Shown here: in pieces, positions 1 to 64,000 of the stretch | Layout of the letters: each line of letters opens with the position of its first letter | Numbering within the stretch: the first letter of the stretch is position 1 | Source: Halorubrum alkaliphilum | GTDB taxonomy: Archaea; Halobacteriota; Halobacteria; Halobacteriales; Haloferacaceae | NCBI RefSeq assembly: GCF_017873815.1 | Contig: NZ_JAGGKQ010000005.1 | Coordinates: 124,001 to 188,000 of the forward strand | DNA: 64,000 nt | Direction: 5' to 3' | Translations under genes and position numbers: made by a program | Notes under the pieces: generated by a model | Database searches by the model: none | Told to the model about the DNA's origin: nothing | Seen by the model: the letters and a program-made list of their open reading frames with translations, nothing else

Positions 1-123
1 TCGTCATCGACGGCCCTCCATCGCGTGTCCCAGTCTCATGGCCCGTCGTTGTCGGCGGTCACATATAAGTTCCGGCGGAACGGGTACACAGAGCGCCTGT
101 CGGAGGAGACTCTCATCGAGTGG

Positions 124-152
124 GTGTGTCACACACACATCCGCAATATTTG
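124..152 (+). promoter_or_regulatory. Candidate gdhB promoter and operator
   Basis: An AATATTTG element at 145-152 is placed to start transcription near 172, giving a short leader before the ATG at 192. Just upstream, at 124-134, lies a perfect inverted repeat GTGTG-T-CACAC in the region where archaeal activators or repressors bind. The TATA role is inferred from spacing; the operator role is a guess from symmetry. Confidence 0.35.
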
Positions 153-191
153 TCGAAAACGATATCCCGTGCCAGTCGAGACTCACGGACG

Positions 192-1478
<1,287 letters not shown>

Positions 1479-1507
1479 ATCGGACCCCTGCTACCGACGA
1501 GGCGTCT

Positions 1508-2191
1508 CTACGCCCGTCGGATCCGGTCTGCGGTCACGTCGATCGGCTCCGCGTAGTGGACGATCGGCTTGTCGGCTGGTTTCTCGAACCCGTTCGTCTC
1601 GAATAGGTCGTTCCGGCGGAGATCGACCCTCGCCTCCCGAAGCGTCCAGGGCTCGTGGGCTATCTCACCGCAGTAGAGTCGGTTTCCGGCCGCGTAGAAG
1701 CGATAGTTTTCGACGAGAAACGCGGGCAACGACCCTGGCTCGGGAACAAACGCGTCGCCGACCGGTTCGTACGTCGCGTCGAACCGCGCCGACGGTGCGC
1801 CACGGTGCCGGCGATCGCTTTTGAACCGTACGGCACCGTTCTCTCGGGTCACGTCCATCCGAGCACGATAGTACGGGAGCGCGAACAGGCGTCGCGCGAC
1901 AGCGACACCCAGCCGGTCGGCCGCATCGAGATTATAAAAGTACACGCCCGGCCCGTTCGGTCCGTCGACGTACGTTCGGAGGTTCAACTCCGGAAACGAG
2001 AGTCCGATGGGTGACCCACGAGGACGGATGTCCGACATCACAAACGGGACGACTCCGAGGTATGCCTGGCCGTTGTGCGTAGCAACCGAGAGTCGCTCAG
2101 GGAGCGTTCCGGCGACGAGATCGGGGTTGACCGCCCAATGGAGGAAGCATCCGTCTTGCCACGTCATCTCCAGCCAGCGACGACCGAACAT
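1508..2191 (-). CDS. DUF2071 (YqjF-like) protein
   Basis: 227 residues. The opening MTWQDGCFLHWAVNPD, the LPERLSVATHNGQAYLGVVPF segment and the PELNLRTYV motif are hallmarks of the DUF2071/YqjF family, whose biochemical role is not established. There is no signal peptide or membrane segment, so it should be cytosolic. It stands convergent to gdhB with a 29-base gap and is not obviously in an operon. Family call is firm; function is unknown. Confidence 0.82.
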   Translation of the reverse strand: MFGRRWLEMTWQDGCFLHWAVNPDLVAGTLPERLSVATHNGQAYLGVVPFVMSDIRPRGSPIGLSFPELNLRTYVDGPNGPGVYFYNLDAADRLGVAVARRLFALPYYRARMDVTRENGAVRFKSDRRHRGAPSARFDATYEPVGDAFVPEPGSLPAFLVENYRFYAAGNRLYCGEIAHEPWTLREARVDLRRNDLFETNGFEKPADKPIVHYAEPIDVTADRIRRA

Positions 2192-2257
2192 ATGGACTGT
2201 TGGGTCGTCAGCGACATAACCCGCACGGCAATAGCCGGGACTGGAACGAATTGTGCG

Positions 2258-3178
2258 TCAGTATCGGTTGCGACCCTCGGCAGCGTCCTTCCACTCGCCG
2301 ACGCCGGAGGGGTCGAGATGGACGTGGACGTCGCCGACGCCATCCAGATCACGGAGCCGGGTGACGAGTTCCGTCTCGATGTCGTGTGCTCGGCGGAGCG
2401 TCATCTCGCCGTCGACCTCGACGTGGACCTCCACCTCCAGCTCCGTTCCGTCGTAGAACACCCGAAGGTCGTGGACGCCGACCACCGCGTGGTGGCTCCG
2501 AAGCGCCTCCGTGACCCGGTCGCGGTCGCCATCAGGCGGGGCCGCGCCGACGAGGTACGTCACGTTCTCGCGGGCGATCTGAACGCCCTGATACATGACG
2601 AGGAGGCTCACGACCGCGCCGGCGACGGGATCGAGGATCGGGAGGTCGAGAAACGCGCCGATCACCCCGACCATCGCGGCGAGCGAGGTGTAAATATCGT
2701 TCAGACAGTCGGTCGCGAGCGCGGCGAGCGCGGTCGAGCCGAGGTCGACGTTCACCCGCGTCGTGTACCAGTAGAGGACGTACATATCCGCTATCGCGAA
2801 CAGCAACGCGCCGACGAGGACGGGACTCGCCGAGACTTCGGGGACGCCCAACAGGCCGAGTACGGACTCACGGAGGAGCACCACCCCGAGCAAGAAGATG
2901 ATCGCGCCGACGAACAGTGCGGTCAGCGGCTCGATCCGCTGGTGGCCGTGTGGGTGCTCGGCGTCGGCGTCGTCGTACCGCGATCCGCCCCAGACGAACA
3001 CGACCGCGCTGGCGACGAGGTCGGCGACGGAGTGGGCGGCGTCAGCGAGCAGCGCCACGCTCCCGAACGCGATCCCCGCGGCACCCTCGACGGCGATCTT
3101 CGCGGCGTTGCCGGCAACGTTCACGCCCGCCGCTCGGCGGAACCGCCGCTTTGCTCCGGCGAGCGAGGAACCGCTCAT
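2258..3178 (-). CDS. Cation diffusion facilitator (CDF) transporter
   Basis: 306 residues with about five to six membrane segments and a cytoplasmic C-terminal domain, the layout of CDF proton/metal antiporters that export Zn, Mn, Co or Fe. Metal-site motifs HSVADL in TM2 and DCLNDIYTS in TM5 are present, and a loop with HPHGHQR lies between. The C-terminal part has the CDF dimerisation fold with paired histidines (HHAVVGVHDL). A CTTAAG element at 3203-3208, 27 bases upstream, fits leaderless transcription from this ATG, so a start 22 codons earlier is less likely. Metal specificity is not decided. Confidence 0.9.
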   Translation of the reverse strand: MSGSSLAGAKRRFRRAAGVNVAGNAAKIAVEGAAGIAFGSVALLADAAHSVADLVASAVVFVWGGSRYDDADAEHPHGHQRIEPLTALFVGAIIFLLGVVLLRESVLGLLGVPEVSASPVLVGALLFAIADMYVLYWYTTRVNVDLGSTALAALATDCLNDIYTSLAAMVGVIGAFLDLPILDPVAGAVVSLLVMYQGVQIARENVTYLVGAAPPDGDRDRVTEALRSHHAVVGVHDLRVFYDGTELEVEVHVEVDGEMTLRRAHDIETELVTRLRDLDGVGDVHVHLDPSGVGEWKDAAEGRNRY

Positions 3179-3202
3179 GAAGACGACTCGACCACCGGCG
3201 TT

Positions 3203-3208
3203 CTTAAG
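3203..3208 (-). promoter_or_regulatory. TATA-like element of the CDF gene
   Basis: CTTAAG on the minus strand centred about 27 bases before the ATG at 3178, the usual distance for a leaderless haloarchaeal promoter. It decides the start codon of the transporter. Confidence 0.45.
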
Positions 3209-3301
3209 TGGTGCGTCCGGTCGGTAGGCGTCGTCGATCATCACTCCGGAGAATGAGAAGCGCCGTATTTGGGTATCAAACCCGATAGTTGGCGGTCGAT
3301 C

Positions 3302-3308
3302 TTTATAA
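3302..3308 (+). promoter_or_regulatory. TATA element of the large pilin-like gene
   Basis: TTTATAA lies 26 bases upstream of the ATG at 3331 and supports that start over one at 3289. Confidence 0.55.
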
Positions 3309-3330
3309 CCGAAGGCCGCTGAGAAACCGT

Positions 3331-5475
3331 ATGTTCCGCTGTGAGCGCGCCCAAAGCGAGGTCCTCGGGACCGTCCTTCTTCTCGGGGTGACGATACTAG
3401 TCGTCGGATCCACGGTCGCGCTCGGGTCCGTTGCGCTCACCGACTCTCAGCAGACCGCGGACCTCCAGCGTGTTGAGGGTGCGATGACGCAGTTCGATTC
3501 GAAGGCAAGCCTCGTCGCGCACGGCGAGTCACCCACGAAAATGGTCCAAATGGATGTCGGGCGGACCGCGGACTTCCGGGTCGACGAGGACGCCGGCTGG
3601 ATGCGGATCGAGGTGGAGACCGATGAGGGCGAGAACGACATCAATGAGACGGTCCGCTTCGGCGCGGTCGTATACGAAAGCGGGAGCGAAACCGTCGCGT
3701 ATCAGGGTGGTGGTGTCTGGCGGTCCAACGCGGACGGTTCGTGGATGGTCTCTCCGCCGGAGTTCCATTACCGCGGAAGGGGCGGAACCGAGACGCTCAC
3801 TCTCCCGCTCGTGACGATCGAGGACAGCGGTGGTCCGCTCGCAGACACGGTACGGATTACCGATACCGAGCAACCATCCGAGCGGGTTTTTCCCTCGAAA
3901 AGCGGTTCGAATCCGCTTCTCGGCGGGAACGTGACCATCACTGTCGAAAGCGACTACGCTGAGGCGTGGGGCCGATTTTTTGAATCGCGAACGGATGCTA
4001 GCGTAGAGTCACTTGACGGGAACCGCACCCGGATTCGGCTCCCTACCGAGATCGAGTCGTCCCAAGTAACTCAGTCGCTATTCGGACTCAACACTGGTAG
4101 CGGGTTCAATGAGCAAACGTTGATGGAAGACATCAACTCCTTCAACGCGGCATCATACGACTCTCGGGACTACCCACCCTCGGAGGCAACCGGTGACAAC
4201 GTTCGGGTATACGCTGACGGCGGAATCGACGGGGGGGCACCCGGACAGCTCGATGTCGAGCATATCAACATCGGTGGAACCCTATCCGGTTCGGATGTCC
4301 ACCCGTCGACAAGCGCTCTTGAGAGTGCGGCGGATCTCGTTACTGAGGAGGCTGTGGGGACGACCCGCCATGTTGATATGAGCGGCGAAATCACCGACCG
4401 GATCGAGACGTTTCGGTCGACGTTCAACGACCTCAACGAGACTGCCACCGACGGGGATCCGGAGTCATACGAAGACACGGCGTCGTCGATCGAACTCGGA
4501 GCGGGAGAAACGGAAGACCTCGATTCGACGTACGTCGACGGTCCGGTCTCCGTAGAGGGTGGAGAGTTGACCGTCGAGGGGGACTTACACGTTAACGAAA
4601 CGTTGGACCTGAGAGAAGGCGGAAATCTGATCGTCAATGGCGATCTGTATGTCGGCGAGGGACTCGAGGTAGTCAGTTCGACGATGGAAACACACGGTTC
4701 ACTCGCTGTCAACGGAAACGCGGTGTTCGGCGGGGCGACAGATGCGACGCTTCGTGGGGACACGTACGTCAACGAGGCACTCATCGTCAAGGAAGGCTCC
4801 TCGATGACCGTTGAGGGGGAGGGAGTTCGTGCGGTTGAAATAAACGAGGACGTCGAACTGATCGGGTCCAACGACGGAACCGAAATCGTCCTCAACACCG
4901 GAGAGAGGGGAGACGAGTTCCACCTGCTGGCGGACGGAGACGTGCTCATAGGCTCAGAAGGCGGGTCCGGTACACTCCGCGTCGCTGGCAACGGCATCGC
5001 GTATCTCCACGGCACTGGCGACGTACTCGTCGAATCGAACGGGGCACCTGCCGGTGTCAACGTCGTGGACGAGGCTACCGCTCAGTGGTATCATGACGGA
5101 TCCGTGTTCGAAATTAAAGCGAACGACCACGATGCCGTTCTCGAGTCCGACGCAGCACGGAACCATCCCGGCGGCGGACTCTGGTTGTTCAGTACCGCGG
5201 ATACGGTACACCTCAAGGGCAACGCGGAGGATGGATCCACGGCCTACGTCAACGGAGTTGTTCATGCAAACGGAGTGGTACTCAATGACGAGACACGGAT
5301 CGATGGCGCGCTCTCAGCCAATGACGTACGGTTCATCGATGCCGATGTCACGCTGAACCACGACGAGGCGATCGAGGATTACGATCCGTTCGTCGATAGG
5401 ACGATACCCACCGTCAACCACCTCCATGTGTCCGTTCACGGCATAGATGTGGGTGGGGAAAGGAGCGACGACTGA
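3331..5475 (+). CDS. Large pilin-like protein with beta-helix-like C-terminal region
   Basis: 714 residues. The N-terminus has the prepilin pattern: short charged leader, RAQSEVLG, then a hydrophobic run to about residue 36, suggesting PibD-type processing before Q. Residues 40-235 resemble the facing 267-residue protein (5494-6297), including NVTITVESDYAEAWGRFF against its NVTLTHEASPRADAWEQYY, so the two look paralogous (DUF7289 by memory). From about residue 390 the chain becomes short repeats of VEGGELTVEGDLHV and GGNLIVNGDLYV type, like a bactofilin or beta-helix fibre. I infer an extracellular or surface role with the adjacent pilus machinery, possibly as adhesin or minor pilin. It is on the opposite strand and may be regulated separately. 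Confidence 0.75.
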   Translation: MFRCERAQSEVLGTVLLLGVTILVVGSTVALGSVALTDSQQTADLQRVEGAMTQFDSKASLVAHGESPTKMVQMDVGRTADFRVDEDAGWMRIEVETDEGENDINETVRFGAVVYESGSETVAYQGGGVWRSNADGSWMVSPPEFHYRGRGGTETLTLPLVTIEDSGGPLADTVRITDTEQPSERVFPSKSGSNPLLGGNVTITVESDYAEAWGRFFESRTDASVESLDGNRTRIRLPTEIESSQVTQSLFGLNTGSGFNEQTLMEDINSFNAASYDSRDYPPSEATGDNVRVYADGGIDGGAPGQLDVEHINIGGTLSGSDVHPSTSALESAADLVTEEAVGTTRHVDMSGEITDRIETFRSTFNDLNETATDGDPESYEDTASSIELGAGETEDLDSTYVDGPVSVEGGELTVEGDLHVNETLDLREGGNLIVNGDLYVGEGLEVVSSTMETHGSLAVNGNAVFGGATDATLRGDTYVNEALIVKEGSSMTVEGEGVRAVEINEDVELIGSNDGTEIVLNTGERGDEFHLLADGDVLIGSEGGSGTLRVAGNGIAYLHGTGDVLVESNGAPAGVNVVDEATAQWYHDGSVFEIKANDHDAVLESDAARNHPGGGLWLFSTADTVHLKGNAEDGSTAYVNGVVHANGVVLNDETRIDGALSANDVRFIDADVTLNHDEAIEDYDPFVDRTIPTVNHLHVSVHGIDVGGERSDD

Positions 5476-5493
5476 TGATGCCCCAACGATCGC

Positions 5494-6297
5494 TCAGTCG
5501 CCGAGCGTGGTTCTTATCTCGGTCGTGTGAATAATAACTCGCTCGTCTACAGTGATCGTCACCGAGACCGTGTCTTCATCGCACTCGACGGAGGCAGCGT
5601 CTTCATCACACCCAACAGCGATCCGGTCCGGATACTCCGCCGACAAGTCCTCATAATACTGCTCCCAAGCATCGGCGCGTGGGGACGCCTCGTGAGTCAA
5701 GGTCACGTTTTCGCCGTCAGCAACGATCATTTCGCGATTGTGACGCTCACTGACGAGCAGTACAGTTCGGTCGCCTCCAGCCAGTCTGGACGTACCGGAT
5801 GCCGCCCGCACGTCAACGATCGAAAACACGGTTGTTTCACCGACTAGTAAGTCAGGCTCGTTCACCATGACCGCGTTTGAGCCATCACTCCGGAAGACAG
5901 CCCCGTTCTCGTACACGACCTTCGTGTTGCCAGCCCCTGAGTACTCTATCGGCCGAGATGGAAGGCTCAATACGCTCGACTCGGTGCCGTCAACCGTCGC
6001 TCGGAGGCGAACAGGATCGCTGAGCTCGATCGACCCGCCCGCGAGCCGGACCTCGGTCGCCCGGCTTGGTACGCCGTCTCGACTGATGTCGTTGAGGTTG
6101 TCGTGGAGGACATCAAACGCCCGCTCGACGTTGTTGTCGCGCTCGGCGAGCTGCGCGTCCTCCAATCCGCCGAGACCGACTGTGAACGTAACGGCGATCG
6201 TTGACGTGATCAGCGCGAACACCAACACGAATCCGACGACCTCGCTGACGCCGCGGTCGGCCGCGAGCAACCCTTGAGAGCAGTTCACATCCGTCAT
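5494..6297 (-). CDS. Pilin-like protein (DUF7289-type)
   Basis: 267 residues. After a short leader, DRGVSEVVG precedes a hydrophobic segment of about 20 residues, matching a prepilin processing site (G before V). The remainder is a secreted beta-rich domain with two cysteines near residue 230 and 238 (GCDEDAASVEC). It is the last gene of the minus-strand pilus operon and its start overlaps the preceding stop by 4 bases (ATGA). Likely a minor pilin or pseudopilin; family number recalled from memory. Confidence 0.72.
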   Translation of the reverse strand: MTDVNCSQGLLAADRGVSEVVGFVLVFALITSTIAVTFTVGLGGLEDAQLAERDNNVERAFDVLHDNLNDISRDGVPSRATEVRLAGGSIELSDPVRLRATVDGTESSVLSLPSRPIEYSGAGNTKVVYENGAVFRSDGSNAVMVNEPDLLVGETTVFSIVDVRAASGTSRLAGGDRTVLLVSERHNREMIVADGENVTLTHEASPRADAWEQYYEDLSAEYPDRIAVGCDEDAASVECDEDTVSVTITVDERVIIHTTEIRTTLGD

Positions 6298-6785
6298 GCT
6301 TCGCTCACCACCACTTCGCCGCCGCTGTCCAATCCCGGATCCGGCACCCAGTGTATCCGTAGATCTCCACCGGTGAGCGTCGCGTTCCGGATTTTGGTGT
6401 CCGAACGCGCGCGGAACGGAACCTCGACGGTCGCGTCCGCCCGGTCGCTCTCCAGGGTGACGGTCCCTTCGGTCCCGGCGGTGGTTACAGTGACCCGGTA
6501 ACCGGCTCCCGACACCCGATCGGGGAGTGAGACGGGACGGACGACCGTGAGATCCGCAGGTGATTCGGCGGTCCCCGCGAGCCTTTCGACGGTCATCAGG
6601 TCGGCGGCCACGCGCTCGCCGACGACGGTGAGTTCACCTTGGGCAGCACGCTCACGCTCGGTGTCAACGAACGAGCCGCCCGCGATGAACAGTCCCGAGA
6701 GCAACAGCGTTGAGACCGCGAGCATCAGGACGTAGCCGACGGTAACCGACACCGCGCGCTCGTCGCCGCGGGAGGGATCACGCAT
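6294..6785 (-). CDS. Pilin-like protein (DUF7266-type)
   Basis: 163 residues. RAVSVTVGYVLMLAVSTLLL is a prepilin-like N-terminus; the rest is a small beta-rich domain. The ATG at 6785 overlaps the upstream stop by 8 bases, which fits translational coupling and is preferred over an in-frame ATG six codons earlier. Predicted minor pseudopilin of the PilB-PilC locus. Confidence 0.7.
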   Translation of the reverse strand: MRDPSRGDERAVSVTVGYVLMLAVSTLLLSGLFIAGGSFVDTERERAAQGELTVVGERVAADLMTVERLAGTAESPADLTVVRPVSLPDRVSGAGYRVTVTTAGTEGTVTLESDRADATVEVPFRARSDTKIRNATLTGGDLRIHWVPDPGLDSGGEVVVSEA

Positions 6786-7782
6786 CGTTCTCACCCGGTG
6801 CAACTCGGACTACGTCCCTGTACTCCAGTTCGGGCGTGCGATGATGGACCTCCACGTCGGCGCTGTAGACGGCGTCAACGACGTACGGCTGTGCGGTACG
6901 GTCTGCGGGGGTAGTCCCGTACGGCTCGTTCGGATCGGCGCTCGGGTCGTCCATCTCGTCCACGACGAAGTGGTAGGTGCCGGCCGCCGCGTCGCCGTTC
7001 TCGTAACGGATCTCGTAGCTTTCGGCTCCGTTCTGTACGTTCTCGGCCCACACGAGCTCTTTCCACTCGTTGCCCGCGACCGTGCCGCCAGTCACGTCGA
7101 TCGTATAGCTGCCGTCCTCCGAGCCGTCGAACGACTCGGATTCCAGAGTCTCGGTTCCGTTGTCGACGGTCACCTCAATACCGTCGCCACTGGCGTTCCC
7201 GGACACCGACATCGACCAGGTCGCCCCGGAGCGGTTCGCGACCACGGTAAACGGTTCCTCATCGAGTGACCGCTCGTTCACGGTCAGCTGGTAGTTCCGC
7301 GTCCGAGTGACGGTAGTCGCGAGGGTCCAGTCGGAGGTTCCGCTCTCGTTGGTCATGGCTCGGTAGCCACCATCGGCGAGCTCGTCCTGCGCAATGAAGT
7401 GGCCGGTCTCGTTAGTCACCGCACTCACGTCGGCGATCACACCATCACGAAGCCGAAGATCGCCCGTAGCGTCACTGTATACGGACATGGTCGCGTTGAA
7501 ATCGTCTCCGACGCCATCGGAACCGCTCTCGGTGCGGTGTTCTCGCTCCATGATCGCGGCCACGTCCTCGACGGTCCCGTCGCGGAAGTCGACCGCTTCG
7601 GCTCCCCCGGCGTCAACGCCGCGAGTCGCGAGGTTCTCGGTATAGATGACGGTGTTCAACAGCAGCACGACCGCCACGAGGATCACCGCGAGCGTTAGCC
7701 CGGTGATCAGGATCATCTGTGCCCGGTCCTCGTCGGGTTCGGGGTCGGACCCGCGGACGCGAGGGGGTTTCACATCTGCCAT
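6778..7782 (-). CDS. Pilin-like protein (DUF7261-type)
   Basis: 334 residues. About 20 residues of charged leader precede DRAQMILITGLTLAVILVAV, a prepilin-like processing site and H-domain. A long extracellular region follows, rich in Thr, Asp and Gly with several NxT/S sequons (for example NETG, NESG, NRSG) that could be N-glycosylated. It overlaps both neighbours in the operon. Function in pilus assembly is inferred from context. Confidence 0.7.
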   Translation of the reverse strand: MADVKPPRVRGSDPEPDEDRAQMILITGLTLAVILVAVVLLLNTVIYTENLATRGVDAGGAEAVDFRDGTVEDVAAIMEREHRTESGSDGVGDDFNATMSVYSDATGDLRLRDGVIADVSAVTNETGHFIAQDELADGGYRAMTNESGTSDWTLATTVTRTRNYQLTVNERSLDEEPFTVVANRSGATWSMSVSGNASGDGIEVTVDNGTETLESESFDGSEDGSYTIDVTGGTVAGNEWKELVWAENVQNGAESYEIRYENGDAAAGTYHFVVDEMDDPSADPNEPYGTTPADRTAQPYVVDAVYSADVEVHHRTPELEYRDVVRVAPGENDA

Positions 7783-8399
7783 GCGGTGATGCGCACCTCC
7801 ACGACCGTGTACAGCGTGTCGCTCCCGCCGACCGGGTCGGCGAAGTAGTCATGTTCGTTCTCCTCGTCGAGTCGCGGCCCGGAGTACACCGGATCGTTCG
7901 GATCGTCGGCGCTGGGGTTGAACAGTCGATCGTCACCGTAGAGTGCTACACGCTTGCTGGCGGTCGCCGCGTTGTCGCTGGGAGTGCCCATGTCGACCAG
8001 TCTTTCTCGCCCGGTGCTGCCGTCCCCGTCGGGGTGGTAAACCTCGATGTTGAACGCGATCCGCCTGTCGTCGAACGCTTCTCTCAACGGGTCGTGTAGC
8101 GGATGTGATTCCGTCATCAACCCAGCGTACGTTCCGTCGTTGTCGGCGTCGACGAATCCGTTGTCGTAATAGCGGAGCGCACGGGACAAGTCGCCACGAT
8201 GTCCGGCCGTTTCCAGCACGTCCTGAGCCGCGATCGCCGCTTGGTTCTCGACGTGCTGGTTCGAAGTGCTTGCGGACAGCGGGGTCACTGCCGTTGCCTG
8301 TGTTGCGAAAACGATCCCGGCGACGAGAAGGAGTGCGGCGGCGAACGCCTCCAATGTGTGCGCTTGCCCGCGATCGTCGGGGAAGTGTTCGACGAACAT
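7770..8399 (-). CDS. Pilin-like protein (DUF7288-type)
   Basis: 209 residues. DDRGQAHTLEAFAAALLLVAG forms the prepilin-type leader and hydrophobic segment. The ATG at 8399 lies one base after the upstream stop; a longer reading frame exists but its extra part is arginine/serine-rich and is the shadow of the neighbouring gene. The 3' end overlaps the next gene by 13 bases. Predicted minor pilin. Confidence 0.72.
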   Translation of the reverse strand: MFVEHFPDDRGQAHTLEAFAAALLLVAGIVFATQATAVTPLSASTSNQHVENQAAIAAQDVLETAGHRGDLSRALRYYDNGFVDADNDGTYAGLMTESHPLHDPLREAFDDRRIAFNIEVYHPDGDGSTGRERLVDMGTPSDNAATASKRVALYGDDRLFNPSADDPNDPVYSGPRLDEENEHDYFADPVGGSDTLYTVVEVRITAWQM

Positions 8400-8400
8400 C

Positions 8401-8928
8401 TCACCACACCCGCAGCGTGAGCCGGTACGTTTCCCCGTTGATGTCGACGATACGACTCGCGGCCGAGACGCTCTCGCTTCGGGACGGAGTGGGGCCGGCG
8501 TGCATCCGGACGTCTTCTTCGCCGACCGTTCCGACGACTCCGCTTTGCGTGACCGTGAGATTGAGTCCGCGGAACTCATCGATCCCGAGTTCGACGTGGA
8601 GCTCCTCGGCGTTCGATTCCCAGTTACAGTCCCACTCGGACGCCGCCCTCTCACCGTCCGTTCCGTTGAAGAACGCGTGCGTACAGACCGGCGACAGCGT
8701 CGCGGTCGACCCCGGGCCGGCAAGAGAGGACTCCACCAACTGTGCGGTACCGCGCTCTGCGACGATGACCGTCGCGCCGTCCCCGACGGCGTACGGCTCC
8801 AAGAGGGTCGGTACGAACGCAAACGTGAACCCGACGACGACGAGGAACACCGACATCCCGACGACGAAATCGAGGACGGTCTGTGCGCGACCGTCGGTCG
8901 TGAAGGCTCCAGTATGCTCACCCGACAT
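8401..8928 (-). CDS. Pilin-like protein (DUF7287-type)
   Basis: 175 residues. RAQTVLDFVVGMSVFLVVVG near residue 14-33 is a prepilin-like N-terminus. The body contains two cysteines (VCTHAF and WDCNW) that could form a disulfide outside the cell. The start overlaps the pilC stop by 11 bases, so it is the first pilin-like gene behind the assembly machinery. Confidence 0.72.
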   Translation of the reverse strand: MSGEHTGAFTTDGRAQTVLDFVVGMSVFLVVVGFTFAFVPTLLEPYAVGDGATVIVAERGTAQLVESSLAGPGSTATLSPVCTHAFFNGTDGERAASEWDCNWESNAEELHVELGIDEFRGLNLTVTQSGVVGTVGEEDVRMHAGPTPSRSESVSAASRIVDINGETYRLTLRVW

Positions 8929-10963
8929 AGATCCACACCCCCAGTGCCAGCGTCATCAGGACGACCGCGAACTTCACGCCCGAGAGGACCGTCGCGTTCC
9001 GGATGTACCCGCTGATGAACCCGGAGAGGACGGCCTGTATCGTCACCGCGTGGAAGAACAGCATCGAGAGCACTTCGGGTTCCATGCCACCCCCACCGAA
9101 GTCCGGGCCGCCGCCCCCGACGGCGTCAGCCGAGTTCCCGTCGGCCTGTGAGGAGAGGTCGCCCATCACGTCGATGAACTGCGTCTGGAGGATGGCCATG
9201 ACGCCGAGAAGCGTGACGTACGTCATGAGGATGATCGCTACCTGCATCCGCGTCCGGGAGCGTCGTTCCCGCTCGATGTCGTCCTGGTTCTCCGAGGCCT
9301 GTGCCGCCGTCGTCAACACGTCCGTGATCTGGGAGGAGGCCTCCTGTGCCTCGGAGATGAGTTTCACCGTTCGAGCGAGCCGGGGGACCGCGTACTCGTT
9401 GTTGAACTCGACGAGTGCGTCCCGGAGGCTCATGCCATAGTTCACCTTGGCGTGGATGATATCGAACTCCTCGGCGAGCTTTCCCGATGAGGTCTCAGCG
9501 ACGGTACGGATCGATTCCAACAGCGTCTGTCCGGTGTCGTTCGCCGAGGAGAGCTTTCGAAGGTTCTCCGAGAGTTTGCCCGTGACGGCCTGTTTGGACC
9601 GTTGTCCCCACTCGTGGAACACGGCAAGGGGGATCAGCGTCACGTACGCCGGCACGTACACCCAGATGAACGCGGACCACACTGGACGGTCGACCCAGCC
9701 GTCGAACGTTGTCGGCGCGGACCCGGACGCGACCGCGACGGCGATGAGCGCCAGCGCGGCCGGCACGGTCATCGCGAGCGTGAAAAGCGGGTTGTCACGC
9801 AGGAAGTGGTGTGGAGCGGCGAGGATCCGCTTCGTCTTGTGGGTCCCCTCACGCTCCCGGATCCGGTCGAAGATCCCGCTGCGGCCGACGAACCCCTCGA
9901 TCAGGCCGAGATGGAGCAGTCCCTCCCGGCTGGTCTGTTGGAGCCGTTCGCTGCCGCCGTCGGGACGCAGATAGCCGTCCCCCGGCTCGTCCTGTTTGAC
10001 GGTTGAGACGAGCACCAAGAAGCCCAGCCCAGTCAGCGGAATGAGGAGGTACACCGTGGCGTATAACAGGACGTCGTCGGACTCGCCCATCATCCCCATG
10101 ATCACGAGGATGACGATGAGGAGGAGCGGGAACAGCGAGAGCGTCATGTACATCTCGCCGAACAGCTCCAACGTCTCCAGCGTCATCTCGCGCTCCTGTT
10201 TCGAGGTGCGCATGTGTTTGTCCTTTTTGTCCTTTAGGAACGATTCCATGTCTCCCCCGGAGTTGACAATGGAGAGCATGTCGGCGAGGAACTGTGAGAG
10301 CTCGTCGGAGGGCGTCTCCATCGACTGCTGGCGGAGCGCGTTCCGATAGTCGGTTCCGAAGTACTCCGTCTCGTTGATCACGCTCTGGAACTCCTTCGAC
10401 ACCTCTCCGTAGGTGTCCTCGGCGGTCGCCATCGCCCGAAGGATCTCCAGTTGATTGAGGCCGCCGACCGAGAGCGCGTACATGAACGAGACGGAGTCGG
10501 CGAGCAGCAGGTTGATCTCCCGCTCGCGGGCCGACGACCGGGAGTACGGGAGCGCGATCAGCGTCCCGAACCCCAGCGCGAACCCGATCGATCCGAAGAC
10601 GAGTCCGCTGATGAACACCGCCGCCGGGACCACGAGCGACCGCAATAGCTCCGTCGCTGCCGGGCTCGGCGACGGGACCCCGAGCGACAGCGTCTCGGGA
10701 GCGATCAGACCGAGCGCGAACACGCCGTACCCAAGGAGCGTCCCGACCACCCAGAGCACGACGCCGAGAAGCACGCCGACGCCGAGCGACCGGGACACGT
10801 ACATCTCGACCGGGTCCGTCATCCGCGCCTCGGCAAGCTTCTGCTCCACGTTCCCGACGAAATCGCCATCGGGATCGAACAGGAGTCCGAAGACCGGGTA
10901 GAACAGTCGACCGAGGAGGTCGTCATCAACCCGTCCGCGTCCGAGACCGGTATCGAGACTCAT
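8918..10963 (-). CDS. pilC: PilC/TadC-type platform protein (T2SSF family)
   Basis: 681 residues of an inner-membrane platform protein that couples the assembly ATPase to pilin insertion. Two T2SSF modules are visible: the first around residues 130-310 (with NLLLADSVSFMYALSVGGLN), the second around 440-600 (NLRKLSSANDTGQTLLESI). Each is followed by membrane helices, and the C-terminus is hydrophobic. The double-module length is usual for haloarchaeal PilC. It follows pilB by 27 bases. Whether the locus makes an adhesion pilus or another filament cannot be decided here. Confidence 0.9.
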   Translation of the reverse strand: MSLDTGLGRGRVDDDLLGRLFYPVFGLLFDPDGDFVGNVEQKLAEARMTDPVEMYVSRSLGVGVLLGVVLWVVGTLLGYGVFALGLIAPETLSLGVPSPSPAATELLRSLVVPAAVFISGLVFGSIGFALGFGTLIALPYSRSSAREREINLLLADSVSFMYALSVGGLNQLEILRAMATAEDTYGEVSKEFQSVINETEYFGTDYRNALRQQSMETPSDELSQFLADMLSIVNSGGDMESFLKDKKDKHMRTSKQEREMTLETLELFGEMYMTLSLFPLLLIVILVIMGMMGESDDVLLYATVYLLIPLTGLGFLVLVSTVKQDEPGDGYLRPDGGSERLQQTSREGLLHLGLIEGFVGRSGIFDRIREREGTHKTKRILAAPHHFLRDNPLFTLAMTVPAALALIAVAVASGSAPTTFDGWVDRPVWSAFIWVYVPAYVTLIPLAVFHEWGQRSKQAVTGKLSENLRKLSSANDTGQTLLESIRTVAETSSGKLAEEFDIIHAKVNYGMSLRDALVEFNNEYAVPRLARTVKLISEAQEASSQITDVLTTAAQASENQDDIERERRSRTRMQVAIILMTYVTLLGVMAILQTQFIDVMGDLSSQADGNSADAVGGGGPDFGGGGMEPEVLSMLFFHAVTIQAVLSGFISGYIRNATVLSGVKFAVVLMTLALGVWIYVG

Positions 10964-10990
10964 TGTCCCACCAGTCGTGCGTTCATCGGC

Positions 10991-13900
10991 TCAGCCCTCC
11001 TCCTCGGCGGGTTCGACGGTCTCGAACCCCCACTCGTCGATGTCGCCATTCGCGTCGGCCGCATCCGAACCCTCCGCGTCGGCCGCATCCGAACCCTCCG
11101 CGTCGTCGTCCGTGTCCGCTGCGTCCTCCCCGTCCTCCACGGCTTCCGTACTCACCGCGCCGTCCGAACTCGTCGCGCCCTCCACGGATCCGGTATCGAC
11201 TGCGTCGTCGTCGTCGCCACGGCTCTCCTCCGTCGGTGGCGGACTCATGACGTCGACTCCCTCGGGGAACGGCTCGTCGAACGATTCGTCTATTTCCAGC
11301 GTTCCGCTCTCGCCGTTCGTCGAGGTCTGGGACCGGTCGATTCCCTCACCCGCCGAGACGGCCGATTCGTCACCCGTCGCGATCGATGCTTCAGCATCTC
11401 CGGATCGGTCGGGTCCGTCGACGACGCTGTGGCCGGTGTCGCCGACGGTATCCTCCGATCCGGACCCCGCGTCGTCACTGACGATCCGGTCGGTCAGCCG
11501 GTCCGCTGTCCGGGCCGCCTCGGCGAGCGAGTCATGGGCGGCGTTCGGGCGGGCCTCGACGTCTCGGGCCGGATCGACGTCGAGGAGCGCGTCAGCGACC
11601 GATTCCGGCACCGAGCCGCGGTACTCGCCGAGTAGATCCTCGGCGTCCTCGAGGATTCCCTTCGCCTCCTCGCGTCCGGCCTCGTCCGGCTCGGGACGAG
11701 GCACCATCGCCTCCTTTTCACGGTCCACGTTGATGAGGACGGACTCCATCTCGCGGAGGTCCTCGAGCGAGCGCTCCAACTCGTCGTTGGCCATCAGCGC
11801 CAGCACCGTTTCCGGATCGTTGATGAACGCCTGGAACGTCGCCGCCACCTGCGCGTAGCTGTTGAGCCCCCGGTCGATGAGGTACGCCAACACGAGTCGT
11901 CGCTTTCGGAGTTCCTCGTCCAGCGTCGCCCGACTCCAACCGCGGTCGAACATGATCTCTTCGAGCGTGTTCGAGTCCCCCATTCGGAGGAACTCGTCCG
12001 TCTCCGCCTGCCACTGGAAGACGTCTTGAACGTTGATCTCGTCGTTCTCGGCGTCGTAGTGGTTGATCTCCGTGAGCGACTTGTTCCGGCGCACCTTCTT
12101 GCCCTGTACCCGGGTCGACGTCTGGATCGAGACGAGATCCAGCGCGGAGAACATCGTCTTCGAGACGTTGATCGGGTCCGTGGTGAACCGCTTGAGTACC
12201 TCGCCGACTGAGTCGGCGTGGAACGTCGTGTACGTGGTGTGGCCCGTCGACATGACCTGAAACGCGGTGCGGCCCTCCTCGCCACGGATCTCGCCCATCA
12301 CGATGTAGTCCGGGCGCTGGCGGAGCGCGGCTTCGAGCAGGTCGAACTCGTCGACGTCGCCCTTGTCGTCGTCGGAGAAGGACGGACGAGTGACCGACGC
12401 GATCCAGTTGCGCTGGGGAAGTTCGACCTCGCGAGTGTCCTCGATCGAGACGATCTTCGCGTTCGAGGGGATGAAAAGCGAGACCGCGTTCAGGCTCGTC
12501 GTCTTCCCGGAGGCGGTCCCGCCGGCGAAGATCAGGTTCTTATTGTTCTCGATACAGATCCACAAAAAGGCCATCTCGTCGAGCGAGAAGGTCTTCCAAT
12601 TTATGAGGTCGACCGGCGTGAACGGGACGTCCTTGAACTGGCGGATCGTGTAGTTCGTCCCGTGGTCCGACACCTCTCTCCCGAGCGTGAGCTGGGCACG
12701 TGAGCCGTCCGGGAGGGTCGCGTCGACCTGTGGGCGTCGTTTCGAGATCCCCTTACCGGATCGCTGGGCGAGTTTGACGACGAAGTCGTCCAGCTCGTCC
12801 GTACCGTGGTAGACGTTCGTGATGACCTGTTCGTAGTCGGAGTGGTAGACGAACACCGGCGAATCGTAGCCGTCACAGGAGATGTCCTCGACGTTGATGT
12901 CGTGTTTGATCGGGTCGATCCGCTCGTACCCGATGAAGTCGCGTTTGAGGTAGTACAACAGCTTCTCCACTTGGTACCCGGACAGCGTCTCCGCGTCCTC
13001 GGCCAACACGGCCGGTTCGGGACGCGCACTGATCCGGGAGGTCCGCTCGGCCCGTTGGCTCGGGGGCCGGTAGCCGATCGTCTCGGCGATCCGTCGCGGG
13101 AGTCCGTCCGAGAGGTCGACTCCGAGGCCGTCCAGGTCGATCCGGTCCAGGAGATCGGTAAGGGGCCCCTCGTCGTCCCCCTCGTAGAGATCGTATCGTT
13201 CGAGGAGCGTCCGCGTCTCGTCGGCGATGACTCCCTCACGAAAGCCCTCCCCCTCCCCGGTGATCGACTCGTCCGCGTACTTGATCGAGGTCCGGAGCTT
13301 CCCCGTGAGGAACTCCGCCAGGTCCGACTCGATGCTGGTCAGGTACGGCTGGACCACGTAATACTTCACCTCGTTCTCCTTCGTCGATCGGAACACGATC
13401 ACGAACGCGTAGGGTTCGTTCACCCAGTAGCGCTCCACCTCGCGGAAGTGCGTCTTCTTCGCCATCGGAACCGCCTTCTCCAGATCGTACCGGTTTGCGA
13501 GGGTGGTCTCTCCGTCGACCGTTGAAAAGAACGCGTCCTCGTCGAGTTCCGGATTCACGTCGACCGTCCGCTCGTCGACGAGGTCCGCCAGCCGGTCCGC
13601 GGTCTCCGCGCCCGCGTCCAACACGCTCTCGATGCCGCCGGGGTCGAAACCCAGCGCGTCGATCTTGTGCTCGTGGGTGAACGGTATCGGTTCGTCCTCC
13701 TCGTCGGTCGGGAGGGTACCCTCCTCGTCGCGATACCACTGGTCCTCGAAGTCGCTCCACGTGTAGTACCCCTTGAGAACCGGGACCTCGTAGAGGTCGT
13801 ATCGAGCGTGACCCCGGTCCCATAGCTCGTCGCCGACCGCGACGGTGGCCCGGAGCCTGAATCCGAGCTCATCCGGGTGGAATCCGAGGAACTCCGCGGG

Positions 13901-14560
13901 ATCGACGGCGACTCGCTCCCAGTCGAGATCCGTCGGTGGGCCGGCGGGAACCGGTTCCACGTCCGCGCCGGCGACGACGACAAGACCGGAGACGCCGTTT
14001 CTGCCGACCGCCTCTCCCACACCGTGCTCGTCGGGAGGGTCCGGCTCCCCGGCCTCGTTCGTGTCCGTCGTTTCGCTCCGTCCGCCGACACGGTCGTCCG
14101 TATCGTCACGGGACACGGTAGTCCCCCGCGTTTCGTCGACGCTCCGTCGGCGGTCCTCGTACACCGCGGACCCGCTTGCGACGACGTCGTCGCTCCCGAT
14201 CACGAGCGTGCCGGCAGCCGGGGTTCCGTGCCCGTCGACGGGCGTTTCGCCGTCCGTTTCGAAGGGCTGGTCGACCCCCGACACGCGAACGACTGCCGTG
14301 TCGCGGTCATCGACCCGGGCTTTCACCGCGCTCGCCGGCACCGCCGGAGCCTCGGGGATCCACTCGTACAGTTCCTCCGCGGCGTCGACGTGTCCGTGCT
14401 CCCGGAGAACGGATCGCCAAGTGTACCGTCCGACCGTAACCGGCGGGTCGACATCGGCAGGGGCGGAATCGCCCTCCGCAGTGTCGGTCCGCGCGGAATC
14501 GGACACCAGTCGCTCTCTCCCGTCCGTAGCGGGCTGGCGCTCGGCGTCCTCGCCGTCCAT
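10991..14560 (-). CDS. pilB: PilB/TadA-type secretion ATPase with extended acidic ends
   Basis: 1189 residues, long for the family (cores run about 500-600). The ATPase core lies roughly at residues 400-880, with Walker A GGTASGKT near 680, the Asp/His-box region and Walker B region IVMGEIRGEEGRTAFQ. It powers pilin assembly from the cytoplasmic face with PilC. The N-terminal 250 residues are variable and acidic; the C-terminal 180 residues are extremely acidic, low-complexity, and contain a duplicated EGSDAADA unit. Start 14560 is supported by a CTTTTTACG element at 14582-14590, 26 bases upstream. It is the first gene of the minus-strand pilus operon. Confidence 0.9.
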   Translation of the reverse strand: MDGEDAERQPATDGRERLVSDSARTDTAEGDSAPADVDPPVTVGRYTWRSVLREHGHVDAAEELYEWIPEAPAVPASAVKARVDDRDTAVVRVSGVDQPFETDGETPVDGHGTPAAGTLVIGSDDVVASGSAVYEDRRRSVDETRGTTVSRDDTDDRVGGRSETTDTNEAGEPDPPDEHGVGEAVGRNGVSGLVVVAGADVEPVPAGPPTDLDWERVAVDPAEFLGFHPDELGFRLRATVAVGDELWDRGHARYDLYEVPVLKGYYTWSDFEDQWYRDEEGTLPTDEEDEPIPFTHEHKIDALGFDPGGIESVLDAGAETADRLADLVDERTVDVNPELDEDAFFSTVDGETTLANRYDLEKAVPMAKKTHFREVERYWVNEPYAFVIVFRSTKENEVKYYVVQPYLTSIESDLAEFLTGKLRTSIKYADESITGEGEGFREGVIADETRTLLERYDLYEGDDEGPLTDLLDRIDLDGLGVDLSDGLPRRIAETIGYRPPSQRAERTSRISARPEPAVLAEDAETLSGYQVEKLLYYLKRDFIGYERIDPIKHDINVEDISCDGYDSPVFVYHSDYEQVITNVYHGTDELDDFVVKLAQRSGKGISKRRPQVDATLPDGSRAQLTLGREVSDHGTNYTIRQFKDVPFTPVDLINWKTFSLDEMAFLWICIENNKNLIFAGGTASGKTTSLNAVSLFIPSNAKIVSIEDTREVELPQRNWIASVTRPSFSDDDKGDVDEFDLLEAALRQRPDYIVMGEIRGEEGRTAFQVMSTGHTTYTTFHADSVGEVLKRFTTDPINVSKTMFSALDLVSIQTSTRVQGKKVRRNKSLTEINHYDAENDEINVQDVFQWQAETDEFLRMGDSNTLEEIMFDRGWSRATLDEELRKRRLVLAYLIDRGLNSYAQVAATFQAFINDPETVLALMANDELERSLEDLREMESVLINVDREKEAMVPRPEPDEAGREEAKGILEDAEDLLGEYRGSVPESVADALLDVDPARDVEARPNAAHDSLAEAARTADRLTDRIVSDDAGSGSEDTVGDTGHSVVDGPDRSGDAEASIATGDESAVSAGEGIDRSQTSTNGESGTLEIDESFDEPFPEGVDVMSPPPTEESRGDDDDAVDTGSVEGATSSDGAVSTEAVEDGEDAADTDDDAEGSDAADAEGSDAADANGDIDEWGFETVEPAEEEG
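11052..11099. repeat. Tandem 24-bp duplication inside pilB
   Basis: Two exact head-to-tail 24-bp copies (11052-11075 and 11076-11099), in frame, encoding the repeated eight-residue acidic unit EGSDAADA in the disordered C-tail. Typical replication-slippage repeat; its copy number may vary among strains. Confidence 0.8.
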
Positions 14561-14581
14561 AGCGGATGTCAGCCTACATCG

Positions 14582-14590
14582 CGTAAAAAG
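14582..14590 (-). promoter_or_regulatory. TATA-like element of the pilus operon
   Basis: CTTTTTACG on the minus strand, centred 26 bases ahead of the pilB ATG at 14560. Probably drives pilB, pilC and the five overlapping pilin-like genes as one transcript. Confidence 0.5.
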
Positions 14591-14668
14591 CTGACTGGCA
14601 AAAACCCGCGATTGATAATCCTCGTGTCGGAGCGGTGGTGTTTTGGATCCGCCGGGGACAGTTATGGC

Positions 14669-15379
14669 GTGACGCGTTTCCAGTACCTTCGTCGGCTCCG
14701 AACCCTGCGCGATCCCGAGGTCCGCGACCGGGTCAGAGCAGTGGTCGCCGAGGAGCTGCTGGGGACGCCTCGAAGCCTCGCGATCGTCCTCGTACTGACG
14801 TCGTTCATGTTTCTCGTCGGGGTCGACTACTACGCGGAGAGTCTCTCCGACGTCCCGACCGTTCTCTGGCCACTGTACGCGGACTCGGCGGTCGCGGTCG
14901 CGCTCGCCGCGCTCGCGTTGGCGACGGTGCTTCCAACGGTCGGCTCCGGCGGCGACGTTTCCGACGTGCCGACGAACCGCGCGCTGGCGTACCTCCACAC
15001 CCTCGCGTTCGTCTGGCTGGTCCAGTTCGGGCTGTGGCCGCTCGTCTCCCTGAACCTCGCGTTCGAGGCGTACGTTACGGCCCCCGACGCGTGGATATAC
15101 TACTGGGGCGTGCTCGGGACACACCTGTGTTTCGTCGGCCTCGCACTCCTGTTTCCCGCGTTCGGTCGGACGACGCGTGGAGCGCTGGCGCTGGCGCTGG
15201 CGCTCGGCGTCCTCAACGTCGTCGTCGACTACGGGTTCGGCTACCATCCGCCGCTGTTGTACGACCCGGGAGCCGTCCTCGCGGCCGCGACGCTCGGCAT
15301 CGCCGTGCTCTCGGTGTGGTTGGCCGGCCGGTCCTTTCGGCGGCTCGGCGACGACACCGATGGGTCGTCGGTTCGTTAG
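14669..15379 (+). CDS. DUF1405 integral membrane protein
   Basis: 236 residues with about six hydrophobic segments. The VDYYAESLSDVPTVLWPLY stretch and the C-terminal WIYYWGVLGTHLCFVGLALLF stretch fit DUF1405 (YpjA-like) proteins, whose role is unknown. The start is a GTG at 14669 giving MTRFQYLRRL; the in-frame region further upstream is the shadow of pilB. It stands divergent to pilB, 108 bases away. Confidence 0.78.
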   Translation: MTRFQYLRRLRTLRDPEVRDRVRAVVAEELLGTPRSLAIVLVLTSFMFLVGVDYYAESLSDVPTVLWPLYADSAVAVALAALALATVLPTVGSGGDVSDVPTNRALAYLHTLAFVWLVQFGLWPLVSLNLAFEAYVTAPDAWIYYWGVLGTHLCFVGLALLFPAFGRTTRGALALALALGVLNVVVDYGFGYHPPLLYDPGAVLAAATLGIAVLSVWLAGRSFRRLGDDTDGSSVR

Positions 15380-15430
15380 CCCGTGACGATTCGGTAGCCC
15401 GTGGCGATTCGGTAGCCGATGCCGGGGCGC

Positions 15431-16486
15431 TCAGAGGTCGTCGACGGCAGCCAACGCCTCCTCGATCGAGGGAGCGTCGAACCACGTCTCGCCGGTATAG
15501 GCGTTCGCACCTGCGGTGTACAGGTCGGTCACGGTCGCGAGGACATCCTCGGGGAGCGCGATCGGCTCGACGTCACAGATCGATCGCCAGTCGTCCGTCT
15601 CGTGGTTCTCGACCGCGCGTTTCGCGTTCGAGACCGCCTCGACCCACTCGGGCTGCGTCCGCTTGTACCACTGGCGGATCACCTCTTTCGACACCTGTGT
15701 GCCGCCGTAGGAGAACCGGTTCTCGTCAAAGGTGCCGACCACGTCGGCGACGCGGAGCTCGCCGTCCACGTAGCAACACTCGATCTTCCCGTCCTCGTGG
15801 ACGAACCCCGCGCCGGCTGCTTGCTCGGTGACGACCCGGTTGACGTCGCGGGCGAGCGTGTCGAGCGCGTCGATGTCCGCGACCCCGGCGACCCGGTCCG
15901 CTTCGGCGCGCGAGAGGTACCGGTCCTGTCGCTCGTATTTCGTCGAGAACTCGACGACCGGCTCCGGGAGTTCGACGACCCCCTCGGGCCAGGCGTCGAG
16001 ACCGAGACCGACGTCCGACGGTTCGGCTCGGCGTCGGAGGCTCGACCCGACCGGGACCGTGTTCCGGAAGACGACTTCGAGGGGGACGAGGTAGTTCGCA
16101 CCGCCGGCGGTGTGGAACGCGTCGTAGTCGTAGCCGGCGTCGGACCCCTCGTACGGTAGGTCGGGTACCTGTGTCAACTCGATCGCCATCTCCGTCGGCG
16201 GCGCTCCTGAGTCCTTGAGGGGACCGACCGCGTCCTCGGGATCCGCCCCCGTCTCGACCGCAGCCGGGTCGACGACGCCGCGGTAGTGTGTGGGGATTCC
16301 GGCCGACTCCAGTCGCTCGAAGTTGAACGCGCCCATCGTACAGAGGCTCGCGCCCTTTCGTGGGATCGTGTCGGGCATTCGTCCCCAATCGAACACCGAG
16401 TAGGCGTCGGTGAACGCGAACCGACCTCGACCGAGTGCCTCGGCGGTCGCGGGCTCGACGACGCGGAACTCCTTGACGCTCGTCAT
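15431..16486 (-). CDS. purC: Phosphoribosylaminoimidazole-succinocarboxamide synthase
   Basis: SAICAR synthetase, step eight of purine biosynthesis: CAIR plus aspartate plus ATP gives SAICAR. 351 residues. The family opening [20 protein letters not shown] and the central [24 protein letters not shown], where metal- and substrate-binding acids lie, are present, followed by [18 protein letters not shown]. Start 16486 gives MTSVKEFRV; an ATG nine codons upstream (16513) is also possible. Divergent from trm56. Confidence 0.92.
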
Positions 16487-16647
16487 ACCGGATCCGGCGA
16501 CCGCCTCCCCCATGAACCTTTCACTTACGTGGTCACCTCGACCGCCCGAGGTCGGTATCGATCCACGCTCGTGGGTACAGCGTGGGGTCCGTGGGCGTCT
16601 CCGTCGCGCACCGAAAGGTCCACCCGGTCCCCGGACGGATCCGACGT

Positions 16648-17250
16648 ATGAACGACGAACGCGAGGTCGTCGTCCTCCGGTACGGCCACCGGCCCGGACG
16701 TGACGACCGGATGACGACACACGTGGGTCTCACGGCGCGGGCGCTCGGCGCGGACCGTGTGGTCGTCCCCGACAACGCGGGCCAGTCGGCCGAGACCGTA
16801 CGCGACATCACCGATCGGTTCGGCGGTCCCTTCGAGGTCGAACTCCGCGGGGACCAGAAGGCGATCGTCCGCGACTTCGACGGAGTCGTCGTCCATCTCA
16901 CGATGTACGGCGAGCGCATCCAGGACGTCGAGGGCGAGATCCGCGAGGCGGTCGGTCTCGACGACGACACGGCCCGGCCCCGGGACCTCCTCGTCGTCGT
17001 CGGCGGCGAGAAGGTGCCGTGGGAGCTGTACGAGCGCGCCGACTTCAACGTGGGCGTGACGAACCAGCCACACTCGGAAGTCGCCGGCCTCGCCGTCTTC
17101 CTCGACCGGCTGTTCGCGGGCGCTGAACTCGACCGGGAGTGGACCCACGCCGACCGCCGGGTGATGCCGGAAGCGACCGGAAAGACCGTCGTCGACGTCG
17201 ACGAGGAGGGCCCGAGCGGGAACCCGGGTACCGAGTCGACCGACGGCTGA
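16648..17250 (+). CDS. trm56: tRNA (cytidine(56)-2'-O)-methyltransferase
   Basis: SAM-dependent 2'-O-methylation of C56 in the T-loop of archaeal tRNAs. 200 residues. The N-terminal [19 protein letters not shown] is the family signature, and the SPOUT-type knot region contains [13 protein letters not shown] and [21 protein letters not shown], which bind SAM. The ATG at 16648 gives the usual N-terminus. The stop codon abuts the stop of the converging glucoamylase gene. Confidence 0.92.
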
Positions 17251-20200
17251 TCACAGGCTGATCCGCTCCACCGCGGTGCCCGCTGCCGTGAGGTCCTCGC
17301 CGGTCGCGGCCGCGACGACGACCGTGTGGGCGTCGACCGCAGGATCCAGTCGGAACTCGAACTCGCCGCCGTTGGGGGTCACAAGCGACGAGCCGTCGGC
17401 GGTGTACACGGCGACGACCGCGCCGTCCGTCTCGCCGGAGACGACGACTTCGTCGCCGACGAAGTCCGCGACCGCGGCCAGTTCGGGTCCCTCGGGTCGG
17501 TCGCGCTCGACGCATCGCTCGCGGACGAACTCCGGCGTCTCGACCGGCTTGCCGGCGTCAACGCCGTGCGCGAGGCGGATGAATCCAGCCATCGACCAGG
17601 CAAGCGGGGTCGCCCCCCCGGTGCCCTCGCCGAACTCCCAGCCGTACTCGGTCGGATGTTCGCGGTCCCACACCTGCTCGGGTAACATCCGCCCGGAGTT
17701 GCCGAACCCGGACATCGTCTCCAGCAGCGCGGCCGGATCGAGCGCGTCCTCGTCGGTGCCGCCGAAGGCGTCCGGGCCGTCGGCGCGGGCACGAAGCTCG
17801 TACTCGCCCCGCTCACCCGTGAAGATGGGCCACAGCCGCCCCTCGCCGTTGCCCATACCGGCCCACGGCGCGCCCGGGTCCTCGGATCCGAGCTCGCCGT
17901 AGGCGTCGCCGACGTAGCGGTACCAGCCGGGTCCGTACGGCGTGTCGACGCGGATCGACTCATCGACGACGGAGACCGAGTTGCGAACGACCGGGTCGTC
18001 CGCGGGTTTCACCCCCAGCCGGACGAGTTCGAGGAACCCGCCGTCGACGATCTCTCGCTCGTCGTACGTCGGTCCGTCGTTGGCGATCGTCCGGGGGCGT
18101 CCGGAGTCCGGGTCGCCGTCGGCGGTGATACGGAGGTAGTAGGGCGTCTTCGCATGGCGGTCCGTGCCGGTCTCGGTGGCACACCACTCCTCGATCCGGT
18201 CGGTCCAGTCGTCCGCGAGCCCGAGCCACGCTAGGGCGTCCGCGCGCAGTTGGTCGGATGCCGGGAGCGTCGAACCACGCTCCGGCTCGTCGTCTGCGGC
18301 TGCGCCGATCCGGTCTGCTTCCGCAAGCGCAAGCGCGGCCGCACAGCAGAGACCGGCGATCTCCGCGGCGATGCTGGACGGCGAGTAGCCGGCCTCCTCC
18401 TCCCATCGCTCTTGAGCCGTCTCCGGGCCGTTCCGGGCGACGTAGCCGACGGACCGCCGCACTTGGTCGTAGTCGTACTCCGCCTCCGAGAGCGACACCC
18501 CGTGTCCGTACAGCTGCCACGCCATCACGGAGGGGTACGCGATGTTGTCCATCTGCTCGCCGCCCCACCGGGTCCGACCGTCGATGTAGGTGTTCTGCGG
18601 GAGGAACCCGGTGTCGTCCTGCTGGGTGTTGTAGAGGTACGCGAGCGCGTCCGCGCTCCGGTCGACCTCGCCCACCTCGATCAGCGCGGTGAACACCTGA
18701 TAGAGGTCTCGCGACCAGACGAAGTTGTAACCGAAGCCGCGGTCGGTATCGGCGTACTCCGTCTCGCCCCACGGCACGGACGGGCTGGCGATCCCCGCCC
18801 CGTCGTGACGCTTGTCCTCGACGGCAGCGAGGGTCATGAGCGCGAACCGGTACTGGGTCTCTAGGTCGGCGTCCCCGGTCACGGAGTCGGGGAACTCCCG
18901 GTCGGCGAGCCACTCCCGCCAGCCGTCGACGTACGCCGCCGAGATGTCCTCGAACCCGTGGGCGAGCGCGCCCTGCGCCTCGCCGAGCGCCGCGGCGGTG
19001 TCCGACCGCTCCGCGAAGCCGAGCGCGACCGTGTCCGACACTGTCGTCCCGCTGCCGACGAGTCCGGCGAGCACCACGTTTCCGGTGGCATCGGTCGATC
19101 CGGGACCGCGCTCGCCGCTCGCGAACAGTGCGTCGAGGTCGTCGTCGCCGGCGGAAAGCGCGCTCGCCCAGTCGAATCCGTCGGTCGCCGTGAGCGCGAG
19201 CGCGACGTCGAAGGGTTCGCCGTCGTCGTCGACGAGCTTCCCGGGCGGCCGGTCGTCGCGCTCGTTTCTGGCGATCAGGTGGTGGCGACCGTCGCCGACC
19301 CGGCTCCCGTGGTCGTCGGTACCGACGTTGGTGACTGTCGTGTCCGCCAAGGCGTACACGTCGTACTCGCGGCTCCCCTCGAACTCGACGTCCGCGAGAA
19401 CCGCGTTCCCGCCCGTGTCGACGGCGTACTCGACGGTCAGCGTCCATCGGTGGCCGTGGCCGTCTCCCGTCTCCCGGATCGTCTGGGTGTACGCGAGCGC
19501 GTCGTCAGCACTCGGTTCCGTCGTCCGCGTGATCGTCTCCGTCGTCGTCTCGTGGCTCGTCTCGTCGAAGGTCCGAACCGTGTAGTCGGCCTCGGAGTCG
19601 GTGACGAGGAAGTCGAACGTCCGGAGGTTCATCACGTCGATCCGCGGGAATCGAGCCTCGGTCAGCGCGCCCTCGGTCAGCGTGAACCAGACGGGAACCG
19701 GGTCGTCAGCGGTGTGATCGGCGGGCGTCCCGACGCCGAACTTCCGCCCAGTCGTCCACTTGGGTGCCTTCGGTCCGCTCGGTCGATCGTGGGGGACCGG
19801 TAGCGCCCCGTGGCGAGCGAGCGTCGCCGTCGCGTCGATCCGGAGTCCGTGGGCCCACCCGATCGGGGTCGCGCTGTCCAAGTCCCCGTCGTCGAAGACC
19901 TGCTCGGCGAGGAGTCCGGCCTCGTTGGCGAACGGACCGTCGGACTCACAGAGCTCGTACAGCCGTCTCGCGTCCGAAAAGGCCGCCTCTGCGTCGTCGC
20001 CGTGGGACTGGAGGAGGCCGCCGACCGTCGCGGCCGCGGTCGCTCCCCACAGCGTCGCGATCGACCACACCTTCGCGCCACCTTGCTCGGCGGTCCGCCA
20101 GTCGTCGCCGACGAACCGGACGAGCCCCTCGACGCGCTCCGTCTCGCGGCCGAGCGCGTCGATCGTGGTCCGAACGTGTGTCGCGACCCGCGAGACGAGC

Positions 20201-21981
20201 GCGTCGCGCTCAGCGGGATCCGGAGCCGCCGGGAGCGGACCGTCGGCTGGCGTTCCGTCCGGACGTTCCGCCGCGAGCGCATCGTACTCAGCGGCCGCGT
20301 TCGCGAGCGCGAACGTGCTCGCGTCCGCCCGTTCGTCGCGGTCCGACCCGTTCGCTCGCTGCGGGAACCGTTCGAGTTCGGGGATCCACCGATCCTGTAG
20401 GGCCTCGACGGTCGCGTCCGCCGCCAGCGCGGCTCGGAGTCGAACGTCGTCGTCGACCGGCGCGCGCGCGACCGCCGAGAACGCGCGGAGGTAGGTCGCG
20501 CCCGTGTGTGTGAACCGCCCGAGCGCGTTCTCCCAGCAGTTCTGACAGCGCTCGGGGAACCCGTCGTCCGCCGTCGTCGCGTGAAGGAACTCGACGGCGT
20601 CGACGATCGTCTCGTCGATCCGCTCGCGGAGATCGGCTGGAACGTCCGTCGTGCGACGGAGCTCCGCGAGGAACGCGACCACGGACGCCGGCTGGTCGAG
20701 TTGGTCGTTCGGGGCGTCGTCGTCGGCCGACTCGATGCGAGCGTTCGCCCACCCCGGCGCGACCTTCCCGGAGTCAGCCCACACCCGGTGGGGCCAGCTG
20801 CCGTCCGCGTCCTGCGTCCGACAGAGGAACGCCGCCGAGGTGAACAGCTCCGAGTCGGCGTCCAGACCGAGTTCGCGGCTCGCGGCGAGCAGCGCCGTCG
20901 ACGTCTCCGCCTCGTCGCGGAACCACGTGTAGCCGTAGCCGCCGGAGGTCGAGTAGAAGGGGTCGAACTCGGGGCCGGCGAGCCGACCGCCCGAATCCGC
21001 GGTCAACAGATCGAGCGCCCGGAGGTCGCTCGCGACCGTCGACGGGCGTGGGGTGTCGTCGGGAACGGTCGGTTCGAGCGTCGCCGCCGCCTCCCGTATC
21101 TCGTCGGCGGTCGGATGATCGGAGACGGCGTCGACGACGGCGTCGATCCGGCGAGCGCGGTCGGCGTCCTCGTCGATCCGGTCCGCGTCGTAGCCGTCCG
21201 CTCCGCTCGCCGAGCCGCTGCCGTCCGCCGTCCTGCCCCCGCGGCGGTCCGTGGGATCGTCGACGACGGTGCGGCTCGCGAGGGTGACGCGCTCGGTTCG
21301 GGCGTCGCGCTCGAACGGCGCGCGGACGACGACGTCGGGGGTGAGACGGGAGTCCTCGCGCTCGTCGATCTCGCCGCGATGTAGGTACCCGCCGTCGTTC
21401 TCGCCGAGCAGCTCGGGGAGCGTCTCCTGACGGCGACCGTGAGCGGCCGAGAGTCCGTTTGAGGCGGCAAGGAAGTCGTGTTCGCGACGGTGATACACCT
21501 CCACCACGTCGCCGTCCCCGGGACCGGCCGCCTCGTGAATGAGGTTGCCGACGCTTCTCTCGACCATGTCCGGGGCGAACACGCAGCTCGCGACGAGGTC
21601 GGCGTTCGCGGGCGGCGCGCCGCGCAACTCGACGTGGGTGAGGTGGACATCGTCGACGACGAGGTCGAACTGGTGAACCGTGTATCGGCCGGCGTCGTAT
21701 TCGGTCTCGACGAGCGGCGTGTGCCCGTCGTAGTGTTGGCGAGTGGTGTCGAGTTCGTCGAGCCACCGGATCCCGCCGCCGCCGGCGATCCCGACGCGGA
21801 GCCGATCGGTCCCACCCACGCCCGAGAGCGCGTACGAACAGTCGTGGGTGGCACCGTCCGGTCCGACGTGGACCAGCCGGCCCCCGTCGCCGGTGAACGC
21901 ACCGACGGTCGTGGGACGTTCTGTCGGGTAGCGCTCGCCCCGGCGACGTTTGTGTTCCGTGATGGCGGTTCGCAGTCGCAT
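17251..21981 (-). CDS. Tandem GH15 glucoamylase (double-domain)
   Basis: 1576 residues. The first half (about 1-640) has a GH15 N-domain followed by an (alpha/alpha)6-like segment with GYGYTWFRDEAE and SWPHRVW. The second half (about 650-1500) is a full glucoamylase: beta-rich N-domain, GYNFVWSRDLYQVFTALIE, a general-acid region WEEEAGYSPSSIAAEIAGL and the general-base region PEQVWD. The last about 75 residues form a small beta domain. It releases glucose from maltodextrin or glycogen-like glucan; no signal peptide is seen, so it is probably cytoplasmic. It sits head-to-head with the GH13 amylase gene (158-base gap). Whether both catalytic modules are active is open. Confidence 0.88.
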   Translation of the reverse strand: MRLRTAITEHKRRRGERYPTERPTTVGAFTGDGGRLVHVGPDGATHDCSYALSGVGGTDRLRVGIAGGGGIRWLDELDTTRQHYDGHTPLVETEYDAGRYTVHQFDLVVDDVHLTHVELRGAPPANADLVASCVFAPDMVERSVGNLIHEAAGPGDGDVVEVYHRREHDFLAASNGLSAAHGRRQETLPELLGENDGGYLHRGEIDEREDSRLTPDVVVRAPFERDARTERVTLASRTVVDDPTDRRGGRTADGSGSASGADGYDADRIDEDADRARRIDAVVDAVSDHPTADEIREAAATLEPTVPDDTPRPSTVASDLRALDLLTADSGGRLAGPEFDPFYSTSGGYGYTWFRDEAETSTALLAASRELGLDADSELFTSAAFLCRTQDADGSWPHRVWADSGKVAPGWANARIESADDDAPNDQLDQPASVVAFLAELRRTTDVPADLRERIDETIVDAVEFLHATTADDGFPERCQNCWENALGRFTHTGATYLRAFSAVARAPVDDDVRLRAALAADATVEALQDRWIPELERFPQRANGSDRDERADASTFALANAAAEYDALAAERPDGTPADGPLPAAPDPAERDALVSRVATHVRTTIDALGRETERVEGLVRFVGDDWRTAEQGGAKVWSIATLWGATAAATVGGLLQSHGDDAEAAFSDARRLYELCESDGPFANEAGLLAEQVFDDGDLDSATPIGWAHGLRIDATATLARHGALPVPHDRPSGPKAPKWTTGRKFGVGTPADHTADDPVPVWFTLTEGALTEARFPRIDVMNLRTFDFLVTDSEADYTVRTFDETSHETTTETITRTTEPSADDALAYTQTIRETGDGHGHRWTLTVEYAVDTGGNAVLADVEFEGSREYDVYALADTTVTNVGTDDHGSRVGDGRHHLIARNERDDRPPGKLVDDDGEPFDVALALTATDGFDWASALSAGDDDLDALFASGERGPGSTDATGNVVLAGLVGSGTTVSDTVALGFAERSDTAAALGEAQGALAHGFEDISAAYVDGWREWLADREFPDSVTGDADLETQYRFALMTLAAVEDKRHDGAGIASPSVPWGETEYADTDRGFGYNFVWSRDLYQVFTALIEVGEVDRSADALAYLYNTQQDDTGFLPQNTYIDGRTRWGGEQMDNIAYPSVMAWQLYGHGVSLSEAEYDYDQVRRSVGYVARNGPETAQERWEEEAGYSPSSIAAEIAGLCCAAALALAEADRIGAAADDEPERGSTLPASDQLRADALAWLGLADDWTDRIEEWCATETGTDRHAKTPYYLRITADGDPDSGRPRTIANDGPTYDEREIVDGGFLELVRLGVKPADDPVVRNSVSVVDESIRVDTPYGPGWYRYVGDAYGELGSEDPGAPWAGMGNGEGRLWPIFTGERGEYELRARADGPDAFGGTDEDALDPAALLETMSGFGNSGRMLPEQVWDREHPTEYGWEFGEGTGGATPLAWSMAGFIRLAHGVDAGKPVETPEFVRERCVERDRPEGPELAAVADFVGDEVVVSGETDGAVVAVYTADGSSLVTPNGGEFEFRLDPAVDAHTVVVAAATGEDLTAAGTAVERISL

Positions 21982-22139
21982 GGAGAGACTCGCGGTCGCG
22001 TGGGCAAAAGCCTTGACGGACCGGGCGAACTTCCGCGTGATTCCGATCGAGAGCCACGGATCGCGCATCCCGCCGGTCGGATGCCCGACACGTTCGCATG
22101 GAGAGCAACACCGAAGACCCCGGGCGTTGATGGACCTGT

Positions 22140-24317
22140 ATGCACCACCCTGGACCCCCACGCTTCCTCTCGACGGGCGAGACGACGCAGCTCGCTCCCA
22201 GAGACCCGGATCCCGAGGCGACCTACGAGTGGCGGATTGTCGATGCCCCGCCGAACAGCGAAGCGACCGTCGGCGAGACGCCGATAACCGAGTTCACGCC
22301 TGATGTCCCCGGCCACTACCGCCTCGGTCTGAACGCGCCGGACGGCAACCACGCGCTCACCGTCAGGGCGTTCCCGGCCGCGTACGAGAACGTCGACGTC
22401 GCCGCCGGAAGCGGGGAGGCGATCCGTGATCGGGACGCCGACCGCGCCGAGATCCCGTACGCGGGTGACCGAGCACACGACGGGATCGGCAGGCCGCGGG
22501 TTCGCCTCGACGCCTCGGTCGAGGGCGACGCCATCGTCGTCGACGCGATGGCGACGCCGAACCCCGACTCGGAGCTGGCCGCAGAGGATCTCGACGTGAC
22601 GTTCGTCATCGACGATCGGGACGTCTCGTCCGCGATCGCCGCGGGACGAACGAACCCGCGGGACGCCCGGCAGGTGACCGCGAGTGGATCGGAAACGGCG
22701 ATCGAGACGGACGGATCGGGGACGACGCTTCGCGTTCCGACGCGGACGGTTCCCGACCGGCTTCGCGTCCACGCCGTCGCCGTCGCGCGTGAACCGGGTC
22801 ACGAGCCGCGGATCAGCGTCGCGGACGCGGTCGCGGTCGATCGCGTCGGAAGCGAGGGCTCCGCAGGCGACGCGAGCGCGCCCATCGATGTCGACCCGAT
22901 CGGTGACACGGACTCGACGGGCAGATCGGACCCGACGGGCAGAGCGGACTCGCCCGGCGGTACCGGAGCGACGAGTCCCGACGAGCGGTTCACGGTCACC
23001 CGTCTCAACCAGCCACCCGAATGGACCGAGAACGCTAGGGTGTACGAGGTGTACGTCCGCACGTTCGCCGACGCCGACGAGGGTGAGACGTTCGACGCCA
23101 TCGCGGACCGGATCCCAGACCTCGCGGATCTCGGCGTCGACACGCTGTGGCTCACGCCGGTCCTGACGAACGATGGGAAACCTCACGGCTACAACATCAC
23201 CGACTTCTTCGACGTCGCCGACGACCTCGGCGACCGCGAGGACTACGAGGCCCTCGTCGACACCGCCCACGACCACGGGCTCCGAGTCCTGTTCGACTTC
23301 GTCGCCAACCACACCGCCCGCGACCACGAGTGGTTTCAGGACGCCTACCGGAACCCGGACTCCCCGTACCGCGACCGCTACGAGTGGCAGGACTCCGGCG
23401 AGCCGGGGACGTACTTCGACTGGGAGCTGATCGCGAACCTGAACCACTCGAACCTCTCGGTTCGGCGGTTCCTCCTCGACGTCGTGGACGAGTGGGCCCC
23501 CCTCGTCGACGGCTTCCGCTGTGACATGGCGTGGGCGGTGCCGGACTCGTTCTGGCGCGAGCTTCGGGATCGGGTGAAGGCGATGGATTCGGAGTTCCTC
23601 CTGATGGACGAGACGATTCCGTACATCCCCGGCTTCCACGAGGGGATGTTCGACATCCACTTCGACGCGACGCTGTACTTCCAGCTCCGGCAGATCGGGC
23701 GCGGGGCGGCCCCGGCCCGGACCGTGGTCGACGCCGTCGAACAGCGCGCGGAGATCGGGTTCCCCGACCACGCCGGCTTCCTCCAGTACATCGAGAACCA
23801 CGACGAGACGCGATACCGGGTGGAGTGTGGCGACGCGGCCGCTGCCGCGGCGGGCGCGGCGACGGTCACCCTGCCGGGAGTCCCGATGGTGTACGCGGGC
23901 CAGGAGATCGGCCAGCGCGGCCGGCGCGATTCGATCGCGTGGGAGCACACCCGCGGGGAGGTCCGCGAGCGCTACGAGCGACTCCTCCGGACCCACGCGG
24001 ACCACCCGGCGCTGGGCCCCGAAGGGGATCTTGAGCGCGTCGGGTACCACGTCGCGAGCGGGGACCTGTCCGAGCGACCGATACAGGCCGACGGCGACGC
24101 CGTCCATCCCGACGACGTGGTGGCGTTCCTCCGCGGGAGCGGACCGAACGCGCTCGCCGTCGTCCTCAACTTCGCGCCGGCCGAGGCGGCGGTCGCCGTC
24201 GACGCCGACCACGGCCGAACGAACGTCGTGACCGGGGAGCCGTGCGTCGTCACCGACGGGGACGGAACCGAACGGATCGCGGTCGACGACGTCGCCGTCG
24301 TCCCGATCGGGGAGTGA
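22140..24317 (+). CDS. GH13 alpha-amylase family glycosidase
   Basis: 725 residues. An N-terminal Ig-like segment (about 1-90) and a low-complexity Asp/Gly/Ser/Thr linker (about 250-285) precede a TIM-barrel. All four GH13 motifs are visible: LFDFVANH near 385, GFRCDMAW near 460 with the nucleophile Asp, LLMDETIP near 488 with the acid Glu, and IENHDETR near 552 with the stabilising Asp. No signal peptide, so an intracellular alpha-1,4-glucan hydrolase or maltogenic enzyme is likely. malQ follows after about 100 bases in the same direction. Confidence 0.9.
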   Translation: MHHPGPPRFLSTGETTQLAPRDPDPEATYEWRIVDAPPNSEATVGETPITEFTPDVPGHYRLGLNAPDGNHALTVRAFPAAYENVDVAAGSGEAIRDRDADRAEIPYAGDRAHDGIGRPRVRLDASVEGDAIVVDAMATPNPDSELAAEDLDVTFVIDDRDVSSAIAAGRTNPRDARQVTASGSETAIETDGSGTTLRVPTRTVPDRLRVHAVAVAREPGHEPRISVADAVAVDRVGSEGSAGDASAPIDVDPIGDTDSTGRSDPTGRADSPGGTGATSPDERFTVTRLNQPPEWTENARVYEVYVRTFADADEGETFDAIADRIPDLADLGVDTLWLTPVLTNDGKPHGYNITDFFDVADDLGDREDYEALVDTAHDHGLRVLFDFVANHTARDHEWFQDAYRNPDSPYRDRYEWQDSGEPGTYFDWELIANLNHSNLSVRRFLLDVVDEWAPLVDGFRCDMAWAVPDSFWRELRDRVKAMDSEFLLMDETIPYIPGFHEGMFDIHFDATLYFQLRQIGRGAAPARTVVDAVEQRAEIGFPDHAGFLQYIENHDETRYRVECGDAAAAAAGAATVTLPGVPMVYAGQEIGQRGRRDSIAWEHTRGEVRERYERLLRTHADHPALGPEGDLERVGYHVASGDLSERPIQADGDAVHPDDVVAFLRGSGPNALAVVLNFAPAEAAVAVDADHGRTNVVTGEPCVVTDGDGTERIAVDDVAVVPIGE

Positions 24318-24416
24318 CGAGCGGGAGAGCGAACGATACGGGATCGAACGACCGGGTGCGGATCCGGGCCGCCCGCGGGCACAACGCTTGAGTCGGTGGG
24401 GGTTACAGACGTAGCC

Positions 24417-25919
24417 ATGCGATTCGATCGCTCCGACGGAGTGTTCTGTCACGTCACCTCCCTTCCCGGCCGTCACGGGATCGGCGATCTCGGGGAGGGC
24501 GCGGCGTCGTTCCTCTCGTTTCTCGGCGACGCGGAGGTCGACTACTGGCAGACCTGTCCGGTGGGACCGACGATCGGGGCCGCTGGAGAGTCACCGTACC
24601 AGTCCCCGTCGGCGTTCGCCGGCAACCCCCTCTTGATCGACCTCGACGGCCTCGTCGACGACGGCTGGTTGACCCGGGAGGATCTGGAGCCGGTCCCGGA
24701 GTTCCCGACCGACCGCGTCGCCTACGAGGAGGTTCGCTCGTACAAGCTCCCGCTTTTACGGACCGCGTTCGAACGGTTCGAGGCGGCCACGGACGCCGCC
24801 GATCGAGCGGACACCACCGTCGAGTTCGATGCCTTTCGCGATCGGGAGCCGTGGGTCGACGACTACGCGTTGTTCCGAGCGATATCGGCCGCTCGCCCCG
24901 AGGACACGTGGGTCGAGTGGCCCGACCCCCTCCGAACACGGGATCCCGACGCGCTCGATGCGGCCCGCGAGGAGCACGCCGAGACCGTCCGGTACCACGA
25001 GTTCGTCCAGTGGACGTTCGACCGACAGTGGACCGACCTGCGACGAACGGCCGCCGAGGAGGGCGTGGGCATCGTCGGCGACGTTCCGATCTACGTCGCG
25101 CTCGACTCGGCCGACGTCTGGGCGAACCCGGAGGCGTTCCGTCTCGATGACAACAACCGACCGACGATGGTGGCAGGGGTGCCGCCGAACCCCGGTGACG
25201 ACGGACAGCGGTGGGGGAACCCGGTGTACGACTGGGAGCGACTCGCCGAGGCCGACTACGACTGGTGGATCCGCCGGTTCCGTCGGCTGTTCGATCTCGC
25301 GGACATCGCGCGGCTCGACCACTTCCTCGGGTTCGTCCGGTACTGGGGGATCCCCGCCGATGACGACGACCCGGCGGCCGGCGAGTGGTACGACGGACCG
25401 GGGCGGGATCTCTTCGAGACGGTCGAACGCGAGTTCGGCGAGGCCCCGTTCATCGCGGAGGACCTCGGATTTGACGACGCGCGGATGGACGACCTGATGG
25501 CCGAGTTCGGGTTCCCCGGAATGCGGGTCCCGCAGTACGCGAACTGGTGTGAGGGGGGCAACGAGTACCAACCGATGAACTACCCCGAGAGCGTCGTCGG
25601 CTACACCTCGACCCACGACACCGACACGTGGGTCGGCTACTACGCTGATCTCCCCGCCGACCAGCGCGACTGTCTCCACTACAACCTCGGCGTCGACGAC
25701 GGTCGACCGATCGAGTGGGAGATAATCGAGGACGTGTGGAGCTCGGAGGCGGTGCTCGCGATGACGACGGTTCAGGACCTGCTCGGACTCGGCAGCGAGG
25801 CCAGGTTCAACGAGCCCGGGACCCTCGCCGGCAACTGGGAGTGGCGCGTCGAGCGCGACGCGCTCTCCGAGGAGCTGGCGGGTCGATTACGGGAACTCGG
25901 CGCGTTTCACGTCCGGTGA
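24417..25919 (+). CDS. malQ: 4-alpha-glucanotransferase (GH77 amylomaltase)
   Basis: Transfers alpha-1,4-glucan segments between maltodextrins. 500 residues, the normal size. Family features include GVFCHVTSLPGRHGIGDLG at the N-terminus, ADYDWWIRRFRR, the RLDHFLGFVRYW segment with the nucleophile Asp region, and FIAEDLGFDD with the acid Glu. ATG 24417 chosen because FDRSDGV is the usual opening; one seven codons upstream is possible. Acts with the two neighbouring glucan hydrolases. Confidence 0.93.
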   Translation: MRFDRSDGVFCHVTSLPGRHGIGDLGEGAASFLSFLGDAEVDYWQTCPVGPTIGAAGESPYQSPSAFAGNPLLIDLDGLVDDGWLTREDLEPVPEFPTDRVAYEEVRSYKLPLLRTAFERFEAATDAADRADTTVEFDAFRDREPWVDDYALFRAISAARPEDTWVEWPDPLRTRDPDALDAAREEHAETVRYHEFVQWTFDRQWTDLRRTAAEEGVGIVGDVPIYVALDSADVWANPEAFRLDDNNRPTMVAGVPPNPGDDGQRWGNPVYDWERLAEADYDWWIRRFRRLFDLADIARLDHFLGFVRYWGIPADDDDPAAGEWYDGPGRDLFETVEREFGEAPFIAEDLGFDDARMDDLMAEFGFPGMRVPQYANWCEGGNEYQPMNYPESVVGYTSTHDTDTWVGYYADLPADQRDCLHYNLGVDDGRPIEWEIIEDVWSSEAVLAMTTVQDLLGLGSEARFNEPGTLAGNWEWRVERDALSEELAGRLRELGAFHVR

Positions 25920-26103
25920 CCGGCTACTACGGAACCGCTCGCGGAGCCGGCGTCGGAGCTACCCGGGGGGCCGTCGACATCGTCGCCGGCACTCCGCGGA
26001 TCTCCGAGTTCCCAGCCGGCCTTCGCCGTAGCGTCCCCGACCGATACGTACTTTCATCGACTATCGCAGTCACCACGTGCTGTCTGTTAGACCGTGCCAG
26101 TAT

Positions 26104-26110
26104 CTATATC
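26104..26110 (+). promoter_or_regulatory. TATA-like element
   Basis: CTATATC centred about 28 bases before the ATG at 26135. The whole flank 26090-26135 is A+T-rich. Confidence 0.4.
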
Positions 26111-26134
26111 ACTGTTGGATTATATACACATGGT

Positions 26135-26557
26135 ATGAGTGATTCTCGCTCTACTGATTCGGACGGCGAATCGCCCGAAGACATATCCACTGAGGAGTCA
26201 ACCGATACCACCACAACGCGTGACACTACAACTGATGTGAGCGATTTTGAACTGCCGTTTTCCCTCGACATGGGCGCGAGTGGGAACGTCGGGATCCGTG
26301 AGGGCGTTGGATACGGTGTTGGGTTGCTGGTATACGTTATCGGGCTGATTCTCGTTCTTGCAATCCTCTCTGGGCTTGGTGCCGCATTTGTCGCTGGTGG
26401 GGCTGCCGTCGACAATATCGTCATCACGCTACTCGTTGGTTTGTTTGGGTTCGTTCTCTCGTTAATCTCGTTGGTTGTGTTTGTCGCAGGGATTGCGGGG
26501 CTACAGTACAAGATCATCGCCGACGCAGTGAGTCGTGGGAACGCTGCCAGTAGTTGA
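26135..26557 (+). CDS. Uncharacterised two-helix membrane protein
   Basis: 140 residues. The first about 50 residues are an acidic Ser/Thr/Asp-rich cytosolic tail; two hydrophobic segments follow, about residues 66-92 and 98-127 (ILVLAILSGLGAAFVAGGAA and TLLVGLFGFVLSLISLVVFV). The family is not recognised. Codon choice is visibly less G+C-rich than the neighbours (many ATT, GTT, GAT), hinting at different ancestry. Confidence 0.6.
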   Translation: MSDSRSTDSDGESPEDISTEESTDTTTTRDTTTDVSDFELPFSLDMGASGNVGIREGVGYGVGLLVYVIGLILVLAILSGLGAAFVAGGAAVDNIVITLLVGLFGFVLSLISLVVFVAGIAGLQYKIIADAVSRGNAASS

Positions 26558-26776
26558 ACGGAACGGTTGACTGTTGTGACTCTTCGTGTTTTCAGCTTTT
26601 ATTAGGTCTCAATACTGTTGGATAAAGTCGAGGACGTCAATCTCGGTACTTCACAAAGCCGTTTAGTTAGAACGTCTGCTTACCACTCACTTCGAGTTCT
26701 ACTGAGCTGTATCAATAATCTCCGCCAGAAGAGGGTATCAAGTAATTCGTCACTGTTCCTTCGGAAGCAAGCCGGC
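26558..26776. other. Intergenic, A+T-rich, nothing recognised
   Basis: About 220 bases with lower G+C than the surroundings. A short open stretch on the plus strand (26620-26760) has no recognisable family. It separates two small membrane-protein genes that converge. Confidence 0.4.
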
Positions 26777-26995
26777 CTAGTACGCGTTCCGGCCGAGGAT
26801 CCAGTACAGCACGAGCCCGAGGAAGGGCGCGAAGAACACGACGAGCGCCCAGAGGAACGCCGGGTGGTCGCTTCGCTGTTTGGCGTCGTTGTACGTCCAG
26901 ACGATGATGGCGACGTAGACGACGAACGTCAGGAGCGCGAAGAGGAAGCCGATCCCCGACGCTGCCGCCCCCTGTAGCGGAAGGCTCGATATCAT
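26777..26995 (-). CDS. Small PLDc_N-like membrane protein
   Basis: 72 residues, two membrane helices. FLWALVVFFAPFLGLVLYWILGR matches the cardiolipin synthase/phospholipase D N-terminal (PLDc_N) module, which often occurs alone in small membrane proteins. The start ATG at 26995 leaves only the acid-free MISSLPLQG opening; longer upstream frames are arginine-rich shadows. Divergent from the M20 gene. Function unknown. Confidence 0.7.
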   Translation of the reverse strand: MISSLPLQGAAASGIGFLFALLTFVVYVAIIVWTYNDAKQRSDHPAFLWALVVFFAPFLGLVLYWILGRNAY

Positions 26996-27066
26996 GCTCT
27001 CCACGTTTCGGGGAACGGACAAATGCTTTGTGAAAGGGTTTCCCGCCGGGGAACGATGGACACGAT

Positions 27067-28353
27067 ATGCGACTCCCCGTCGACGCCGACCGGCTCCGTA
27101 CAGACGTCGAGGCGAACGCCGCTTTTGGCCGGATCGAGACGGACGACCCGGGAGCGCGCGGGCGAACGAACCTGACCGGCACCGGGCCGAACCGGGAGGC
27201 GCGCGATCACCTCGTTGACCGCTTGGACGACGCCGGCCTGAACGTGACCGTCGACGCCGTCGGCAACGTCGCCGGACGGTGGGTTCCCGACGGTGCCGAC
27301 CCGGAGGCCGCTCCCGTCGCCGCCGGAAGTCATCTCGACAGCGTCCCCGAGGGCGGGATCTTTGACGGCCCACTCGGGGTGTACGCCGCGCTGGAGTCAG
27401 TTCGAGCGATGCAGGACGCCGAAATCGAGCCGGATCGGCCGGTGCTCGTCGTGAGCTTCACCGAGGAGGAGGGGTCCACGTTCGGGAACGGACTGCTCGG
27501 GTCGAGCGTCGCAACCGGCGAAACCACCCTCGATGAGGCCCTTGCGCTCGAAAGCGACGCGGGAGAGACGCTCGGGGACGCGCTCTCGCGGATCGGCTAC
27601 CGGGGCGAGGGAACGCTCGACCCGGCGGGCTGGGAGGGCTTTCTCGAACTCCACGTCGAGCAGGACACGGTTCTCGAATCGGCCGGCGTCGACGTCGGGG
27701 TCGTGACGACGATCACGGGCATCAGCCACTGTGAGATCGAGATCGAGGGCGAGGCGAACCACGCGGGCGCGACGGCGATGGACGACCGGACCGACGCGCT
27801 CGCGGCCGCGAGCGAGGTCGTTCTCGACGTCGAAGCCGCCGCGAACCGGATCGCCGGGAGCGTCTCGGAGACCGCGGTCGCCACGGTCGGCTCGCTGTCC
27901 GTCTCGCCGAACGCGACGAACGTCGTCCCCGGCCGTGTCGAACTCGGCGTGGACGTTCGCGACGTCGAGTACGGGTCGATGGAGCGGATCGTGAGCGCCG
28001 TCCGCGAGTCGCTCGACCGTCTGGAACGCGAACGTGGCGTGGAGACGACGGTCGCCCGTCCGTTCGACGTCCGGCCGACGCCGATGAGCGAGCGGCTCCG
28101 TGGAGCCGCCCACGACGCCGCGGCGGAGGCGGGACGAACCGTGCTCGACCTCCATTCCGGCGCGGCTCACGACGCGATGCGGGTCGCTCGGGTCACAGAC
28201 GCCTCGCTGCTTTTCGCCCCGTCGCGCGACGGGATCTCACACAACCCTCGGGAGTGGACGGACTGGAGCGACTGTGCGGCCGCGACGGCGGTTCTGGCCG
28301 GCGCGATGGCTCGGGCGGCGGGGGCGGCGGAGGCGACGGAGAAACGACGGTAG
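27067..28353 (+). CDS. M20-family amidohydrolase (hydantoinase/carbamoylase type)
   Basis: 428 residues; Zn/Mn-dependent hydrolysis of N-carbamoyl amino acids, ureidoglycolate or allantoate by homology. Metal ligands are visible in GSHLDSVPEGGIFDGPLGVY, TEEEGSTFGNG, ELHVEQD and the final SGAAHDAM. A dimerisation domain interrupts the catalytic one around residues 215-330. The exact substrate cannot be told from sequence; no purine or pyrimidine catabolic genes flank it. Confidence 0.83.
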   Translation: MRLPVDADRLRTDVEANAAFGRIETDDPGARGRTNLTGTGPNREARDHLVDRLDDAGLNVTVDAVGNVAGRWVPDGADPEAAPVAAGSHLDSVPEGGIFDGPLGVYAALESVRAMQDAEIEPDRPVLVVSFTEEEGSTFGNGLLGSSVATGETTLDEALALESDAGETLGDALSRIGYRGEGTLDPAGWEGFLELHVEQDTVLESAGVDVGVVTTITGISHCEIEIEGEANHAGATAMDDRTDALAAASEVVLDVEAAANRIAGSVSETAVATVGSLSVSPNATNVVPGRVELGVDVRDVEYGSMERIVSAVRESLDRLERERGVETTVARPFDVRPTPMSERLRGAAHDAAAEAGRTVLDLHSGAAHDAMRVARVTDASLLFAPSRDGISHNPREWTDWSDCAAATAVLAGAMARAAGAAEATEKRR

Positions 28354-28389
28354 CACAACCGTTTTGCCGCGTCCCCGAGAGGTTGGACC

Positions 28390-29346
28390 GTGAGACGATC
28401 AGTCGCGGTCGGGTCGATCCTCGTCGGGATCGCCGCCATGCTCGGCGGCGCGTTCGTGGCGAGGGTCGGTCCGCTGGAGACGTGGCCGACCATCGTCGGC
28501 TATTCGGCGGACCTCGTCGTCGGACGCGGATTGCTGGTCGTCGCCGTCACCGCGCTACTGTTCGGAAGCTATCAGCTGCTCGTCGGCGTCCTGATGCGCT
28601 CGCCGAACAAGCGACGCGCACACAACACTCGAAACCTCCTCCGGCTCGCGTTCGGGTTCATCGGAACGATCGCGACGCTCGCGGTGCTGACCGAGAACTG
28701 GCTCGGGTTGCTCCTCTCGCTCGGTGTGATCGGCTTCGCGATCACGTTCGCGCTCCAACAGCCGCTGCTCTCGCTCATCGCGTGGGTGTACATCACGGTT
28801 AAACAGCCGTACGGGGTCGGAGACCGGGTTCGGATCGACGACGCGAAGGGCGACGTGATCGAGATCGACTTCCTCGTGACGACGCTGTGGGAGATCAACG
28901 GCGAACTCGTCACCACGAACCAGCCGTCGGGCCGGGTCGTGACCGTCCCGAACAGCGTCGTCCTCTCCTCGAACGTCGTCAACTTCGGCGGGGGTGGATC
29001 CCCATACGTGTGGAACGAGGTGGGCATTCAAGTGGCCTACGAGACGGATCTGGAGTTCGCCCGGGCGGTCATGCGTGAGGAGGCGGAGGACCTCTTCGGC
29101 GAGGAGATGGCGGAGGGGATCGCCGCCTACCGCGAGGCGCTCGCGGAGACGCCGGTCGAACTGGAGGTGTACGACCATCCGACGATCAATGTCACGCAGG
29201 GTGACTCTTGGGTCGAACTTCGCCTGCGATACCTCACACAGCCACGCCGAGGTCAGCGAGTAAAAAACGAGCTGTACGAGCGGATCCTCGACCGGTTCAA
29301 CGACGAGCCGGACCGTGTCTCGTTCCCGGTGAGTCGGAATCGATGA
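28390..29346 (+). CDS. Small-conductance mechanosensitive channel (MscS family)
   Basis: 318 residues with three to four membrane segments (about 5-20, 40-62, 90-105, 110-135) followed by the beta domain containing YGVGDRVRIDDAKGDVIEIDFLVTTLW and VVTVPNSVVLSSNVVNF, typical of MscS. Opens on membrane tension to release solutes on osmotic downshock. Start is a GTG at 28390. It lies 36 bases after the M20 gene and may be cotranscribed. Confidence 0.9.
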   Translation: MRRSVAVGSILVGIAAMLGGAFVARVGPLETWPTIVGYSADLVVGRGLLVVAVTALLFGSYQLLVGVLMRSPNKRRAHNTRNLLRLAFGFIGTIATLAVLTENWLGLLLSLGVIGFAITFALQQPLLSLIAWVYITVKQPYGVGDRVRIDDAKGDVIEIDFLVTTLWEINGELVTTNQPSGRVVTVPNSVVLSSNVVNFGGGGSPYVWNEVGIQVAYETDLEFARAVMREEAEDLFGEEMAEGIAAYREALAETPVELEVYDHPTINVTQGDSWVELRLRYLTQPRRGQRVKNELYERILDRFNDEPDRVSFPVSRNR

Positions 29347-29423
29347 GCGAGACCCCGCGCGAGCCGATCGGATCGACGCCGACGAGATCGGATTTAAAAG
29401 GGTCGTGACGCCCGTGACGGTCG

Positions 29424-29640
29424 CTTATAAATAAACGACGTGGCGGTGGCGTCGCCGGCGCGTAGCGCCGGCTGTAAGCGAGAGCAAAGCTCCCGCTTGC
29501 GACCGGCGACTCTCCCGCCGATAGGGCGAGGCTGGGGAGGCGTGAGATGCGGTCGCGGTGGGCGATGGTAAAGGGACAGTCGCCGGCGGCGGAGCCGCAC
29601 GGCCGGGGGTTTGGAGGTGTCACCGACGATCCGAAGTCAG
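29424..29640. other. Structured non-coding segment
   Basis: No plausible coding frame. A TTATAAATAA element at about 29425-29434 precedes dense self-complementarity: an eight-base-pair hairpin GCCGGCGC-GTA-GCGCCGGC near 29453-29472, a second stem AAGCGAGAGC/GCTCCCGCTT, and a long-range pairing of CCGGCGACT (about 29502) with AGTCGCCGG (about 29577). Could be a small RNA or a dispersed genus-level repeat; it resembles repeats I recall from Halorubrum. Confidence 0.45.
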
Positions 29641-29687
29641 ATCTTTATAAACGAACGATCGGGATCCGAACGTCACCACCGGATCAT

Positions 29688-29857
29688 CGACCGTTTATAA
29701 ACAGCCGCCAGCAACACCGCTCGACCGTTTATAAACAGCCGCCAGCAACACCGCTCGACCGTTTATAAACAGCCGCCAGCAACACCGCTCGACCGCTTAT
29801 AAACAGCCGCCAGCAACACCGCTCGACCGCTTATAAACAGCCGCCAGCAACACCGTA
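29688..29857. repeat. Five tandem 34-bp repeats, each with a TATA-like palindrome
   Basis: Units begin at 29688, 29722, 29756, 29790 and 29824. The first three are identical and carry TTTATAAAC; the last two carry CTTATAAAC; only the final two bases of unit five differ otherwise. A related TTTATAAACG lies at 29644-29653. The array ends about 175 bases before the YchF-type GTPase gene. Function unknown. Confidence 0.9.
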
Positions 29858-30003
29858 TCGAGACACCCGCTCCTACCACCAACCGGGAGAAGTTTTCATC
29901 GATCGGCCGATCCGGTGACGCTCGTCTCCGAGCGGCAGGGTTTCACCGGGGCCGTCCGGACGATCGTGTGTACCGTACGCAGGGGACGCTCCCTCTCGCA
30001 TCG

Positions 30004-30010
30004 CTTTTTA
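30004..30010 (+). promoter_or_regulatory. TATA-like element of the GTPase gene
   Basis: CTTTTTA centred 27 bases before the ATG at 30034, so the message is probably leaderless. It lies downstream of the 34-bp repeat array. Confidence 0.5.
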
Positions 30011-30033
30011 CCGCGGGGTGCCCACCGGGAGTA

Positions 30034-31239
30034 ATGAGTTACCGGATCGGTCTCGTCGGCAAGCCCTCCGTGGGCAAGTCGACCTTCTTCAACGCGGCGA
30101 CGATGAACGACGTGCCCGAGGGAGCCTATCCCTTCACGACGATCGACCCGAGCGTGGGCGAGGCGTACGTCCGCGTCGAGTGTGCGGCCCCCGAGTTCGA
30201 GGAGACCTGTACGCCGAGCGTGGGCGTCTGCCGCGACGGGACGCGGTTCGTCCCCGTGGAACTCGTCGACGTCGCCGGGCTCGTCCCCGGCGCACACGAG
30301 GGGCGCGGGCTCGGCAACCAGTTCCTCACCGACCTCAACGAGACGGACGTGTTGGTTCACATCGTCGACTTCTCGGGGACGACCGACATCGAGGGGGAAG
30401 CGACGACCGGCCACGACCCGCGGGAGGACATCGACTTCTTGGAGGAGGAGCTCGACGCGTGGTACCTCGACGTCCTCGAAAAGGGAATCGAGAAGTTCGA
30501 GACGCGCTACCACGGCTCCGAGGCGGCCATCGAGGAGGAGCTCGCGGAGCAGATGTCGGCGTTCGGGATCAATAAGGACCGGATGAAACGGACCATCCTC
30601 GCGGAGGGGCTCGAACTCGATCCCGATACCTGGGACGACGCGGAGCGGGCGTCGCTCGCCCGCGAGATCCGCAAGCGCACCAAGCCGATGGTCGTCGCCG
30701 CCAACAAGATGGACACGCCGGAGGCGCAGGCGAACTGGGAGATGATCACGACCGACCCCGACTACGACCACCTCTCATTCGTTCCGGCCAGCGCGCACGC
30801 CGAGAAGGCACTCAAAAAGGCCGACGAAGCGGGCGTCGTCGACTACACCGCTGGCGACGGCGGCTTCGAGATTGTCGGGGATGTCTCCGACGAACAGGAG
30901 ACCGGCCTCCGACAGATCGAGGGGTTCGTCGAGTCGTACGGTGGGACCGGAGTCCAGCACGCACTGGAGGAGGCGGTCTTCGACGTGCTCGGCTGTATCG
31001 CCGTCTTCCCTGGTACCGCGAGCGGGAGCCGTGATGACAACAAGGGCGTGTTCCGCGACTGTTTCATTCTTCCGGAGGGCGCGACGACGGAAGAGTTCGC
31101 GTTCCACATCCACTCGGACATCGGCGAGGGGCTGCTCCACGGCACCGACTGCCGGAGCGGGCGGCAGGTGGGGACGGGCCATGAGCTCGACCACCGCGAC
31201 GTGATCGAGCTGGTCTCGACGAACCAGGCCGCACCGTGA
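30034..31239 (+). CDS. YchF/Obg-like redox-regulated ATPase/GTPase
   Basis: 401 residues. G1 GKPSVGKST at residues 9-17, the switch region PFTTIDPSVG, DVAGLVPGAHEGRGLG as G3, and AANKMD as G4 are present; a coiled-coil insert (about 140-185) and a C-terminal TGS domain complete the archaeal YchF/OLA1 layout. These proteins bind ribosomes and hydrolyse ATP; exact role uncertain. Start 30034 gives MSYRIGLVGKP and fits the TATA element. Confidence 0.92.
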   Translation: MSYRIGLVGKPSVGKSTFFNAATMNDVPEGAYPFTTIDPSVGEAYVRVECAAPEFEETCTPSVGVCRDGTRFVPVELVDVAGLVPGAHEGRGLGNQFLTDLNETDVLVHIVDFSGTTDIEGEATTGHDPREDIDFLEEELDAWYLDVLEKGIEKFETRYHGSEAAIEEELAEQMSAFGINKDRMKRTILAEGLELDPDTWDDAERASLAREIRKRTKPMVVAANKMDTPEAQANWEMITTDPDYDHLSFVPASAHAEKALKKADEAGVVDYTAGDGGFEIVGDVSDEQETGLRQIEGFVESYGGTGVQHALEEAVFDVLGCIAVFPGTASGSRDDNKGVFRDCFILPEGATTEEFAFHIHSDIGEGLLHGTDCRSGRQVGTGHELDHRDVIELVSTNQAAP

Positions 31240-31243
31240 CGAG

Positions 31244-31252
31244 CATATAAAA
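31244..31252 (+). promoter_or_regulatory. TATA element of ptsH-ptsI
   Basis: CATATAAAA centred 28 bases ahead of the ptsH ATG at 31276, inside the 36-base gap after the GTPase gene. It gives the PTS pair its own start site. Confidence 0.55.
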
Positions 31253-31275
31253 CGCCCCGACGACGTAAGGGGAGT

Positions 31276-31593
31276 ATGGAACGTACCGTAATGGTGGTGC
31301 CGGAGGCCGGTCTCCACGCACGACCCGCTTCGAAACTCGTACAGACCGCCAACCGGTTCGACGCCGAGGTGTCGATCGGTCGCGCCGACGACGGGGCGGG
31401 CTCCGGAGCGGACAACGGTCTGGTTCCGGCGAACAGCATGCTCTCGGTGACCGGTCTGAACGTCGCCCACGGGGAGTCAGTCCGCGTGGTCGCCGACGGT
31501 CCGGAGGCGGCCGACGCGCTCGACGCGATCGCCGACTTGCTCACGACACCGGTCGAGGAAGGGGAGGCCGAGGACGGCGGTGACGACGAGTGA
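31276..31593 (+). CDS. ptsH: Phosphocarrier protein HPr
   Basis: 105 residues. EAGLHARPAS carries the phosphorylated histidine H14 and its following arginine. A short glycine/aspartate-rich insertion near residue 38-50 and an acidic tail are haloarchaeal additions. HPr relays phosphate from EI to DhaM encoded close by; no sugar-specific EII gene is in the window. It overlaps ptsI. Confidence 0.93.
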   Translation: MERTVMVVPEAGLHARPASKLVQTANRFDAEVSIGRADDGAGSGADNGLVPANSMLSVTGLNVAHGESVRVVADGPEAADALDAIADLLTTPVEEGEAEDGGDDE

Positions 31594-33278
31594 GAACGCT
31601 TGCTGGGGTCGGCAGCACGCCGCTCACCGGGATCGGGACGGCACGCTGGTACGATTCGGCCGAGGATCTGAGCCTCCCCGACGAACCGGACCCCGAGGCC
31701 GTCGATCCAGCCGCCGAACGGGAGCGGTTCGCGGACGCCCGCACGACCGCTCGCGAGGCGATCCGACTGGCTCGGGATCGTGCCGCGGACCGCGTCGGCG
31801 AGGAGGAGGCGACCGTCTTCGACGCACACGAGGCCTTTCTCGACGACCCGGGACTGATCGACGACATCGAGGCCGCCATCGACGAGGGAACCCCCGCGGA
31901 ACGCGCCGTCGACGACCGGTTCGGGGACGCGATCGTCCAGTTCGAAGGAATGGAGGGCCGAATGGCGGAGCGTGCCGACGACCTCCGTGACGTTCGAGAC
32001 CGACTGCTCCGGGTACTGCTCGACGTCGATACGGTCGACCTCTCGACGCTCCCGCCGGGAACCGTCCTGCTGGCCGAGCGACTGACCCCGAGCGACACCG
32101 CGAGCCTCGATCCGGACGCGGTGGCAGGGATCGCGACCGCGACCGGCGGGCGGACCTCACACGCGGCGATCATCGCGCGATCCCTCTCGATTCCGGCGGT
32201 CGTCGGCGTCGGCGACGCCCTTCGTGCGGTCTCGGACGGTGAGACCGTGCTCGTCGACGGCGAGGCCGGAGAGCTCGTCGTCGATCCCGACGAGACCCGT
32301 CGCGCCGCGATCGACGACGAGGAGACCGAGGTCGTCCGCGACCGAGTGACGACCGCGGACGGAAGGGCAGTCGAGGTCGCCGCCAACGTCGGGAGCGAGC
32401 CCGAGTTAGCTCCCGCGAGCGACCGCGGCGCGGACGGGATCGGCCTGTTCCGGACGGAGTTCCTCTTTCTCGACCGGGAGTCGCAGCCGGACGAGGACGA
32501 ACAGTACGAGGCGGTCACGGCCGCCCTCGAACGGTTCCCCGACGACCGCGTCGTCGTCAGGACGCTCGACGTGGGCGGCGACAAGGACGTGCCGTATCTC
32601 GACCTCCCGACGGAGACCAACCCGTTCCTCGGTCGGCGGGGGATCCGACTGTCGCTCGGCGAGCACGCGGACCTGTTCGAGACGCAGCTGCGTGCCCTGT
32701 TGCGCGCCGCCGCCTCCGATGTCGGCGGAGATCTCGCCGTCATGTTCCCGATGGTGACGCGGATCAAGGAGGTGACGGACGCGGTAGCGACGGTCGAATC
32801 GGTCGCGACCGATCTGGAGGCCGAGGGGGTCGATCACGCGATCCCCGAACTCGGCGCGATGATCGAGACGCCGGCAGCCGCGAGCATGGCGGACGCGTTG
32901 GGCGATCGGCTCGACTTCCTCAGCATCGGGACGAACGACCTCACCCAGTACGTGATGGCCGTCGACCGCGAGAACGATGCTCTCTCCGAGTACCACGACC
33001 CGCTTCATCCGGCAGTGTTGCGGACGATACACCGGACGACGACCGCCGCCGCCGACGCGGACGCGTGGGTCGGGATGTGCGGCGAGATGGCGGGCGATCC
33101 GGCCCTGACCGAACTGCTCGTCGGGCTCGGCCTCGACGAACTCAGTATGAGCGCTGTGACGGTTCCGGCGGTCAAAAAGCGTGTCCGCGAGGTCGACGTG
33201 AACGAGGCCCGAGAACTCGCCGACGCCGCCCTCGCCTGTGAGACGCGAGCGGAGGTACGGGAGTTGCTCGAAGAGTAA
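31590..33278 (+). CDS. ptsI: Phosphoenolpyruvate-protein phosphotransferase (enzyme I)
   Basis: 562 residues; takes phosphate from PEP onto its own histidine and passes it to HPr. The histidine-domain motif GGRTSHAAIIARSL places the active site at H191. The PEP-binding barrel has DIGGDKDVPY-like text (DVGGDKDVPYL), GANRTGIRLSLG-type residues, SIGTNDLTQY and the conserved cysteine region GMCGEMAGDP near 496. Start is a GTG at 31590 overlapping the ptsH stop by four bases. Confidence 0.94.
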   Translation: MRTLAGVGSTPLTGIGTARWYDSAEDLSLPDEPDPEAVDPAAERERFADARTTAREAIRLARDRAADRVGEEEATVFDAHEAFLDDPGLIDDIEAAIDEGTPAERAVDDRFGDAIVQFEGMEGRMAERADDLRDVRDRLLRVLLDVDTVDLSTLPPGTVLLAERLTPSDTASLDPDAVAGIATATGGRTSHAAIIARSLSIPAVVGVGDALRAVSDGETVLVDGEAGELVVDPDETRRAAIDDEETEVVRDRVTTADGRAVEVAANVGSEPELAPASDRGADGIGLFRTEFLFLDRESQPDEDEQYEAVTAALERFPDDRVVVRTLDVGGDKDVPYLDLPTETNPFLGRRGIRLSLGEHADLFETQLRALLRAAASDVGGDLAVMFPMVTRIKEVTDAVATVESVATDLEAEGVDHAIPELGAMIETPAAASMADALGDRLDFLSIGTNDLTQYVMAVDRENDALSEYHDPLHPAVLRTIHRTTTAAADADAWVGMCGEMAGDPALTELLVGLGLDELSMSAVTVPAVKKRVREVDVNEARELADAALACETRAEVRELLEE

Positions 33279-33315
33279 TCGCGAGGCCCGAGCGGGACGT
33301 CTCGACTTCGTGCCG

Positions 33316-33699
33316 CTACAGTTTCTCGATGTCGCGAGCTGCTTCTGCCTGTTCTCTTACCGTTTCGATCGTCGCGTTTGGGTCCGTCGCAGCGACCGCC
33401 GCGTTGACGGCACCCTCAAGAACGGGCGCGTCCGCGATGACCGCGTCGACGTCCCCCATCTCGATGGCGACCTCGGCGTTCATCACCGCGCTGCCGAGAT
33501 CGACCAACACGACGACGCCGTCGCCGTCGTCGGCCGACCCGATGGTGTCTCCGATGGCGTCCGGGACGGTACCGATGCCGCCCTGCCCGTCGCCGCCGAC
33601 GGCCTCGATACGGGTGTCGCCCGCCATCTCCGCAGCCACCTCGCGGATCCCCTCGGCCGCTCGCTCGCTGTGGGAGACGACGACGAGTCCGACGGTCAC
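33316..33699 (-). CDS. dhaM: PTS-dependent dihydroxyacetone kinase, phosphotransfer subunit DhaM
   Basis: 127 residues, the EIIA-mannose-like domain only; bacterial DhaM may carry extra HPr and EI domains, here encoded as separate genes next door. VVVSHSE gives the phosphohistidine H10, and VLVDLGSAVMNAE is the typical core. It accepts phosphate from HPr and hands it to DhaL-ADP. It is the last gene of the dhaKLM operon and converges on ptsI. Confidence 0.92.
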   Translation of the reverse strand: MTVGLVVVSHSERAAEGIREVAAEMAGDTRIEAVGGDGQGGIGTVPDAIGDTIGSADDGDGVVVLVDLGSAVMNAEVAIEMGDVDAVIADAPVLEGAVNAAVAATDPNATIETVREQAEAARDIEKL

Positions 33700-34427
33700 T
33701 CCTCCCCCTCCGGGGCCGCATCAGCCCCGTCAGCCCCGGCGTCCTCGTCGGGAATCGTCGGCGAGGTCGCGTCGACGTCCGGGACCGGTTCGTCCAGCCG
33801 GTCCGCGACAGTCCTCAGCAGCTCCTGGAGGATGAACAGCGTGCTCGTCGCCCCCGGGTCCTGATGACCGACCGATCGCCAGCCGAGATAGGAGGCGCGA
33901 CCCTTTCGCGCGCGGATCGGGACGGTAAAAGCCACACCGCGCTCGGCCGCGTCAGTCGCCTTCGCGAGCGCTTCGAGCGGCGGGCGCTCGTCGGTCTCGA
34001 TCGATTTCTTGAACGTGTGGACCGCCGGCGTCAGGGCGTCGACCATCGTGTGGTCACCGACCCGCGCGTCGCCGCGGTCCTCAACCTTCTCCAGATAGGT
34101 TTCCGCGAACGCGACCGCGGTCTCGGGCGTGATCCCGCCCTCCAACTCCGCCCCGGCGAAGACGAGCGAGCCACCGAACAGCGGTCCCGACGCGCCGCCG
34201 ACCTCCGCCATGAGCGTCTTACCGACCGTTTTTGCGACCGTTTCGGGATCCGGGTCGTCGAGGTCGCGAGCGGTCTCCGCGGCCTTCGCCCAGCCGCGCG
34301 CCATGTTTCCGCCGTGGTCCGCGTCACCGATCGCCGAATCGAGCTGTGTGAGGTGGTCGCGCTCGGCTTCGAGTCGCTCTGCGACCCGTTCAACGGCCGC
34401 GACCACGGCCTCACCGTCCCCGCTCAT
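33696..34427 (-). CDS. dhaL: Dihydroxyacetone kinase ADP-binding subunit DhaL
   Basis: 243 residues. Mg/ADP-binding aspartates appear in QLDSAIGDADHGGNM (D30, D35, D37). In PTS-type kinases the bound ADP is phosphorylated in place by DhaM and then transfers to DHA on DhaK. The protein has a C-terminal acidic tail. Starts and stops overlap neighbours by four bases (ATGA), so expression is coupled. A longer frame upstream is arginine-rich and not real. Confidence 0.92.
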   Translation of the reverse strand: MSGDGEAVVAAVERVAERLEAERDHLTQLDSAIGDADHGGNMARGWAKAAETARDLDDPDPETVAKTVGKTLMAEVGGASGPLFGGSLVFAGAELEGGITPETAVAFAETYLEKVEDRGDARVGDHTMVDALTPAVHTFKKSIETDERPPLEALAKATDAAERGVAFTVPIRARKGRASYLGWRSVGHQDPGATSTLFILQELLRTVADRLDEPVPDVDATSPTIPDEDAGADGADAAPEGEE

Positions 34428-35422
34428 TGGACGCTCAACCCGGGAGTGTCGGCCGGCGCGTCGAACAGGCCCTTGAGCTCGTCGTCGAGGACACACACCG
34501 TGATCGAGAGCCCCTCCATGTCCAGCGAGGTCATGTAATCGCCCACCCACGCGTCGTGCGTCTCGATCTCGTGCTCGCCGAGTAGCTCCTGAAGCCGGCG
34601 GTTGACGACGAACAGCTCCATCTCGGGGGTGCCGCCCATCCCGTTGACGATAGTGAGCACCTCCTCGCCCGCCTCGACGTCGAGGTCGTCGAGCACCGTC
34701 TCGGTCAGCTCGTCGGTCACCGCATCGGCGGGCATGGTTTCGGTTCGCTCGGTCCCGGGTTCGCCGTGGATCCCGATGCCCAATTCGATCTCGTCGTCGC
34801 CCAGATCGAACGTCGGTTCGCCCTTCTCCGGCGTGACACACGACGTGAGCGCCATGCCCATCGTGCCGACGTTGTCGATCACCTTCTCGGCGACGCGTTT
34901 GACCTCCGAGAGGTCCGCTCCCTCGGCCGCCTTCGCGCCCGCGGCCTTGTGGACGAGGATGGTTCCACAGACGCCGCGGCGGCCGGAGGTGTACAGCGAG
35001 TCCTCGACGGCGACGTCGTCGTCGACGACGACGCTCTCGACCTCGACACCCTCCATCTCCGCCAATTCGATGGCAGTCTCGAAGTTCATCACGTCGCCCT
35101 CGTAGTTCTTGATGATGGCGAGTACACCGTCGCCACCGTCACAGGCGTCGATCAGCGCCTCGAACTCGTCGGCGGTCGGCGAGGAGAACACGCCGCCCGC
35201 AGCCGCCCCGTCCAGCATTCCGTCGCCGATATAGCCGGCGTGAGTGGGCTCGTGGCCGCTGCCGCCGCCGGTAACGAGACTCACTTTTCCGTCCACCGGT
35301 GCGTCCTCGCGGACCATCACTTGCGTGTCCGGAAGGCGTCGCAGTCGGTCGGGATACGCCGCGAGCATCCCGTCGAGCATCTCGTCGACGACGTCGTCCG
35401 GATCGTTGATCAGCTTCTTCAT
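34424..35422 (-). CDS. dhaK: Dihydroxyacetone kinase substrate-binding subunit DhaK
   Basis: 332 residues. GGGSGHEPTHAGYIGDGML (about 52-70) contributes H57, and GIGIHGEPG carries H219, which corresponds to the histidine that binds DHA as a hemiaminal. Produces dihydroxyacetone phosphate together with DhaL and DhaM. First gene of the operon; a TTTAAT-type element on the minus strand at 35451-35457 is a candidate TATA. Confidence 0.94.
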   Translation of the reverse strand: MKKLINDPDDVVDEMLDGMLAAYPDRLRRLPDTQVMVREDAPVDGKVSLVTGGGSGHEPTHAGYIGDGMLDGAAAGGVFSSPTADEFEALIDACDGGDGVLAIIKNYEGDVMNFETAIELAEMEGVEVESVVVDDDVAVEDSLYTSGRRGVCGTILVHKAAGAKAAEGADLSEVKRVAEKVIDNVGTMGMALTSCVTPEKGEPTFDLGDDEIELGIGIHGEPGTERTETMPADAVTDELTETVLDDLDVEAGEEVLTIVNGMGGTPEMELFVVNRRLQELLGEHEIETHDAWVGDYMTSLDMEGLSITVCVLDDELKGLFDAPADTPGLSVQ

Positions 35423-35605
35423 AATCGATCTATATGATACGCCGTGTTCAATTAAAGATAGTGGCAGGGGCGGTTCGCGTCGCCGTGGGGGTGGTCGTCC
35501 CGGCAGCGTTCGAAACGGAAGCCGTCGCCTTCACTTCGATGGGCAACCGGGTTTTCCTCCCGGTCATCGCAACGACTAATCCGGCCCCGACCGCTGTTCC
35601 GGGTA

Positions 35606-36604
35606 ATGACCGAGAAAGTCACTGCACGAGCCCACCCGATCCAAGGGCTCGTCAAGTATCACGGGATGCGTGACGCCGAACTCAGACTACCGTACCACGA
35701 CAGTATCAGTCTCTGTACCGCGCCGACCGCGACGACGACGACCGTCGAGTGGGAACCCGACGCGAGCGCGGACACGTACGTTATCGGCGGCGAGCCCGTC
35801 GAGGGGCGGGCCGCCGAACGGATCGATATGGTCGTCGATCACGTGCGCGAGGTGGCCGGCTTCGACCATCCCGTCCGACTGGAAAGCGAGAACTCGTTCC
35901 CGTCGAACATCGGCTTCGGCTCGTCGTCCTCGGGGTTCGCCGCGGCGGCACTGGCATTGGTCGAGGCGGCGGGTCTCGACATGACGCTTCCCGAGGTCTC
36001 GACGGTGGCTCGCCGCGGCTCCTCGTCGGCCGCTCGCTCCGTGACGGGCGCGTACTCCGTCCTCGAAGCCGGACTCAACGACGAGGACTGTCGCTCGTAT
36101 CGGCTCGATGTCGGCGAGGGACCGGACGGGTTCGACCCCGAGGAGGACCTCCGGATCGTCGCCGCCCACGTCCCCGCGTATAAGGAGACCGAGGAGGCAC
36201 ACCGCGAGGCCGCCGCGAGCCACATGATGCAGGCGCGGACGGCGCACGTCCAAGACCAGCTCGTGGAGATGAAGGACGCGCTCCGTGCGGGCGATTTCGA
36301 GCGGATCTTCGGTACCGCCGAACACGACTCACTCTCCCTGACGGCGACGACGATGACCGGACCCGCGGGCTGGGTGTACTGGCAGCCGGAGACGATAGCG
36401 GTGTTCAACGCGGTTCGCGAGCTACAGGAGTCGGGCGTCGACGTCCACTTCTCGACGGACACCGGCGCGTCGGTGTACGTCAACACCCGCGAGGAACACG
36501 TCGAGGAGGTCGAATCGCGCATCGCCGAGATCGGTATCGAGACCGATGTCTGGGAGGTCGGCGGTCCGGCACGGGTGCTCGACCCGAGCGAGGCGCTGTT
36601 CTAG
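35606..36604 (+). CDS. mvaD: Phosphomevalonate decarboxylase (MvaD family)
   Basis: 332 residues of GHMP-kinase fold. ARAHPIQGLVKYHG, SLCTAPT, and the ATP loop NIGFGSSSSGFAAAALAL are diagnostic. The haloarchaeal member from Haloferax has been characterised as acting on mevalonate 5-phosphate to give isopentenyl phosphate, which IPK then phosphorylates; by homology this one should do the same in lipid precursor synthesis. Divergent from dhaK. Confidence 0.9.
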   Translation: MTEKVTARAHPIQGLVKYHGMRDAELRLPYHDSISLCTAPTATTTTVEWEPDASADTYVIGGEPVEGRAAERIDMVVDHVREVAGFDHPVRLESENSFPSNIGFGSSSSGFAAAALALVEAAGLDMTLPEVSTVARRGSSSAARSVTGAYSVLEAGLNDEDCRSYRLDVGEGPDGFDPEEDLRIVAAHVPAYKETEEAHREAAASHMMQARTAHVQDQLVEMKDALRAGDFERIFGTAEHDSLSLTATTMTGPAGWVYWQPETIAVFNAVRELQESGVDVHFSTDTGASVYVNTREEHVEEVESRIAEIGIETDVWEVGGPARVLDPSEALF

Positions 36605-36638
36605 TTGGACCGGCGGGAGCAGTGGAGCCGAGGACGCG

Positions 36639-37010
36639 TTAGGCGGCCGCGATCGAGCGCGTGAACGGCACACCGACGGCGTCGGTGACGCCGGCAACGG
36701 GGAGTACTGCGAGTACGAGGATCGCCGCGCCCCACGCGATGAACCCGATGATCGCGGCGTGCGTCCACGAGGCGTCGTACCGCCGTCGGATGATCCAGAT
36801 CCACGCGAGAAGCGGGATGAACTCGCCGACCAAGGGGACCCACGAGAGGAAGAACTCGGAGAGCCCCCACACGATCGCGCCGACCAACGCCGTGAACACG
36901 GCGTGGCCGTAGTCCTGCGTGTCCGTGACGACGCTGGCCGCGATGAAGATGGCCAGTCCGCCGACGAGCAAGCCGACGACGAACGCGACGAGCGATCCGA
37001 TGAGACTCAT
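36639..37010 (-). CDS. Uncharacterised four-helix membrane protein
   Basis: 123 residues with about four hydrophobic segments (1-26, 34-60, 63-72, 85-108) and a basic loop RRRYDASW. No family with known function recognised. Converges on mvaD (35-base gap) and is divergent from the helicase gene. Confidence 0.7.
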   Translation of the reverse strand: MSLIGSLVAFVVGLLVGGLAIFIAASVVTDTQDYGHAVFTALVGAIVWGLSEFFLSWVPLVGEFIPLLAWIWIIRRRYDASWTHAAIIGFIAWGAAILVLAVLPVAGVTDAVGVPFTRSIAAA

Positions 37011-37140
37011 GGCCGGGAGGTGCGTCTCGCGGGACTTGAGGCTACCGGCACCGTCCCCCAGTCGCTTTGGGGGCGTCGACTAGCGATTCGAGTTTCGGAC
37101 CGGTGGAGATCGTTCGCGCGGCGGACCGAGGCGGTGGTCC

Positions 37141-37148
37141 TTTATCAG
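37141..37148 (+). promoter_or_regulatory. TATA element of the helicase gene
   Basis: TTTATCAG centred 25 bases ahead of the ATG at 37169, supporting that start over one 34 codons upstream. Confidence 0.5.
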
Positions 37149-37168
37149 TCGGCCGGCTACTCGAACCG

Positions 37169-38557
37169 ATGACGGTCCGGCTCTCCTACGAGAACGGGAC
37201 GATCCGCGTCGACGCCGGCGGGAGTGCCGGTGCCGACGGGACCGGTACGGATCGGATCCCTCCACTCCCCGGCGTCGAGGACGACCCACGATCCGGGACT
37301 GCTCGGGCCCCCGCGTACCGCTACGCGGCGATCCGCCGGGCGCTCTCGGTTGCGGGGGTATCGGTCGAGGACCGGGTGCTTGCGGACCGACCGAGCGGCG
37401 GCGACGACGACCTCGCGTTATCCACCGACTACGACCTCCGGGAGTACCAAGCCGACGCGCTCGCCGCGTGGCACGACGCCGACGACCGGGGGGTGCTCGA
37501 ACTCCCGACGGGAGCCGGCAAGACGGTGATCGCGATCCGCGCGATGGTCGATCTGGGCGTTCCGACGCTCGTCGTCGTCCCCACCATCGATCTACTCGAC
37601 CAGTGGGAACGCGAACTGGACACCGAGTTCGACGTTCCGATCGGGCGGTTCGGCGGCGGGGAGCAGCGTCAGGAGCCGATCACGGTGTCGACGTACGACT
37701 CCGCGTACCTGAAAGCCGAGGACGTTGGCGACGACTTCGCGTTCGTCGTCTTCGACGAGGTCCACCACCTCGGCGGGGAGGGATACCAGGACATCGCGCG
37801 GCTGCTGGCCGCTCCGGCCCGACTCGGACTCACGGCGACGTTCGAGCGACCCGACGGGGGCCACGAGACGGTCGCCGAACTCGTCGGCGAGCGCGTCTAC
37901 GCGCTTGACGTGGACGACCTCGCCGGTGACCACCTTGCCCCCTACGACATCCGGCGGATGGAAGTGGAGTTAACTCCCGAAGAGCGGGAGCGATACGAGG
38001 CCAAACAGGGCACTTTCGTCGGGTACCTCCGCGAGTCCGGGATCACGTTCACCAGCGGGGAGGACTACCGGAAGCTCGTGATGCGCTCGGGCAACGACCC
38101 CCGTGCCCGGGAGGCCCTGCTCGCGAAGTCGGCTGCGCGGGAGATCATGATGAACGCGGAACGGAAGATCGAGCGGCTCGCGGACCTGCTCGATCGCCAC
38201 CGGGAGGACCGGGTGATCGTGTTCACCGCGCACACCGAACTCGTCTACCGCCTCTCCGAGCGGTTCCTGATCCCCGCGATCACGGCGGAGACGGGGGCGA
38301 AAGAGCGACGGGAGATCCTGGAGCGGTTCCGTGACGGAACCTACTCCCGCGTCGTCGCCGCCAACGTCCTCGACGAGGGCGTCGACGTTCCGGACGCCAA
38401 CGTCGCGGTGGTCCTCTCGGGATCGGGAAGCGAACGCGAGTTCACCCAGCGGCTCGGCCGCGTCCTCCGACCGAAAGACGACGGCGGACGCGCGATCCTT
38501 TATGAGCTCGTCAGCGCGGAAACCGCCGAGGAGCGCGTCGCCGGGCGGCGTCGGTGA
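37169..38557 (+). CDS. XPB/Rad25-like superfamily 2 DNA helicase
   Basis: 462 residues. An N-terminal damage-recognition-like region (1-90), then motif I LPTGAGKTV near 112, motif II DEVHH near 196, motif III LTATFERPDG, and C-terminal motif VI QRLGRVLRPKD. ATP-driven DNA unwinding or translocation in repair by homology. The archaeal XPB partner nuclease Bax1 (DUF790) is often adjacent, but none lies beside this gene. Start supported by the TATA element at 37141. Confidence 0.87.
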   Translation: MTVRLSYENGTIRVDAGGSAGADGTGTDRIPPLPGVEDDPRSGTARAPAYRYAAIRRALSVAGVSVEDRVLADRPSGGDDDLALSTDYDLREYQADALAAWHDADDRGVLELPTGAGKTVIAIRAMVDLGVPTLVVVPTIDLLDQWERELDTEFDVPIGRFGGGEQRQEPITVSTYDSAYLKAEDVGDDFAFVVFDEVHHLGGEGYQDIARLLAAPARLGLTATFERPDGGHETVAELVGERVYALDVDDLAGDHLAPYDIRRMEVELTPEERERYEAKQGTFVGYLRESGITFTSGEDYRKLVMRSGNDPRAREALLAKSAAREIMMNAERKIERLADLLDRHREDRVIVFTAHTELVYRLSERFLIPAITAETGAKERREILERFRDGTYSRVVAANVLDEGVDVPDANVAVVLSGSGSEREFTQRLGRVLRPKDDGGRAILYELVSAETAEERVAGRRR

Positions 38558-38596
38558 GACGACGACCGGACCGGATCGACGGGTGGATCGACCGAC

Positions 38597-39313
38597 TCAC
38601 CCGGCGGGTTCTATCAGCTCATATCCGTCGGTTCCGGCGGCGTTCACCCGGTCAGAGACGGGGAACGCGCGCATCTCGTCGGCCGGGTACGGATCCATGA
38701 TCGCCGCCGCCTCGTCGGGGTCGCCGTGGAGCCACGCCGCCTCCTCGTCCGGGCCCACTATCACTGCCATCCGGTGGTGGAGGTCACGTATCAGTTCGTT
38801 CGGGTCCGTCGTCACGATCGTGAACGTCTCGACGACATCGCCATCGGACCCGTCGCTCGCGTCGTCGGCCGTTCCCCCGCCGAACGCGCCGAGTCCTGCC
38901 TGCGTCGTCTCGGGTTCGGGGGGCCGCCACCGCTCGTACAGTCCCGCCATCGCGAACGGGCGGTCGTCATCGAAGGCGACGCGGTAGGGTCGTTTCTCCC
39001 CGCGCTCTTCGACCCACTCGTAGAAGCCGTCCGCGGGGACGAGACACCGGCGGGATTCGTACGCGTCGGCGAAACTTCGCTTCTCCCGGACCGTCTCGGC
39101 GCGGGCGTTGATCAGGCCGAACGACTCCTCGGCCCACGACGGCGTGAGCCCCCACTCCATCCGCGTCGCCCGCTCGGGATCTTCGGCCGTGATAACGGGC
39201 AGCTGCTCGCCGGGGGCACGGTTGTACCCCGGCCGATACTCCTCGCCGAACGTCACCCCGAACCGCGACTCCAACTCGGCGACCGGGGTGAAAAGCGTAT
39301 AGCGGCCACACAT
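38597..39313 (-). CDS. SRAP-domain protein (YedK/HMCES family)
   Basis: 238 residues. Starts MCGRYTLF, so Cys2 becomes N-terminal and can form a thiazolidine cross-link with abasic sites in single-stranded DNA. Other conserved residues are in NARAETV, DGFYEW and the HHRMAV histidine. This family shields abasic lesions during replication. Converges with the XPB-like helicase gene, giving two DNA-repair genes side by side. Confidence 0.93.
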   Translation of the reverse strand: MCGRYTLFTPVAELESRFGVTFGEEYRPGYNRAPGEQLPVITAEDPERATRMEWGLTPSWAEESFGLINARAETVREKRSFADAYESRRCLVPADGFYEWVEERGEKRPYRVAFDDDRPFAMAGLYERWRPPEPETTQAGLGAFGGGTADDASDGSDGDVVETFTIVTTDPNELIRDLHHRMAVIVGPDEEAAWLHGDPDEAAAIMDPYPADEMRAFPVSDRVNAAGTDGYELIEPAG

Positions 39314-39419
39314 ATACGATCCGTGTCGTGGCGGATGGTATAAAAGGCGTCGAGGACCTTGTCGGAGCGGAAACGCGACGGCAGCGGGACCCGTGCCGCA
39401 CGACAGGCCCGGCGATTTA

Positions 39420-39992
39420 TTACAGCCCCTCGATCACGGTCCGGTCGACCGCCCCGGCGTCCATCTCCTGCCCGCCGTACGTCTCCTGAAACGAGTCCAC
39501 ATCGGCGGAGTCGGAAAACGGGATGAGCTCCGGCCCCATCGACCCGACCACGTCGCTGCCGGCGACCACCGTCAGGTGGGCCGTCGAAGCGAACGCCTCG
39601 CTCTCGACGTGCGAGGAGAAGAGCACGTCGGAGCCCTCCTCGAACGCTTCCTGATCGACTCGCGAGTAGTCGGTGAGGAAGGTGACGAGCGGCTCTCGGC
39701 CCGCATCCTCCTCGTCGAACCGGTATCGGTAGGTACAGCTGCTGCTACAGAACTGCCCCGGGCGTCCGCCCTCCGGCTCGTCGTCCGCGAAATGGATCTG
39801 GCCGACCGGTCCCGGATGGTCCTCGACGATCATTCCACACTGGTCACAGGACCGCTCGCCGTCGAGAGCTATCGGCTCGATATCTGGGTCGCCCTCTCCG
39901 CCGAGACAGCCCGCGACCGCCAGCGCCATCCCGGTCGACACGCCCGTCAACACGGTCCGTCTGTTCACGTCGGAGTCGTCATATTCGGCCAT
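39420..39992 (-). CDS. nosL: NosL copper chaperone lipoprotein
   Basis: 190 residues. The N-terminus has a Tat-like NRRTVLTG and a lipobox AVAGC, predicting an exported lipoprotein. Mature protein carries CDQCGM, a further CSSSC, and the C-terminal VGSMGPELIPF of NosL, which delivers Cu(I) to the nitrous-oxide reductase CuZ site. A minus-strand ATTTGG at 40015-40022 lies about 26 bases ahead of the ATG. Divergent from nosD. Confidence 0.88.
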   Translation of the reverse strand: MAEYDDSDVNRRTVLTGVSTGMALAVAGCLGGEGDPDIEPIALDGERSCDQCGMIVEDHPGPVGQIHFADDEPEGGRPGQFCSSSCTYRYRFDEEDAGREPLVTFLTDYSRVDQEAFEEGSDVLFSSHVESEAFASTAHLTVVAGSDVVGSMGPELIPFSDSADVDSFQETYGGQEMDAGAVDRTVIEGL

Positions 39993-40068
39993 ACACGCAT
40001 TCGGGGACTCGGGTCCAAATACCCTCCGTAGCGGTTCATCCCGGCGTTCGAGGAACGAACCAGATCGG

Positions 40069-40076
40069 CTATACGC
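40069..40076 (+). promoter_or_regulatory. TATA-like element of nosD
   Basis: GCTATACG centred about 24 bases before the GTG start at 40097. With the nosL element at 40015-40022 it forms a compact divergent promoter in a 104-base gap. Confidence 0.45.
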
Positions 40077-40096
40077 CCGCCCACGTAACGTCCGGC

Positions 40097-42079
40097 GTGT
40101 TACGGATCGACCCGTTCGGCGACCGGTCGAGACTCGCCGGATGGATTGTCGCCGTGGCGGTTCTCGTGGCGGTTCTGGTCGCTGGCGGCGCGTTCCTCGC
40201 TGACCCCGCGGCGTCGACGCCCGACCCCGTCGCGTACGACGACACCGTCGAACTCGGGCTGTCCGCCGAGACGGACGCGGAGATGAGCTCCGACGCAACT
40301 GTCCCCCGGGTACAGGTGTTCTACTCGCAGTTCCAGTACGTCGTCGGCTATCACGGGGTCGAGACGTTCGTCGATGCGCTCGCCGACGACCGAACGGAAC
40401 GCCAACTCGGGTTCCCAGTGACCGTCTACGTCCAGACGTTCGATGACGCGGACCCACACACCATCGACGAGGACCGGTTCGCCGCGAGCGAGCAACCCGA
40501 GTGGTCGCCCGCGGAGGAGGCGGTGTACGTCGTCGACGGCGACGTCGAGAGCACTGCCGGCGAGACGCTGGTTCCCTTCGCCGATCGAGGTGCTGCGGAG
40601 CGGTTCGCCGCGTCCCATGACGGTCACGTCGTGGACTGGGAGACCCTCAGAGACCGATCGTTCGACGTCGACGCCGCGGACGCGGTCCGATTGGTCGCTC
40701 CCGAGCGTTGGGCGGCGGCCGACGACCGGATCCGGAAGTCGGGCGACCGCATCGACCGGCCCGAGTCGATCATCGTCGGCGAGGACGAGCCCACCGTCGA
40801 GGCCGCGGTCGACGCCGCAGAGCCCAACACGACGGTTCGCGTACCGCCGGGCGAGTACGACGAGACCGTCGTCGTCGACGAGCCGATCACGATCGCCGGC
40901 GAGGACGCTACGATCCGGGGCAACGGAACCGGGTCCGTGATCGAGGTGCGATCGCCGGACGTGGGGATCGTCGGCCTCTCGCTGTCGGGGACCGGAAACG
41001 AGACCCGAGATCCGGACGCTGCCGGCGGCCCGCCCGATGACGGCGAGGACTGGGACACGAACGTTCAACTCGGCTATGGCCACGGCGACGCGGGCATCAG
41101 GGCCGTCGACGCGCCCGGGTTGGTCGTCGAGGACGTGCGGATCGACACCGATGCGAGCGGCGTCCTCCTCCGTGACGGCTCCGACGCGACGCTAACCGGA
41201 CTCCACGTTCGCGGCGCGGACGACTGGCGGGACGGGTTCATGGGCGTCGTGGGGATGGAGTCACAGGTGACGGTCGATGACTCCCGGTTCGAGGACGGTC
41301 GCGACGGGGTGTACCTCCACCGTGCGGACGGCTCGGTCGTCCGAAACTCGACGTTCCTCGGGACCCGCTACGGTGCCCACCTGATGTACACGGCTGATTC
41401 GCTGATCGCCGACAACGTCGCCCGCGACCAGCTGTACGGCGGTATCACGGTGATGACCCGGCCGAGCGGGAACGCGATCGTCGGCAACGACGTGCGGGAC
41501 TCGCCGGCCGGGATTCAGGCCTCGGGCACTCGGACGTACATCGCGTACAACACGCTCGCGAACAACGGGCTGGGACTCTCCACGAGTTCGCGCAGCTCGC
41601 TCTACGAACACAACGTCCTTCTCGACAACGAAGAGGGGGCTCGGGCGACGACGGTCGTCCCGTCGAGCCGCGTCGCCGCCAACGACTTCGTCGGCAACGA
41701 CGACCACGCCGGCGCGGGAGCCGGACCGCTCCGGATCTGGGCAGACGGCGACCGGGGGAACCACTGGGAGGGAGCTGACGCCGGGTTCCGCGCCGCCGAC
41801 CGGGCGTACGAGCCGACGTCGCCGGTCGACGCCGCGCTCCATCGCGACCCGGCGGCGACCACGCTGGCCGAATCTCCGGCGGCACGCCTGCTCGACCACC
41901 TGATCGGCACGGTTCCCGGGGCACGCTCGGGGAGCATCGTCGATCCGGTTCCCGTGACCGACCCGCACTCACCGGATCGGATCGAGGCGGTTCGCGAGGG
42001 GGGTGGTGATCCCGTTCATCCGGACTGGCGAGGCGATATCGACGCGGACGAGAACGCGCAGGACGACACCAATGACTGA
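40097..42079 (+). CDS. nosD: NosD maturation protein with N-terminal NosL-like domain
   Basis: 660 residues. A membrane segment (about 13-35) leads to a region (about 65-205) whose end, AVYVVDGDVESTAGETLVPF, aligns with the NosL C-terminus but lacks NosL cysteines. From about 215 a parallel beta-helix (CASH/PbH1) repeats pattern follows, typical of NosD, with copies such as GNAIVGNDVRDSPAGI. NosD helps build the copper cluster of N2O reductase outside the cell with NosF and NosY. Start is GTG. Confidence 0.88.
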   Translation: MLRIDPFGDRSRLAGWIVAVAVLVAVLVAGGAFLADPAASTPDPVAYDDTVELGLSAETDAEMSSDATVPRVQVFYSQFQYVVGYHGVETFVDALADDRTERQLGFPVTVYVQTFDDADPHTIDEDRFAASEQPEWSPAEEAVYVVDGDVESTAGETLVPFADRGAAERFAASHDGHVVDWETLRDRSFDVDAADAVRLVAPERWAAADDRIRKSGDRIDRPESIIVGEDEPTVEAAVDAAEPNTTVRVPPGEYDETVVVDEPITIAGEDATIRGNGTGSVIEVRSPDVGIVGLSLSGTGNETRDPDAAGGPPDDGEDWDTNVQLGYGHGDAGIRAVDAPGLVVEDVRIDTDASGVLLRDGSDATLTGLHVRGADDWRDGFMGVVGMESQVTVDDSRFEDGRDGVYLHRADGSVVRNSTFLGTRYGAHLMYTADSLIADNVARDQLYGGITVMTRPSGNAIVGNDVRDSPAGIQASGTRTYIAYNTLANNGLGLSTSSRSSLYEHNVLLDNEEGARATTVVPSSRVAANDFVGNDDHAGAGAGPLRIWADGDRGNHWEGADAGFRAADRAYEPTSPVDAALHRDPAATTLAESPAARLLDHLIGTVPGARSGSIVDPVPVTDPHSPDRIEAVREGGGDPVHPDWRGDIDADENAQDDTND

Positions 42080-42860
42080 TACCACCACGTTGACGGCGGA
42101 TGGAGAGCGGAGGATCGCGTCGTTCACGGACGTCACCCGGACGTACGGCGGGATCCCCGTCGTGGACTCGGTATCGCTATCGATACGGCCGGGAACGACC
42201 GCGGTGATCGGACCGAACGGCTCGGGGAAGTCGACGCTGCTCGGCCTCCTCGCCGGCTCGGTCGAACCGGTCGAGGGCGTCGTCGACCGCGCCGAGACGG
42301 GTGACGGTCGCGGTGAGCGTCGAGTCGGCTACCTTCCACAGGACGTTCCGTTCCGCGGGTCGTTCACGGCGCGCGAGACGCTCGCATTTTACGCCCGGTT
42401 CGTGGGTGCGGACCCGGACGCGCTGCTCGCGTCGGTCGGCCTGACGGACGCCGCCGACCGCCGGGTAGATGCCCTCTCCGGCGGGATGCGCAGACTGTTG
42501 GGGATCGCGCAGGCGACGATCGGTGACCCGCCACTCGTCGTCCTCGACGAGCCGACGAGCGGGCTCGACCCGGGGATGCGAGAACGGGCGTTCCGCGTGG
42601 CCGCTGCGGCCGCAGACGACGGCACGGCCGTCGTCGTGAGTTCACACGACCTCGATCTGGTCGGGGAGCACGCCGACCGGCTCCTGCTCCTCGATCGCGG
42701 GGGCGTTGCCGCCGCGGACGATGTCGACTCGCTGTTCGAGGACCACGACGTGTCGAGCGTCGAGGAGCTCTATCGGTCGGTCGTCGCCTCCGACTCGGAC
42801 GGATTGGGGGGATCAAGCGAGGCGGACCACGCGGTACACGTCACGGGGGTCTCCGAATGA
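42072..42860 (+). CDS. nosF: NosF ABC transporter ATPase
   Basis: 262 residues. Walker A IGPNGSGKST, a Q-loop PQDVPF, signature LSGGMRRLLGIAQ, Walker B LVVLDEPTSGLDP and switch histidine VVSSHDLD are all intact. Works with NosY to drive sulfur- or copper-related maturation of NosZ. Start overlaps the nosD stop by eight bases; stop overlaps nosY (ATGA). Confidence 0.93.
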   Translation: MTDTTTLTADGERRIASFTDVTRTYGGIPVVDSVSLSIRPGTTAVIGPNGSGKSTLLGLLAGSVEPVEGVVDRAETGDGRGERRVGYLPQDVPFRGSFTARETLAFYARFVGADPDALLASVGLTDAADRRVDALSGGMRRLLGIAQATIGDPPLVVLDEPTSGLDPGMRERAFRVAAAAADDGTAVVVSSHDLDLVGEHADRLLLLDRGGVAAADDVDSLFEDHDVSSVEELYRSVVASDSDGLGGSSEADHAVHVTGVSE

Positions 42861-43720
42861 CGAGCGCGCTGCGCGCCCTCGGAACGGTGTTCCGGCGCGA
42901 GTTGGCGACCGTCCTCCGGACGCCCGGATACGCCGTCTTAGGGCTCGGTGTGCTCCTCATCGTCGCCGCCGTCGCCGTCGTCGGTGGGGGTGGCTCGACG
43001 GGGATCCTCCCGGCCGTCGTCGACCTGTTACTTCCGGTCGAGGTGCTCGTCCCGCTCGTCGCGGTCGTCCTCGGCTATCGAGCCCTGCTCACCGATGTTG
43101 GGAGCGGGGAACTCGCGGTGATACGAACGTATCCGGTGGGTGTCGTCGCGTACACGCTCGGGGTGCTTCTCGCTCGCCTCGTTGCGCTCATCGTGCTCGT
43201 CGGGGTCCCGCTCGCGATGGTCGGCGGCTACATATGGGCCACCGCCAGTCCGGAGACAGGTATCTACGCGACGCATACCGGCGTCGACTCGCCGCTGCTG
43301 TTCGTTCGGTTCCTCACCTTCGCCCTCGCGCTCGGTGCCAGCTACCTCGCCGTCGCCGCGGCGGTCTCGTCGCTCGCGGCCGGCCGTCGCAGCGCGCTGG
43401 CGCTCGGGAGCGTCGTTCTCCTCGGCGGAGTCCTCGGCGGTGACCTCGGCGTGTTGCGGTCGCTGTCCGACGGTGGATCGACCACGGCGCTCGCCGGGAC
43501 GGTAGCGTCGACGCCGAACGGGGCGTTTCGAGGGCTCGTCTTCGAGTACGTCGTCGGCGTCGCGTTCGAGGCCGGGAACGGCTTCGTCGATCCGGGTCGT
43601 GCGGTCCTGACGCTTCTCGGATGGTCGGTCGTCGGCGTCGCCGTCGCCGTCGGCTCGTTGGCATACGGCCGGCGTGTGGACGCGGTGCTCGAACGGCTTC
43701 GCGGTCGGTTCCGATTCTGA
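42857..43720 (+). CDS. nosY: NosY ABC transporter permease
   Basis: 287 residues with six hydrophobic segments, ABC-2 type, for example VLGLGVLLIVAAVAVVGGGG and YTLGVLLARLVALIVLVGVP. It is the membrane partner of NosF. Start overlaps nosF by four bases. No nosZ, nosR or nirS/K follows in the window. Confidence 0.9.
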   Translation: MTSALRALGTVFRRELATVLRTPGYAVLGLGVLLIVAAVAVVGGGGSTGILPAVVDLLLPVEVLVPLVAVVLGYRALLTDVGSGELAVIRTYPVGVVAYTLGVLLARLVALIVLVGVPLAMVGGYIWATASPETGIYATHTGVDSPLLFVRFLTFALALGASYLAVAAAVSSLAAGRRSALALGSVVLLGGVLGGDLGVLRSLSDGGSTTALAGTVASTPNGAFRGLVFEYVVGVAFEAGNGFVDPGRAVLTLLGWSVVGVAVAVGSLAYGRRVDAVLERLRGRFRF

Positions 43721-43773
43721 CCGGCGCGTGGCGACCGACCAACAGTTATTACGTCCCCGGGAGAACCTCGGAT

Positions 43774-44202
43774 ATGACCGAGCACGTTCTCGTTGCGATG
43801 GACGGTTCGACGTTGAGTCGCGACTCGCTCGTGTATGCCCGTGACGTCTTTCCGGACGCCCGAGTGACGGCAGTCCACGTCGCCAACCCCGAGTTGGACA
43901 TGCTCCCGGCGGACGCGACGGACGTCTTCGAGGCGGGCCTCGACTCGCTCGACGGGGTCGGCGACGAGACCGCACAGGCGGTGTTCGAGACGATGCGTGA
44001 CATCGCCGGAGATGAGTCAATCGACGTGACGTACCTCGTCGGACCGGTTGAGGACCGACTGATCGAGTACATCGAGGACGGCGAGTTCGATCACGTTGTG
44101 ATGGGGACTCACGGTCGAGACGGACTCTCACGGCTCCTGATCGGAAGCGTCGCTGAGGCGGTGGTTCGACGAACGGACGTTCCCACGATTCTAGTCAAGT
44201 GA
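43774..44202 (+). CDS. UspA-domain universal stress protein
   Basis: 142 residues, one Usp domain. Begins with EHVLVAMDGS and ends in GTHGRDGLSRLLIGSVAEAVVRRTDVPTILVK, containing the GxxG-(9)-GS ATP-binding pattern. A TTATTACG element at 43746-43752, 25 bases upstream, supports the ATG at 43774. Specific role unknown. Confidence 0.9.
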   Translation: MTEHVLVAMDGSTLSRDSLVYARDVFPDARVTAVHVANPELDMLPADATDVFEAGLDSLDGVGDETAQAVFETMRDIAGDESIDVTYLVGPVEDRLIEYIEDGEFDHVVMGTHGRDGLSRLLIGSVAEAVVRRTDVPTILVK

Positions 44203-44441
44203 ACTCGGCTGGATCGTCCACGTCGTTCGATACGCCGGGCGTCCGGCAGGTAATTTCTCGATGAGTCTGGGGGTGTGATCGCCCCGATCACCGAAAAACG
44301 GAGCATCCGAGCGGGCAGAGAATTTATATAGCAGAATATGGTTTATTAGATCGTCTTGCGACGAATTTCGTTTGGTCGTATCCGACGAAATTCGACGACC
44401 CTCGATATTCCGACTACGTCCCCGGGTCCAATACGGACGAA
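44203..44441. other. Intergenic with twin palindromes and an orphan TATA
   Basis: About 240 bases between uspA and the integrase 3' end. It holds an A+T-rich TTTATATAG-like element near 44322-44330 with no clear plus-strand gene after it, and two near-palindromic 12-mers described separately. No tRNA seen. Confidence 0.4.
44359..44394. repeat. Two CGACGAAWTTCG near-palindromes 24 bp apart
   Basis: CGACGAATTTCG at 44359-44370 and CGACGAAATTCG at 44383-44394. Each holds CGAA-N-TTCG symmetry, and the two nine-base cores are also inverted copies of one another. The pair lies 48 bases past the integrase stop codon, so it could be a recombination site, an operator or a terminator hairpin. Confidence 0.5.
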
Positions 44442-45476
44442 TCAGGCCAACAGCCGATACACGCTTGCTTCGTACGTCTCCCGTACTTGATCCCCCCAGT
44501 TGTGGGTGTACGTGTCGATCACGTCGTCGGCGACGTCCCCACGGAGATACTTGACGACGCCGCGGTCACCGGTTCTGTCCCGGAGATGCGTCGTGAAGAA
44601 GTGTCTGAAGTAGTGCGGCGTGACGTTCTCTTCAGCTCCGCCACCGGTTCGATACCACCCCTCTTCGCGAGCGTACCGCTTGACGATATGACGAACTGAC
44701 TGTGGATCGAGTCGCTCACCCCACCCCTCCGCGGTACCGACGAACAGGGGCTCCGCGACCGAGGTCGTGTCCGGTCGTATCGCTAACCAGCGTTTCAGGA
44801 CCGTGTGAAGCTCGTCGTCGACCGGAATCACGGTCGCCCGTTTGCGTTTGTTGGAGGCCGTCCGGATCTCCCCGTTTAACTCCGCTCCCACCGTCGCATC
44901 GGGGGTTACGTATAGCGAGTTCGGCCGGTCGGCGAGCGCGGCACGCGTCCCCAGCGGGTAGGCTGCCTCAAGCTCGGCGTCCGTGACGGCGAGGTCGCGG
45001 AGATCGAGGTTACAGAGTTCACCGACCCGCATTCCGGTCTTCAACAGCGTACAGACGACTGCGCGGTGGAGTGGATGGTTGATCCTGCCGACGAACGACC
45101 GCATTGCCGGAATCGAGACGTCCCGTCGTGCCGGGTCCTTGTCGATCGTTTCATCCATCTCCTCCATCACGAGGGTCATCGGATTTCCATCGAACGCTCC
45201 GACTTCGGTCATATACCCATAAAAGCGGTGTACGTACGCTGCATACGTCGCAACGGTGCTGTCGGCGACGTTCCCCCGCAACGAGTGGATGAACGCCATA
45301 CAGTCGCGATGGGTCGCCGTTGCTGGCGACGTTCCGTCCTCGAGATGGGCCTCGAATCGACGGAGAACCCGTTCGTACGACTCCCGTGTCCGTTCCGTCT
45401 TGCCGTGATACGTCAGGTCCTCGATGAAGTACCCCACAGGGTCGTCGGAACCTTCGATCATGCGTGAACTACTCAT
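44442..45476 (-). CDS. Tyrosine recombinase/integrase (XerC/D-like)
   Basis: 344 residues. An N-terminal SAM-like DNA-binding domain (about 10-110) and a catalytic domain with R150 (TGMRVGEL), a lysine near 212 (NKRKRATVIP), HYFRH (H288, R291) and a C-terminal tyrosine near 335-340. LRGD replaces the usual LGH box, as in other haloarchaeal integrases. ATG 45476 overlaps the upstream stop by eight bases; ATG 45461 is the alternative. Possibly chromosomal Xer-like rather than phage, since no other phage genes are near. Confidence 0.87.
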   Translation of the reverse strand: MSSSRMIEGSDDPVGYFIEDLTYHGKTERTRESYERVLRRFEAHLEDGTSPATATHRDCMAFIHSLRGNVADSTVATYAAYVHRFYGYMTEVGAFDGNPMTLVMEEMDETIDKDPARRDVSIPAMRSFVGRINHPLHRAVVCTLLKTGMRVGELCNLDLRDLAVTDAELEAAYPLGTRAALADRPNSLYVTPDATVGAELNGEIRTASNKRKRATVIPVDDELHTVLKRWLAIRPDTTSVAEPLFVGTAEGWGERLDPQSVRHIVKRYAREEGWYRTGGGAEENVTPHYFRHFFTTHLRDRTGDRGVVKYLRGDVADDVIDTYTHNWGDQVRETYEASVYRLLA

Positions 45477-45849
45477 CGACAAGCGTGTATCCCCCGTCTC
45501 GTCCGCTGTAGCGGACTCGGTTGCGATCTTGGAGTGACTCGAGCGTTTCTTCCAGCCGATCCTCGAAGTCGTCGAACACCGCGTCCACGAGCTCGTCCCA
45601 AGACTGGTGGTCCGCTTCAAGAACGGATTCGACCCGGTCTTCGAGGTGGTGACTGCCTGGGTTCGCGTCCCAAGAACCGGCCTCCTCGGGGTTACTCTCC
45701 GTGGAGAGAGAGAACCCGCGTCTTCCGGCCTGTACCATCGTTCTGACGAACTCACTTTGTGACATCCCCATCTCGTCCGCGTGGCGCTGCCACGCCGCTT
45801 TTTGATCGGCCGGCACGTAGGTCTTCACCGGTTTGCGCTCCTCGCTCAT
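45469..45849 (-). CDS. Small regulator-like protein (DUF5805 type)
   Basis: 126 residues. KTYVPADQKAAWQRHADEMGMSQSEFVRTMVQ has a ribbon-helix-helix flavour, and haloarchaeal proteins of this type (DUF5805, by memory) commonly precede this integrase. The C-terminal half is acidic and helical (SWDELVDAVFDDFEDRLEETLE). Overlap with the integrase start implies translational coupling. Likely a DNA-binding partner or repressor of the recombinase. Confidence 0.72.
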   Translation of the reverse strand: MSEERKPVKTYVPADQKAAWQRHADEMGMSQSEFVRTMVQAGRRGFSLSTESNPEEAGSWDANPGSHHLEDRVESVLEADHQSWDELVDAVFDDFEDRLEETLESLQDRNRVRYSGRDGGYTLVDE

Positions 45850-46688
45850 TACGAGTCGACCGTCTCGACCCAGTGACTTGAATGTGTCCCACATTCCGGG
45901 ATAAGGTCACTTATACTGTCTTTTGTCCCTTCAGATCGCCGCGTAGTTTTTACATATCAACACGTGTGACACCACAAGATCCGTGATATAGCTCTTGAAT
46001 ACAAGATATAATACTTCGTCGCTCTGGCGGACTTTGACAAGATCTCGATCGCCCGCTCGTTTCGATCCGGTCGATCTACCGTCGGGCAAGTCCGGCATGT
46101 CCGACGTGTCGCAAGACGGTTCCGGGAGCGAGAGTTCAGTGCCCGGTCAGGACGCCGCCGGAGTAACTGAACGCAACGAGACGAGTGGGGTTCGATCGGG
46201 CCGGATGGTCTGATAGGGTCCGCGCTCGGAACACGACCGTCTTTCTCGGCCGGCCGAACGTAGCGCACCCCGGTTCGGTAGCAATAAGCGATCGTACAGA
46301 CGCCGTCAGGAACCGCGAGAGGACACGTCGTGCCGCGAACGCTGTGAGGTACCGCAGGGGCTCGCCGCTACTCGAGGACGGCGTAGCGTAGAACGGTAAG
46401 GGAACCACCGTGGTCTAAGGGGTGTGACGAGTCAGCTACCCAGAGCTGAAGTCGTTGGCTGCCGGGCTCGTACCGCCGTGATCGGTTGCCATCAGCGAGC
46501 GCTGCTGGCTACTCCGGAGACGGTGTCTCCGCCGATCCGATCTACTGGCTCGTCGAAACACACCTCTCCTTACCGATCGATCCCGTTCGACGTCGATCTT
46601 ATAAACCACATATTGCGATACAGATTTGGCCCGTTTCTGTCGAGGGGGTCGATCTGAACGAGATGATGAAATCCAGCGGTAACGAGCG
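45850..46688. other. Gene-poor region, probable decayed DNA
   Basis: About 840 bases with no convincing gene. A short frame at 46097-46213 (38 codons, starts MSDVSQDGSG) looks compositionally haloarchaeal but has no recognised family. A GTCAGCTACCC...TTGGCT imperfect hairpin near 46430-46462 recalls the right end of haloarchaeal IS200/IS605 elements. Taken together this looks like a graveyard of former insertions beside the integrase. Confidence 0.4.
46430..46462. mobile_element. Possible IS200/IS605-type end remnant
   Basis: GACGAGTCAGCTACCC followed by an imperfect stem with TGAAG loop and TTGGCT resembles the 3' end hairpin of IS1341-like elements recalled from haloarchaea. No tnpA or tnpB frame accompanies it. 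Confidence 0.25.
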
Positions 46689-47594
46689 CTATACCGTTAT
46701 TTTCGAATCCGAACCGATCCCGTCGAAGAGCCGCAGCGCGGATTCGAGGGCCGGATGATCTTCTGCGGCGTTACGCATCACGACGGTTTCGCTCGGAAAG
46801 AGGTGTTCGCCGAGGACGAGCCCGTGATCGCGCGCGGTCGAGCCGCTTACCGTGAGGTACACGCCAAGTCCGGTATCGGCTATCGTGGCCTCCTCCGGCG
46901 CGTCGGGGTCGGGATAGACGAACTCGACGTCCGCGAGTACGTCCGTCCCAAGTACGGCGGTCACGAGTCGTTCGTATCGGGGCGAGATACATATCGGGCC
47001 CTCGTACTCCGTCAGGAACTCGCGATCCAGATCGGTTCCGGCCGGGAGTTCGCTAGGCCGTCCCATCAGCGTGTGATACACCGTGTCTCCGAGCCCGGTC
47101 ACGACCCGGACGTCCGTATCCATGGGGTCGATCCGTTCGTTGATGTCGGCCAGTCGGCCGAGACCCGTCGGTCGGATGCCGACGACCTCCTCCAACACGA
47201 GGTCGGCCGAATCGAACCCCAGCGCGAACTCGTGGGTTCGAAGCGCACGAAATGGCTCCTCGCGACCGACGAGCATGAGATCGACGCCGTCGATCGAGAC
47301 GGTTGCGGAGTCGAAGACGATCCGTCGTGGCTTTCCGTCACGATCATCGCGGAGCAAGGTGAACTCCGGGTTGTTCGGGTCGCTTGGATCCGAGTAGTCC
47401 GCTAACCGATGGTACGGCCCTCGTTCCGCCTCGAGGGATCCTTTCGTCACCGCCTTTTCGTAGCGGAGCGTATTACTGACTGAGTCGGCGAGTTCCTCCA
47501 AGCGATCGGTGCCGCCGACGTCCGCGAGCCGCTCAAGAACGGCCTCGAGCGGGCGACCCTTTCGGGGCACGGCGACGGGCAGCGGTTCGGTCAT
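46689..47594 (-). CDS. HisG-like protein of unknown function
   Basis: 301 residues. The opening LPVAVPRKGRPLEAVLERLADVG and the GVDLMLVGREEPFRALRTHEFALGFDSADLVLEEV region resemble ATP phosphoribosyltransferase (HisG) N-terminal lobes, but the phosphate-binding and C-terminal segments are divergent and it is not near his genes. A periplasmic-binding-protein-like fold is likely; catalysis is uncertain. It could be a regulator or a paralog that lost HisG activity. Confidence 0.55.
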   Translation of the reverse strand: MTEPLPVAVPRKGRPLEAVLERLADVGGTDRLEELADSVSNTLRYEKAVTKGSLEAERGPYHRLADYSDPSDPNNPEFTLLRDDRDGKPRRIVFDSATVSIDGVDLMLVGREEPFRALRTHEFALGFDSADLVLEEVVGIRPTGLGRLADINERIDPMDTDVRVVTGLGDTVYHTLMGRPSELPAGTDLDREFLTEYEGPICISPRYERLVTAVLGTDVLADVEFVYPDPDAPEEATIADTGLGVYLTVSGSTARDHGLVLGEHLFPSETVVMRNAAEDHPALESALRLFDGIGSDSKITV

Positions 47595-47660
47595 TACCCC
47601 GTATGGATCGTCGTCAGCAAAACGGGTTGCGCTTCAGTCCGGACCGACGAAACTACCATT

Positions 47661-49352
47661 TTACGGACCGAACGCTTCGTTAAGCCGTTCTCGGAACGCT
47701 TCGAGCTCCTCCAAGTGGTCGTTGATCGCGGCCAACTCGGCGTCCACGTCCTCGAGGTCGTCCCCGAGGCGGTCCTCTATTTCGGTCAGACGGGTGTCGA
47801 CCTCGGCCAAGTCGTCCCAGAGGTCGTCGAACTCCTCATCGAACCGACCCATCCGGTCCTCCACGTCGTCGACACGGTCGTCCGTCCGTTCGGCGGCGGC
47901 CGCAGCGTCGTCGACTCCCTCGTACAACGTCTCGATGTCGTCGTCCAGATCGTCCACGTCGTCACCGAGCGTCGAGACGTCCGCCTCGACGCCCGCGACG
48001 TCCTCGACGACGCCGCCAACGGTCTCTTTGACCTCGTGAACGTTCCCCTCGACCGCCGACACGGACTCTCGGAGTTCGCCTACGGTTCCTTCGACGTCGC
48101 TCATGTCGGCTTCGAGCCCCGAAATATCCGATTCAACGGTTTCAACGGTCGACTCAACGGTTTCAACGGTCGATTCAACGTCTCCGACCGAGTCTTCGAC
48201 GCCTTCGATCGATTCCTCGACGTCGTCGACCCGAGCATCGATCCCCACGACCTCAGTCGCGAGCTCGCCGTGTGCGCGTTCTCCCGCCGTGACCCGACCG
48301 TCCAGCGCACCGACCTCATCCTCGACATCGTCGACCCGAGCATCGATCCCGTCGAGGATCTCCCGGGCGGTGCCCTCTTCATCGATGAACTCCGCGAGCG
48401 CGTCCGCGTACGCTTCGATGTCCGCCACACTCGACTGGAGACGGCTTATCCTGACATCGACGCTTCTGGGAACGCCGACATCGAGCTCCGACCGGAGGAC
48501 GTTCAGGTCCGCCTCGTCGACCTCGCCGGAGCGAATCTCGTCCGCAAGGGTGGACGCGATCCCCTCTGGGGCTACTTTCGGAGTCGGAGCGGGCTCGTCA
48601 CTGTCGGACGGCTCCGCTTCTGTCGAATCCGACTCGTTCACCTCCCCCGGAACGTCCTCGGGATGTGAGTCGTCCGCGTCAGGGGATTCGTCGCTTGGCT
48701 CAGGAACCTCGTCATGCCGCGTAACGGCCGACGTGGTCGTTTCGACGAGATCACGTGGCTCGGGGGCTTGAGACCCCTCGTCTTCCGGCGTCGGATCCGT
48801 CGCGGTCGAATCCTCCGTCGCAGGGTCTTCGCTCTCCGGTTCCGCTTCCGTCTCCGATTCCTCGAACTCCGCCGGTGTCGACTCCGTCTCGGAGAGGTCT
48901 TCCATTCCGGGTAGCGTCTCCCGATCACCCGACAACACCTCTCTGACTGCATCCGTCTCGTCGGTCCCGAGGACGTCCTCTATCTCCTCGCCGACCGGAA
49001 CGTGCTCGATGACGGGTGCCCCGAGGAACGCCTCTAGGTCGGGGTCGTCATCACGGATCCCGAAGACGGTCTCGACGGACTCTCCCGGTTCGAGGACTCG
49101 TTCGAACTCCACACGGTTGTCCTTATATGCGGTCCAGTTCTCGCTTTCGTAGTCGGGATGAAATCCGATCCGGTCCATCGGGAACGATTCGGGTATCCTG
49201 TCGACGATCCGGACACGTACGGCGTCCTCGCGGGCCGAAGAGAGTTCATACATTACTGCGGGAACCGGGAACGCATCGTCGGTAAAAGACTTCTCCACCC
49301 TGATTCCGTCCTCCTCGACGGTCGTCGTCGCCTCCGCCGTCCGTTCGTTCAT
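47661..49352 (-). CDS. Long acidic coiled-coil protein
   Basis: 563 residues. Residues 1-120 form a beta-rich domain (EEDGIRVEKSFTDDAFPVPAV). Residues 130-270 are acidic and disordered. From about 320 to the end there are continuous heptads with units such as TVETVES, DVEDEVGALD and DVEDRMG, giving a rod-like coiled coil. No membrane segment. It is not a recognised family; a structural or cytoskeletal-like or signalling scaffold role is possible. TTTAAGC at 49376-49382 is 27 bases upstream of the ATG. Confidence 0.72.
   Translation of the reverse strand: MNERTAEATTTVEEDGIRVEKSFTDDAFPVPAVMYELSSAREDAVRVRIVDRIPESFPMDRIGFHPDYESENWTAYKDNRVEFERVLEPGESVETVFGIRDDDPDLEAFLGAPVIEHVPVGEEIEDVLGTDETDAVREVLSGDRETLPGMEDLSETESTPAEFEESETEAEPESEDPATEDSTATDPTPEDEGSQAPEPRDLVETTTSAVTRHDEVPEPSDESPDADDSHPEDVPGEVNESDSTEAEPSDSDEPAPTPKVAPEGIASTLADEIRSGEVDEADLNVLRSELDVGVPRSVDVRISRLQSSVADIEAYADALAEFIDEEGTAREILDGIDARVDDVEDEVGALDGRVTAGERAHGELATEVVGIDARVDDVEESIEGVEDSVGDVESTVETVESTVETVESDISGLEADMSDVEGTVGELRESVSAVEGNVHEVKETVGGVVEDVAGVEADVSTLGDDVDDLDDDIETLYEGVDDAAAAAERTDDRVDDVEDRMGRFDEEFDDLWDDLAEVDTRLTEIEDRLGDDLEDVDAELAAINDHLEELEAFRERLNEAFGP
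48133..48180. repeat. 21-bp tandem repeats in the coiled-coil gene
   Basis: Two 21-bp copies (48133-48153, 48154-48174) plus the start of a third; each copy contains the TCAACGGT octamer twice. Twenty-one bases equal one heptad (TVETVES), so copy-number change would lengthen the coil without altering register. Confidence 0.75.
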
Positions 49353-49444
49353 ACGAAACCCTCCGTAAGCAAGGGCTTAAATTCCACGGGCGACGTCTCA
49401 GCGACGATAACTCGTTGCCCGCCCCGGAGTTCGTCGTGGTGCTC

Positions 49445-50278
49445 TCAGAGATCGATCCGGTCGCCGATCTCGACGATCGAAAGTCGGGAGGGGTACTCGA
49501 AGCTCTGTGCGTGGTCGTGAAGCGCGGTCGGGTCCGCGGTGAGTCCCTTCCACATGTCCCAATGAGTCGGAACCAATCGGTCGAGTTCCAGGGCGCTTGC
49601 GGCCGAAACGATCTCGTTCTCGTCGCTGTACCACTTCGTCCGCACCGGCTCTCCGGTCTCTTTGTCCGGAACCGTTCCGACCGATCCGAACGCGAGGATC
49701 CCGAGGTCGATGTCGTACTCGTCTGCGAGGGACTCGAACGTCGATGACGGCTTGCTGTCGCCCGCGTGGAACATCGTTCCGTCCGGGTGATCGATGACAT
49801 AGCCTACCGGGTGGGTCGCGTCCGTGTCGTGAACCTCGACGACGTGAACGGTGAACTCGCCGATCCGGAGCTCGTCGCCCTCGGCGACTTCGAGGAACTG
49901 CTCGTCCGCGACATCCCACTTCTCGGTCCACCGTTCGTCCTCTCGTGCTACCGAAAGCGAGTCGTCGGGTGCGACGAACTCCGCGCCCGTGTTCGCGAGG
50001 ATCGGTGCCTGTGACGGGCCGTGGACGTGGTCGACGTGTTCGTGAGTCGCCAACACTGCGTCCGCGCTGTCGACGTCCTCGGGATCAAAGGGAATCGGGA
50101 CCATCCGGATCGTTCGCGGGGGATCGCCGGTTCCCACGTAGGGGTCGATCCAGAGTACCGTCCCGTCACGGCCCTTGATCGCGAACCCGTTACAGCCCAG
50201 ATACCACAGCGCCACCGTATCCGGGTCCGCTTCCGAGACCGCACGCGGCAGCCAGTCGCCCCAGTCGGAACTCGTCAT
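49445..50278 (-). CDS. UlaG-like metallo-beta-lactamase-fold hydrolase
   Basis: 277 residues. WGDWLPRAV and TVALWYLGCNGFAIKG match the N-terminus of UlaG, the ascorbate-6-phosphate lactonase. The metal motif is ATHEHVDHVHG and later HAGDS and PTHWDMW histidines. Start ATG 50278 chosen because the UlaG family begins just before WGxWL; a GTG at 50371 adds 31 residues. Actual substrate in an archaeon is unknown; no ascorbate genes accompany it. Confidence 0.75.
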   Translation of the reverse strand: MTSSDWGDWLPRAVSEADPDTVALWYLGCNGFAIKGRDGTVLWIDPYVGTGDPPRTIRMVPIPFDPEDVDSADAVLATHEHVDHVHGPSQAPILANTGAEFVAPDDSLSVAREDERWTEKWDVADEQFLEVAEGDELRIGEFTVHVVEVHDTDATHPVGYVIDHPDGTMFHAGDSKPSSTFESLADEYDIDLGILAFGSVGTVPDKETGEPVRTKWYSDENEIVSAASALELDRLVPTHWDMWKGLTADPTALHDHAQSFEYPSRLSIVEIGDRIDL

Positions 50279-50585
50279 GTCCGCAGTTGGTTCGCCCCAT
50301 ACCGTAATCGTTCCGGAGTCGTTCGTGATCCATACTGCATGGTACCACGAGGCGTGGGCTGCGACGGACACATACAGTCTATTTTGCTATATCGAATAGT
50401 GATCCGGAGCGACACGGTTCCGGAAGATAGGCCAGTTTCGGGCGGATTCACCGTCGGTTTGTTTCCACCAATAAGAAGGCGATCGCGGGGGAGATCACGG
50501 CCGAGGTCGGTGCGAGCGGTCTTCCCGCTTCAGGCGGAGGAGGATTCAACTCGATCCGGTTCCGGGCAGCGTATCGGAAAGCGCT

Positions 50586-51170
50586 CTAGACGAGCAGTTG
50601 AATGTCGGCCTCTTGCATCTCTTGGAAGGCCGAGGCGGCACCGACGCCCGTTGTTACTCCGTCGTAGAAATCGTCTTCGTCGTAGTCAAGCAGATCGATG
50701 GTCATCTGACACGCTTGGAGATCGACGCCGTGATCGAGAGACGTTTCGATGAGTTCCTGTACCGATGCGACGTTGTTGTCGTCGATCTTTCCGCGCATCA
50801 TCCGGGTCGTCATCCGGTCCATTCCGGGGAGTGCGGCGATGGCGTTCGGCACCGGCATGTTCGGGTTTCCGACCGAACTCAGTTTGAGGTCCTTTGAGTT
50901 CTCCTCGTGAAGAATCTCTAATCCCCAGAACGTATGGAAGACGGTGACGTCGTAGCCGAAGGCGGCTGCCGTACTGGCGAGGATGAGCGGGGGATACGCC
51001 ATATCGAGCGTTCCCTTCGTAGCGATGATGACCATCTTGTTCGAGTCCTCGTTGACCGCCATCCGGAGATCGGCGACCTCGTCTTCGAGTTCCTCGATAC
51101 GCGCCAGCAGTTCCGCAGTCTCCTCGGAGGAGAGTTCCGCGTCGGAACCGGCTGGTGTGTCCGTGCTCAT
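50586..51170 (-). CDS. DsrE/DsrF-like sulfur-relay protein
   Basis: 194 residues. An N-terminal coiled coil (about 15-40) precedes a DsrE-like domain starting with MVIIATKGTLDMAYPPLILA. A candidate acceptor cysteine sits in DLQACQMTID. Such proteins (DsrE2-like) bind persulfide sulfur and partner TusA, whose gene lies immediately upstream. The start is either this ATG or a GTG at 51176 that overlaps the tusA stop. Confidence 0.82.
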   Translation of the reverse strand: MSTDTPAGSDAELSSEETAELLARIEELEDEVADLRMAVNEDSNKMVIIATKGTLDMAYPPLILASTAAAFGYDVTVFHTFWGLEILHEENSKDLKLSSVGNPNMPVPNAIAALPGMDRMTTRMMRGKIDDNNVASVQELIETSLDHGVDLQACQMTIDLLDYDEDDFYDGVTTGVGAASAFQEMQEADIQLLV

Positions 51171-51172
51171 GT

Positions 51173-51424
51173 TCACTTGGTCTTCCGGACGTAGTGTTTG
51201 TAGACGGATTCGCCGTCCTCGGTCGCTTCCTCTTGCTCGAGCAGCTCTGCACCGTCCGTCGACTCCGCCCAGCCTTTGATGTCGCTCATGCTCCCGGAGT
51301 CGGTCGCAACGACGACCAACGTCTCGCCGGCGTCAAGGTCCTCGAAGGCACCTTTTGTCTTGATGACGGGCATCGGGCAGTTCTGTCCTTTCACATCGAC
51401 CGTCTCAGCGGTTTCCGTACTCAT
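51173..51424 (-). CDS. tusA: TusA-family sulfurtransferase
   Basis: 83 residues. NCPMPVIKTK gives the sulfur-carrying Cys16 within the CPxP motif. Transfers persulfide sulfur between donors and acceptors. Cotranscribed with the DsrE-like gene. An inverted repeat CACAATACTGTG at 51454-51465 lies about 35 bases ahead of the ATG and might be an operator. Gene symbol applied by family. Confidence 0.9.
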   Translation of the reverse strand: MSTETAETVDVKGQNCPMPVIKTKGAFEDLDAGETLVVVATDSGSMSDIKGWAESTDGAELLEQEEATEDGESVYKHYVRKTK

Positions 51425-51453
51425 TGGTTATCTCCCCTGTGTTGGGGTTGTTC

Positions 51454-51521
51454 CACAATACTGTGTCCCCAGACATAAGTGTGTCGATTATTGGGTTTAA
51501 ATTGAAATACTGTTGTGTATT
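51454..51521. promoter_or_regulatory. Inverted repeats in the tusA/rhodanese divergent region
   Basis: CACA-ATAC-TGTG at 51454-51465 and AATAC-N6-GTATT at 51506-51521, plus TATACAA near 51617. Comparable A+T-rich dyads occur before the uspA tandem gene and the TauE gene block. A shared regulator is suspected but unproved. Confidence 0.4.
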
Positions 51522-51626
51522 CGGTCCGTCTCATTTGGTTCGCGTGTTCGTGTGCGCGGCTACTGGGCTTTTATCTGGAGTTTCGGTAGTGCTATATTGG
51601 GTAGATATTGAATTACTATACAAAAC

Positions 51627-51632
51627 CTTAAG
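51627..51632 (+). promoter_or_regulatory. TATA-like element of the rhodanese-MBL gene
   Basis: CTTAAG centred 25 bases before the GTG at 51655 and 31 before the ATG at 51661, allowing either start. Confidence 0.4.
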
Positions 51633-51660
51633 TCATTCTGGGTAGTACGTGTGAGTGTAC

Positions 51661-52860
51661 ATGGATCCCGAAGCGATGGATTTCCCAACGCCGGAATCGG
51701 ATGTCGAATCGATCGAGCCGGAGGCGCTCAAAGAGCGTATCGACGGCGGCGATGACGTCACGCTGCTCGATGCGCGTATGGAAAGCGATTATGAGGAGTG
51801 GAAAATTGACGGCGAGAACGTTGAGAGCATCAACGTCCCATACTTCGAGTTCCTCGACGAGGAGATCGACGGCGACGTGCTCGCGTCCATCCCCGATGAC
51901 GAACACGTTACCGTTCTCTGTGCGAAGGGCGGTGCCAGCGAATACGTCGCTGGCGCGCTCGCGGATCGTGGCTACGATGTCGACCACCTCGAAGAGGGAA
52001 TGAACGGCTGGGCGTTGATTTACGAGGCCCACGAGGTCACCGACTACGACGGTACAGGAACGCTGCTACAGTACCAGCGTCCCTCCAGTGGCTGTCTCGG
52101 CTACTTCGTCTACGACGACGGCGAGGCCGCCGTCATCGACCCGCTGCGGGCGTTCACGGATCGGTACCTCGAGGACGCGGCCGAGTTGGGCGTCGAGTTG
52201 ACGTACGCGCTGGATACCCACGTCCACGCCGATCACATCTCCGGCGTCCGTAAGCTCAACGAGGAAGGCGTGGAGGGCGTCATCCCCGAGGCTGCCGTCG
52301 ACCGCGGCGTTACCTACGCCGACGAGCTGACCACGGCCGAAGACGGCGACACCTTCGAGATCGGCGATGCTACTATCGAGACCGTCTACACACCCGGCCA
52401 CACCACCGGGATGACCTCGTACCTCGTCGACGACGGCCTACTCGCGACCGGCGACGGACTGTTCATCGAGAGCGTCGCACGCCCCGACCTCGAAGAGGGC
52501 GACGAGGGCGCGCCGGACGCCGCGCGGATGCTCTACGAGTCGCTACAGGAACGCGTCCTGACGCTCCCCGACGAGACGCTCATCGGTGGTGCCCACTTCA
52601 GCAGCGTCGCAGAGTCCGCCGCTGATGGCACCTACACCGCACCCATCGGTAACCTCGTCGAAGAGATGGAGGCTCTGAGGATGGACGAAGACGACTTCGT
52701 CGACGTGGTTCTCGCGGATATGCCGCCGCGACCGGCCAACTACGAGGACATCATCGCGACGAATCTCGGACAGAACGTCGTCGACGACGACGAGGCATTC
52801 ACCCTCGAGCTCGGCCCGAACAACTGCGCAGCCAGCCAGGATGCACTCACGAGCGACTAA
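51661..52860 (+). CDS. Rhodanese plus MBL-fold (persulfide dioxygenase-like) fusion
   Basis: 399 residues. Residues 10-125 are a rhodanese domain with the catalytic loop LCAKGGA (Cys87). Residues 130-370 are an MBL domain with THVHADH (186-192), PGHTTGM and GDGLFIE, similar to ETHE1-type persulfide dioxygenases. The pair suggests oxidation of glutathione-like or coenzyme persulfide to sulfite, with sulfur handled by the rhodanese. A GTG at 51655 is an alternative start. Confidence 0.85.
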   Translation: MDPEAMDFPTPESDVESIEPEALKERIDGGDDVTLLDARMESDYEEWKIDGENVESINVPYFEFLDEEIDGDVLASIPDDEHVTVLCAKGGASEYVAGALADRGYDVDHLEEGMNGWALIYEAHEVTDYDGTGTLLQYQRPSSGCLGYFVYDDGEAAVIDPLRAFTDRYLEDAAELGVELTYALDTHVHADHISGVRKLNEEGVEGVIPEAAVDRGVTYADELTTAEDGDTFEIGDATIETVYTPGHTTGMTSYLVDDGLLATGDGLFIESVARPDLEEGDEGAPDAARMLYESLQERVLTLPDETLIGGAHFSSVAESAADGTYTAPIGNLVEEMEALRMDEDDFVDVVLADMPPRPANYEDIIATNLGQNVVDDDEAFTLELGPNNCAASQDALTSD

Positions 52861-52884
52861 CGACGACCACGAGGATCACGAGCG

Positions 52885-53442
52885 ATGATCGCCGAGCTAC
52901 TCGGTTCCGGGACGTTTGAGGCGCTGTTCCCGAACGGAATCTCCCGATACGCCGTCGGAGGCATACTCGTCGGGCTCGGAACCGCCATCATCTATCTCGG
53001 AACCGGGATTACAGCCGGTGCGAGCACGTTCCTCGAGTCGACGCTGTCGTACATTTCCGAAACGGAACGATTCACGCAGTATCGGCCGTCGCGTGACTGG
53101 CGAATCGTGTTCACGTTCGGCATCGTCGGCGGGGCAGCGATATACGCCCTGACCTTCCAGTCGGGACTGGTCTCCAGTGGTCTTTATGCGACGGGCACGA
53201 CCGGGGAGCTGCGAGACGTCGGCGTATTCACCATCTGGCTGACCGACGTCCAGCCGTGGCGGCTGTTCGTCGGCGGCATCCTCGTCGGTATCGGAACCCG
53301 ACTCGGAAAGGGCTGTACGTCGGGCCACGGCGTCTGTGGCGTCGGCTCCGTCTCCCGGACCTCGCTCATCGGTGTTGTCACGTTCCTCATCGTCGCAATC
53401 GTGACCGCGAACCTCGTCGCTGTAATGGGGATCTCGCCATGA
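52885..53442 (+). CDS. YeeE/YedE-type sulfur transporter, N-terminal half
   Basis: 185 residues with about four membrane segments. GCTSGHGVCGVG is the signature motif with pore cysteines implicated in thiosulfate uptake in YeeE. Second half is encoded by the next gene, with ATGA overlap. Together they make one split transporter. It follows the rhodanese-MBL gene by 24 bases. Confidence 0.86.
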   Translation: MIAELLGSGTFEALFPNGISRYAVGGILVGLGTAIIYLGTGITAGASTFLESTLSYISETERFTQYRPSRDWRIVFTFGIVGGAAIYALTFQSGLVSSGLYATGTTGELRDVGVFTIWLTDVQPWRLFVGGILVGIGTRLGKGCTSGHGVCGVGSVSRTSLIGVVTFLIVAIVTANLVAVMGISP

Positions 53443-53855
53443 GCCGGCATCCGCTGTTCATGCCGCTCATCCTGCTCGGTGGGCTCGTCTTCGGCTTCGG
53501 TCTAGGATTCAGCCACATGGCGCGCCCGGAAGTCGTCCTCAACTTCCTGACGTTCGACGACCTCGGTTTGCTGTTCGTGATGTTCGGCGGCTCCATCGTC
53601 GCCGGACTCGCGTTCTGGCTCGTCCCCCGACTCCGGTCGAATGCCCCACTCACCGACCGCCCGTACGGTCGACGGCTGAAGCCGTTCGATCGAAACGTTC
53701 TGATCGGCGGCTCGATCTTCGGCGTCGGCTGGGGACTGTCGGGAATCTGTCCCGGTGCCGCCTACGCCAGCCTCGGTGTCGGTAACGTCACCATCCTGTG
53801 GGCCATCGCCGGGATGTTCCTCGGGGCCTACGCACAGGGCGTTTGGCGAAGCTAG
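53439..53855 (+). CDS. YeeE/YedE-type sulfur transporter, C-terminal half
   Basis: 138 residues with four membrane segments. GWGLSGICPGAAYASLG is the matching signature of the second half (DUF6691 type, by memory). Start ATG 53439 overlaps the previous stop by four bases. Predicted polysulfide or thiosulfate importer. Confidence 0.86.
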   Translation: MSRHPLFMPLILLGGLVFGFGLGFSHMARPEVVLNFLTFDDLGLLFVMFGGSIVAGLAFWLVPRLRSNAPLTDRPYGRRLKPFDRNVLIGGSIFGVGWGLSGICPGAAYASLGVGNVTILWAIAGMFLGAYAQGVWRS

Positions 53856-53993
53856 TCTTCGGATGTCAACAGCCTCGGGGTCAAGCCCCGTGGCATCCGC
53901 CTTGTATTTCTGTGAATATCACCACACCCGGAGACGACTGACAGTATATTGGGGGTACGAAACAATATTATGGCCCCACTGCGTAGCTCTCGT

Positions 53994-54836
53994 ATGAAAG
54001 CGGTATGCGCAACTGACCTCTCGGCGGCGAGCGAGGCGGCTATTGAGACCGAGACTTGTCTACACTGTCTCGGAAAGATCGGGGTCGAAGAGATACACCT
54101 CGTCACAGTCATCCCGTCGAACGTCCACGCCGGGATGCCGGGAATGAAGTTCGAGAAGCGCCGGAAGCGCGCTCTGGCACGGTACAGAGAGATAATCGAG
54201 GACGCCGGGTTTGCCGTCGAAACGCACGTCGTTCGGGGGACACCGCATCGGCGGATCAACGGCGTGGCTGGAACAGTCGGTGCCAGCCTCACTATCGTCG
54301 GCTCACGCGGCAAGAGTCCGCTTGAGAACCGCATTATCGGGTCGACGGCCAGAAACCTCACGCGGACGACCATCGCTCCGCTGTTAGTCAACCGTATCGA
54401 GCGCGGTGTGGAGAGCCCCGAACTCGTTCGCGAACACCTCTTCGATCGAGTGCTCTATGCGACGGACTTCTCGGAGAACGCCGACCGGACCTTCGAGGCC
54501 TTCTCGTATCTCCGTCATGCGACGGTGGATGCGATGCTCGTTCACGTCCGAACGCCGAAAGACCCCGGGCCTGAGAGTGGGGACCCACGTGACCGGCTCT
54601 CCGAACTGGCCGGCCGTCTCGCGGAGTGGGGCATCGAGACCGACGTCGAAATCCGGCAGGGCGACCCGGCCGAGGAACTCCTTGCGGTCGAGGAGGCCTA
54701 CAGCGCGACGACGACGCTTCTCGGCTCGCGGGGACACAGCCGACTCCGACGGCTGTTACTCGGCAGCGTGACTGAAGACATCGTCGCCAACGCGAACGGC
54801 AACGTGCTGGTAGTGCCGCCGGAGCGGAGCGCGTAG
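53994..54836 (+). CDS. Tandem UspA-domain protein
   Basis: 280 residues, two Usp domains (about 1-140 and 148-280), each ending in a G-2x-G pattern (VGSRGKSPLENRIIGS and LGSRGHSRLRRLLLGS). Upstream lie TATATTG at 53944-53950 and ACAATATTAT at 53961-53970; the second is 28 bases before the ATG at 53994, while the first fits another ATG at 53970. Likely regulated with the sulfur genes. Confidence 0.85.
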   Translation: MKAVCATDLSAASEAAIETETCLHCLGKIGVEEIHLVTVIPSNVHAGMPGMKFEKRRKRALARYREIIEDAGFAVETHVVRGTPHRRINGVAGTVGASLTIVGSRGKSPLENRIIGSTARNLTRTTIAPLLVNRIERGVESPELVREHLFDRVLYATDFSENADRTFEAFSYLRHATVDAMLVHVRTPKDPGPESGDPRDRLSELAGRLAEWGIETDVEIRQGDPAEELLAVEEAYSATTTLLGSRGHSRLRRLLLGSVTEDIVANANGNVLVVPPERSA

Positions 54837-55089
54837 CTCCACAGGTGACGACGGAACAATCCGTTCCGAACGGTTTGACGCCCCGAACGAGGGTCGAACG
54901 GTTTGTGATAGCATCTGTATTTGTGGGACATACATACAAGACCGACGGATCTGTAGAACGACATCGTGAAAGTCATGAGAGAGGCCGTCCCCGCCAGCAG
55001 CTGAGCTTCCTGTGGTCGATCAAGCGCCTGAAACTCGACGACGAACAGTACCGTAACACTGCTGGAACGATAGCCAGCAGCTTTATGCG
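54837..55089. other. Convergent intergenic region
   Basis: About 250 bases between the tails of the tandem UspA and TauE/SafE genes. A plus-strand open stretch of about 100 codons has no family similarity that I recognise. Nothing else noted. Confidence 0.35.
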
Positions 55090-56112
55090 TCAGTCGTCAC
55101 CGTGTGGTGTTACATCGGTGGTGACCTTCCGTTCACGGACGGCCAGTGCGCCATAGTAGATGATGACTGCGGTGACGAAGATTGAGGATCCGATGAGCAG
55201 AACAAAGCTCACGGTGTCGAGTATCGGCATCTCGAACCAGTTGGCGAACTCGCCGAAGGCGACCGCAACACTCGCCAAAAGCAACATGATGCCGAAGTAG
55301 ATGGTCACGTCGTCCTCGTCGACGTAGGCCGTTGACGCCGACCCGATCCGGGCACCGAGTGCGCTACCGACGAGCAGCGCCGTCACGACGCCGATATCGA
55401 TGACGCCCGAGAGCCCGTAGCTGAACGCCCCAACAGCGCCCGACATGAGCGCACCGAAGAGGCTCGTCCCGACGGCGGCCGCAAGGGGTACACCGATAAG
55501 ATAGTAGATGGCGGGCATCCGGATGAAGCCACCACCAACGCCGAGAAAGCCCGAGACGACGCCGACGCCGCCGCCAACCCCCGAGATGGTCCACATCGAC
55601 GCCTTGCTGCCGTCGGTTAGCGTCACCATCGGTGGGATATTGTACGATTTGATCTTCTTCGCGATCTCGGGAATGTCGTCGTCGGTCTGCTGATCGTCGT
55701 CTTCGGAGGCATCCTGTTTGAGCGCGTTTCGCGTGAACACGATGCCGATCGCACCCAGAAGCAGGACGTATGCGGTGCCGACGACCAGTTCGGCCTGCCC
55801 GATGGCTTCGAGGCCGAAGACGAGCATCTTCCCGGCCTCGATACCGAGCACGATACCGACGAACATCAGCGCGCCGAGTTTGTAATCGACCTGTCCGACA
55901 TCGTGGTGTTTCAGAGTCGCGATCACGGCTGTTCCGAAAACGAACGCCATCGAACTCCCGATAGCGACCGGCGCAGGATAGCCGAGAATCAGGAGAGCAG
56001 GGGTGACGAGAAACGACCCGCCCATTCCGAAGAACCCGAAGAACACCCCCACCATAAAGCCGAAGCTGACGAACAGTACGAGCAGCTCCGGGGGAAGTCC
56101 GAGCAGTTCCAT
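55090..56112 (-). CDS. TauE/SafE-family sulfite exporter-like permease
   Basis: 340 residues, eight or nine membrane segments in two halves with the duplicated glycine-rich motifs GFFGMGGSFLVTPAL and GFLGVGGGFIRMPAI. A charged cytosolic loop (about 134-160) separates them. Exports sulfite or related organosulfonates by homology, which would match sulfite production by the MBL enzyme. Its start follows the small protein stop by two bases. Confidence 0.88.
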   Translation of the reverse strand: MELLGLPPELLVLFVSFGFMVGVFFGFFGMGGSFLVTPALLILGYPAPVAIGSSMAFVFGTAVIATLKHHDVGQVDYKLGALMFVGIVLGIEAGKMLVFGLEAIGQAELVVGTAYVLLLGAIGIVFTRNALKQDASEDDDQQTDDDIPEIAKKIKSYNIPPMVTLTDGSKASMWTISGVGGGVGVVSGFLGVGGGFIRMPAIYYLIGVPLAAAVGTSLFGALMSGAVGAFSYGLSGVIDIGVVTALLVGSALGARIGSASTAYVDEDDVTIYFGIMLLLASVAVAFGEFANWFEMPILDTVSFVLLIGSSIFVTAVIIYYGALAVRERKVTTDVTPHGDD

Positions 56113-56114
56113 TA

Positions 56115-56264
56115 TCAGACGCTTTCGATGACTTCGAGAATCGGCGGTGCGATGCGTTCTTCTATCAGTCCGTATCCGACATAGAGGACGATTGCCTCGA
56201 CGAGGACGAGCGTGACGACGAGTGCCGCCTGTACCGCTATCGGGAGGGCCGAGATCGCTATCAT
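56115..56264 (-). CDS. Small single-helix membrane protein (DUF7512-type)
   Basis: 49 residues. IAVQAALVVTLVLVEAIVLYVGYGL is one membrane helix. Similar mini-proteins precede TauE/SafE genes in other haloarchaea (family number from memory). ATG 56264 fits a minus-strand TATA-like stretch at about 56306-56317; the longer frame to 56324 begins inside that promoter. Perhaps an accessory subunit. Confidence 0.66.
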   Translation of the reverse strand: MIAISALPIAVQAALVVTLVLVEAIVLYVGYGLIEERIAPPILEVIESV

Positions 56265-56454
56265 ACGACCGACCACCCCATCCGCAATGGTTGTGTGGGA
56301 ATCATACTTTTTACTCACCTTCACCTACGCCTGCCGGAGGTAATAACAGTTTTGGGACCTCTATACAATATTATTGAAGTGTATAAGATAGGTAACTGAC
56401 GGAGATATTGGTGTAAGTTATGAAAATATAGTGTTCCCGGGGCGGACACAGCTT
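56265..56454. other. Intergenic, A+T-rich with dyads
   Basis: Contains CAATA-T-TATTG at 56366-56376 and TATAC...GTATA at 56362-56385. These resemble the dyads near tusA. No gene recognised. Confidence 0.35.
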
Positions 56455-56709
56455 TCAGGACGCGCTGTCCCGTGCTAATGCTTCCCGGGAAAGCGAAACG
56501 AACTCCTCGAGATCCCGCTGTGGGGTGTCTCTCGAAACCGTGTCGGGAGCGCCCTCAAAAACCCGTCTCAGTCGCGTCCGAGAATATGAGACACTCTCCG
56601 TCTGGACCGGGAGCGACGCCTCCAGTGTAGGGCCGGTAGTGCTACCGTGAAACCGTCTGTAGGTGGTTCGTGACGATTTGACCGGCCCGCTCTTCTCCCG
56701 GTTCGACAC
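56455..56709 (-). CDS. Doubtful small hypothetical protein
   Basis: 84 residues from a GTG. Composition is basic and serine-rich, with an acidic helix at the end (RDLEEFVSLSREALAR). A minus-strand A+T-rich element at about 56736-56744 could be its TATA. No family recognised; it may be real, a remnant, or chance. Confidence 0.3.
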   Translation of the reverse strand: MSNREKSGPVKSSRTTYRRFHGSTTGPTLEASLPVQTESVSYSRTRLRRVFEGAPDTVSRDTPQRDLEEFVSLSREALARDSAS

Positions 56710-56717
56710 TCAGTAGT

Positions 56718-56727
56718 ATTGTACAAT
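56718..56727. promoter_or_regulatory. Perfect ATTGTACAAT palindrome
   Basis: Ten-base palindrome between the doubtful 84-residue frame and the broken HTH regulator, where an autoregulatory operator would be expected. Confidence 0.35.
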
Positions 56728-56769
56728 CTTCACAAATAATTTGCGTTCGGGGCCGTGAATACGGGTACA

Positions 56770-57026
56770 ATGGCCGATTCGATGAGCGAACATCTCAAAC
56801 AGGAGGTGCGGTTGAGGGGATTCTGGAGCGTACCCACGCTCTGAAGACCTCATTGACATCCTCCCCGCGCTGAAGCGCGAGGCTTTCTCCTCGATTCTCC
56901 GTAAAGAGATTTCCGCCTGCTTATCGAGCAGGACGACCACGCACCGTCGACGAGATCGCCGAGGAAGTCGAGCGAGAGCGGGCAATCCCATGCCGACAGG
57001 TTCTACTTTCCGCTGTCGAACGGTGA
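56770..57026 (+). pseudogene. Decayed HTH transcriptional regulator
   Basis: Pieces of one protein appear in different frames. From 56782, MSEHLKQE is the opening of a haloarchaeal winged-helix regulator usually found near sulfur and stress genes. After a shift, VEGILERTHALK continues it. Then comes an IS-end-like hairpin (56853-56890), then RDFRLLIEQDDHA (from about 56909), and after another shift TVDEIAEEVERER (from about 56945). The usual C-terminal half is absent. It therefore carries at least two frameshifts, an insertion and a deletion. Family recognised by memory of related sequences. Confidence 0.65.
56853..56890. mobile_element. IS200/IS605-type right-end remnant
   Basis: TTGACATCCTCCCCGCGC, then TGAA loop and GCGCG, is the hairpin seen at the ends of haloarchaeal TnpB-type elements. 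Read on the minus strand it gives KASRFSAGRMS, close to text often seen in those ends. No transposase gene remains. It lies inside the broken regulator. Confidence 0.55.
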
Positions 57027-57030
57027 ACCG

Positions 57031-58425
57031 ATGGCGTCACCGTCCAACGGTTCGTCTACCGTGTTTCTGGTGACCGTCGCGGCGAACGTCGTCCCGCTAG
57101 TCGGCGTGCTCCACCTCGGGTGGAGCGCACAGACGTTCGCGGTCGTCTACGCGATCGAACTGGTCGTCGCCGTCCCGTTTGCTGGATTGAAGGCGTTGTT
57201 CGCACGCCGCCCGCCGGACTACGACGAGCTGGAGCGTCCACGGAGGGATACCCCGCTCAACTCCGACGAGCTGGGCGAGAGTTCCGTCGGATCGAGCGAC
57301 CTCAAGCGCCGGCGCGGGAGCGTCACGGTCGTCGACTCGCTCCCGCCGATATACCCTCGGAACGTCCCGTTCGTCTTACAAGCGGTTGGGACTGCTGTGA
57401 CACTCGTTGGGGTGTTCCTCTTCACACTGAGCCGTTTCATCAACGTGCCGGCAACGCTTGCTGACCCGATCGTGGCGGCGAGCGCCGTCTCCCTTGTCGT
57501 CTCTCAAGTCGGCCTTGTTAGTCGTGAATACTTCGGCGAGCGGCGCTACAGGACGAGCACACCCCGGAAGGTGATCAGTAGCGCAAAAAACGAGGCGTTT
57601 GTAGCCGTAGTGGTGCTCTGGTTTGCGGCCGTCGGCGGTCCGACCGGCGCGCTGGTTGCATTCGTTATGGTGAAGCTGTTCATGGAGTGGCGGAGCTACC
57701 GCGACGGGGTAGCGGTCGATCCTGACGAGGGGTTGGGAACGCTCCCGCCCGTGGCGGCTCCGGACGTGCCGCCGACGGCCGAGGTCCGTCCGGACCGGTG
57801 TGCGGTCCACGCCACCGCACTCTGGCGGGGCGTGAAGTCCGCGGTTAGCGGCGGCCCAGTGTACCTCGTCGCGTGGGTCGGGCTCACTGCCGGATCGGCG
57901 GGGGGAGTCGCCGCAACCGTGGTCTGTTTCGGCTTTCTACCGGCCGCCATCGGCGGGCTGAAGACCGTCGAGTACGTCCTCACCCATGGCACACTGGTGT
58001 ACCAGCGCCGCGACGACGCGGTGGTCGCGTACGACGACCTCACCGAGGCGGTCCAGTGGGTGATCCCCGTCGACGATGTCCGGGACGCCGAGCTGTGTGA
58101 GGGGGAGTTCGTCGACCGTGCCTACGACACCCGGACGTTCTCGCTCACCACGTTTGTGGGCGAACACGAACGCAGCGTCGCGCACCTCCGGGAGTACGAC
58201 CGGGCCGTCGAGGCGTTCGAACTCCCCGTCGAGACGACGGTGTTCGGTCCGCTTGACCGACGTGTGGTCGGGGCGGCAGCTGCGGTTGGAGCCTGTGGCG
58301 TCGCCGCCGTGGTTGGCCTCGCCTCCTCCGCCCCCACCGTCGCGGCGGTCGCCGCCGGGTTCGGCGGCCCGTTTGGCGTCGTCGCCCTCAGATCGGCGTG
58401 GCAGTGGGCGCTCCCGGCCGCCTGA
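57031..58425 (+). CDS. DUF6498 membrane protein
   Basis: 464 residues. About ten hydrophobic segments (for example VTVAANVVPLVGVLHLGW and LAWFAAVGGPTGALVAFVMVKLFMEW-like regions), with DUF6498 around residues 10-250 (PPIYPRNVPFVLQAVGTA, VMVKLFMEWRSYRDG). A C-terminal part (about 290-410) has a PH-like cytosolic segment. Function is unknown. It is intact although flanked by pseudogenes on both sides. Confidence 0.8.
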   Translation: MASPSNGSSTVFLVTVAANVVPLVGVLHLGWSAQTFAVVYAIELVVAVPFAGLKALFARRPPDYDELERPRRDTPLNSDELGESSVGSSDLKRRRGSVTVVDSLPPIYPRNVPFVLQAVGTAVTLVGVFLFTLSRFINVPATLADPIVAASAVSLVVSQVGLVSREYFGERRYRTSTPRKVISSAKNEAFVAVVVLWFAAVGGPTGALVAFVMVKLFMEWRSYRDGVAVDPDEGLGTLPPVAAPDVPPTAEVRPDRCAVHATALWRGVKSAVSGGPVYLVAWVGLTAGSAGGVAATVVCFGFLPAAIGGLKTVEYVLTHGTLVYQRRDDAVVAYDDLTEAVQWVIPVDDVRDAELCEGEFVDRAYDTRTFSLTTFVGEHERSVAHLREYDRAVEAFELPVETTVFGPLDRRVVGAAAAVGACGVAAVVGLASSAPTVAAVAAGFGGPFGVVALRSAWQWALPAA

Positions 58426-58453
58426 ACCGATCTCGAGGTGCGTTAGACCGGGC

Positions 58454-58740
58454 GGTGTCATCGAACTCCACGGCACGAACGCTTGCGTGGCGTGTGCCGA
58501 TGTGGCAACGCGGAGGCAGCAACGCCAGTTCACGAACTCGTCCGTGACGGTGAGTGTCCCCCGCCGCTGTGGCGGACGGTACAACCCGTCGGTCGTTCCG
58601 TTCGGTGACCACCCACCGTCCGGGATCCCGTCGCTGCGTGGAACGACCCCCTCCGAGAACGACGCTCCAGTTGCGGCCGGCTCGTCGGTACCGTCGATCC
58701 CGTCGGATCGCTTCCGGGACGCGTCGACGGGACCGTGGCC
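58454..58740 (+). pseudogene. Fragment of NAD-dependent deacetylase (Sir2)
   Basis: In one frame, GVIELHGTNACVACAD, then a RRCGGRYNPSVVPFGDHPP stretch and VAAGSSVPSIP match, in order, the catalytic HG histidine, zinc ribbon, PxxVxFGE-like and GSS-like pieces of sirtuins. Half of the zinc cysteines are changed, and the NAD-binding N-terminal half (GAGIS, GIPDFR) is missing, since an intact unrelated gene ends 28 bases upstream. Remnant of a deleted gene. Confidence 0.62.
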
Positions 58741-58825
58741 CTACCGACGTTGACGAGGCCTGTGCTCGACGGACCGTGAACGCGCCCGAAATATCGGATA
58801 AAAGGGGACGGGCCGTCTCCGTGAC

Positions 58826-59407
58826 TCACCCGAGGAGGTACCGAAGCCACGGGTTCTCCGTGACGATCGAGGACTCCTCGAGGGCGCGGTCGACGCCGAC
58901 GATACGGCCGGCACCCCACGCGCCGAGGCCGAACAGCAGGAGCATGTAGACGAACGAGCTGTCGATGAAGTAGCCGTTCGGCATCGGGAACCCCTGTGCG
59001 AGGCCACCCTCCCACGCGGCAGTCCAGAACATTGCCATCTGGATCGCACCCATGAGCGCGGCGAACCGGAAGAACACGCCGAACAGCAGGGCGAGTCCGA
59101 TCAGGATCTGCCCGAAGATCACGAGCGGGTCGACGATCGAGCCGTAGTTAGCGAACCACGCGAACAGTCCGCTCAGGGGGTTCGCCTCCGCGATCGCGTT
59201 CTGGAGGAAGCCGGCGGACGACCACGCCAACGGGTCGCTAATACCGCCCTCGAACAGCTTCGAAAGCCCCGCTTGGAGGAACACCCACGCCATCACGAGG
59301 CGCAGCCCCAGCATCGAATAGGCGAGCCACGTCTCCGAGTAGTTGAACGTCACCTCACGCCCCAACAGCTCCGCTTGGAGCGTCCGTTCGGACGGTTGTG
59401 TTGACAT
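58826..59407 (-). CDS. DoxX/DoxD-like membrane protein
   Basis: 193 residues with about four membrane segments. LRLVMAWVFLQAGLSKLFEGG and PLVIFGQILIGLALLFGVFFRFAA fit the DoxX family. Archaeal relatives include the DoxD subunit of thiosulfate:quinone oxidoreductase, which would suit the nearby sulfur genes, but many DoxX proteins have unrelated roles. ATG 59407 lies about 35 bases after a TTATTTG-like element. Confidence 0.82.
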   Translation of the reverse strand: MSTQPSERTLQAELLGREVTFNYSETWLAYSMLGLRLVMAWVFLQAGLSKLFEGGISDPLAWSSAGFLQNAIAEANPLSGLFAWFANYGSIVDPLVIFGQILIGLALLFGVFFRFAALMGAIQMAMFWTAAWEGGLAQGFPMPNGYFIDSSFVYMLLLFGLGAWGAGRIVGVDRALEESSIVTENPWLRYLLG

Positions 59408-59503
59408 TACGGCATCACCAACCGGCGATTCTCCATCGTATCTCAAATAAGTATGGGTCGGGTGCCCCACATCATTATGACGCTCCTCAACGCACCAATC
59501 CGT

Positions 59504-60958
59504 ATGATATCGACCGATCGGATGGCAGCCATCGACGCCAATGCGGCGGCGCTCGGGGTTCCACGGAAGCAACTCATGGAGTCGTCGGGTAACGCGGTCG
59601 CCCGTGTGGTGCGGTCGGTTGCCGAGCCGGGTGAGTCCGTCGAACTCGTGTGTGGCCGGGGGAACAACGGCGGCGACGCCTCGGTCGCGGCGCGGTTCCT
59701 CTCGGGATACGACGTGACCGTTCACCTGCTCGGACGCCCCGAGTCGATCACGACCGACATCGCCGGCGAGAACTGGGAGACGCTCGTCAACGCGGGGATC
59801 CCGACCGAGTCGGTCGTCGACGCCGGGAGCCTCGAGTTCGGGACCGCGGACGTCGTCGTCGACGCTATGCTCGGAACGGGGATCTCCGGCGCACTTCGCG
59901 ATCCGGAGCGCACGGCCGCGGAACGCATCAACGACGCCGGCGAGGCGAGAGCGACGGTGGTATCCGTGGACGTGCCGTCCGGTATCGACGCCGACACCGG
60001 AGCACCCGCCGGCGGTGCGGACGCGGTCGCCGTCGACGCCGACCACGTGGTGACGTTCCACGACGAGAAGCCGGGATTAGGGAGCCTATCGGTAGAACTG
60101 ACCGTCGCTGACATCGGGATCCCCGAGGCCGCGGAGCGGTTCACCGGTCCGGGAGACCTGCTCGGGATCGGTCGAGCGTCGGACTCACACAAGGGAGAGA
60201 ACGGCGAGGTGCTCGTCGTGGGCGGCGGTCCTTACACCGGCGCGCCGACGCTCTCGGCGCGGGCGGCGCTGCGGGCCGGCGCGGACCTCGTCCGCGTCGC
60301 CTGCCCGGCGGCGGTCGCGCGGGAGGTTCAAGGGTTCTCGGAGAACCTGATCGTTCACGGGCTCTCCGGTGAAACGCTCGGTCCGTCCCATCTCGCCCGG
60401 ATTCGCGAGCTCGCAGCGGACCACGACACGGTCGTCTTCGGACCGGGGCTCGGCGACGCGGAGGCGACGCTCTCGTTCGTCCGCGAGTTCCTCGCTGAAC
60501 ACGAGGGCCGGATCGTCGTCGACGCGGACGCTCTCCGGGTCGTCCCGGACATGGAGACATCCGCGGAGCTGATCTGTACGCCCCACCAGGGTGAGTTGGA
60601 GGCGATGGGCGGCAAGACCGCCGCCGACCCGGACGATCGCGCCGCACTCGTCGGGGAGTTCGCCGCCGACCTGGGCCACACGCTGCTCGTGAAGGGCGCG
60701 GTCGACGTGGTCGCAAGTCCTGACGGCGAGGTCCGGCTCAACCGGACCGGGAACCCCGGAATGACCGTCGGCGGCACCGGCGACGTGCTCGCGGGAACGG
60801 TCGGGGCGCTTGCGGCGACGACCGATCCGTTCGAGGCGGCAGCCACCGGCGCGTACGCCAACGGATTGGCGGGGGACTCGGCGGCCGAGACCAACGGGGA
60901 CGGGCTCGTGGCGACGGATTTAATCGACCGGCTCCCGCAGGCGTTGTACGATGAGTGA
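59504..60958 (+). CDS. nnr: Bifunctional NAD(P)H-hydrate epimerase/dehydratase
   Basis: 484 residues. N-terminal YjeF_N domain (1-205) with VCGRGNNGGDASVAARFL epimerises damaged NAD(P)HX; C-terminal ribokinase-like domain (about 215-480) with NPGMTVGGTGDVLAGT dehydrates it using ADP. ATG 59504 gives MISTDRMAAIDANAAALG, the family start; an ATG nine codons earlier at 59477 is possible. Overlaps moaC by eight bases. Confidence 0.93.
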   Translation: MISTDRMAAIDANAAALGVPRKQLMESSGNAVARVVRSVAEPGESVELVCGRGNNGGDASVAARFLSGYDVTVHLLGRPESITTDIAGENWETLVNAGIPTESVVDAGSLEFGTADVVVDAMLGTGISGALRDPERTAAERINDAGEARATVVSVDVPSGIDADTGAPAGGADAVAVDADHVVTFHDEKPGLGSLSVELTVADIGIPEAAERFTGPGDLLGIGRASDSHKGENGEVLVVGGGPYTGAPTLSARAALRAGADLVRVACPAAVAREVQGFSENLIVHGLSGETLGPSHLARIRELAADHDTVVFGPGLGDAEATLSFVREFLAEHEGRIVVDADALRVVPDMETSAELICTPHQGELEAMGGKTAADPDDRAALVGEFAADLGHTLLVKGAVDVVASPDGEVRLNRTGNPGMTVGGTGDVLAGTVGALAATTDPFEAAATGAYANGLAGDSAAETNGDGLVATDLIDRLPQALYDE

Positions 60959-61454
60959 AGAGCCCTCCCCCGACGAGAACCTGACGCACACGACGGCCGA
61001 CGGCGACGTCCAGATGGTCGACGTCGGGTCGAAACCGGATACGAAGCGGCGCGCGGTCGCCCGCGGTGAGATCCGGCTGACGCCGTCGACGGTCGCCGCC
61101 ATCGAAGCCGACTCGATCGGGAAGGGGGACGTGCTGGCCACCGCCCGGATCGGCGCGATAGACGCAGTGAAACACACGTGGGAGTCGATCCCGATGTGTC
61201 ATCAGATCCCGATCACGAATGTCGACACCGAGTTCGTCGTCGACGAGGATCGTGTCGAACTGAGCGTCGCCGTCGAGACGACCGGGAAGACCGGCTGCGA
61301 GATGGAGGCGCTACAGGGTGTAACGACCGGTCTCAACGTCGTCTGGGACATGGTAAAAGCCGCCGAGAAGGACGCCGACGGCGGCTATCCGGACACGCGA
61401 ATCGCCGACGTGGGAGTCGTCGAGAAGCGAAAGGAACGGCCCGGGGGAACGTAG
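60951..61454 (+). CDS. moaC: Cyclic pyranopterin monophosphate synthase
   Basis: 167 residues. Acts after MoaA to make cPMP for molybdopterin. MCHQIPITNVDTEF, CEMEALQGV and the conserved lysine in KAAEKDADGGYP are visible. The start overlaps the nnr stop, so the two are probably cotranscribed. Confidence 0.95.
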   Translation: MSEEPSPDENLTHTTADGDVQMVDVGSKPDTKRRAVARGEIRLTPSTVAAIEADSIGKGDVLATARIGAIDAVKHTWESIPMCHQIPITNVDTEFVVDEDRVELSVAVETTGKTGCEMEALQGVTTGLNVVWDMVKAAEKDADGGYPDTRIADVGVVEKRKERPGGT

Positions 61455-61457
61455 CGA

Positions 61458-61685
61458 ATGAGGGACGTGAGCGACCGGTCGCCGTTCGTCGACCTCGGCT
61501 TGGCAGCGACGTTCCTGTTCGGCGGTGCCGCGGGCGTCGCAGTTGGCGGCTGGCTGCTTGCGCTCCCGTTCGGCGGTACCGATAGCTCGCCGCTCGCGAT
61601 CTATCTCGAACTCGCTGGACCCGCATCTCTGGTGTGGCTCGCCGTCGCGATCGTCGCACTCCTCCGCGGGCGCGCTCCCGCCTAA
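61458..61685 (+). CDS. Small two-helix membrane protein
   Basis: 75 residues with hydrophobic segments at about 10-38 and 50-68. Three bases after moaC, same direction, suggesting one operon. No family recognised. Its stop overlaps the converging hflX stop by four bases. Confidence 0.65.
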   Translation: MRDVSDRSPFVDLGLAATFLFGGAAGVAVGGWLLALPFGGTDSSPLAIYLELAGPASLVWLAVAIVALLRGRAPA

Positions 61686-63085
61686 GTCGAACCGGCCGGT
61701 GCCAGCTCCGCCGCCTTCGACCGTGCGCGGGCGACGATCGAGGGTTTCGCCTCGAACGCGACCGTGACGTGCTCGTCGGCGTACGTCTCCTCGTCGACGT
61801 GCGCGTGGTCGTGGATCCACGAGACGAGGCTCATTGCGTCGTCGGAGACGGGGACCATCAGGCGCTCGCGCTCCCAGTCGGGTAGCTCGCCCTCGACCCT
61901 ATCGCGAAGCTCGGCGACTCCCGCGCCCGTCCGTGCGGAGACTGCGACCGGCTCCGGCGCGAGCCCCGAGAGTGCTGCGCGTTTGTCCGCCAGTTCGCCG
62001 GGTTCGAGCCGGTCGACTTTGTTGAACACGGTGACGATGGGGGCCTCGTTGCGTTCATACAGGGTATCGTGGCTCGTGACGAGCTTCTCGCGCATCTCCT
62101 CGACCGACTCGCTCGCGTCCACGACGAGTAACACGAGGTCCGCGCGGTAGACGGAGTCGAGCGTCGACTCGAACGACTCGACGAGCCAGTGCGGCAGGTC
62201 CGCGATGAATCCGACGGTGTCCGTGAGCAACACGTCCCGTTTCTCCATCGCCGCACGCCGCGTGGTCGTGCCGAGCGTCGTGAACAGCATGTCCTGTGAC
62301 TCCGCGGTCGAGTCCAGATCCGGGTGCCGTTCCTCGTTCTCGTCGACGTCGAGCTCGGCGGCCAGCTGACGCATCAGCGTCGATTTGCCTGCGTTCGTGT
62401 AGCCCGCGAGCGCGACGAGGTCGAATCCGGACTCCCGGCGCTGCTCGCGGCGAGCCCGCTCCTTGTCCGCGATCGACTCCAGCTCGTCGCGGATCTCGGA
62501 TATCTGTCGTTTGATGTCGCGCTCGACGCTCTCGTCGTACTCGCCGAGCCCCATGAACCCCGGACGCTCGTCGCGTTTCGCGAGACTCGCTTTTGCCTCC
62601 GCTCTGGGGAGCTCGTAGCGGAGCTCCGCGAGTTCGACCTGTAGCTGGGCCTTCCGGGTGTTCGCGCGCTGGCCGAATATCTCGAGGATGAGCGTGAACC
62701 GGTCGATCACCTCGACCCCTTCCGGAAGCTCGCCGCCGATGTTGAACGTCTGGTACGGACCGACATCGTTGTCGATGATCACGGCTCCGGCTCCCGTCCG
62801 CCGGACGAGGTCGCGGAGCTCCGCTACCTTCCCCTCTCCGAACATGAACGCGGCGTCCTCGGTTCGGGTCTGCGTCAGACTCCCGACAACCCCGTAACCT
62901 GCGGCCCGGGTGAGTTGGCTGATCTCCGTCAGGTCGGCCGTGCCGGAATCGACGCGTTTAGCGACGATCGCGGAACGGCCGTCCGCGTCGGTGTCGGAGG
63001 GGTCGACGCGTTCGATCGCGTCGTCGAACCCATCGGTAGTCGTACGGTCAGTCGTCCCGTCGAGCCCGTCGTTTCCCCCCGTCAT
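61682..63085 (-). CDS. hflX: HflX GTPase
   Basis: 467 residues. A glycine-rich N-terminal GTP-binding-domain-like region with GAVIIDNDVGPYQTFN, a coiled-coil middle (about 140-200), and a G domain with GYTNAGKST, DTVGFIADLP and FNKVD. HflX splits or rescues ribosomes. The start overlaps the DUF2209 stop by four bases. Confidence 0.94.
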   Translation of the reverse strand: MTGGNDGLDGTTDRTTTDGFDDAIERVDPSDTDADGRSAIVAKRVDSGTADLTEISQLTRAAGYGVVGSLTQTRTEDAAFMFGEGKVAELRDLVRRTGAGAVIIDNDVGPYQTFNIGGELPEGVEVIDRFTLILEIFGQRANTRKAQLQVELAELRYELPRAEAKASLAKRDERPGFMGLGEYDESVERDIKRQISEIRDELESIADKERARREQRRESGFDLVALAGYTNAGKSTLMRQLAAELDVDENEERHPDLDSTAESQDMLFTTLGTTTRRAAMEKRDVLLTDTVGFIADLPHWLVESFESTLDSVYRADLVLLVVDASESVEEMREKLVTSHDTLYERNEAPIVTVFNKVDRLEPGELADKRAALSGLAPEPVAVSARTGAGVAELRDRVEGELPDWERERLMVPVSDDAMSLVSWIHDHAHVDEETYADEHVTVAFEAKPSIVARARSKAAELAPAGST

Positions 63086-63438
63086 AACAGGAGGTTTCGA
63101 GCGGCGTACGCGGCGTGGTGTGCGGCCTGCACTGTTTCGCGTTCCCCTATGCTCTCGACGTATTTAAACTCCGGTCGGAAGCTCAGCCCGACGACCTCCG
63201 CGGGCTCCTCGTAGAACTCGCCGCCCTCGGCGACGATCGGACACGACGGCGGCTCCGGGAGGTTACCGACCGCCTCCGCCGTCAGCGCAACGGTCGCCTC
63301 TAGGGTCGGCCCGTCGCGGACGCTGGCGAACCCGATCCCCTCGACCGAGCGGATCCGGGTCGAGTCGATCGTCGCGTGGACCGCGGCCGCGACCATCAGA
63401 TATTCGCCGCCCTCCTCGTGGCGGCCGCTGATGTCCAC
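63082..63438 (-). CDS. DUF2209 protein
   Basis: 118 residues. Opening DISGRHEEGGEYLMVAAAVHA fits DUF2209, an archaeal family of unknown function, possibly RNase H-like since it begins with DxSG. It is translationally coupled to hflX, suggesting a link to ribosome or RNA quality control. Confidence 0.72.
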   Translation of the reverse strand: MDISGRHEEGGEYLMVAAAVHATIDSTRIRSVEGIGFASVRDGPTLEATVALTAEAVGNLPEPPSCPIVAEGGEFYEEPAEVVGLSFRPEFKYVESIGERETVQAAHHAAYAARNLLL

Positions 63439-63587
63439 GCCAACGACATTAGGGGCGGGAGCCGTCCACCTCGATCGGCGTCGTTCGTGCCATACCGAAG
63501 CCTACCCGTTCCTGCGGCTTCAACTGTGTGGTGGCGCTGGCCCCCTACCGGCCCGTTTTCGTCGGGAGCGATCGTGTGGACAACGGC

Positions 63588-63596
63588 TTTATATAG
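63588..63596 (+). promoter_or_regulatory. TATA element of the metallophosphoesterase gene
   Basis: TTTATATAG centred 28 bases before the ATG at 63620. Confidence 0.55.
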
Positions 63597-63619
63597 TAGT
63601 CGGCGTTTGGGCGACGTAG

Positions 63620-64000
63620 ATGACCGACGACGCCGACGTGTATTACGTTATCAGCGACCTCCACATCGGCGGGGACGAACAGCTCGAAGAGGTGGAGTTC
63701 CTCGACGAGTTACTGGAGTTCCTGGAACGGCTGGAAAACACCGACGAGAACGCGGAGCTCGTGATCAACGGCGACGCGTTCGGTCTCTGGGAGTTCACGA
63801 CTGTCGAGGGCATGGAGAAGTTCGACGAGTTGGAGTCGTCGTATCCGAAGCTGTTCGAGGCGTTCCGTCGGACCGGCGAGAACATCACGGTTACACTCCT
63901 TCCCGGAAACCACGACCACGAACTCGCCGCCTACGATGCGTACGTCGACCGGTTCGCGGAATACAACGTCGACCTCGTTCAGAACGAGTCGATAACGCGC
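63620..64000 (+). CDS. Metallophosphoesterase, cut by the window end
   Basis: 127 residues visible with no stop. The calcineurin-like metal motifs ISDLHIGG, INGDAFG and LPGNHDHE appear in order, so it is a phosphodiesterase or phosphatase domain protein; the NGDAFG replaces the usual GD(F/L)xD variant slightly. No signal peptide. The substrate is unknown and the C-terminus lies outside. Confidence 0.85.
   Translation, partial: MTDDADVYYVISDLHIGGDEQLEEVEFLDELLEFLERLENTDENAELVINGDAFGLWEFTTVEGMEKFDELESSYPKLFEAFRRTGENITVTLLPGNHDHELAAYDAYVDRFAEYNVDLVQNESITR

Follow-up and report, generated by a model that had tools for sequence, protein, structure and literature searches.

Why would a haloarchaeon carry two sister pilin-like proteins of very unequal size, encoded tail to tail beside a pilus assembly operon, and what might the larger of the two be for? 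Archaeal pili are familiar as filaments; the components that they present at their tips are, to our knowledge, hardly known. The question is raised by two genes, here called A and B, in a stretch of 64,000 nucleotides from Halorubrum alkaliphilum (the window; positions 124,001 to 188,000 of contig NZ_JAGGKQ010000005.1, with all features numbered from its first letter).

Gene A (3331-5475, forward strand) encodes the large sister pilin of 714 amino acids, and gene B (5494-6297, reverse strand) a short DUF7289 protein of 267 amino acids, a candidate minor pilin, with a stop-to-stop gap of 18 bases (5476-5493) between them. The sizes, positions, tail-to-tail facing and gap given in a first-pass annotation of this DNA were all correct. 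Its view of A and B as paralogues with prepilin N-termini and a common domain is likewise borne out, since BLAST aligns them at E 1e-6 (identities 52/224, spanning A residues 1-218) and both match DUF7289 (PF23960; Pfam cut-off 27 bits), A with 100 bits over residues 6-229 and B with 173.4 bits over residues 15-261. Both N-termini fit what we take to be the archaeal prepilin pattern, with ERA/QSEV in A (RAQS at 6) and DRG/VSEV in B (RGVS at 15), and both combine a class III signal motif with a hydrophobic segment, as is expected of type IV pilins. The NCBIfam archaellin/pilin N-terminus model scores A at 17.0 bits, under its cut-off of 20. Upstream of A, a TATA-like box read in the sequence (TTTATAA, 3302-3308, forward strand), presumably part of its promoter, is centred 26 bases before the ATG at 3331, a spacing that fits a leaderless transcript starting at this codon. 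A cation-efflux transporter gene (2258-3178, reverse strand) lies outside the conserved block, with a match in none of 13 Halorubrum loci in the stretch compared.

Gene B stands at the end of an operon in the order PilB, PilC, DUF7287, DUF7288, DUF7261, DUF7266, B. The annotation had linked the pair to PilB-PilC, and B indeed closes this operon while A adjoins B. On the reverse strand throughout, the operon comprises a PilB-type ATPase that is extended at both termini and whose start codon is uncertain (10991-14566; T2SSE 108.6 bits, PilB3_C 40.4 bits, and PilB3_N 23.2 bits, under the Pfam cut-off of 27) and a PilC-type membrane platform (8918-10963; 102.1 bits in Pfam, two T2SSF stretches). 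Between PilC and B are four small proteins, all with prepilin-like N-termini and Pfam matches, namely DUF7287 (8401-8928; 145.3 bits, RAQT motif), DUF7288 (7770-8411; 194.9 bits, RGQA motif), DUF7261 (6778-7782; 36.1 bits, RAQM motif) and DUF7266 (6294-6788; 83.8 bits, RAVS motif), the last of which overlaps B by 4 bases.

A long repeat region is present in A and not in B, as the annotation had also said. The structure predictions that it suggested gave AlphaFold2 models of A (64 sequences; pLDDT 86.4, pTM 0.78) and B (68 sequences; pLDDT 90.3, pTM 0.81) with the same order of predicted elements up to the penultimate strand, comprising a long N-terminal helix (10-63 in A, 10-74 in B), a beta head, a helix near 210-221, a short strand and the penultimate strand itself (232-238 in A, 244-248 in B). 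In the B model the last strand (253-266) follows directly, whereas in the A model about 450 residues intervene before a single last strand at 695-709 (pLDDT 94 for block 701-710), folded mostly as a beta-helix with one long helix (351-372). Gene A can accordingly be divided on the forward strand into 3331-4044 (residues 1-238), with the prepilin N-terminus and DUF7289 to the penultimate strand (PF23960, AlphaFold2); 4045-5400 (residues 239-690), with a beta-helix module of divergent DUF7305 type (AlphaFold2, VIA-align and an insert profile, see below); and 5401-5475 (residues 691-714 and the stop codon), with the terminal strand and the family end ...LHVS....

The models and two sequence tests together favour placing the beta-helix of A within the pilin head, as an insert ahead of its last strand. 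By eye, an end ...LHVS/T... is common to 87 of 89 long-protein tails. When the last 14 columns of the short family served as a profile, the true C-terminus came top in 51 of the 89 long proteins and within the top three in 76, compared with first place in 25 of 324 members of five control families; the true C-terminus was not the best window in 38 of the 89, and wider profiles discriminate less. Moreover, the profile-profile score of the long proteins' pilin part against the short family rose from 179.7 to 185.2 when the real C-terminal block was added, the best of 20 internal control blocks reaching 181.5. Element order and both tests point to a solenoid between the penultimate and last strands of A, the layout of the bacterial pilin ComZ (see below). 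The annotation had described the beta-helix as an extension, a description that we replace by insertion before the last strand; an extension at the end of the protein is less likely given the models and these tests. A separate feature, which B shares with some of the short proteins (alignment A4, from which 4 of 71, L126, L140, L164 and L179, were left out), is a cysteine pair before the last strands, where a disulphide is possible; such a pair is unusual in an exported haloarchaeal protein.

What kind of beta-helix this is was addressed by structural and profile comparisons. Neither model had a Foldseek match in the PDB at E<=0.001. With VIA-align, A residues 370-686 matched beta-helical proteins, including the HMW1 secretion domain (Z 19.4), tapirin 6n2c (Z 18.9), EtpA (Z 17.8), ice-binding protein 6eio (Z 13.9) and, 20th among many beta-helices, ComZ 6qvi (Z 13.3, rmsd 3.9, 233 residues aligned). 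For B, none of 994 chains compared in the same way matched at Z>=5, a result that does not establish a new fold. Searches of PDB sequences with alignment profiles were similarly sparse, with 4 weak matches (best E 0.017) for the relatives of A (alignment A3, from which 1 of 64 profile hits, L140, was left out for its odd end) and 3 matches at E 0.8 or worse for the short proteins (A4).

Pfam DUF7305 (PF23981) is matched by 63 of the 64 members of alignment A3, that is, by all except A, for which there is no match at E<=1 for the whole protein or at E<=10 for the insert. A profile built from the inserts of those 63 relatives nevertheless scores 68.6 bits on the A insert (best of 200 shuffles 10.6), and one built from 42 inserts without Halorubrum scores 23.0 (versus 6.1), suggesting that the A insert is a divergent DUF7305-type beta-helix although not a Pfam member. 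Across 196 genomes sampled from the phylum, DUF7305 has a match at E<=0.001 in 24 and above the cut-off in 19, of which 18 belong to the window's own order; the count in control genomes is 0 of 14. The repeat region had originally been likened to bactofilin or beta-helix fibres, and here the beta-helix part stands (AlphaFold2, VIA-align) while the bactofilin part fails for A. Bactofilin (PF04519) matches neither A nor its insert in Pfam, on which ground a bactofilin identity is rejected for A, and is found at E<=0.001 in 3 of the 64 members of alignment A3; a putative ice-binding-like adhesive domain (PF20597) is found in 2 of them.

The association of a long with a short DUF7289 protein extends well beyond the window. 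In a sample of 148 genomes of the family, 140 have DUF7289 and 133 have DUF7288; Haloferax volcanii, a haloarchaeon amenable to genetics, has both. A survey covered 61 loci, 60 fetched by the position of DUF7288 plus the window. Long and short DUF7289 genes lie tail to tail in 41 of the 61, the long gene being convergent on the operon in 37 and the roles swapped in 4. The remaining 20 loci comprise 4 with both genes in tandem within the operon, 2 with a long gene only, 10 with a short gene only, 1 with a frame-broken long gene, 1 with two short genes, and 2 that are cut or incomplete. The gap between convergent genes has a median of 36 bases when 42 pairs are counted, among them the frame-broken one, so the 18 bases in the window fall within the usual range. 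Furthermore, a full-length long gene was found elsewhere in all six tested genomes that lack one beside the operon. The tail-to-tail order itself is not essential, as shown by five Halorubrum species with the long gene away from the operon, the 2 long-only loci and the 4 tandem ones.

The same arrangement is seen in Halorussus, Haladaptatus, Haloarcula, Natronomonas, Halorientalis and others, and a tree of the pilin parts separates 31 long and 27 short proteins from five haloarchaeal families into two groups at 100/100 (this tree, of 58 rows, and one of 67 rows used for insert types were built from hand-picked subsets). That the larger protein had gained its repeat region, if read as a recent event, is therefore ruled out by tree and synteny, the long/short split being old and the pair conserved over many genera.

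Some loci depart from this pattern in their own ways. In Haloarcula and near relatives (L135, L139, L146, L152, L155, L156, L162, L164, L165, L169 and L174), two long genes in tandem face the short one. In Halobellus captivus (L137), the long and short proteins both group with Halorubrum aquaticum and not with other Halobellus, so that the locus may have been transferred as a unit or the genome mislabelled; the other Halobellus loci have swapped roles, with a DUF7308 insert in the one that was typed (L160). The frame-broken long gene (L066, genome G135) has a frame shift inside its insert, the remainder continuing with the usual end in another frame. A scan of 2,000 bases showed no homopolymer of 6 or more, and a sequencing error, a pseudogene or switching would each fit. 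In another locus (L064, genome G129), DUF7288 is split over two reading frames, and a contig end is nearby.

While the pair is old, the insert is variable. Among 47 long proteins from the family (alignment A1, from which 3 of 50 candidates were left out: L066 for its frame break, L100 as truncated, and the operon DUF7289 of L087), 30 carry DUF7305, 12 DUF7308, 2 VWA and 3, including A, no Pfam insert. Among 25 named long proteins beyond the reach of A's insert profile, DUF7308 is found in 14, DUF7305 in 10 and VWA in 1; the two genome sets overlap in species, so these counts are not additive. The DxSxS metal-site motif is kept in all three VWA inserts. On the 67-row tree of pilin parts, DUF7308 needs 3 changes and DUF7305 needs 5, with at least 2 and at least 4 forced by well-supported branches; VWA forms one group, and all type labels together need 6 changes where the minimum possible is 4. 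This indicates that the insert changed on a kept scaffold, or that whole genes were replaced, more than once, two histories that the tree cannot separate. The insert is also the fastest-diverging part of the locus. Across the 13 Halorubrum loci, identity is 87% for the PilB core, 81% for PilC, 63% for the pilin part of A and 51% for B; the insert, found in 12 of the 13, has 29% identity over 46% of its length.

It is established for pili that PibD processes the prepilins, that their N-terminal helix anchors them in the membrane, and that PilB and PilC then drive them into a filament whose tip is made first. Against this background, our preferred reading, which we hold with moderate confidence, is that A and B are minor pilins of the neighbouring PilB-PilC filament and that A is its tip protein, with a ligand-binding beta-helix insert. 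Its computed foundations are the shared pilin domain, the position of the insert, the old pairing, the change of insert type and the fast divergence of the insert. PibD would trim both proteins, which would then enter the filament through their N-terminal helices, A being assembled first with B as its partner and so coming to lie at or near the pilus tip, a position suggested by an insert of about 450 residues that is too bulky for the inside of a helical filament. There, the beta-helix may bind a surface, a sugar or other cells, and lineages could change ligand by changing the insert. The annotation had envisaged a filament with an adhesive or polymer-forming tip. A special tip survives as the best reading; polymer formation does not, having nothing in its favour beyond the beta-helix shape and the weak matches of 3 of 64 relatives to bactofilin. 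Attachment would be the likeliest use of A, because an apparently related locus of Halobacterium salinarum, pil-2, is induced in attached cells, pilB2 being 8.5-fold up (PMC4292770).

We also consider, tentatively and at rather less than even chances, that the one site before the last strand has repeatedly accepted a beta-helix, DUF7308 or VWA, and that lineages thereby change what their pilus recognises. Should such an exchangeable tip cassette exist, the surfaces, mating partners or viruses recognised would differ by insert, while scaffold, short partner and PilB-PilC operon stay constant.

Part of this evidence could be accommodated by other readings. A might be an initiator of assembly resembling GspK or PilK, its bulky insert merely capping the filament and any ligand binding being secondary. 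GspK has an inserted domain, the pairing with B and the operon are constant, and a full-length long copy persists even when relocated, but a purely structural cap should neither change its domain type nor out-diverge all of its neighbours, and we consider this role unlikely. Alternatively, A may be a membrane-anchored surface protein that employs a prepilin leader outside any filament, as its place on the strand opposite the operon, its own TATA-like box and the distance of the long gene from the operon in some species would allow. We give this only a slim chance, given that the pilin head of A is a clear paralogue of B and that the pair is kept over many genera.

Two further readings concern the beta-helix itself. 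In Thermus thermophilus ComZ, a large beta-solenoid lies between the penultimate and last pilin strands, and a partner pilin gene adjoins (PMC6561018). A has the same layout, and ComZ is among the structural matches of its insert (Z 13.3), so A could be a nucleic-acid receptor whose beta-helix captures extracellular DNA at the tip or bridges mating cells, with B as a PilA2-like partner. In ComZ, two lysines bind DNA. However, the A insert is very acidic (89 acidic versus 17 basic of 452 residues), and replacement by VWA or DUF7308 in relatives is more in keeping with a change of protein or sugar ligand; we find this receptor quite improbable. A carbohydrate-active, lyase-like beta-helix or a bactofilin-like polymer on a pilin anchor is very unlikely indeed. 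Polysaccharide lyases do occur in the lower rows of the VIA-align ranking and Bactofilin in 3 of 64 relatives, but secretion domains, adhesins and ice-binding proteins rank above the lyases, and Pfam assigns A to no lyase or bactofilin family at E<=1.

The preferred reading, A as a tip protein partnered by B, can be set beside known archaeal systems. DUF7289 probably equals arCOG02911, a proposed minor pilin of PilB3/PilB4 systems that is duplication-prone and varies in length from about 250 to 550 amino acids (PMC4858521); neither an insert ahead of the last strand nor a conserved long/short pair nor exchangeable modules are mentioned in the available portion of that account. The H. salinarum pil-2 operon is restricted to haloarchaea and has seven co-transcribed genes including prepilins (PMC4292770), and PilB4-C4 of Haloferax is linked to two relatively large pilins (PMC4371748). 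Both loci appear orthologous to the window operon, judging from gene number, order and type, and a beta-helix insert is absent from the available portions of either account. In open-licence literature, no mention of DUF7289 or DUF7305 was found, and arCOG02911 and HVO_1160 were found in PMC4858521 only. Searches of the same literature turned up no account in which an archaeal pilin has a module inserted ahead of its last strand, long and short forms occur as a conserved pair, or insert types are exchanged.

Bacterial modular pilins, in contrast, are well described. Their census relied on the N-terminal signature IPR012902 and covered bacteria, as far as the available text shows (PMC8179133). 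ComZ has the same layout as A, differing in its bacterial pseudopilin fold and in lacking the strong acidity of the A insert, while a change of insert type is seen in the family of A. The likeness is one of fold and layout and does not imply kinship, given the Foldseek result and the 20th place of ComZ among beta-helices; the profile of A's alignment likewise found no ComZ among PDB sequences at E<=1. For ComZ, too, a bulky solenoid has been used as an argument against a place inside the filament (PMC6561018). Similarly, Streptococcus sanguinis PilB is a minor pilin with a grafted module argued to fit only at the tip, a vWA domain with a metal site (PMC8179133). The grafted module is alike in the family of A, where the vWA metal-site motif occurs in three relatives; PilB is bacterial, and a short loop connects its module with the pilin part (PMC8179133). 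Ice-binding proteins and tapirins share the beta-helix fold with the A insert and have no pilin part, and A lacks a match to ice-binding family domains, PF20597 being confined to the 2 of 64 relatives noted above. As in modular pilins, a pilin part is combined with a domain that is not pilus-specific (VWA in relatives, the beta-helix in A). We see in A and its relatives an archaeal counterpart, probably reached by convergence, to bacterial ComZ and the modular vWA pilins. A would then be a concrete candidate for a tip module that comes with both a partner pilin and an operon for its assembly, found in many haloarchaea and following one rule, insertion before the last strand, so that archaeal pilus-tip function becomes testable through gene removal and module exchange.

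Follow-up and report, generated by a model that had tools for sequence, protein, structure and literature searches.

The window (the whole 64,000-nucleotide stretch of Halorubrum alkaliphilum DNA analysed here) contains at positions 56770-57018 a TrmB-type winged-helix regulator gene whose function had been lost or was being lost, and which was probably, with a likelihood of roughly 0.8, hit by a 48-bp non-autonomous IS200/IS605-type element consisting of the fused ends of its parent. The pseudogene itself is ordinary and it is the passenger element that is of interest; the element belongs to the already described terminal-only PATEs, and what is new is evidence on the question of their mobility. 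Chances appear evenly balanced for the stronger reading that the 48-nt single hairpin is a complete TnpA substrate serving both ends, within a TTAC/TCAA family that tends to land harmlessly on the stop codon G-TAA and supplies a new in-frame TGA. The features concerned are collected in Table 1.

Table 1. Features of the regulator remnant, its 48-bp insert and the neighbouring genes, in window positions; words of the element are given as read on the strand stated
Feature	Position	Strand	Sequence or remark
MBL-rhodanese gene	51655-52860	+	sulfur module
YeeE-like Sulf_transp gene	52885-53442	+	sulfur module
YeeE-like/DUF6691 gene	53439-53855	+	sulfur module
TauE/SafE sulfite exporter family gene	55090-56112	-	divergent from pseudogene
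Small DUF7512 protein gene	56115-56324	-	upstream of TauE
5' part of decayed TrmB-type regulator	56770-56852	+	MADSMSEHLKQE..., -1 shift, EGILERTHALK, -1 shift
48-bp single-hairpin, gene-less IS200/IS605-type element (terminal-only PATE)	56853-56900	-	GGAGAATCGAGGAGAAAGCCTCGCGCTTCAGCGCGGGGAGGATGTCAA
Right cleavage word TCAA	56853-56856	-	IS608 CR word, by sequence; TTGA on + strand
Hairpin common to both parent-element ends	56863-56882	-	CCTCGCGC-TTCA-GCGCGGGG
Guide word AAAG	56883-56886	-	5' foot of hairpin; IS608 GL word, by sequence
GAAT	56894-56897	-	IS608 GR word, sequence match only; upstream in unit, off the hairpin foot
Target tetranucleotide TTAC, left cleavage site	56901-56904	-	IS608 CL word; GTAA on + strand; stays in host gene and is present in empty sites
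3' part of decayed regulator	56901-57018	+	RDFRLLIEQDDHA, -1 shift, TVDEIAEEVERERAIPCRQV.., then stop; C-terminal half missing
DUF6498 membrane protein gene	57031-58425	+

The decayed regulator

The initial annotation had proposed a pseudogene of a haloarchaeal winged-helix regulator, with four peptides following one another in different frames, and this was confirmed by three-frame translation, in which MSEHLKQE and RDFRLLIEQDDHA share one frame and VEGILERTHALK and TVDEIAEEVERER another, in the order proposed. A search with the joined peptides recovered regulator homologues in 52 of 59 relatives. The family proved to be TrmB (PF01978; E 1.4e-14 in the intact paralogue), with an additional resemblance of the intact family to Sta1/Lrs14 regulators that fell below the cut-off. 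In the tblastn comparison that had been suggested as a check, two pieces in the window each matched an intact homologue independently. With the 48-bp insert removed, the remnant DNA is 79.5% identical over 161 bases to an intact homologue (L009), with an alignment score of 159 and a maximum of 52 among 500 shuffles. Multiple alignment with 20 intact homologues placed four single-base gaps in the window copy, two of them in the 5' part, which aligns with codons 1-29; the copy stops near codon 63, the intact homologues having approximately 134 codons, and the insert sits cleanly between aligned columns.

The remnant has accordingly lost the intact reading frame through four one-base deletions and the loss of its C-terminal half, a combination of four separate lesions and a truncation that could not plausibly be ascribed to sequencing error, and of which the 48-bp insert need not be the cause. 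As a killing event the insertion is unsupported, since 48 bp is 3 x 16 and the frame runs open through the insert (IDILPALKREAFSSIL). The insert lies mid-gene, and the sole open reverse frame of the unit is the one that the regulator would use; being frame-neutral and matched to the frame of the gene, the insert can therefore at most have contributed to the decay, and is otherwise a passenger.

A C-x5-C pair is conserved among intact regulators of this family. Within homologues L009-L029, which are intact and often lie beside sulfur genes, the pair appears as a conserved C-E-G-L-x-E-C at codons 15-21, and the conserved residues make the intact TrmB-type regulators candidate thiol or persulfide sensors. 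The codon for the second conserved cysteine reads CGT (Arg) in the remnant.

The insert as fused ends of a TnpB element

The gene had initially been described as interrupted by the end of a TnpB-type element. The hairpin is indeed of IS200/IS605 type, but the insert is sharply bounded on both sides and forms a complete 48-bp unit rather than a single end: read on the minus strand from 56904 to 56853, the site consists of TTAC followed by the unit, 52 bp counting TTAC. The same genome holds a parent element (contig G000:C26) of 1,495 bp (1,499 bp with TTAC), bounded by TTAC and TCAA and encoding an intact TnpB, which runs from TTACGGAGAATCGAGGAGAAAG-CCTCGCGCTTTAGCGCGGGG to GGGAAT-CCTCGCGCTTCAGCGCGGGG-AGGATGTCAA. 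Its two hairpins are 20-bp direct repeats with the loop as their sole difference, and joining its left end (TTACGGAGAATCGAGGAGAAAG-hairpin) to its right end (hairpin-AGGATGTCAA) through the common 20-bp hairpin yields the exact 52-mer. In the 48-bp element, then, both ends of a 1.5-kb TnpB element have a single hairpin in common. The genus also contains intermediates of 318-373 bp and full-length versions of 1,478-1,496 bp. In the region G000:C26:11500-14030 (L050), three IS605-type end sequences occur within 2.5 kb, including those of the intact 1,495-bp TnpB element.

The unit contains no transposase and no terminal inverted repeats, has a near-terminal palindrome and creates no target duplication, as is characteristic of terminal-only PATEs. 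IS608, the IS200/IS605 element of H. pylori, uses TTAC and TCAA as cleavage words and AAAG and GAAT as guides (PMC5934647). The unit has the corresponding TTAC, TCAA and, 5' of the hairpin, AAAG; GAAT, the right-end guide, is missing from the foot of the single hairpin, which has AAAG instead, and this absence counts against mobility of the unit. The parent holds all four words in the IS608 positions, including GAAT at its right end. An alternative hairpin pairing CGAGG with CCTCG, which would bring GAAT to the foot, was rejected, as some left ends retain CGAGG although there is no CCTCG in their hairpin, and one base pair of the alternative hairpin would be broken by a CAAGG variant common in both units and full-length left ends. 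The predicted hairpin has an 8-bp stem of unexceptional stability (z about -1.2). By analogy with IS608, an IS200-type TnpA supplied in trans would excise and insert the 48-mer as single-stranded DNA, with TTAC presumably read by the AAAG guide.

A Y1 transposase associated with matching ends is present in related genomes, in two tnpA-bearing relatives (L249, with TTACAGAGAATCGAGGAGAAAGCC, and L250, with full left and right ends). The genome of the window itself has two Y1 transposase matches, one of which has an internal stop; the intact one was excluded as the mover by its different ends. No Y1 transposase with matching ends was found in this genome, in which the 48-bp unit may be immobile today.

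Distribution of the unit

A DNA search gave matches with nearly identical end positions on both sides across Halorubrum. Among the matches listed there were 57 copies with at most three mismatches, in 29 of 52 genomes, and the same mismatch search with a reversed control pattern found no copies. At 58-62 distinct sites (about 60, unrelated), TTAC together with the 48 bp forms a sharp block of 52 columns between random flanks, and over 58 distinct sites the bases immediately outside the block on either side are already close to random in composition, the +1 base being G at 24, T at 16, C at 12 and A at 6, with no preference for C. The 52-mer is identical at 16 sites, and exact copies also occur in Haloquadratum walsbyi J07HQW1 and on a Halobacterium hubeiense plasmid. 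Copy number is 1-5 per genome. Among virus sequences, INPHARED contains one exact 48-mer, and the IMG/VR viral contigs contain none.

Two minor readings were also considered. There is a very slight chance that the unit is kept as a stand-alone source of the 3' scaffold in a TnpB omega-RNA, the flank acting as guide. Published TnpB guide-RNA scaffolds are far longer than 48 nt, which counts against this reading, as do flanks that are random and have no guide in common. Pointing the other way are a weak Rfam HgcC match across the unit (window 56843-56944, minus strand; 27.4 bits, gathering score 50), HgcC being a family with a possible relationship to RNAs from IS605 right ends, and the strong transcription of a 489-bp PATE in the virus HRTV-DL1 (PMC10544981). 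Slighter still is the chance that a decayed IS200/IS605 element simply left one of its ends behind as an inert relic. The right end of the parent is indeed part of the unit, and the unit does sit in a pseudogene, but both of its boundaries are exact and recur at about 60 sites, and the regulator alignment is uninterrupted once it is removed.

Empty sites and a probable insertion in a virus

Once the 48 bp are taken away and TTAC is kept, the regulator aligns across the site exactly in frame and free of gaps. Empty counterparts were also identified elsewhere, for site L057 as GTCGTTAC/TCGTACTC in a relative 90% identical, and for site L040 as GTTAC/GC (slashes mark the junction). The Halorubrum tailed virus isolate DL (OP630575) carries the unit (L253, OP630575.1:16048-16097), whereas isolates DL1 and DL_1.7 (OP630574, OP630576) are empty and read GGTATTAC/TGAAATATG, with TTAC/TGAAATATG at the junction. 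DL1 and DL are approximately 98% identical over 332 neighbouring bases, and the length difference between them is exactly 48 bp, with no sign of a longer element. The occupied site in DL reads TCAC, not TTAC, a single substitution that is later than or concurrent with the insertion and could block re-excision. As both empty isolates have TTAC, the empty site is likely the ancestral state, and comparison of these near-identical isolates likely polarises the event as an insertion of the unit. That virus isolates differ by exactly 48 bp suggests, from the sequences, that so small a DNA can itself move.

A first alternative is collapse in situ, in which full-length TnpB elements lose their core by recombination between the hairpins, leaving 48 bp behind, and the unit never moves. 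A comparison of Haloquadratum strains has documented such collapse for HqIRS46 and for ISHwa23 (PMC3119063), and the 20-bp direct repeats formed by the parent hairpins, differing only in the loop, would lend themselves to it. However, 0 of 38 full-length left-end sites had flanks in common with a unit site, the single match being a TTTA-loop unit caught by both patterns. There are also genomes with exact units but no parent, such as that of H. saccharovorum (G066), in which two exact units occur but a search allowing three mismatches gave no full-length left end. The sister viruses, locally 98% identical and exactly 48 bp apart with no long form, likewise argue against collapse, as does the excess of loop TTCA (31) over TTTA (6) among units with CGAGG. 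Collapse in situ is regarded as improbable.

Landing on stop codons

Open frames coming from the right flank terminate precisely in the target G-TAA at 25 of 61 units, compared with 128 of 873 background TTAC sites, an enrichment of approximately 2.8-fold (odds ratio 4.0, p 1.7e-6) in which open frames of at least 100 codons stand in for annotated genes, so that the fraction is approximate; the other two phases account for 8 and 12 units. These loci include L057, L038, L040, L036, L255 and about 20 others. Insertion turns xxG-TAA into xxT-TGA, the end of the element supplying the new in-frame TGA, and protein length was kept at all 12 sites examined, with the last residue usually kept as well. 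Selection against harmful insertions would suffice to explain the enrichment. A preference peculiar to the units was ruled out, given that full-length right ends lie at G-TAA stops at a similar frequency (23 of 55).

This shared preference is accounted for by a second alternative, aberrant transposition of the parent, in which TnpA, working on the full-length element as single-stranded DNA, would connect the left portion of one hairpin with the right portion of the other and the 48-bp products would be inserted directly, made afresh each time and never acting as donors. Direct 48-bp insertions and the absence of GAAT from the hairpin foot are equally accommodated. Variants specific to units do, however, recur, and are easier to explain if units copy units: CGGGG is present at two unit sites in genome G014 and absent from the full-length left ends found there, and a unit with CAAGG and GGAG recurs at different loci in G065 and G029. 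Genomes with units and without a parent are a further difficulty, and aberrant transposition is considered unlikely overall, though a more serious competitor than collapse to the reading of the 48-mer as a mobile unit.

Relation to known elements

Terminal-only PATEs of 52 bp were described in Haloquadratum as products of repeat-mediated deletion that 'may' be mobilised (Dyall-Smith 2011, PMC3119063). The unit resembles those of H. walsbyi (the HqIRS46 core deletion and the 52-bp form of ISHwa23) in its length of 52 bp counting TTAC and in its derivation, the ends of a PATE or of a 1.5-kb IS1341-type element being fused through the near-terminal palindrome; it differs in occurring throughout the genus Halorubrum, where empty sites are precise and sister viruses polarise an insertion. 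As in IS608 (PMC5934647), insertion occurs 3' of TTAC without duplication and the four words are present, whereas IS608 has two hairpins together with tnpA and tnpB, and the unit has one hairpin with AAAG alone at its foot, no genes and no C preference at +1. REP/REPIN units (PMC2817692, PMC3116915) are likewise very short hairpin DNAs, presumed to be mobilised in trans by a Y1 (RAYT) transposase, but the present unit has only 1-5 copies per genome, lacks REPIN pairing and has IS605-type ends. Borrelia plasmids also contain free-standing IS605 stem-loops linked to the 3' ends of genes; there a single flanking stem-loop has been copied beside lipoprotein genes (PMC2775950), in contrast to the present two-ended unit with a defined target.

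The sister viruses and the genus-wide empty sites constitute a natural experiment favouring the mobility of 52-bp terminal-only PATEs. Were the 48-nt unit a full TnpA substrate, it would rank with the smallest DNA elements that move in nature, with one hairpin, one foot guide and two cleavage sites, an arrangement for which current models of IS608 offer no obvious room. Should the 48-mer move, it would represent a class of mobile DNA hopping between hosts and viruses, and annotation pipelines would be overlooking mobile DNA with in-frame insertions or insertions that take the place of stop codons.

Surroundings of the regulator

For the sulfur locus itself the outcome is modest, a dead regulator. 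To the left of the pseudogene lie the MBL-rhodanese gene, the two YeeE-like genes and a USP gene, followed on the opposite strand by TauE and DUF7512. The proposed placement of this regulator type beside sulfur genes holds for 12 of 20 sampled homologues, which lie within 1.5 kb of a TauE, YeeE or MBL-rhodanese gene (9 of 20 adjoin TauE and 3 more adjoin YeeE), but not in the same arrangement: in relatives the regulator is downstream of and co-directional with TauE/YeeE, whereas in the window it is divergent from DUF7512-TauE. Strict positional orthology with the TauE-linked regulators was ruled out by these differences in side and orientation, and with the orientation differing, the same control role is not to be assumed here. 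Loss of local control over the sulfur module, or its takeover by a paralogue, as proposed in the initial annotation, would be one conceivable consequence of the decay. The search for a second, intact copy recommended in the initial annotation recovered one intact paralogue in the same genome (G000:C4; L049, 6724-7188), which adjoins enoyl-CoA hydratase genes and, downstream as with the remnant, a DUF6498 gene; no sulfur genes were present within the 14 kb examined around it. In another species (L028, G003:C64, reverse-complement 1317-1368), a diverged 52-bp unit lies approximately 130 bp upstream of an intact TauE-linked TrmB regulator, a proximity that is probably due to chance.
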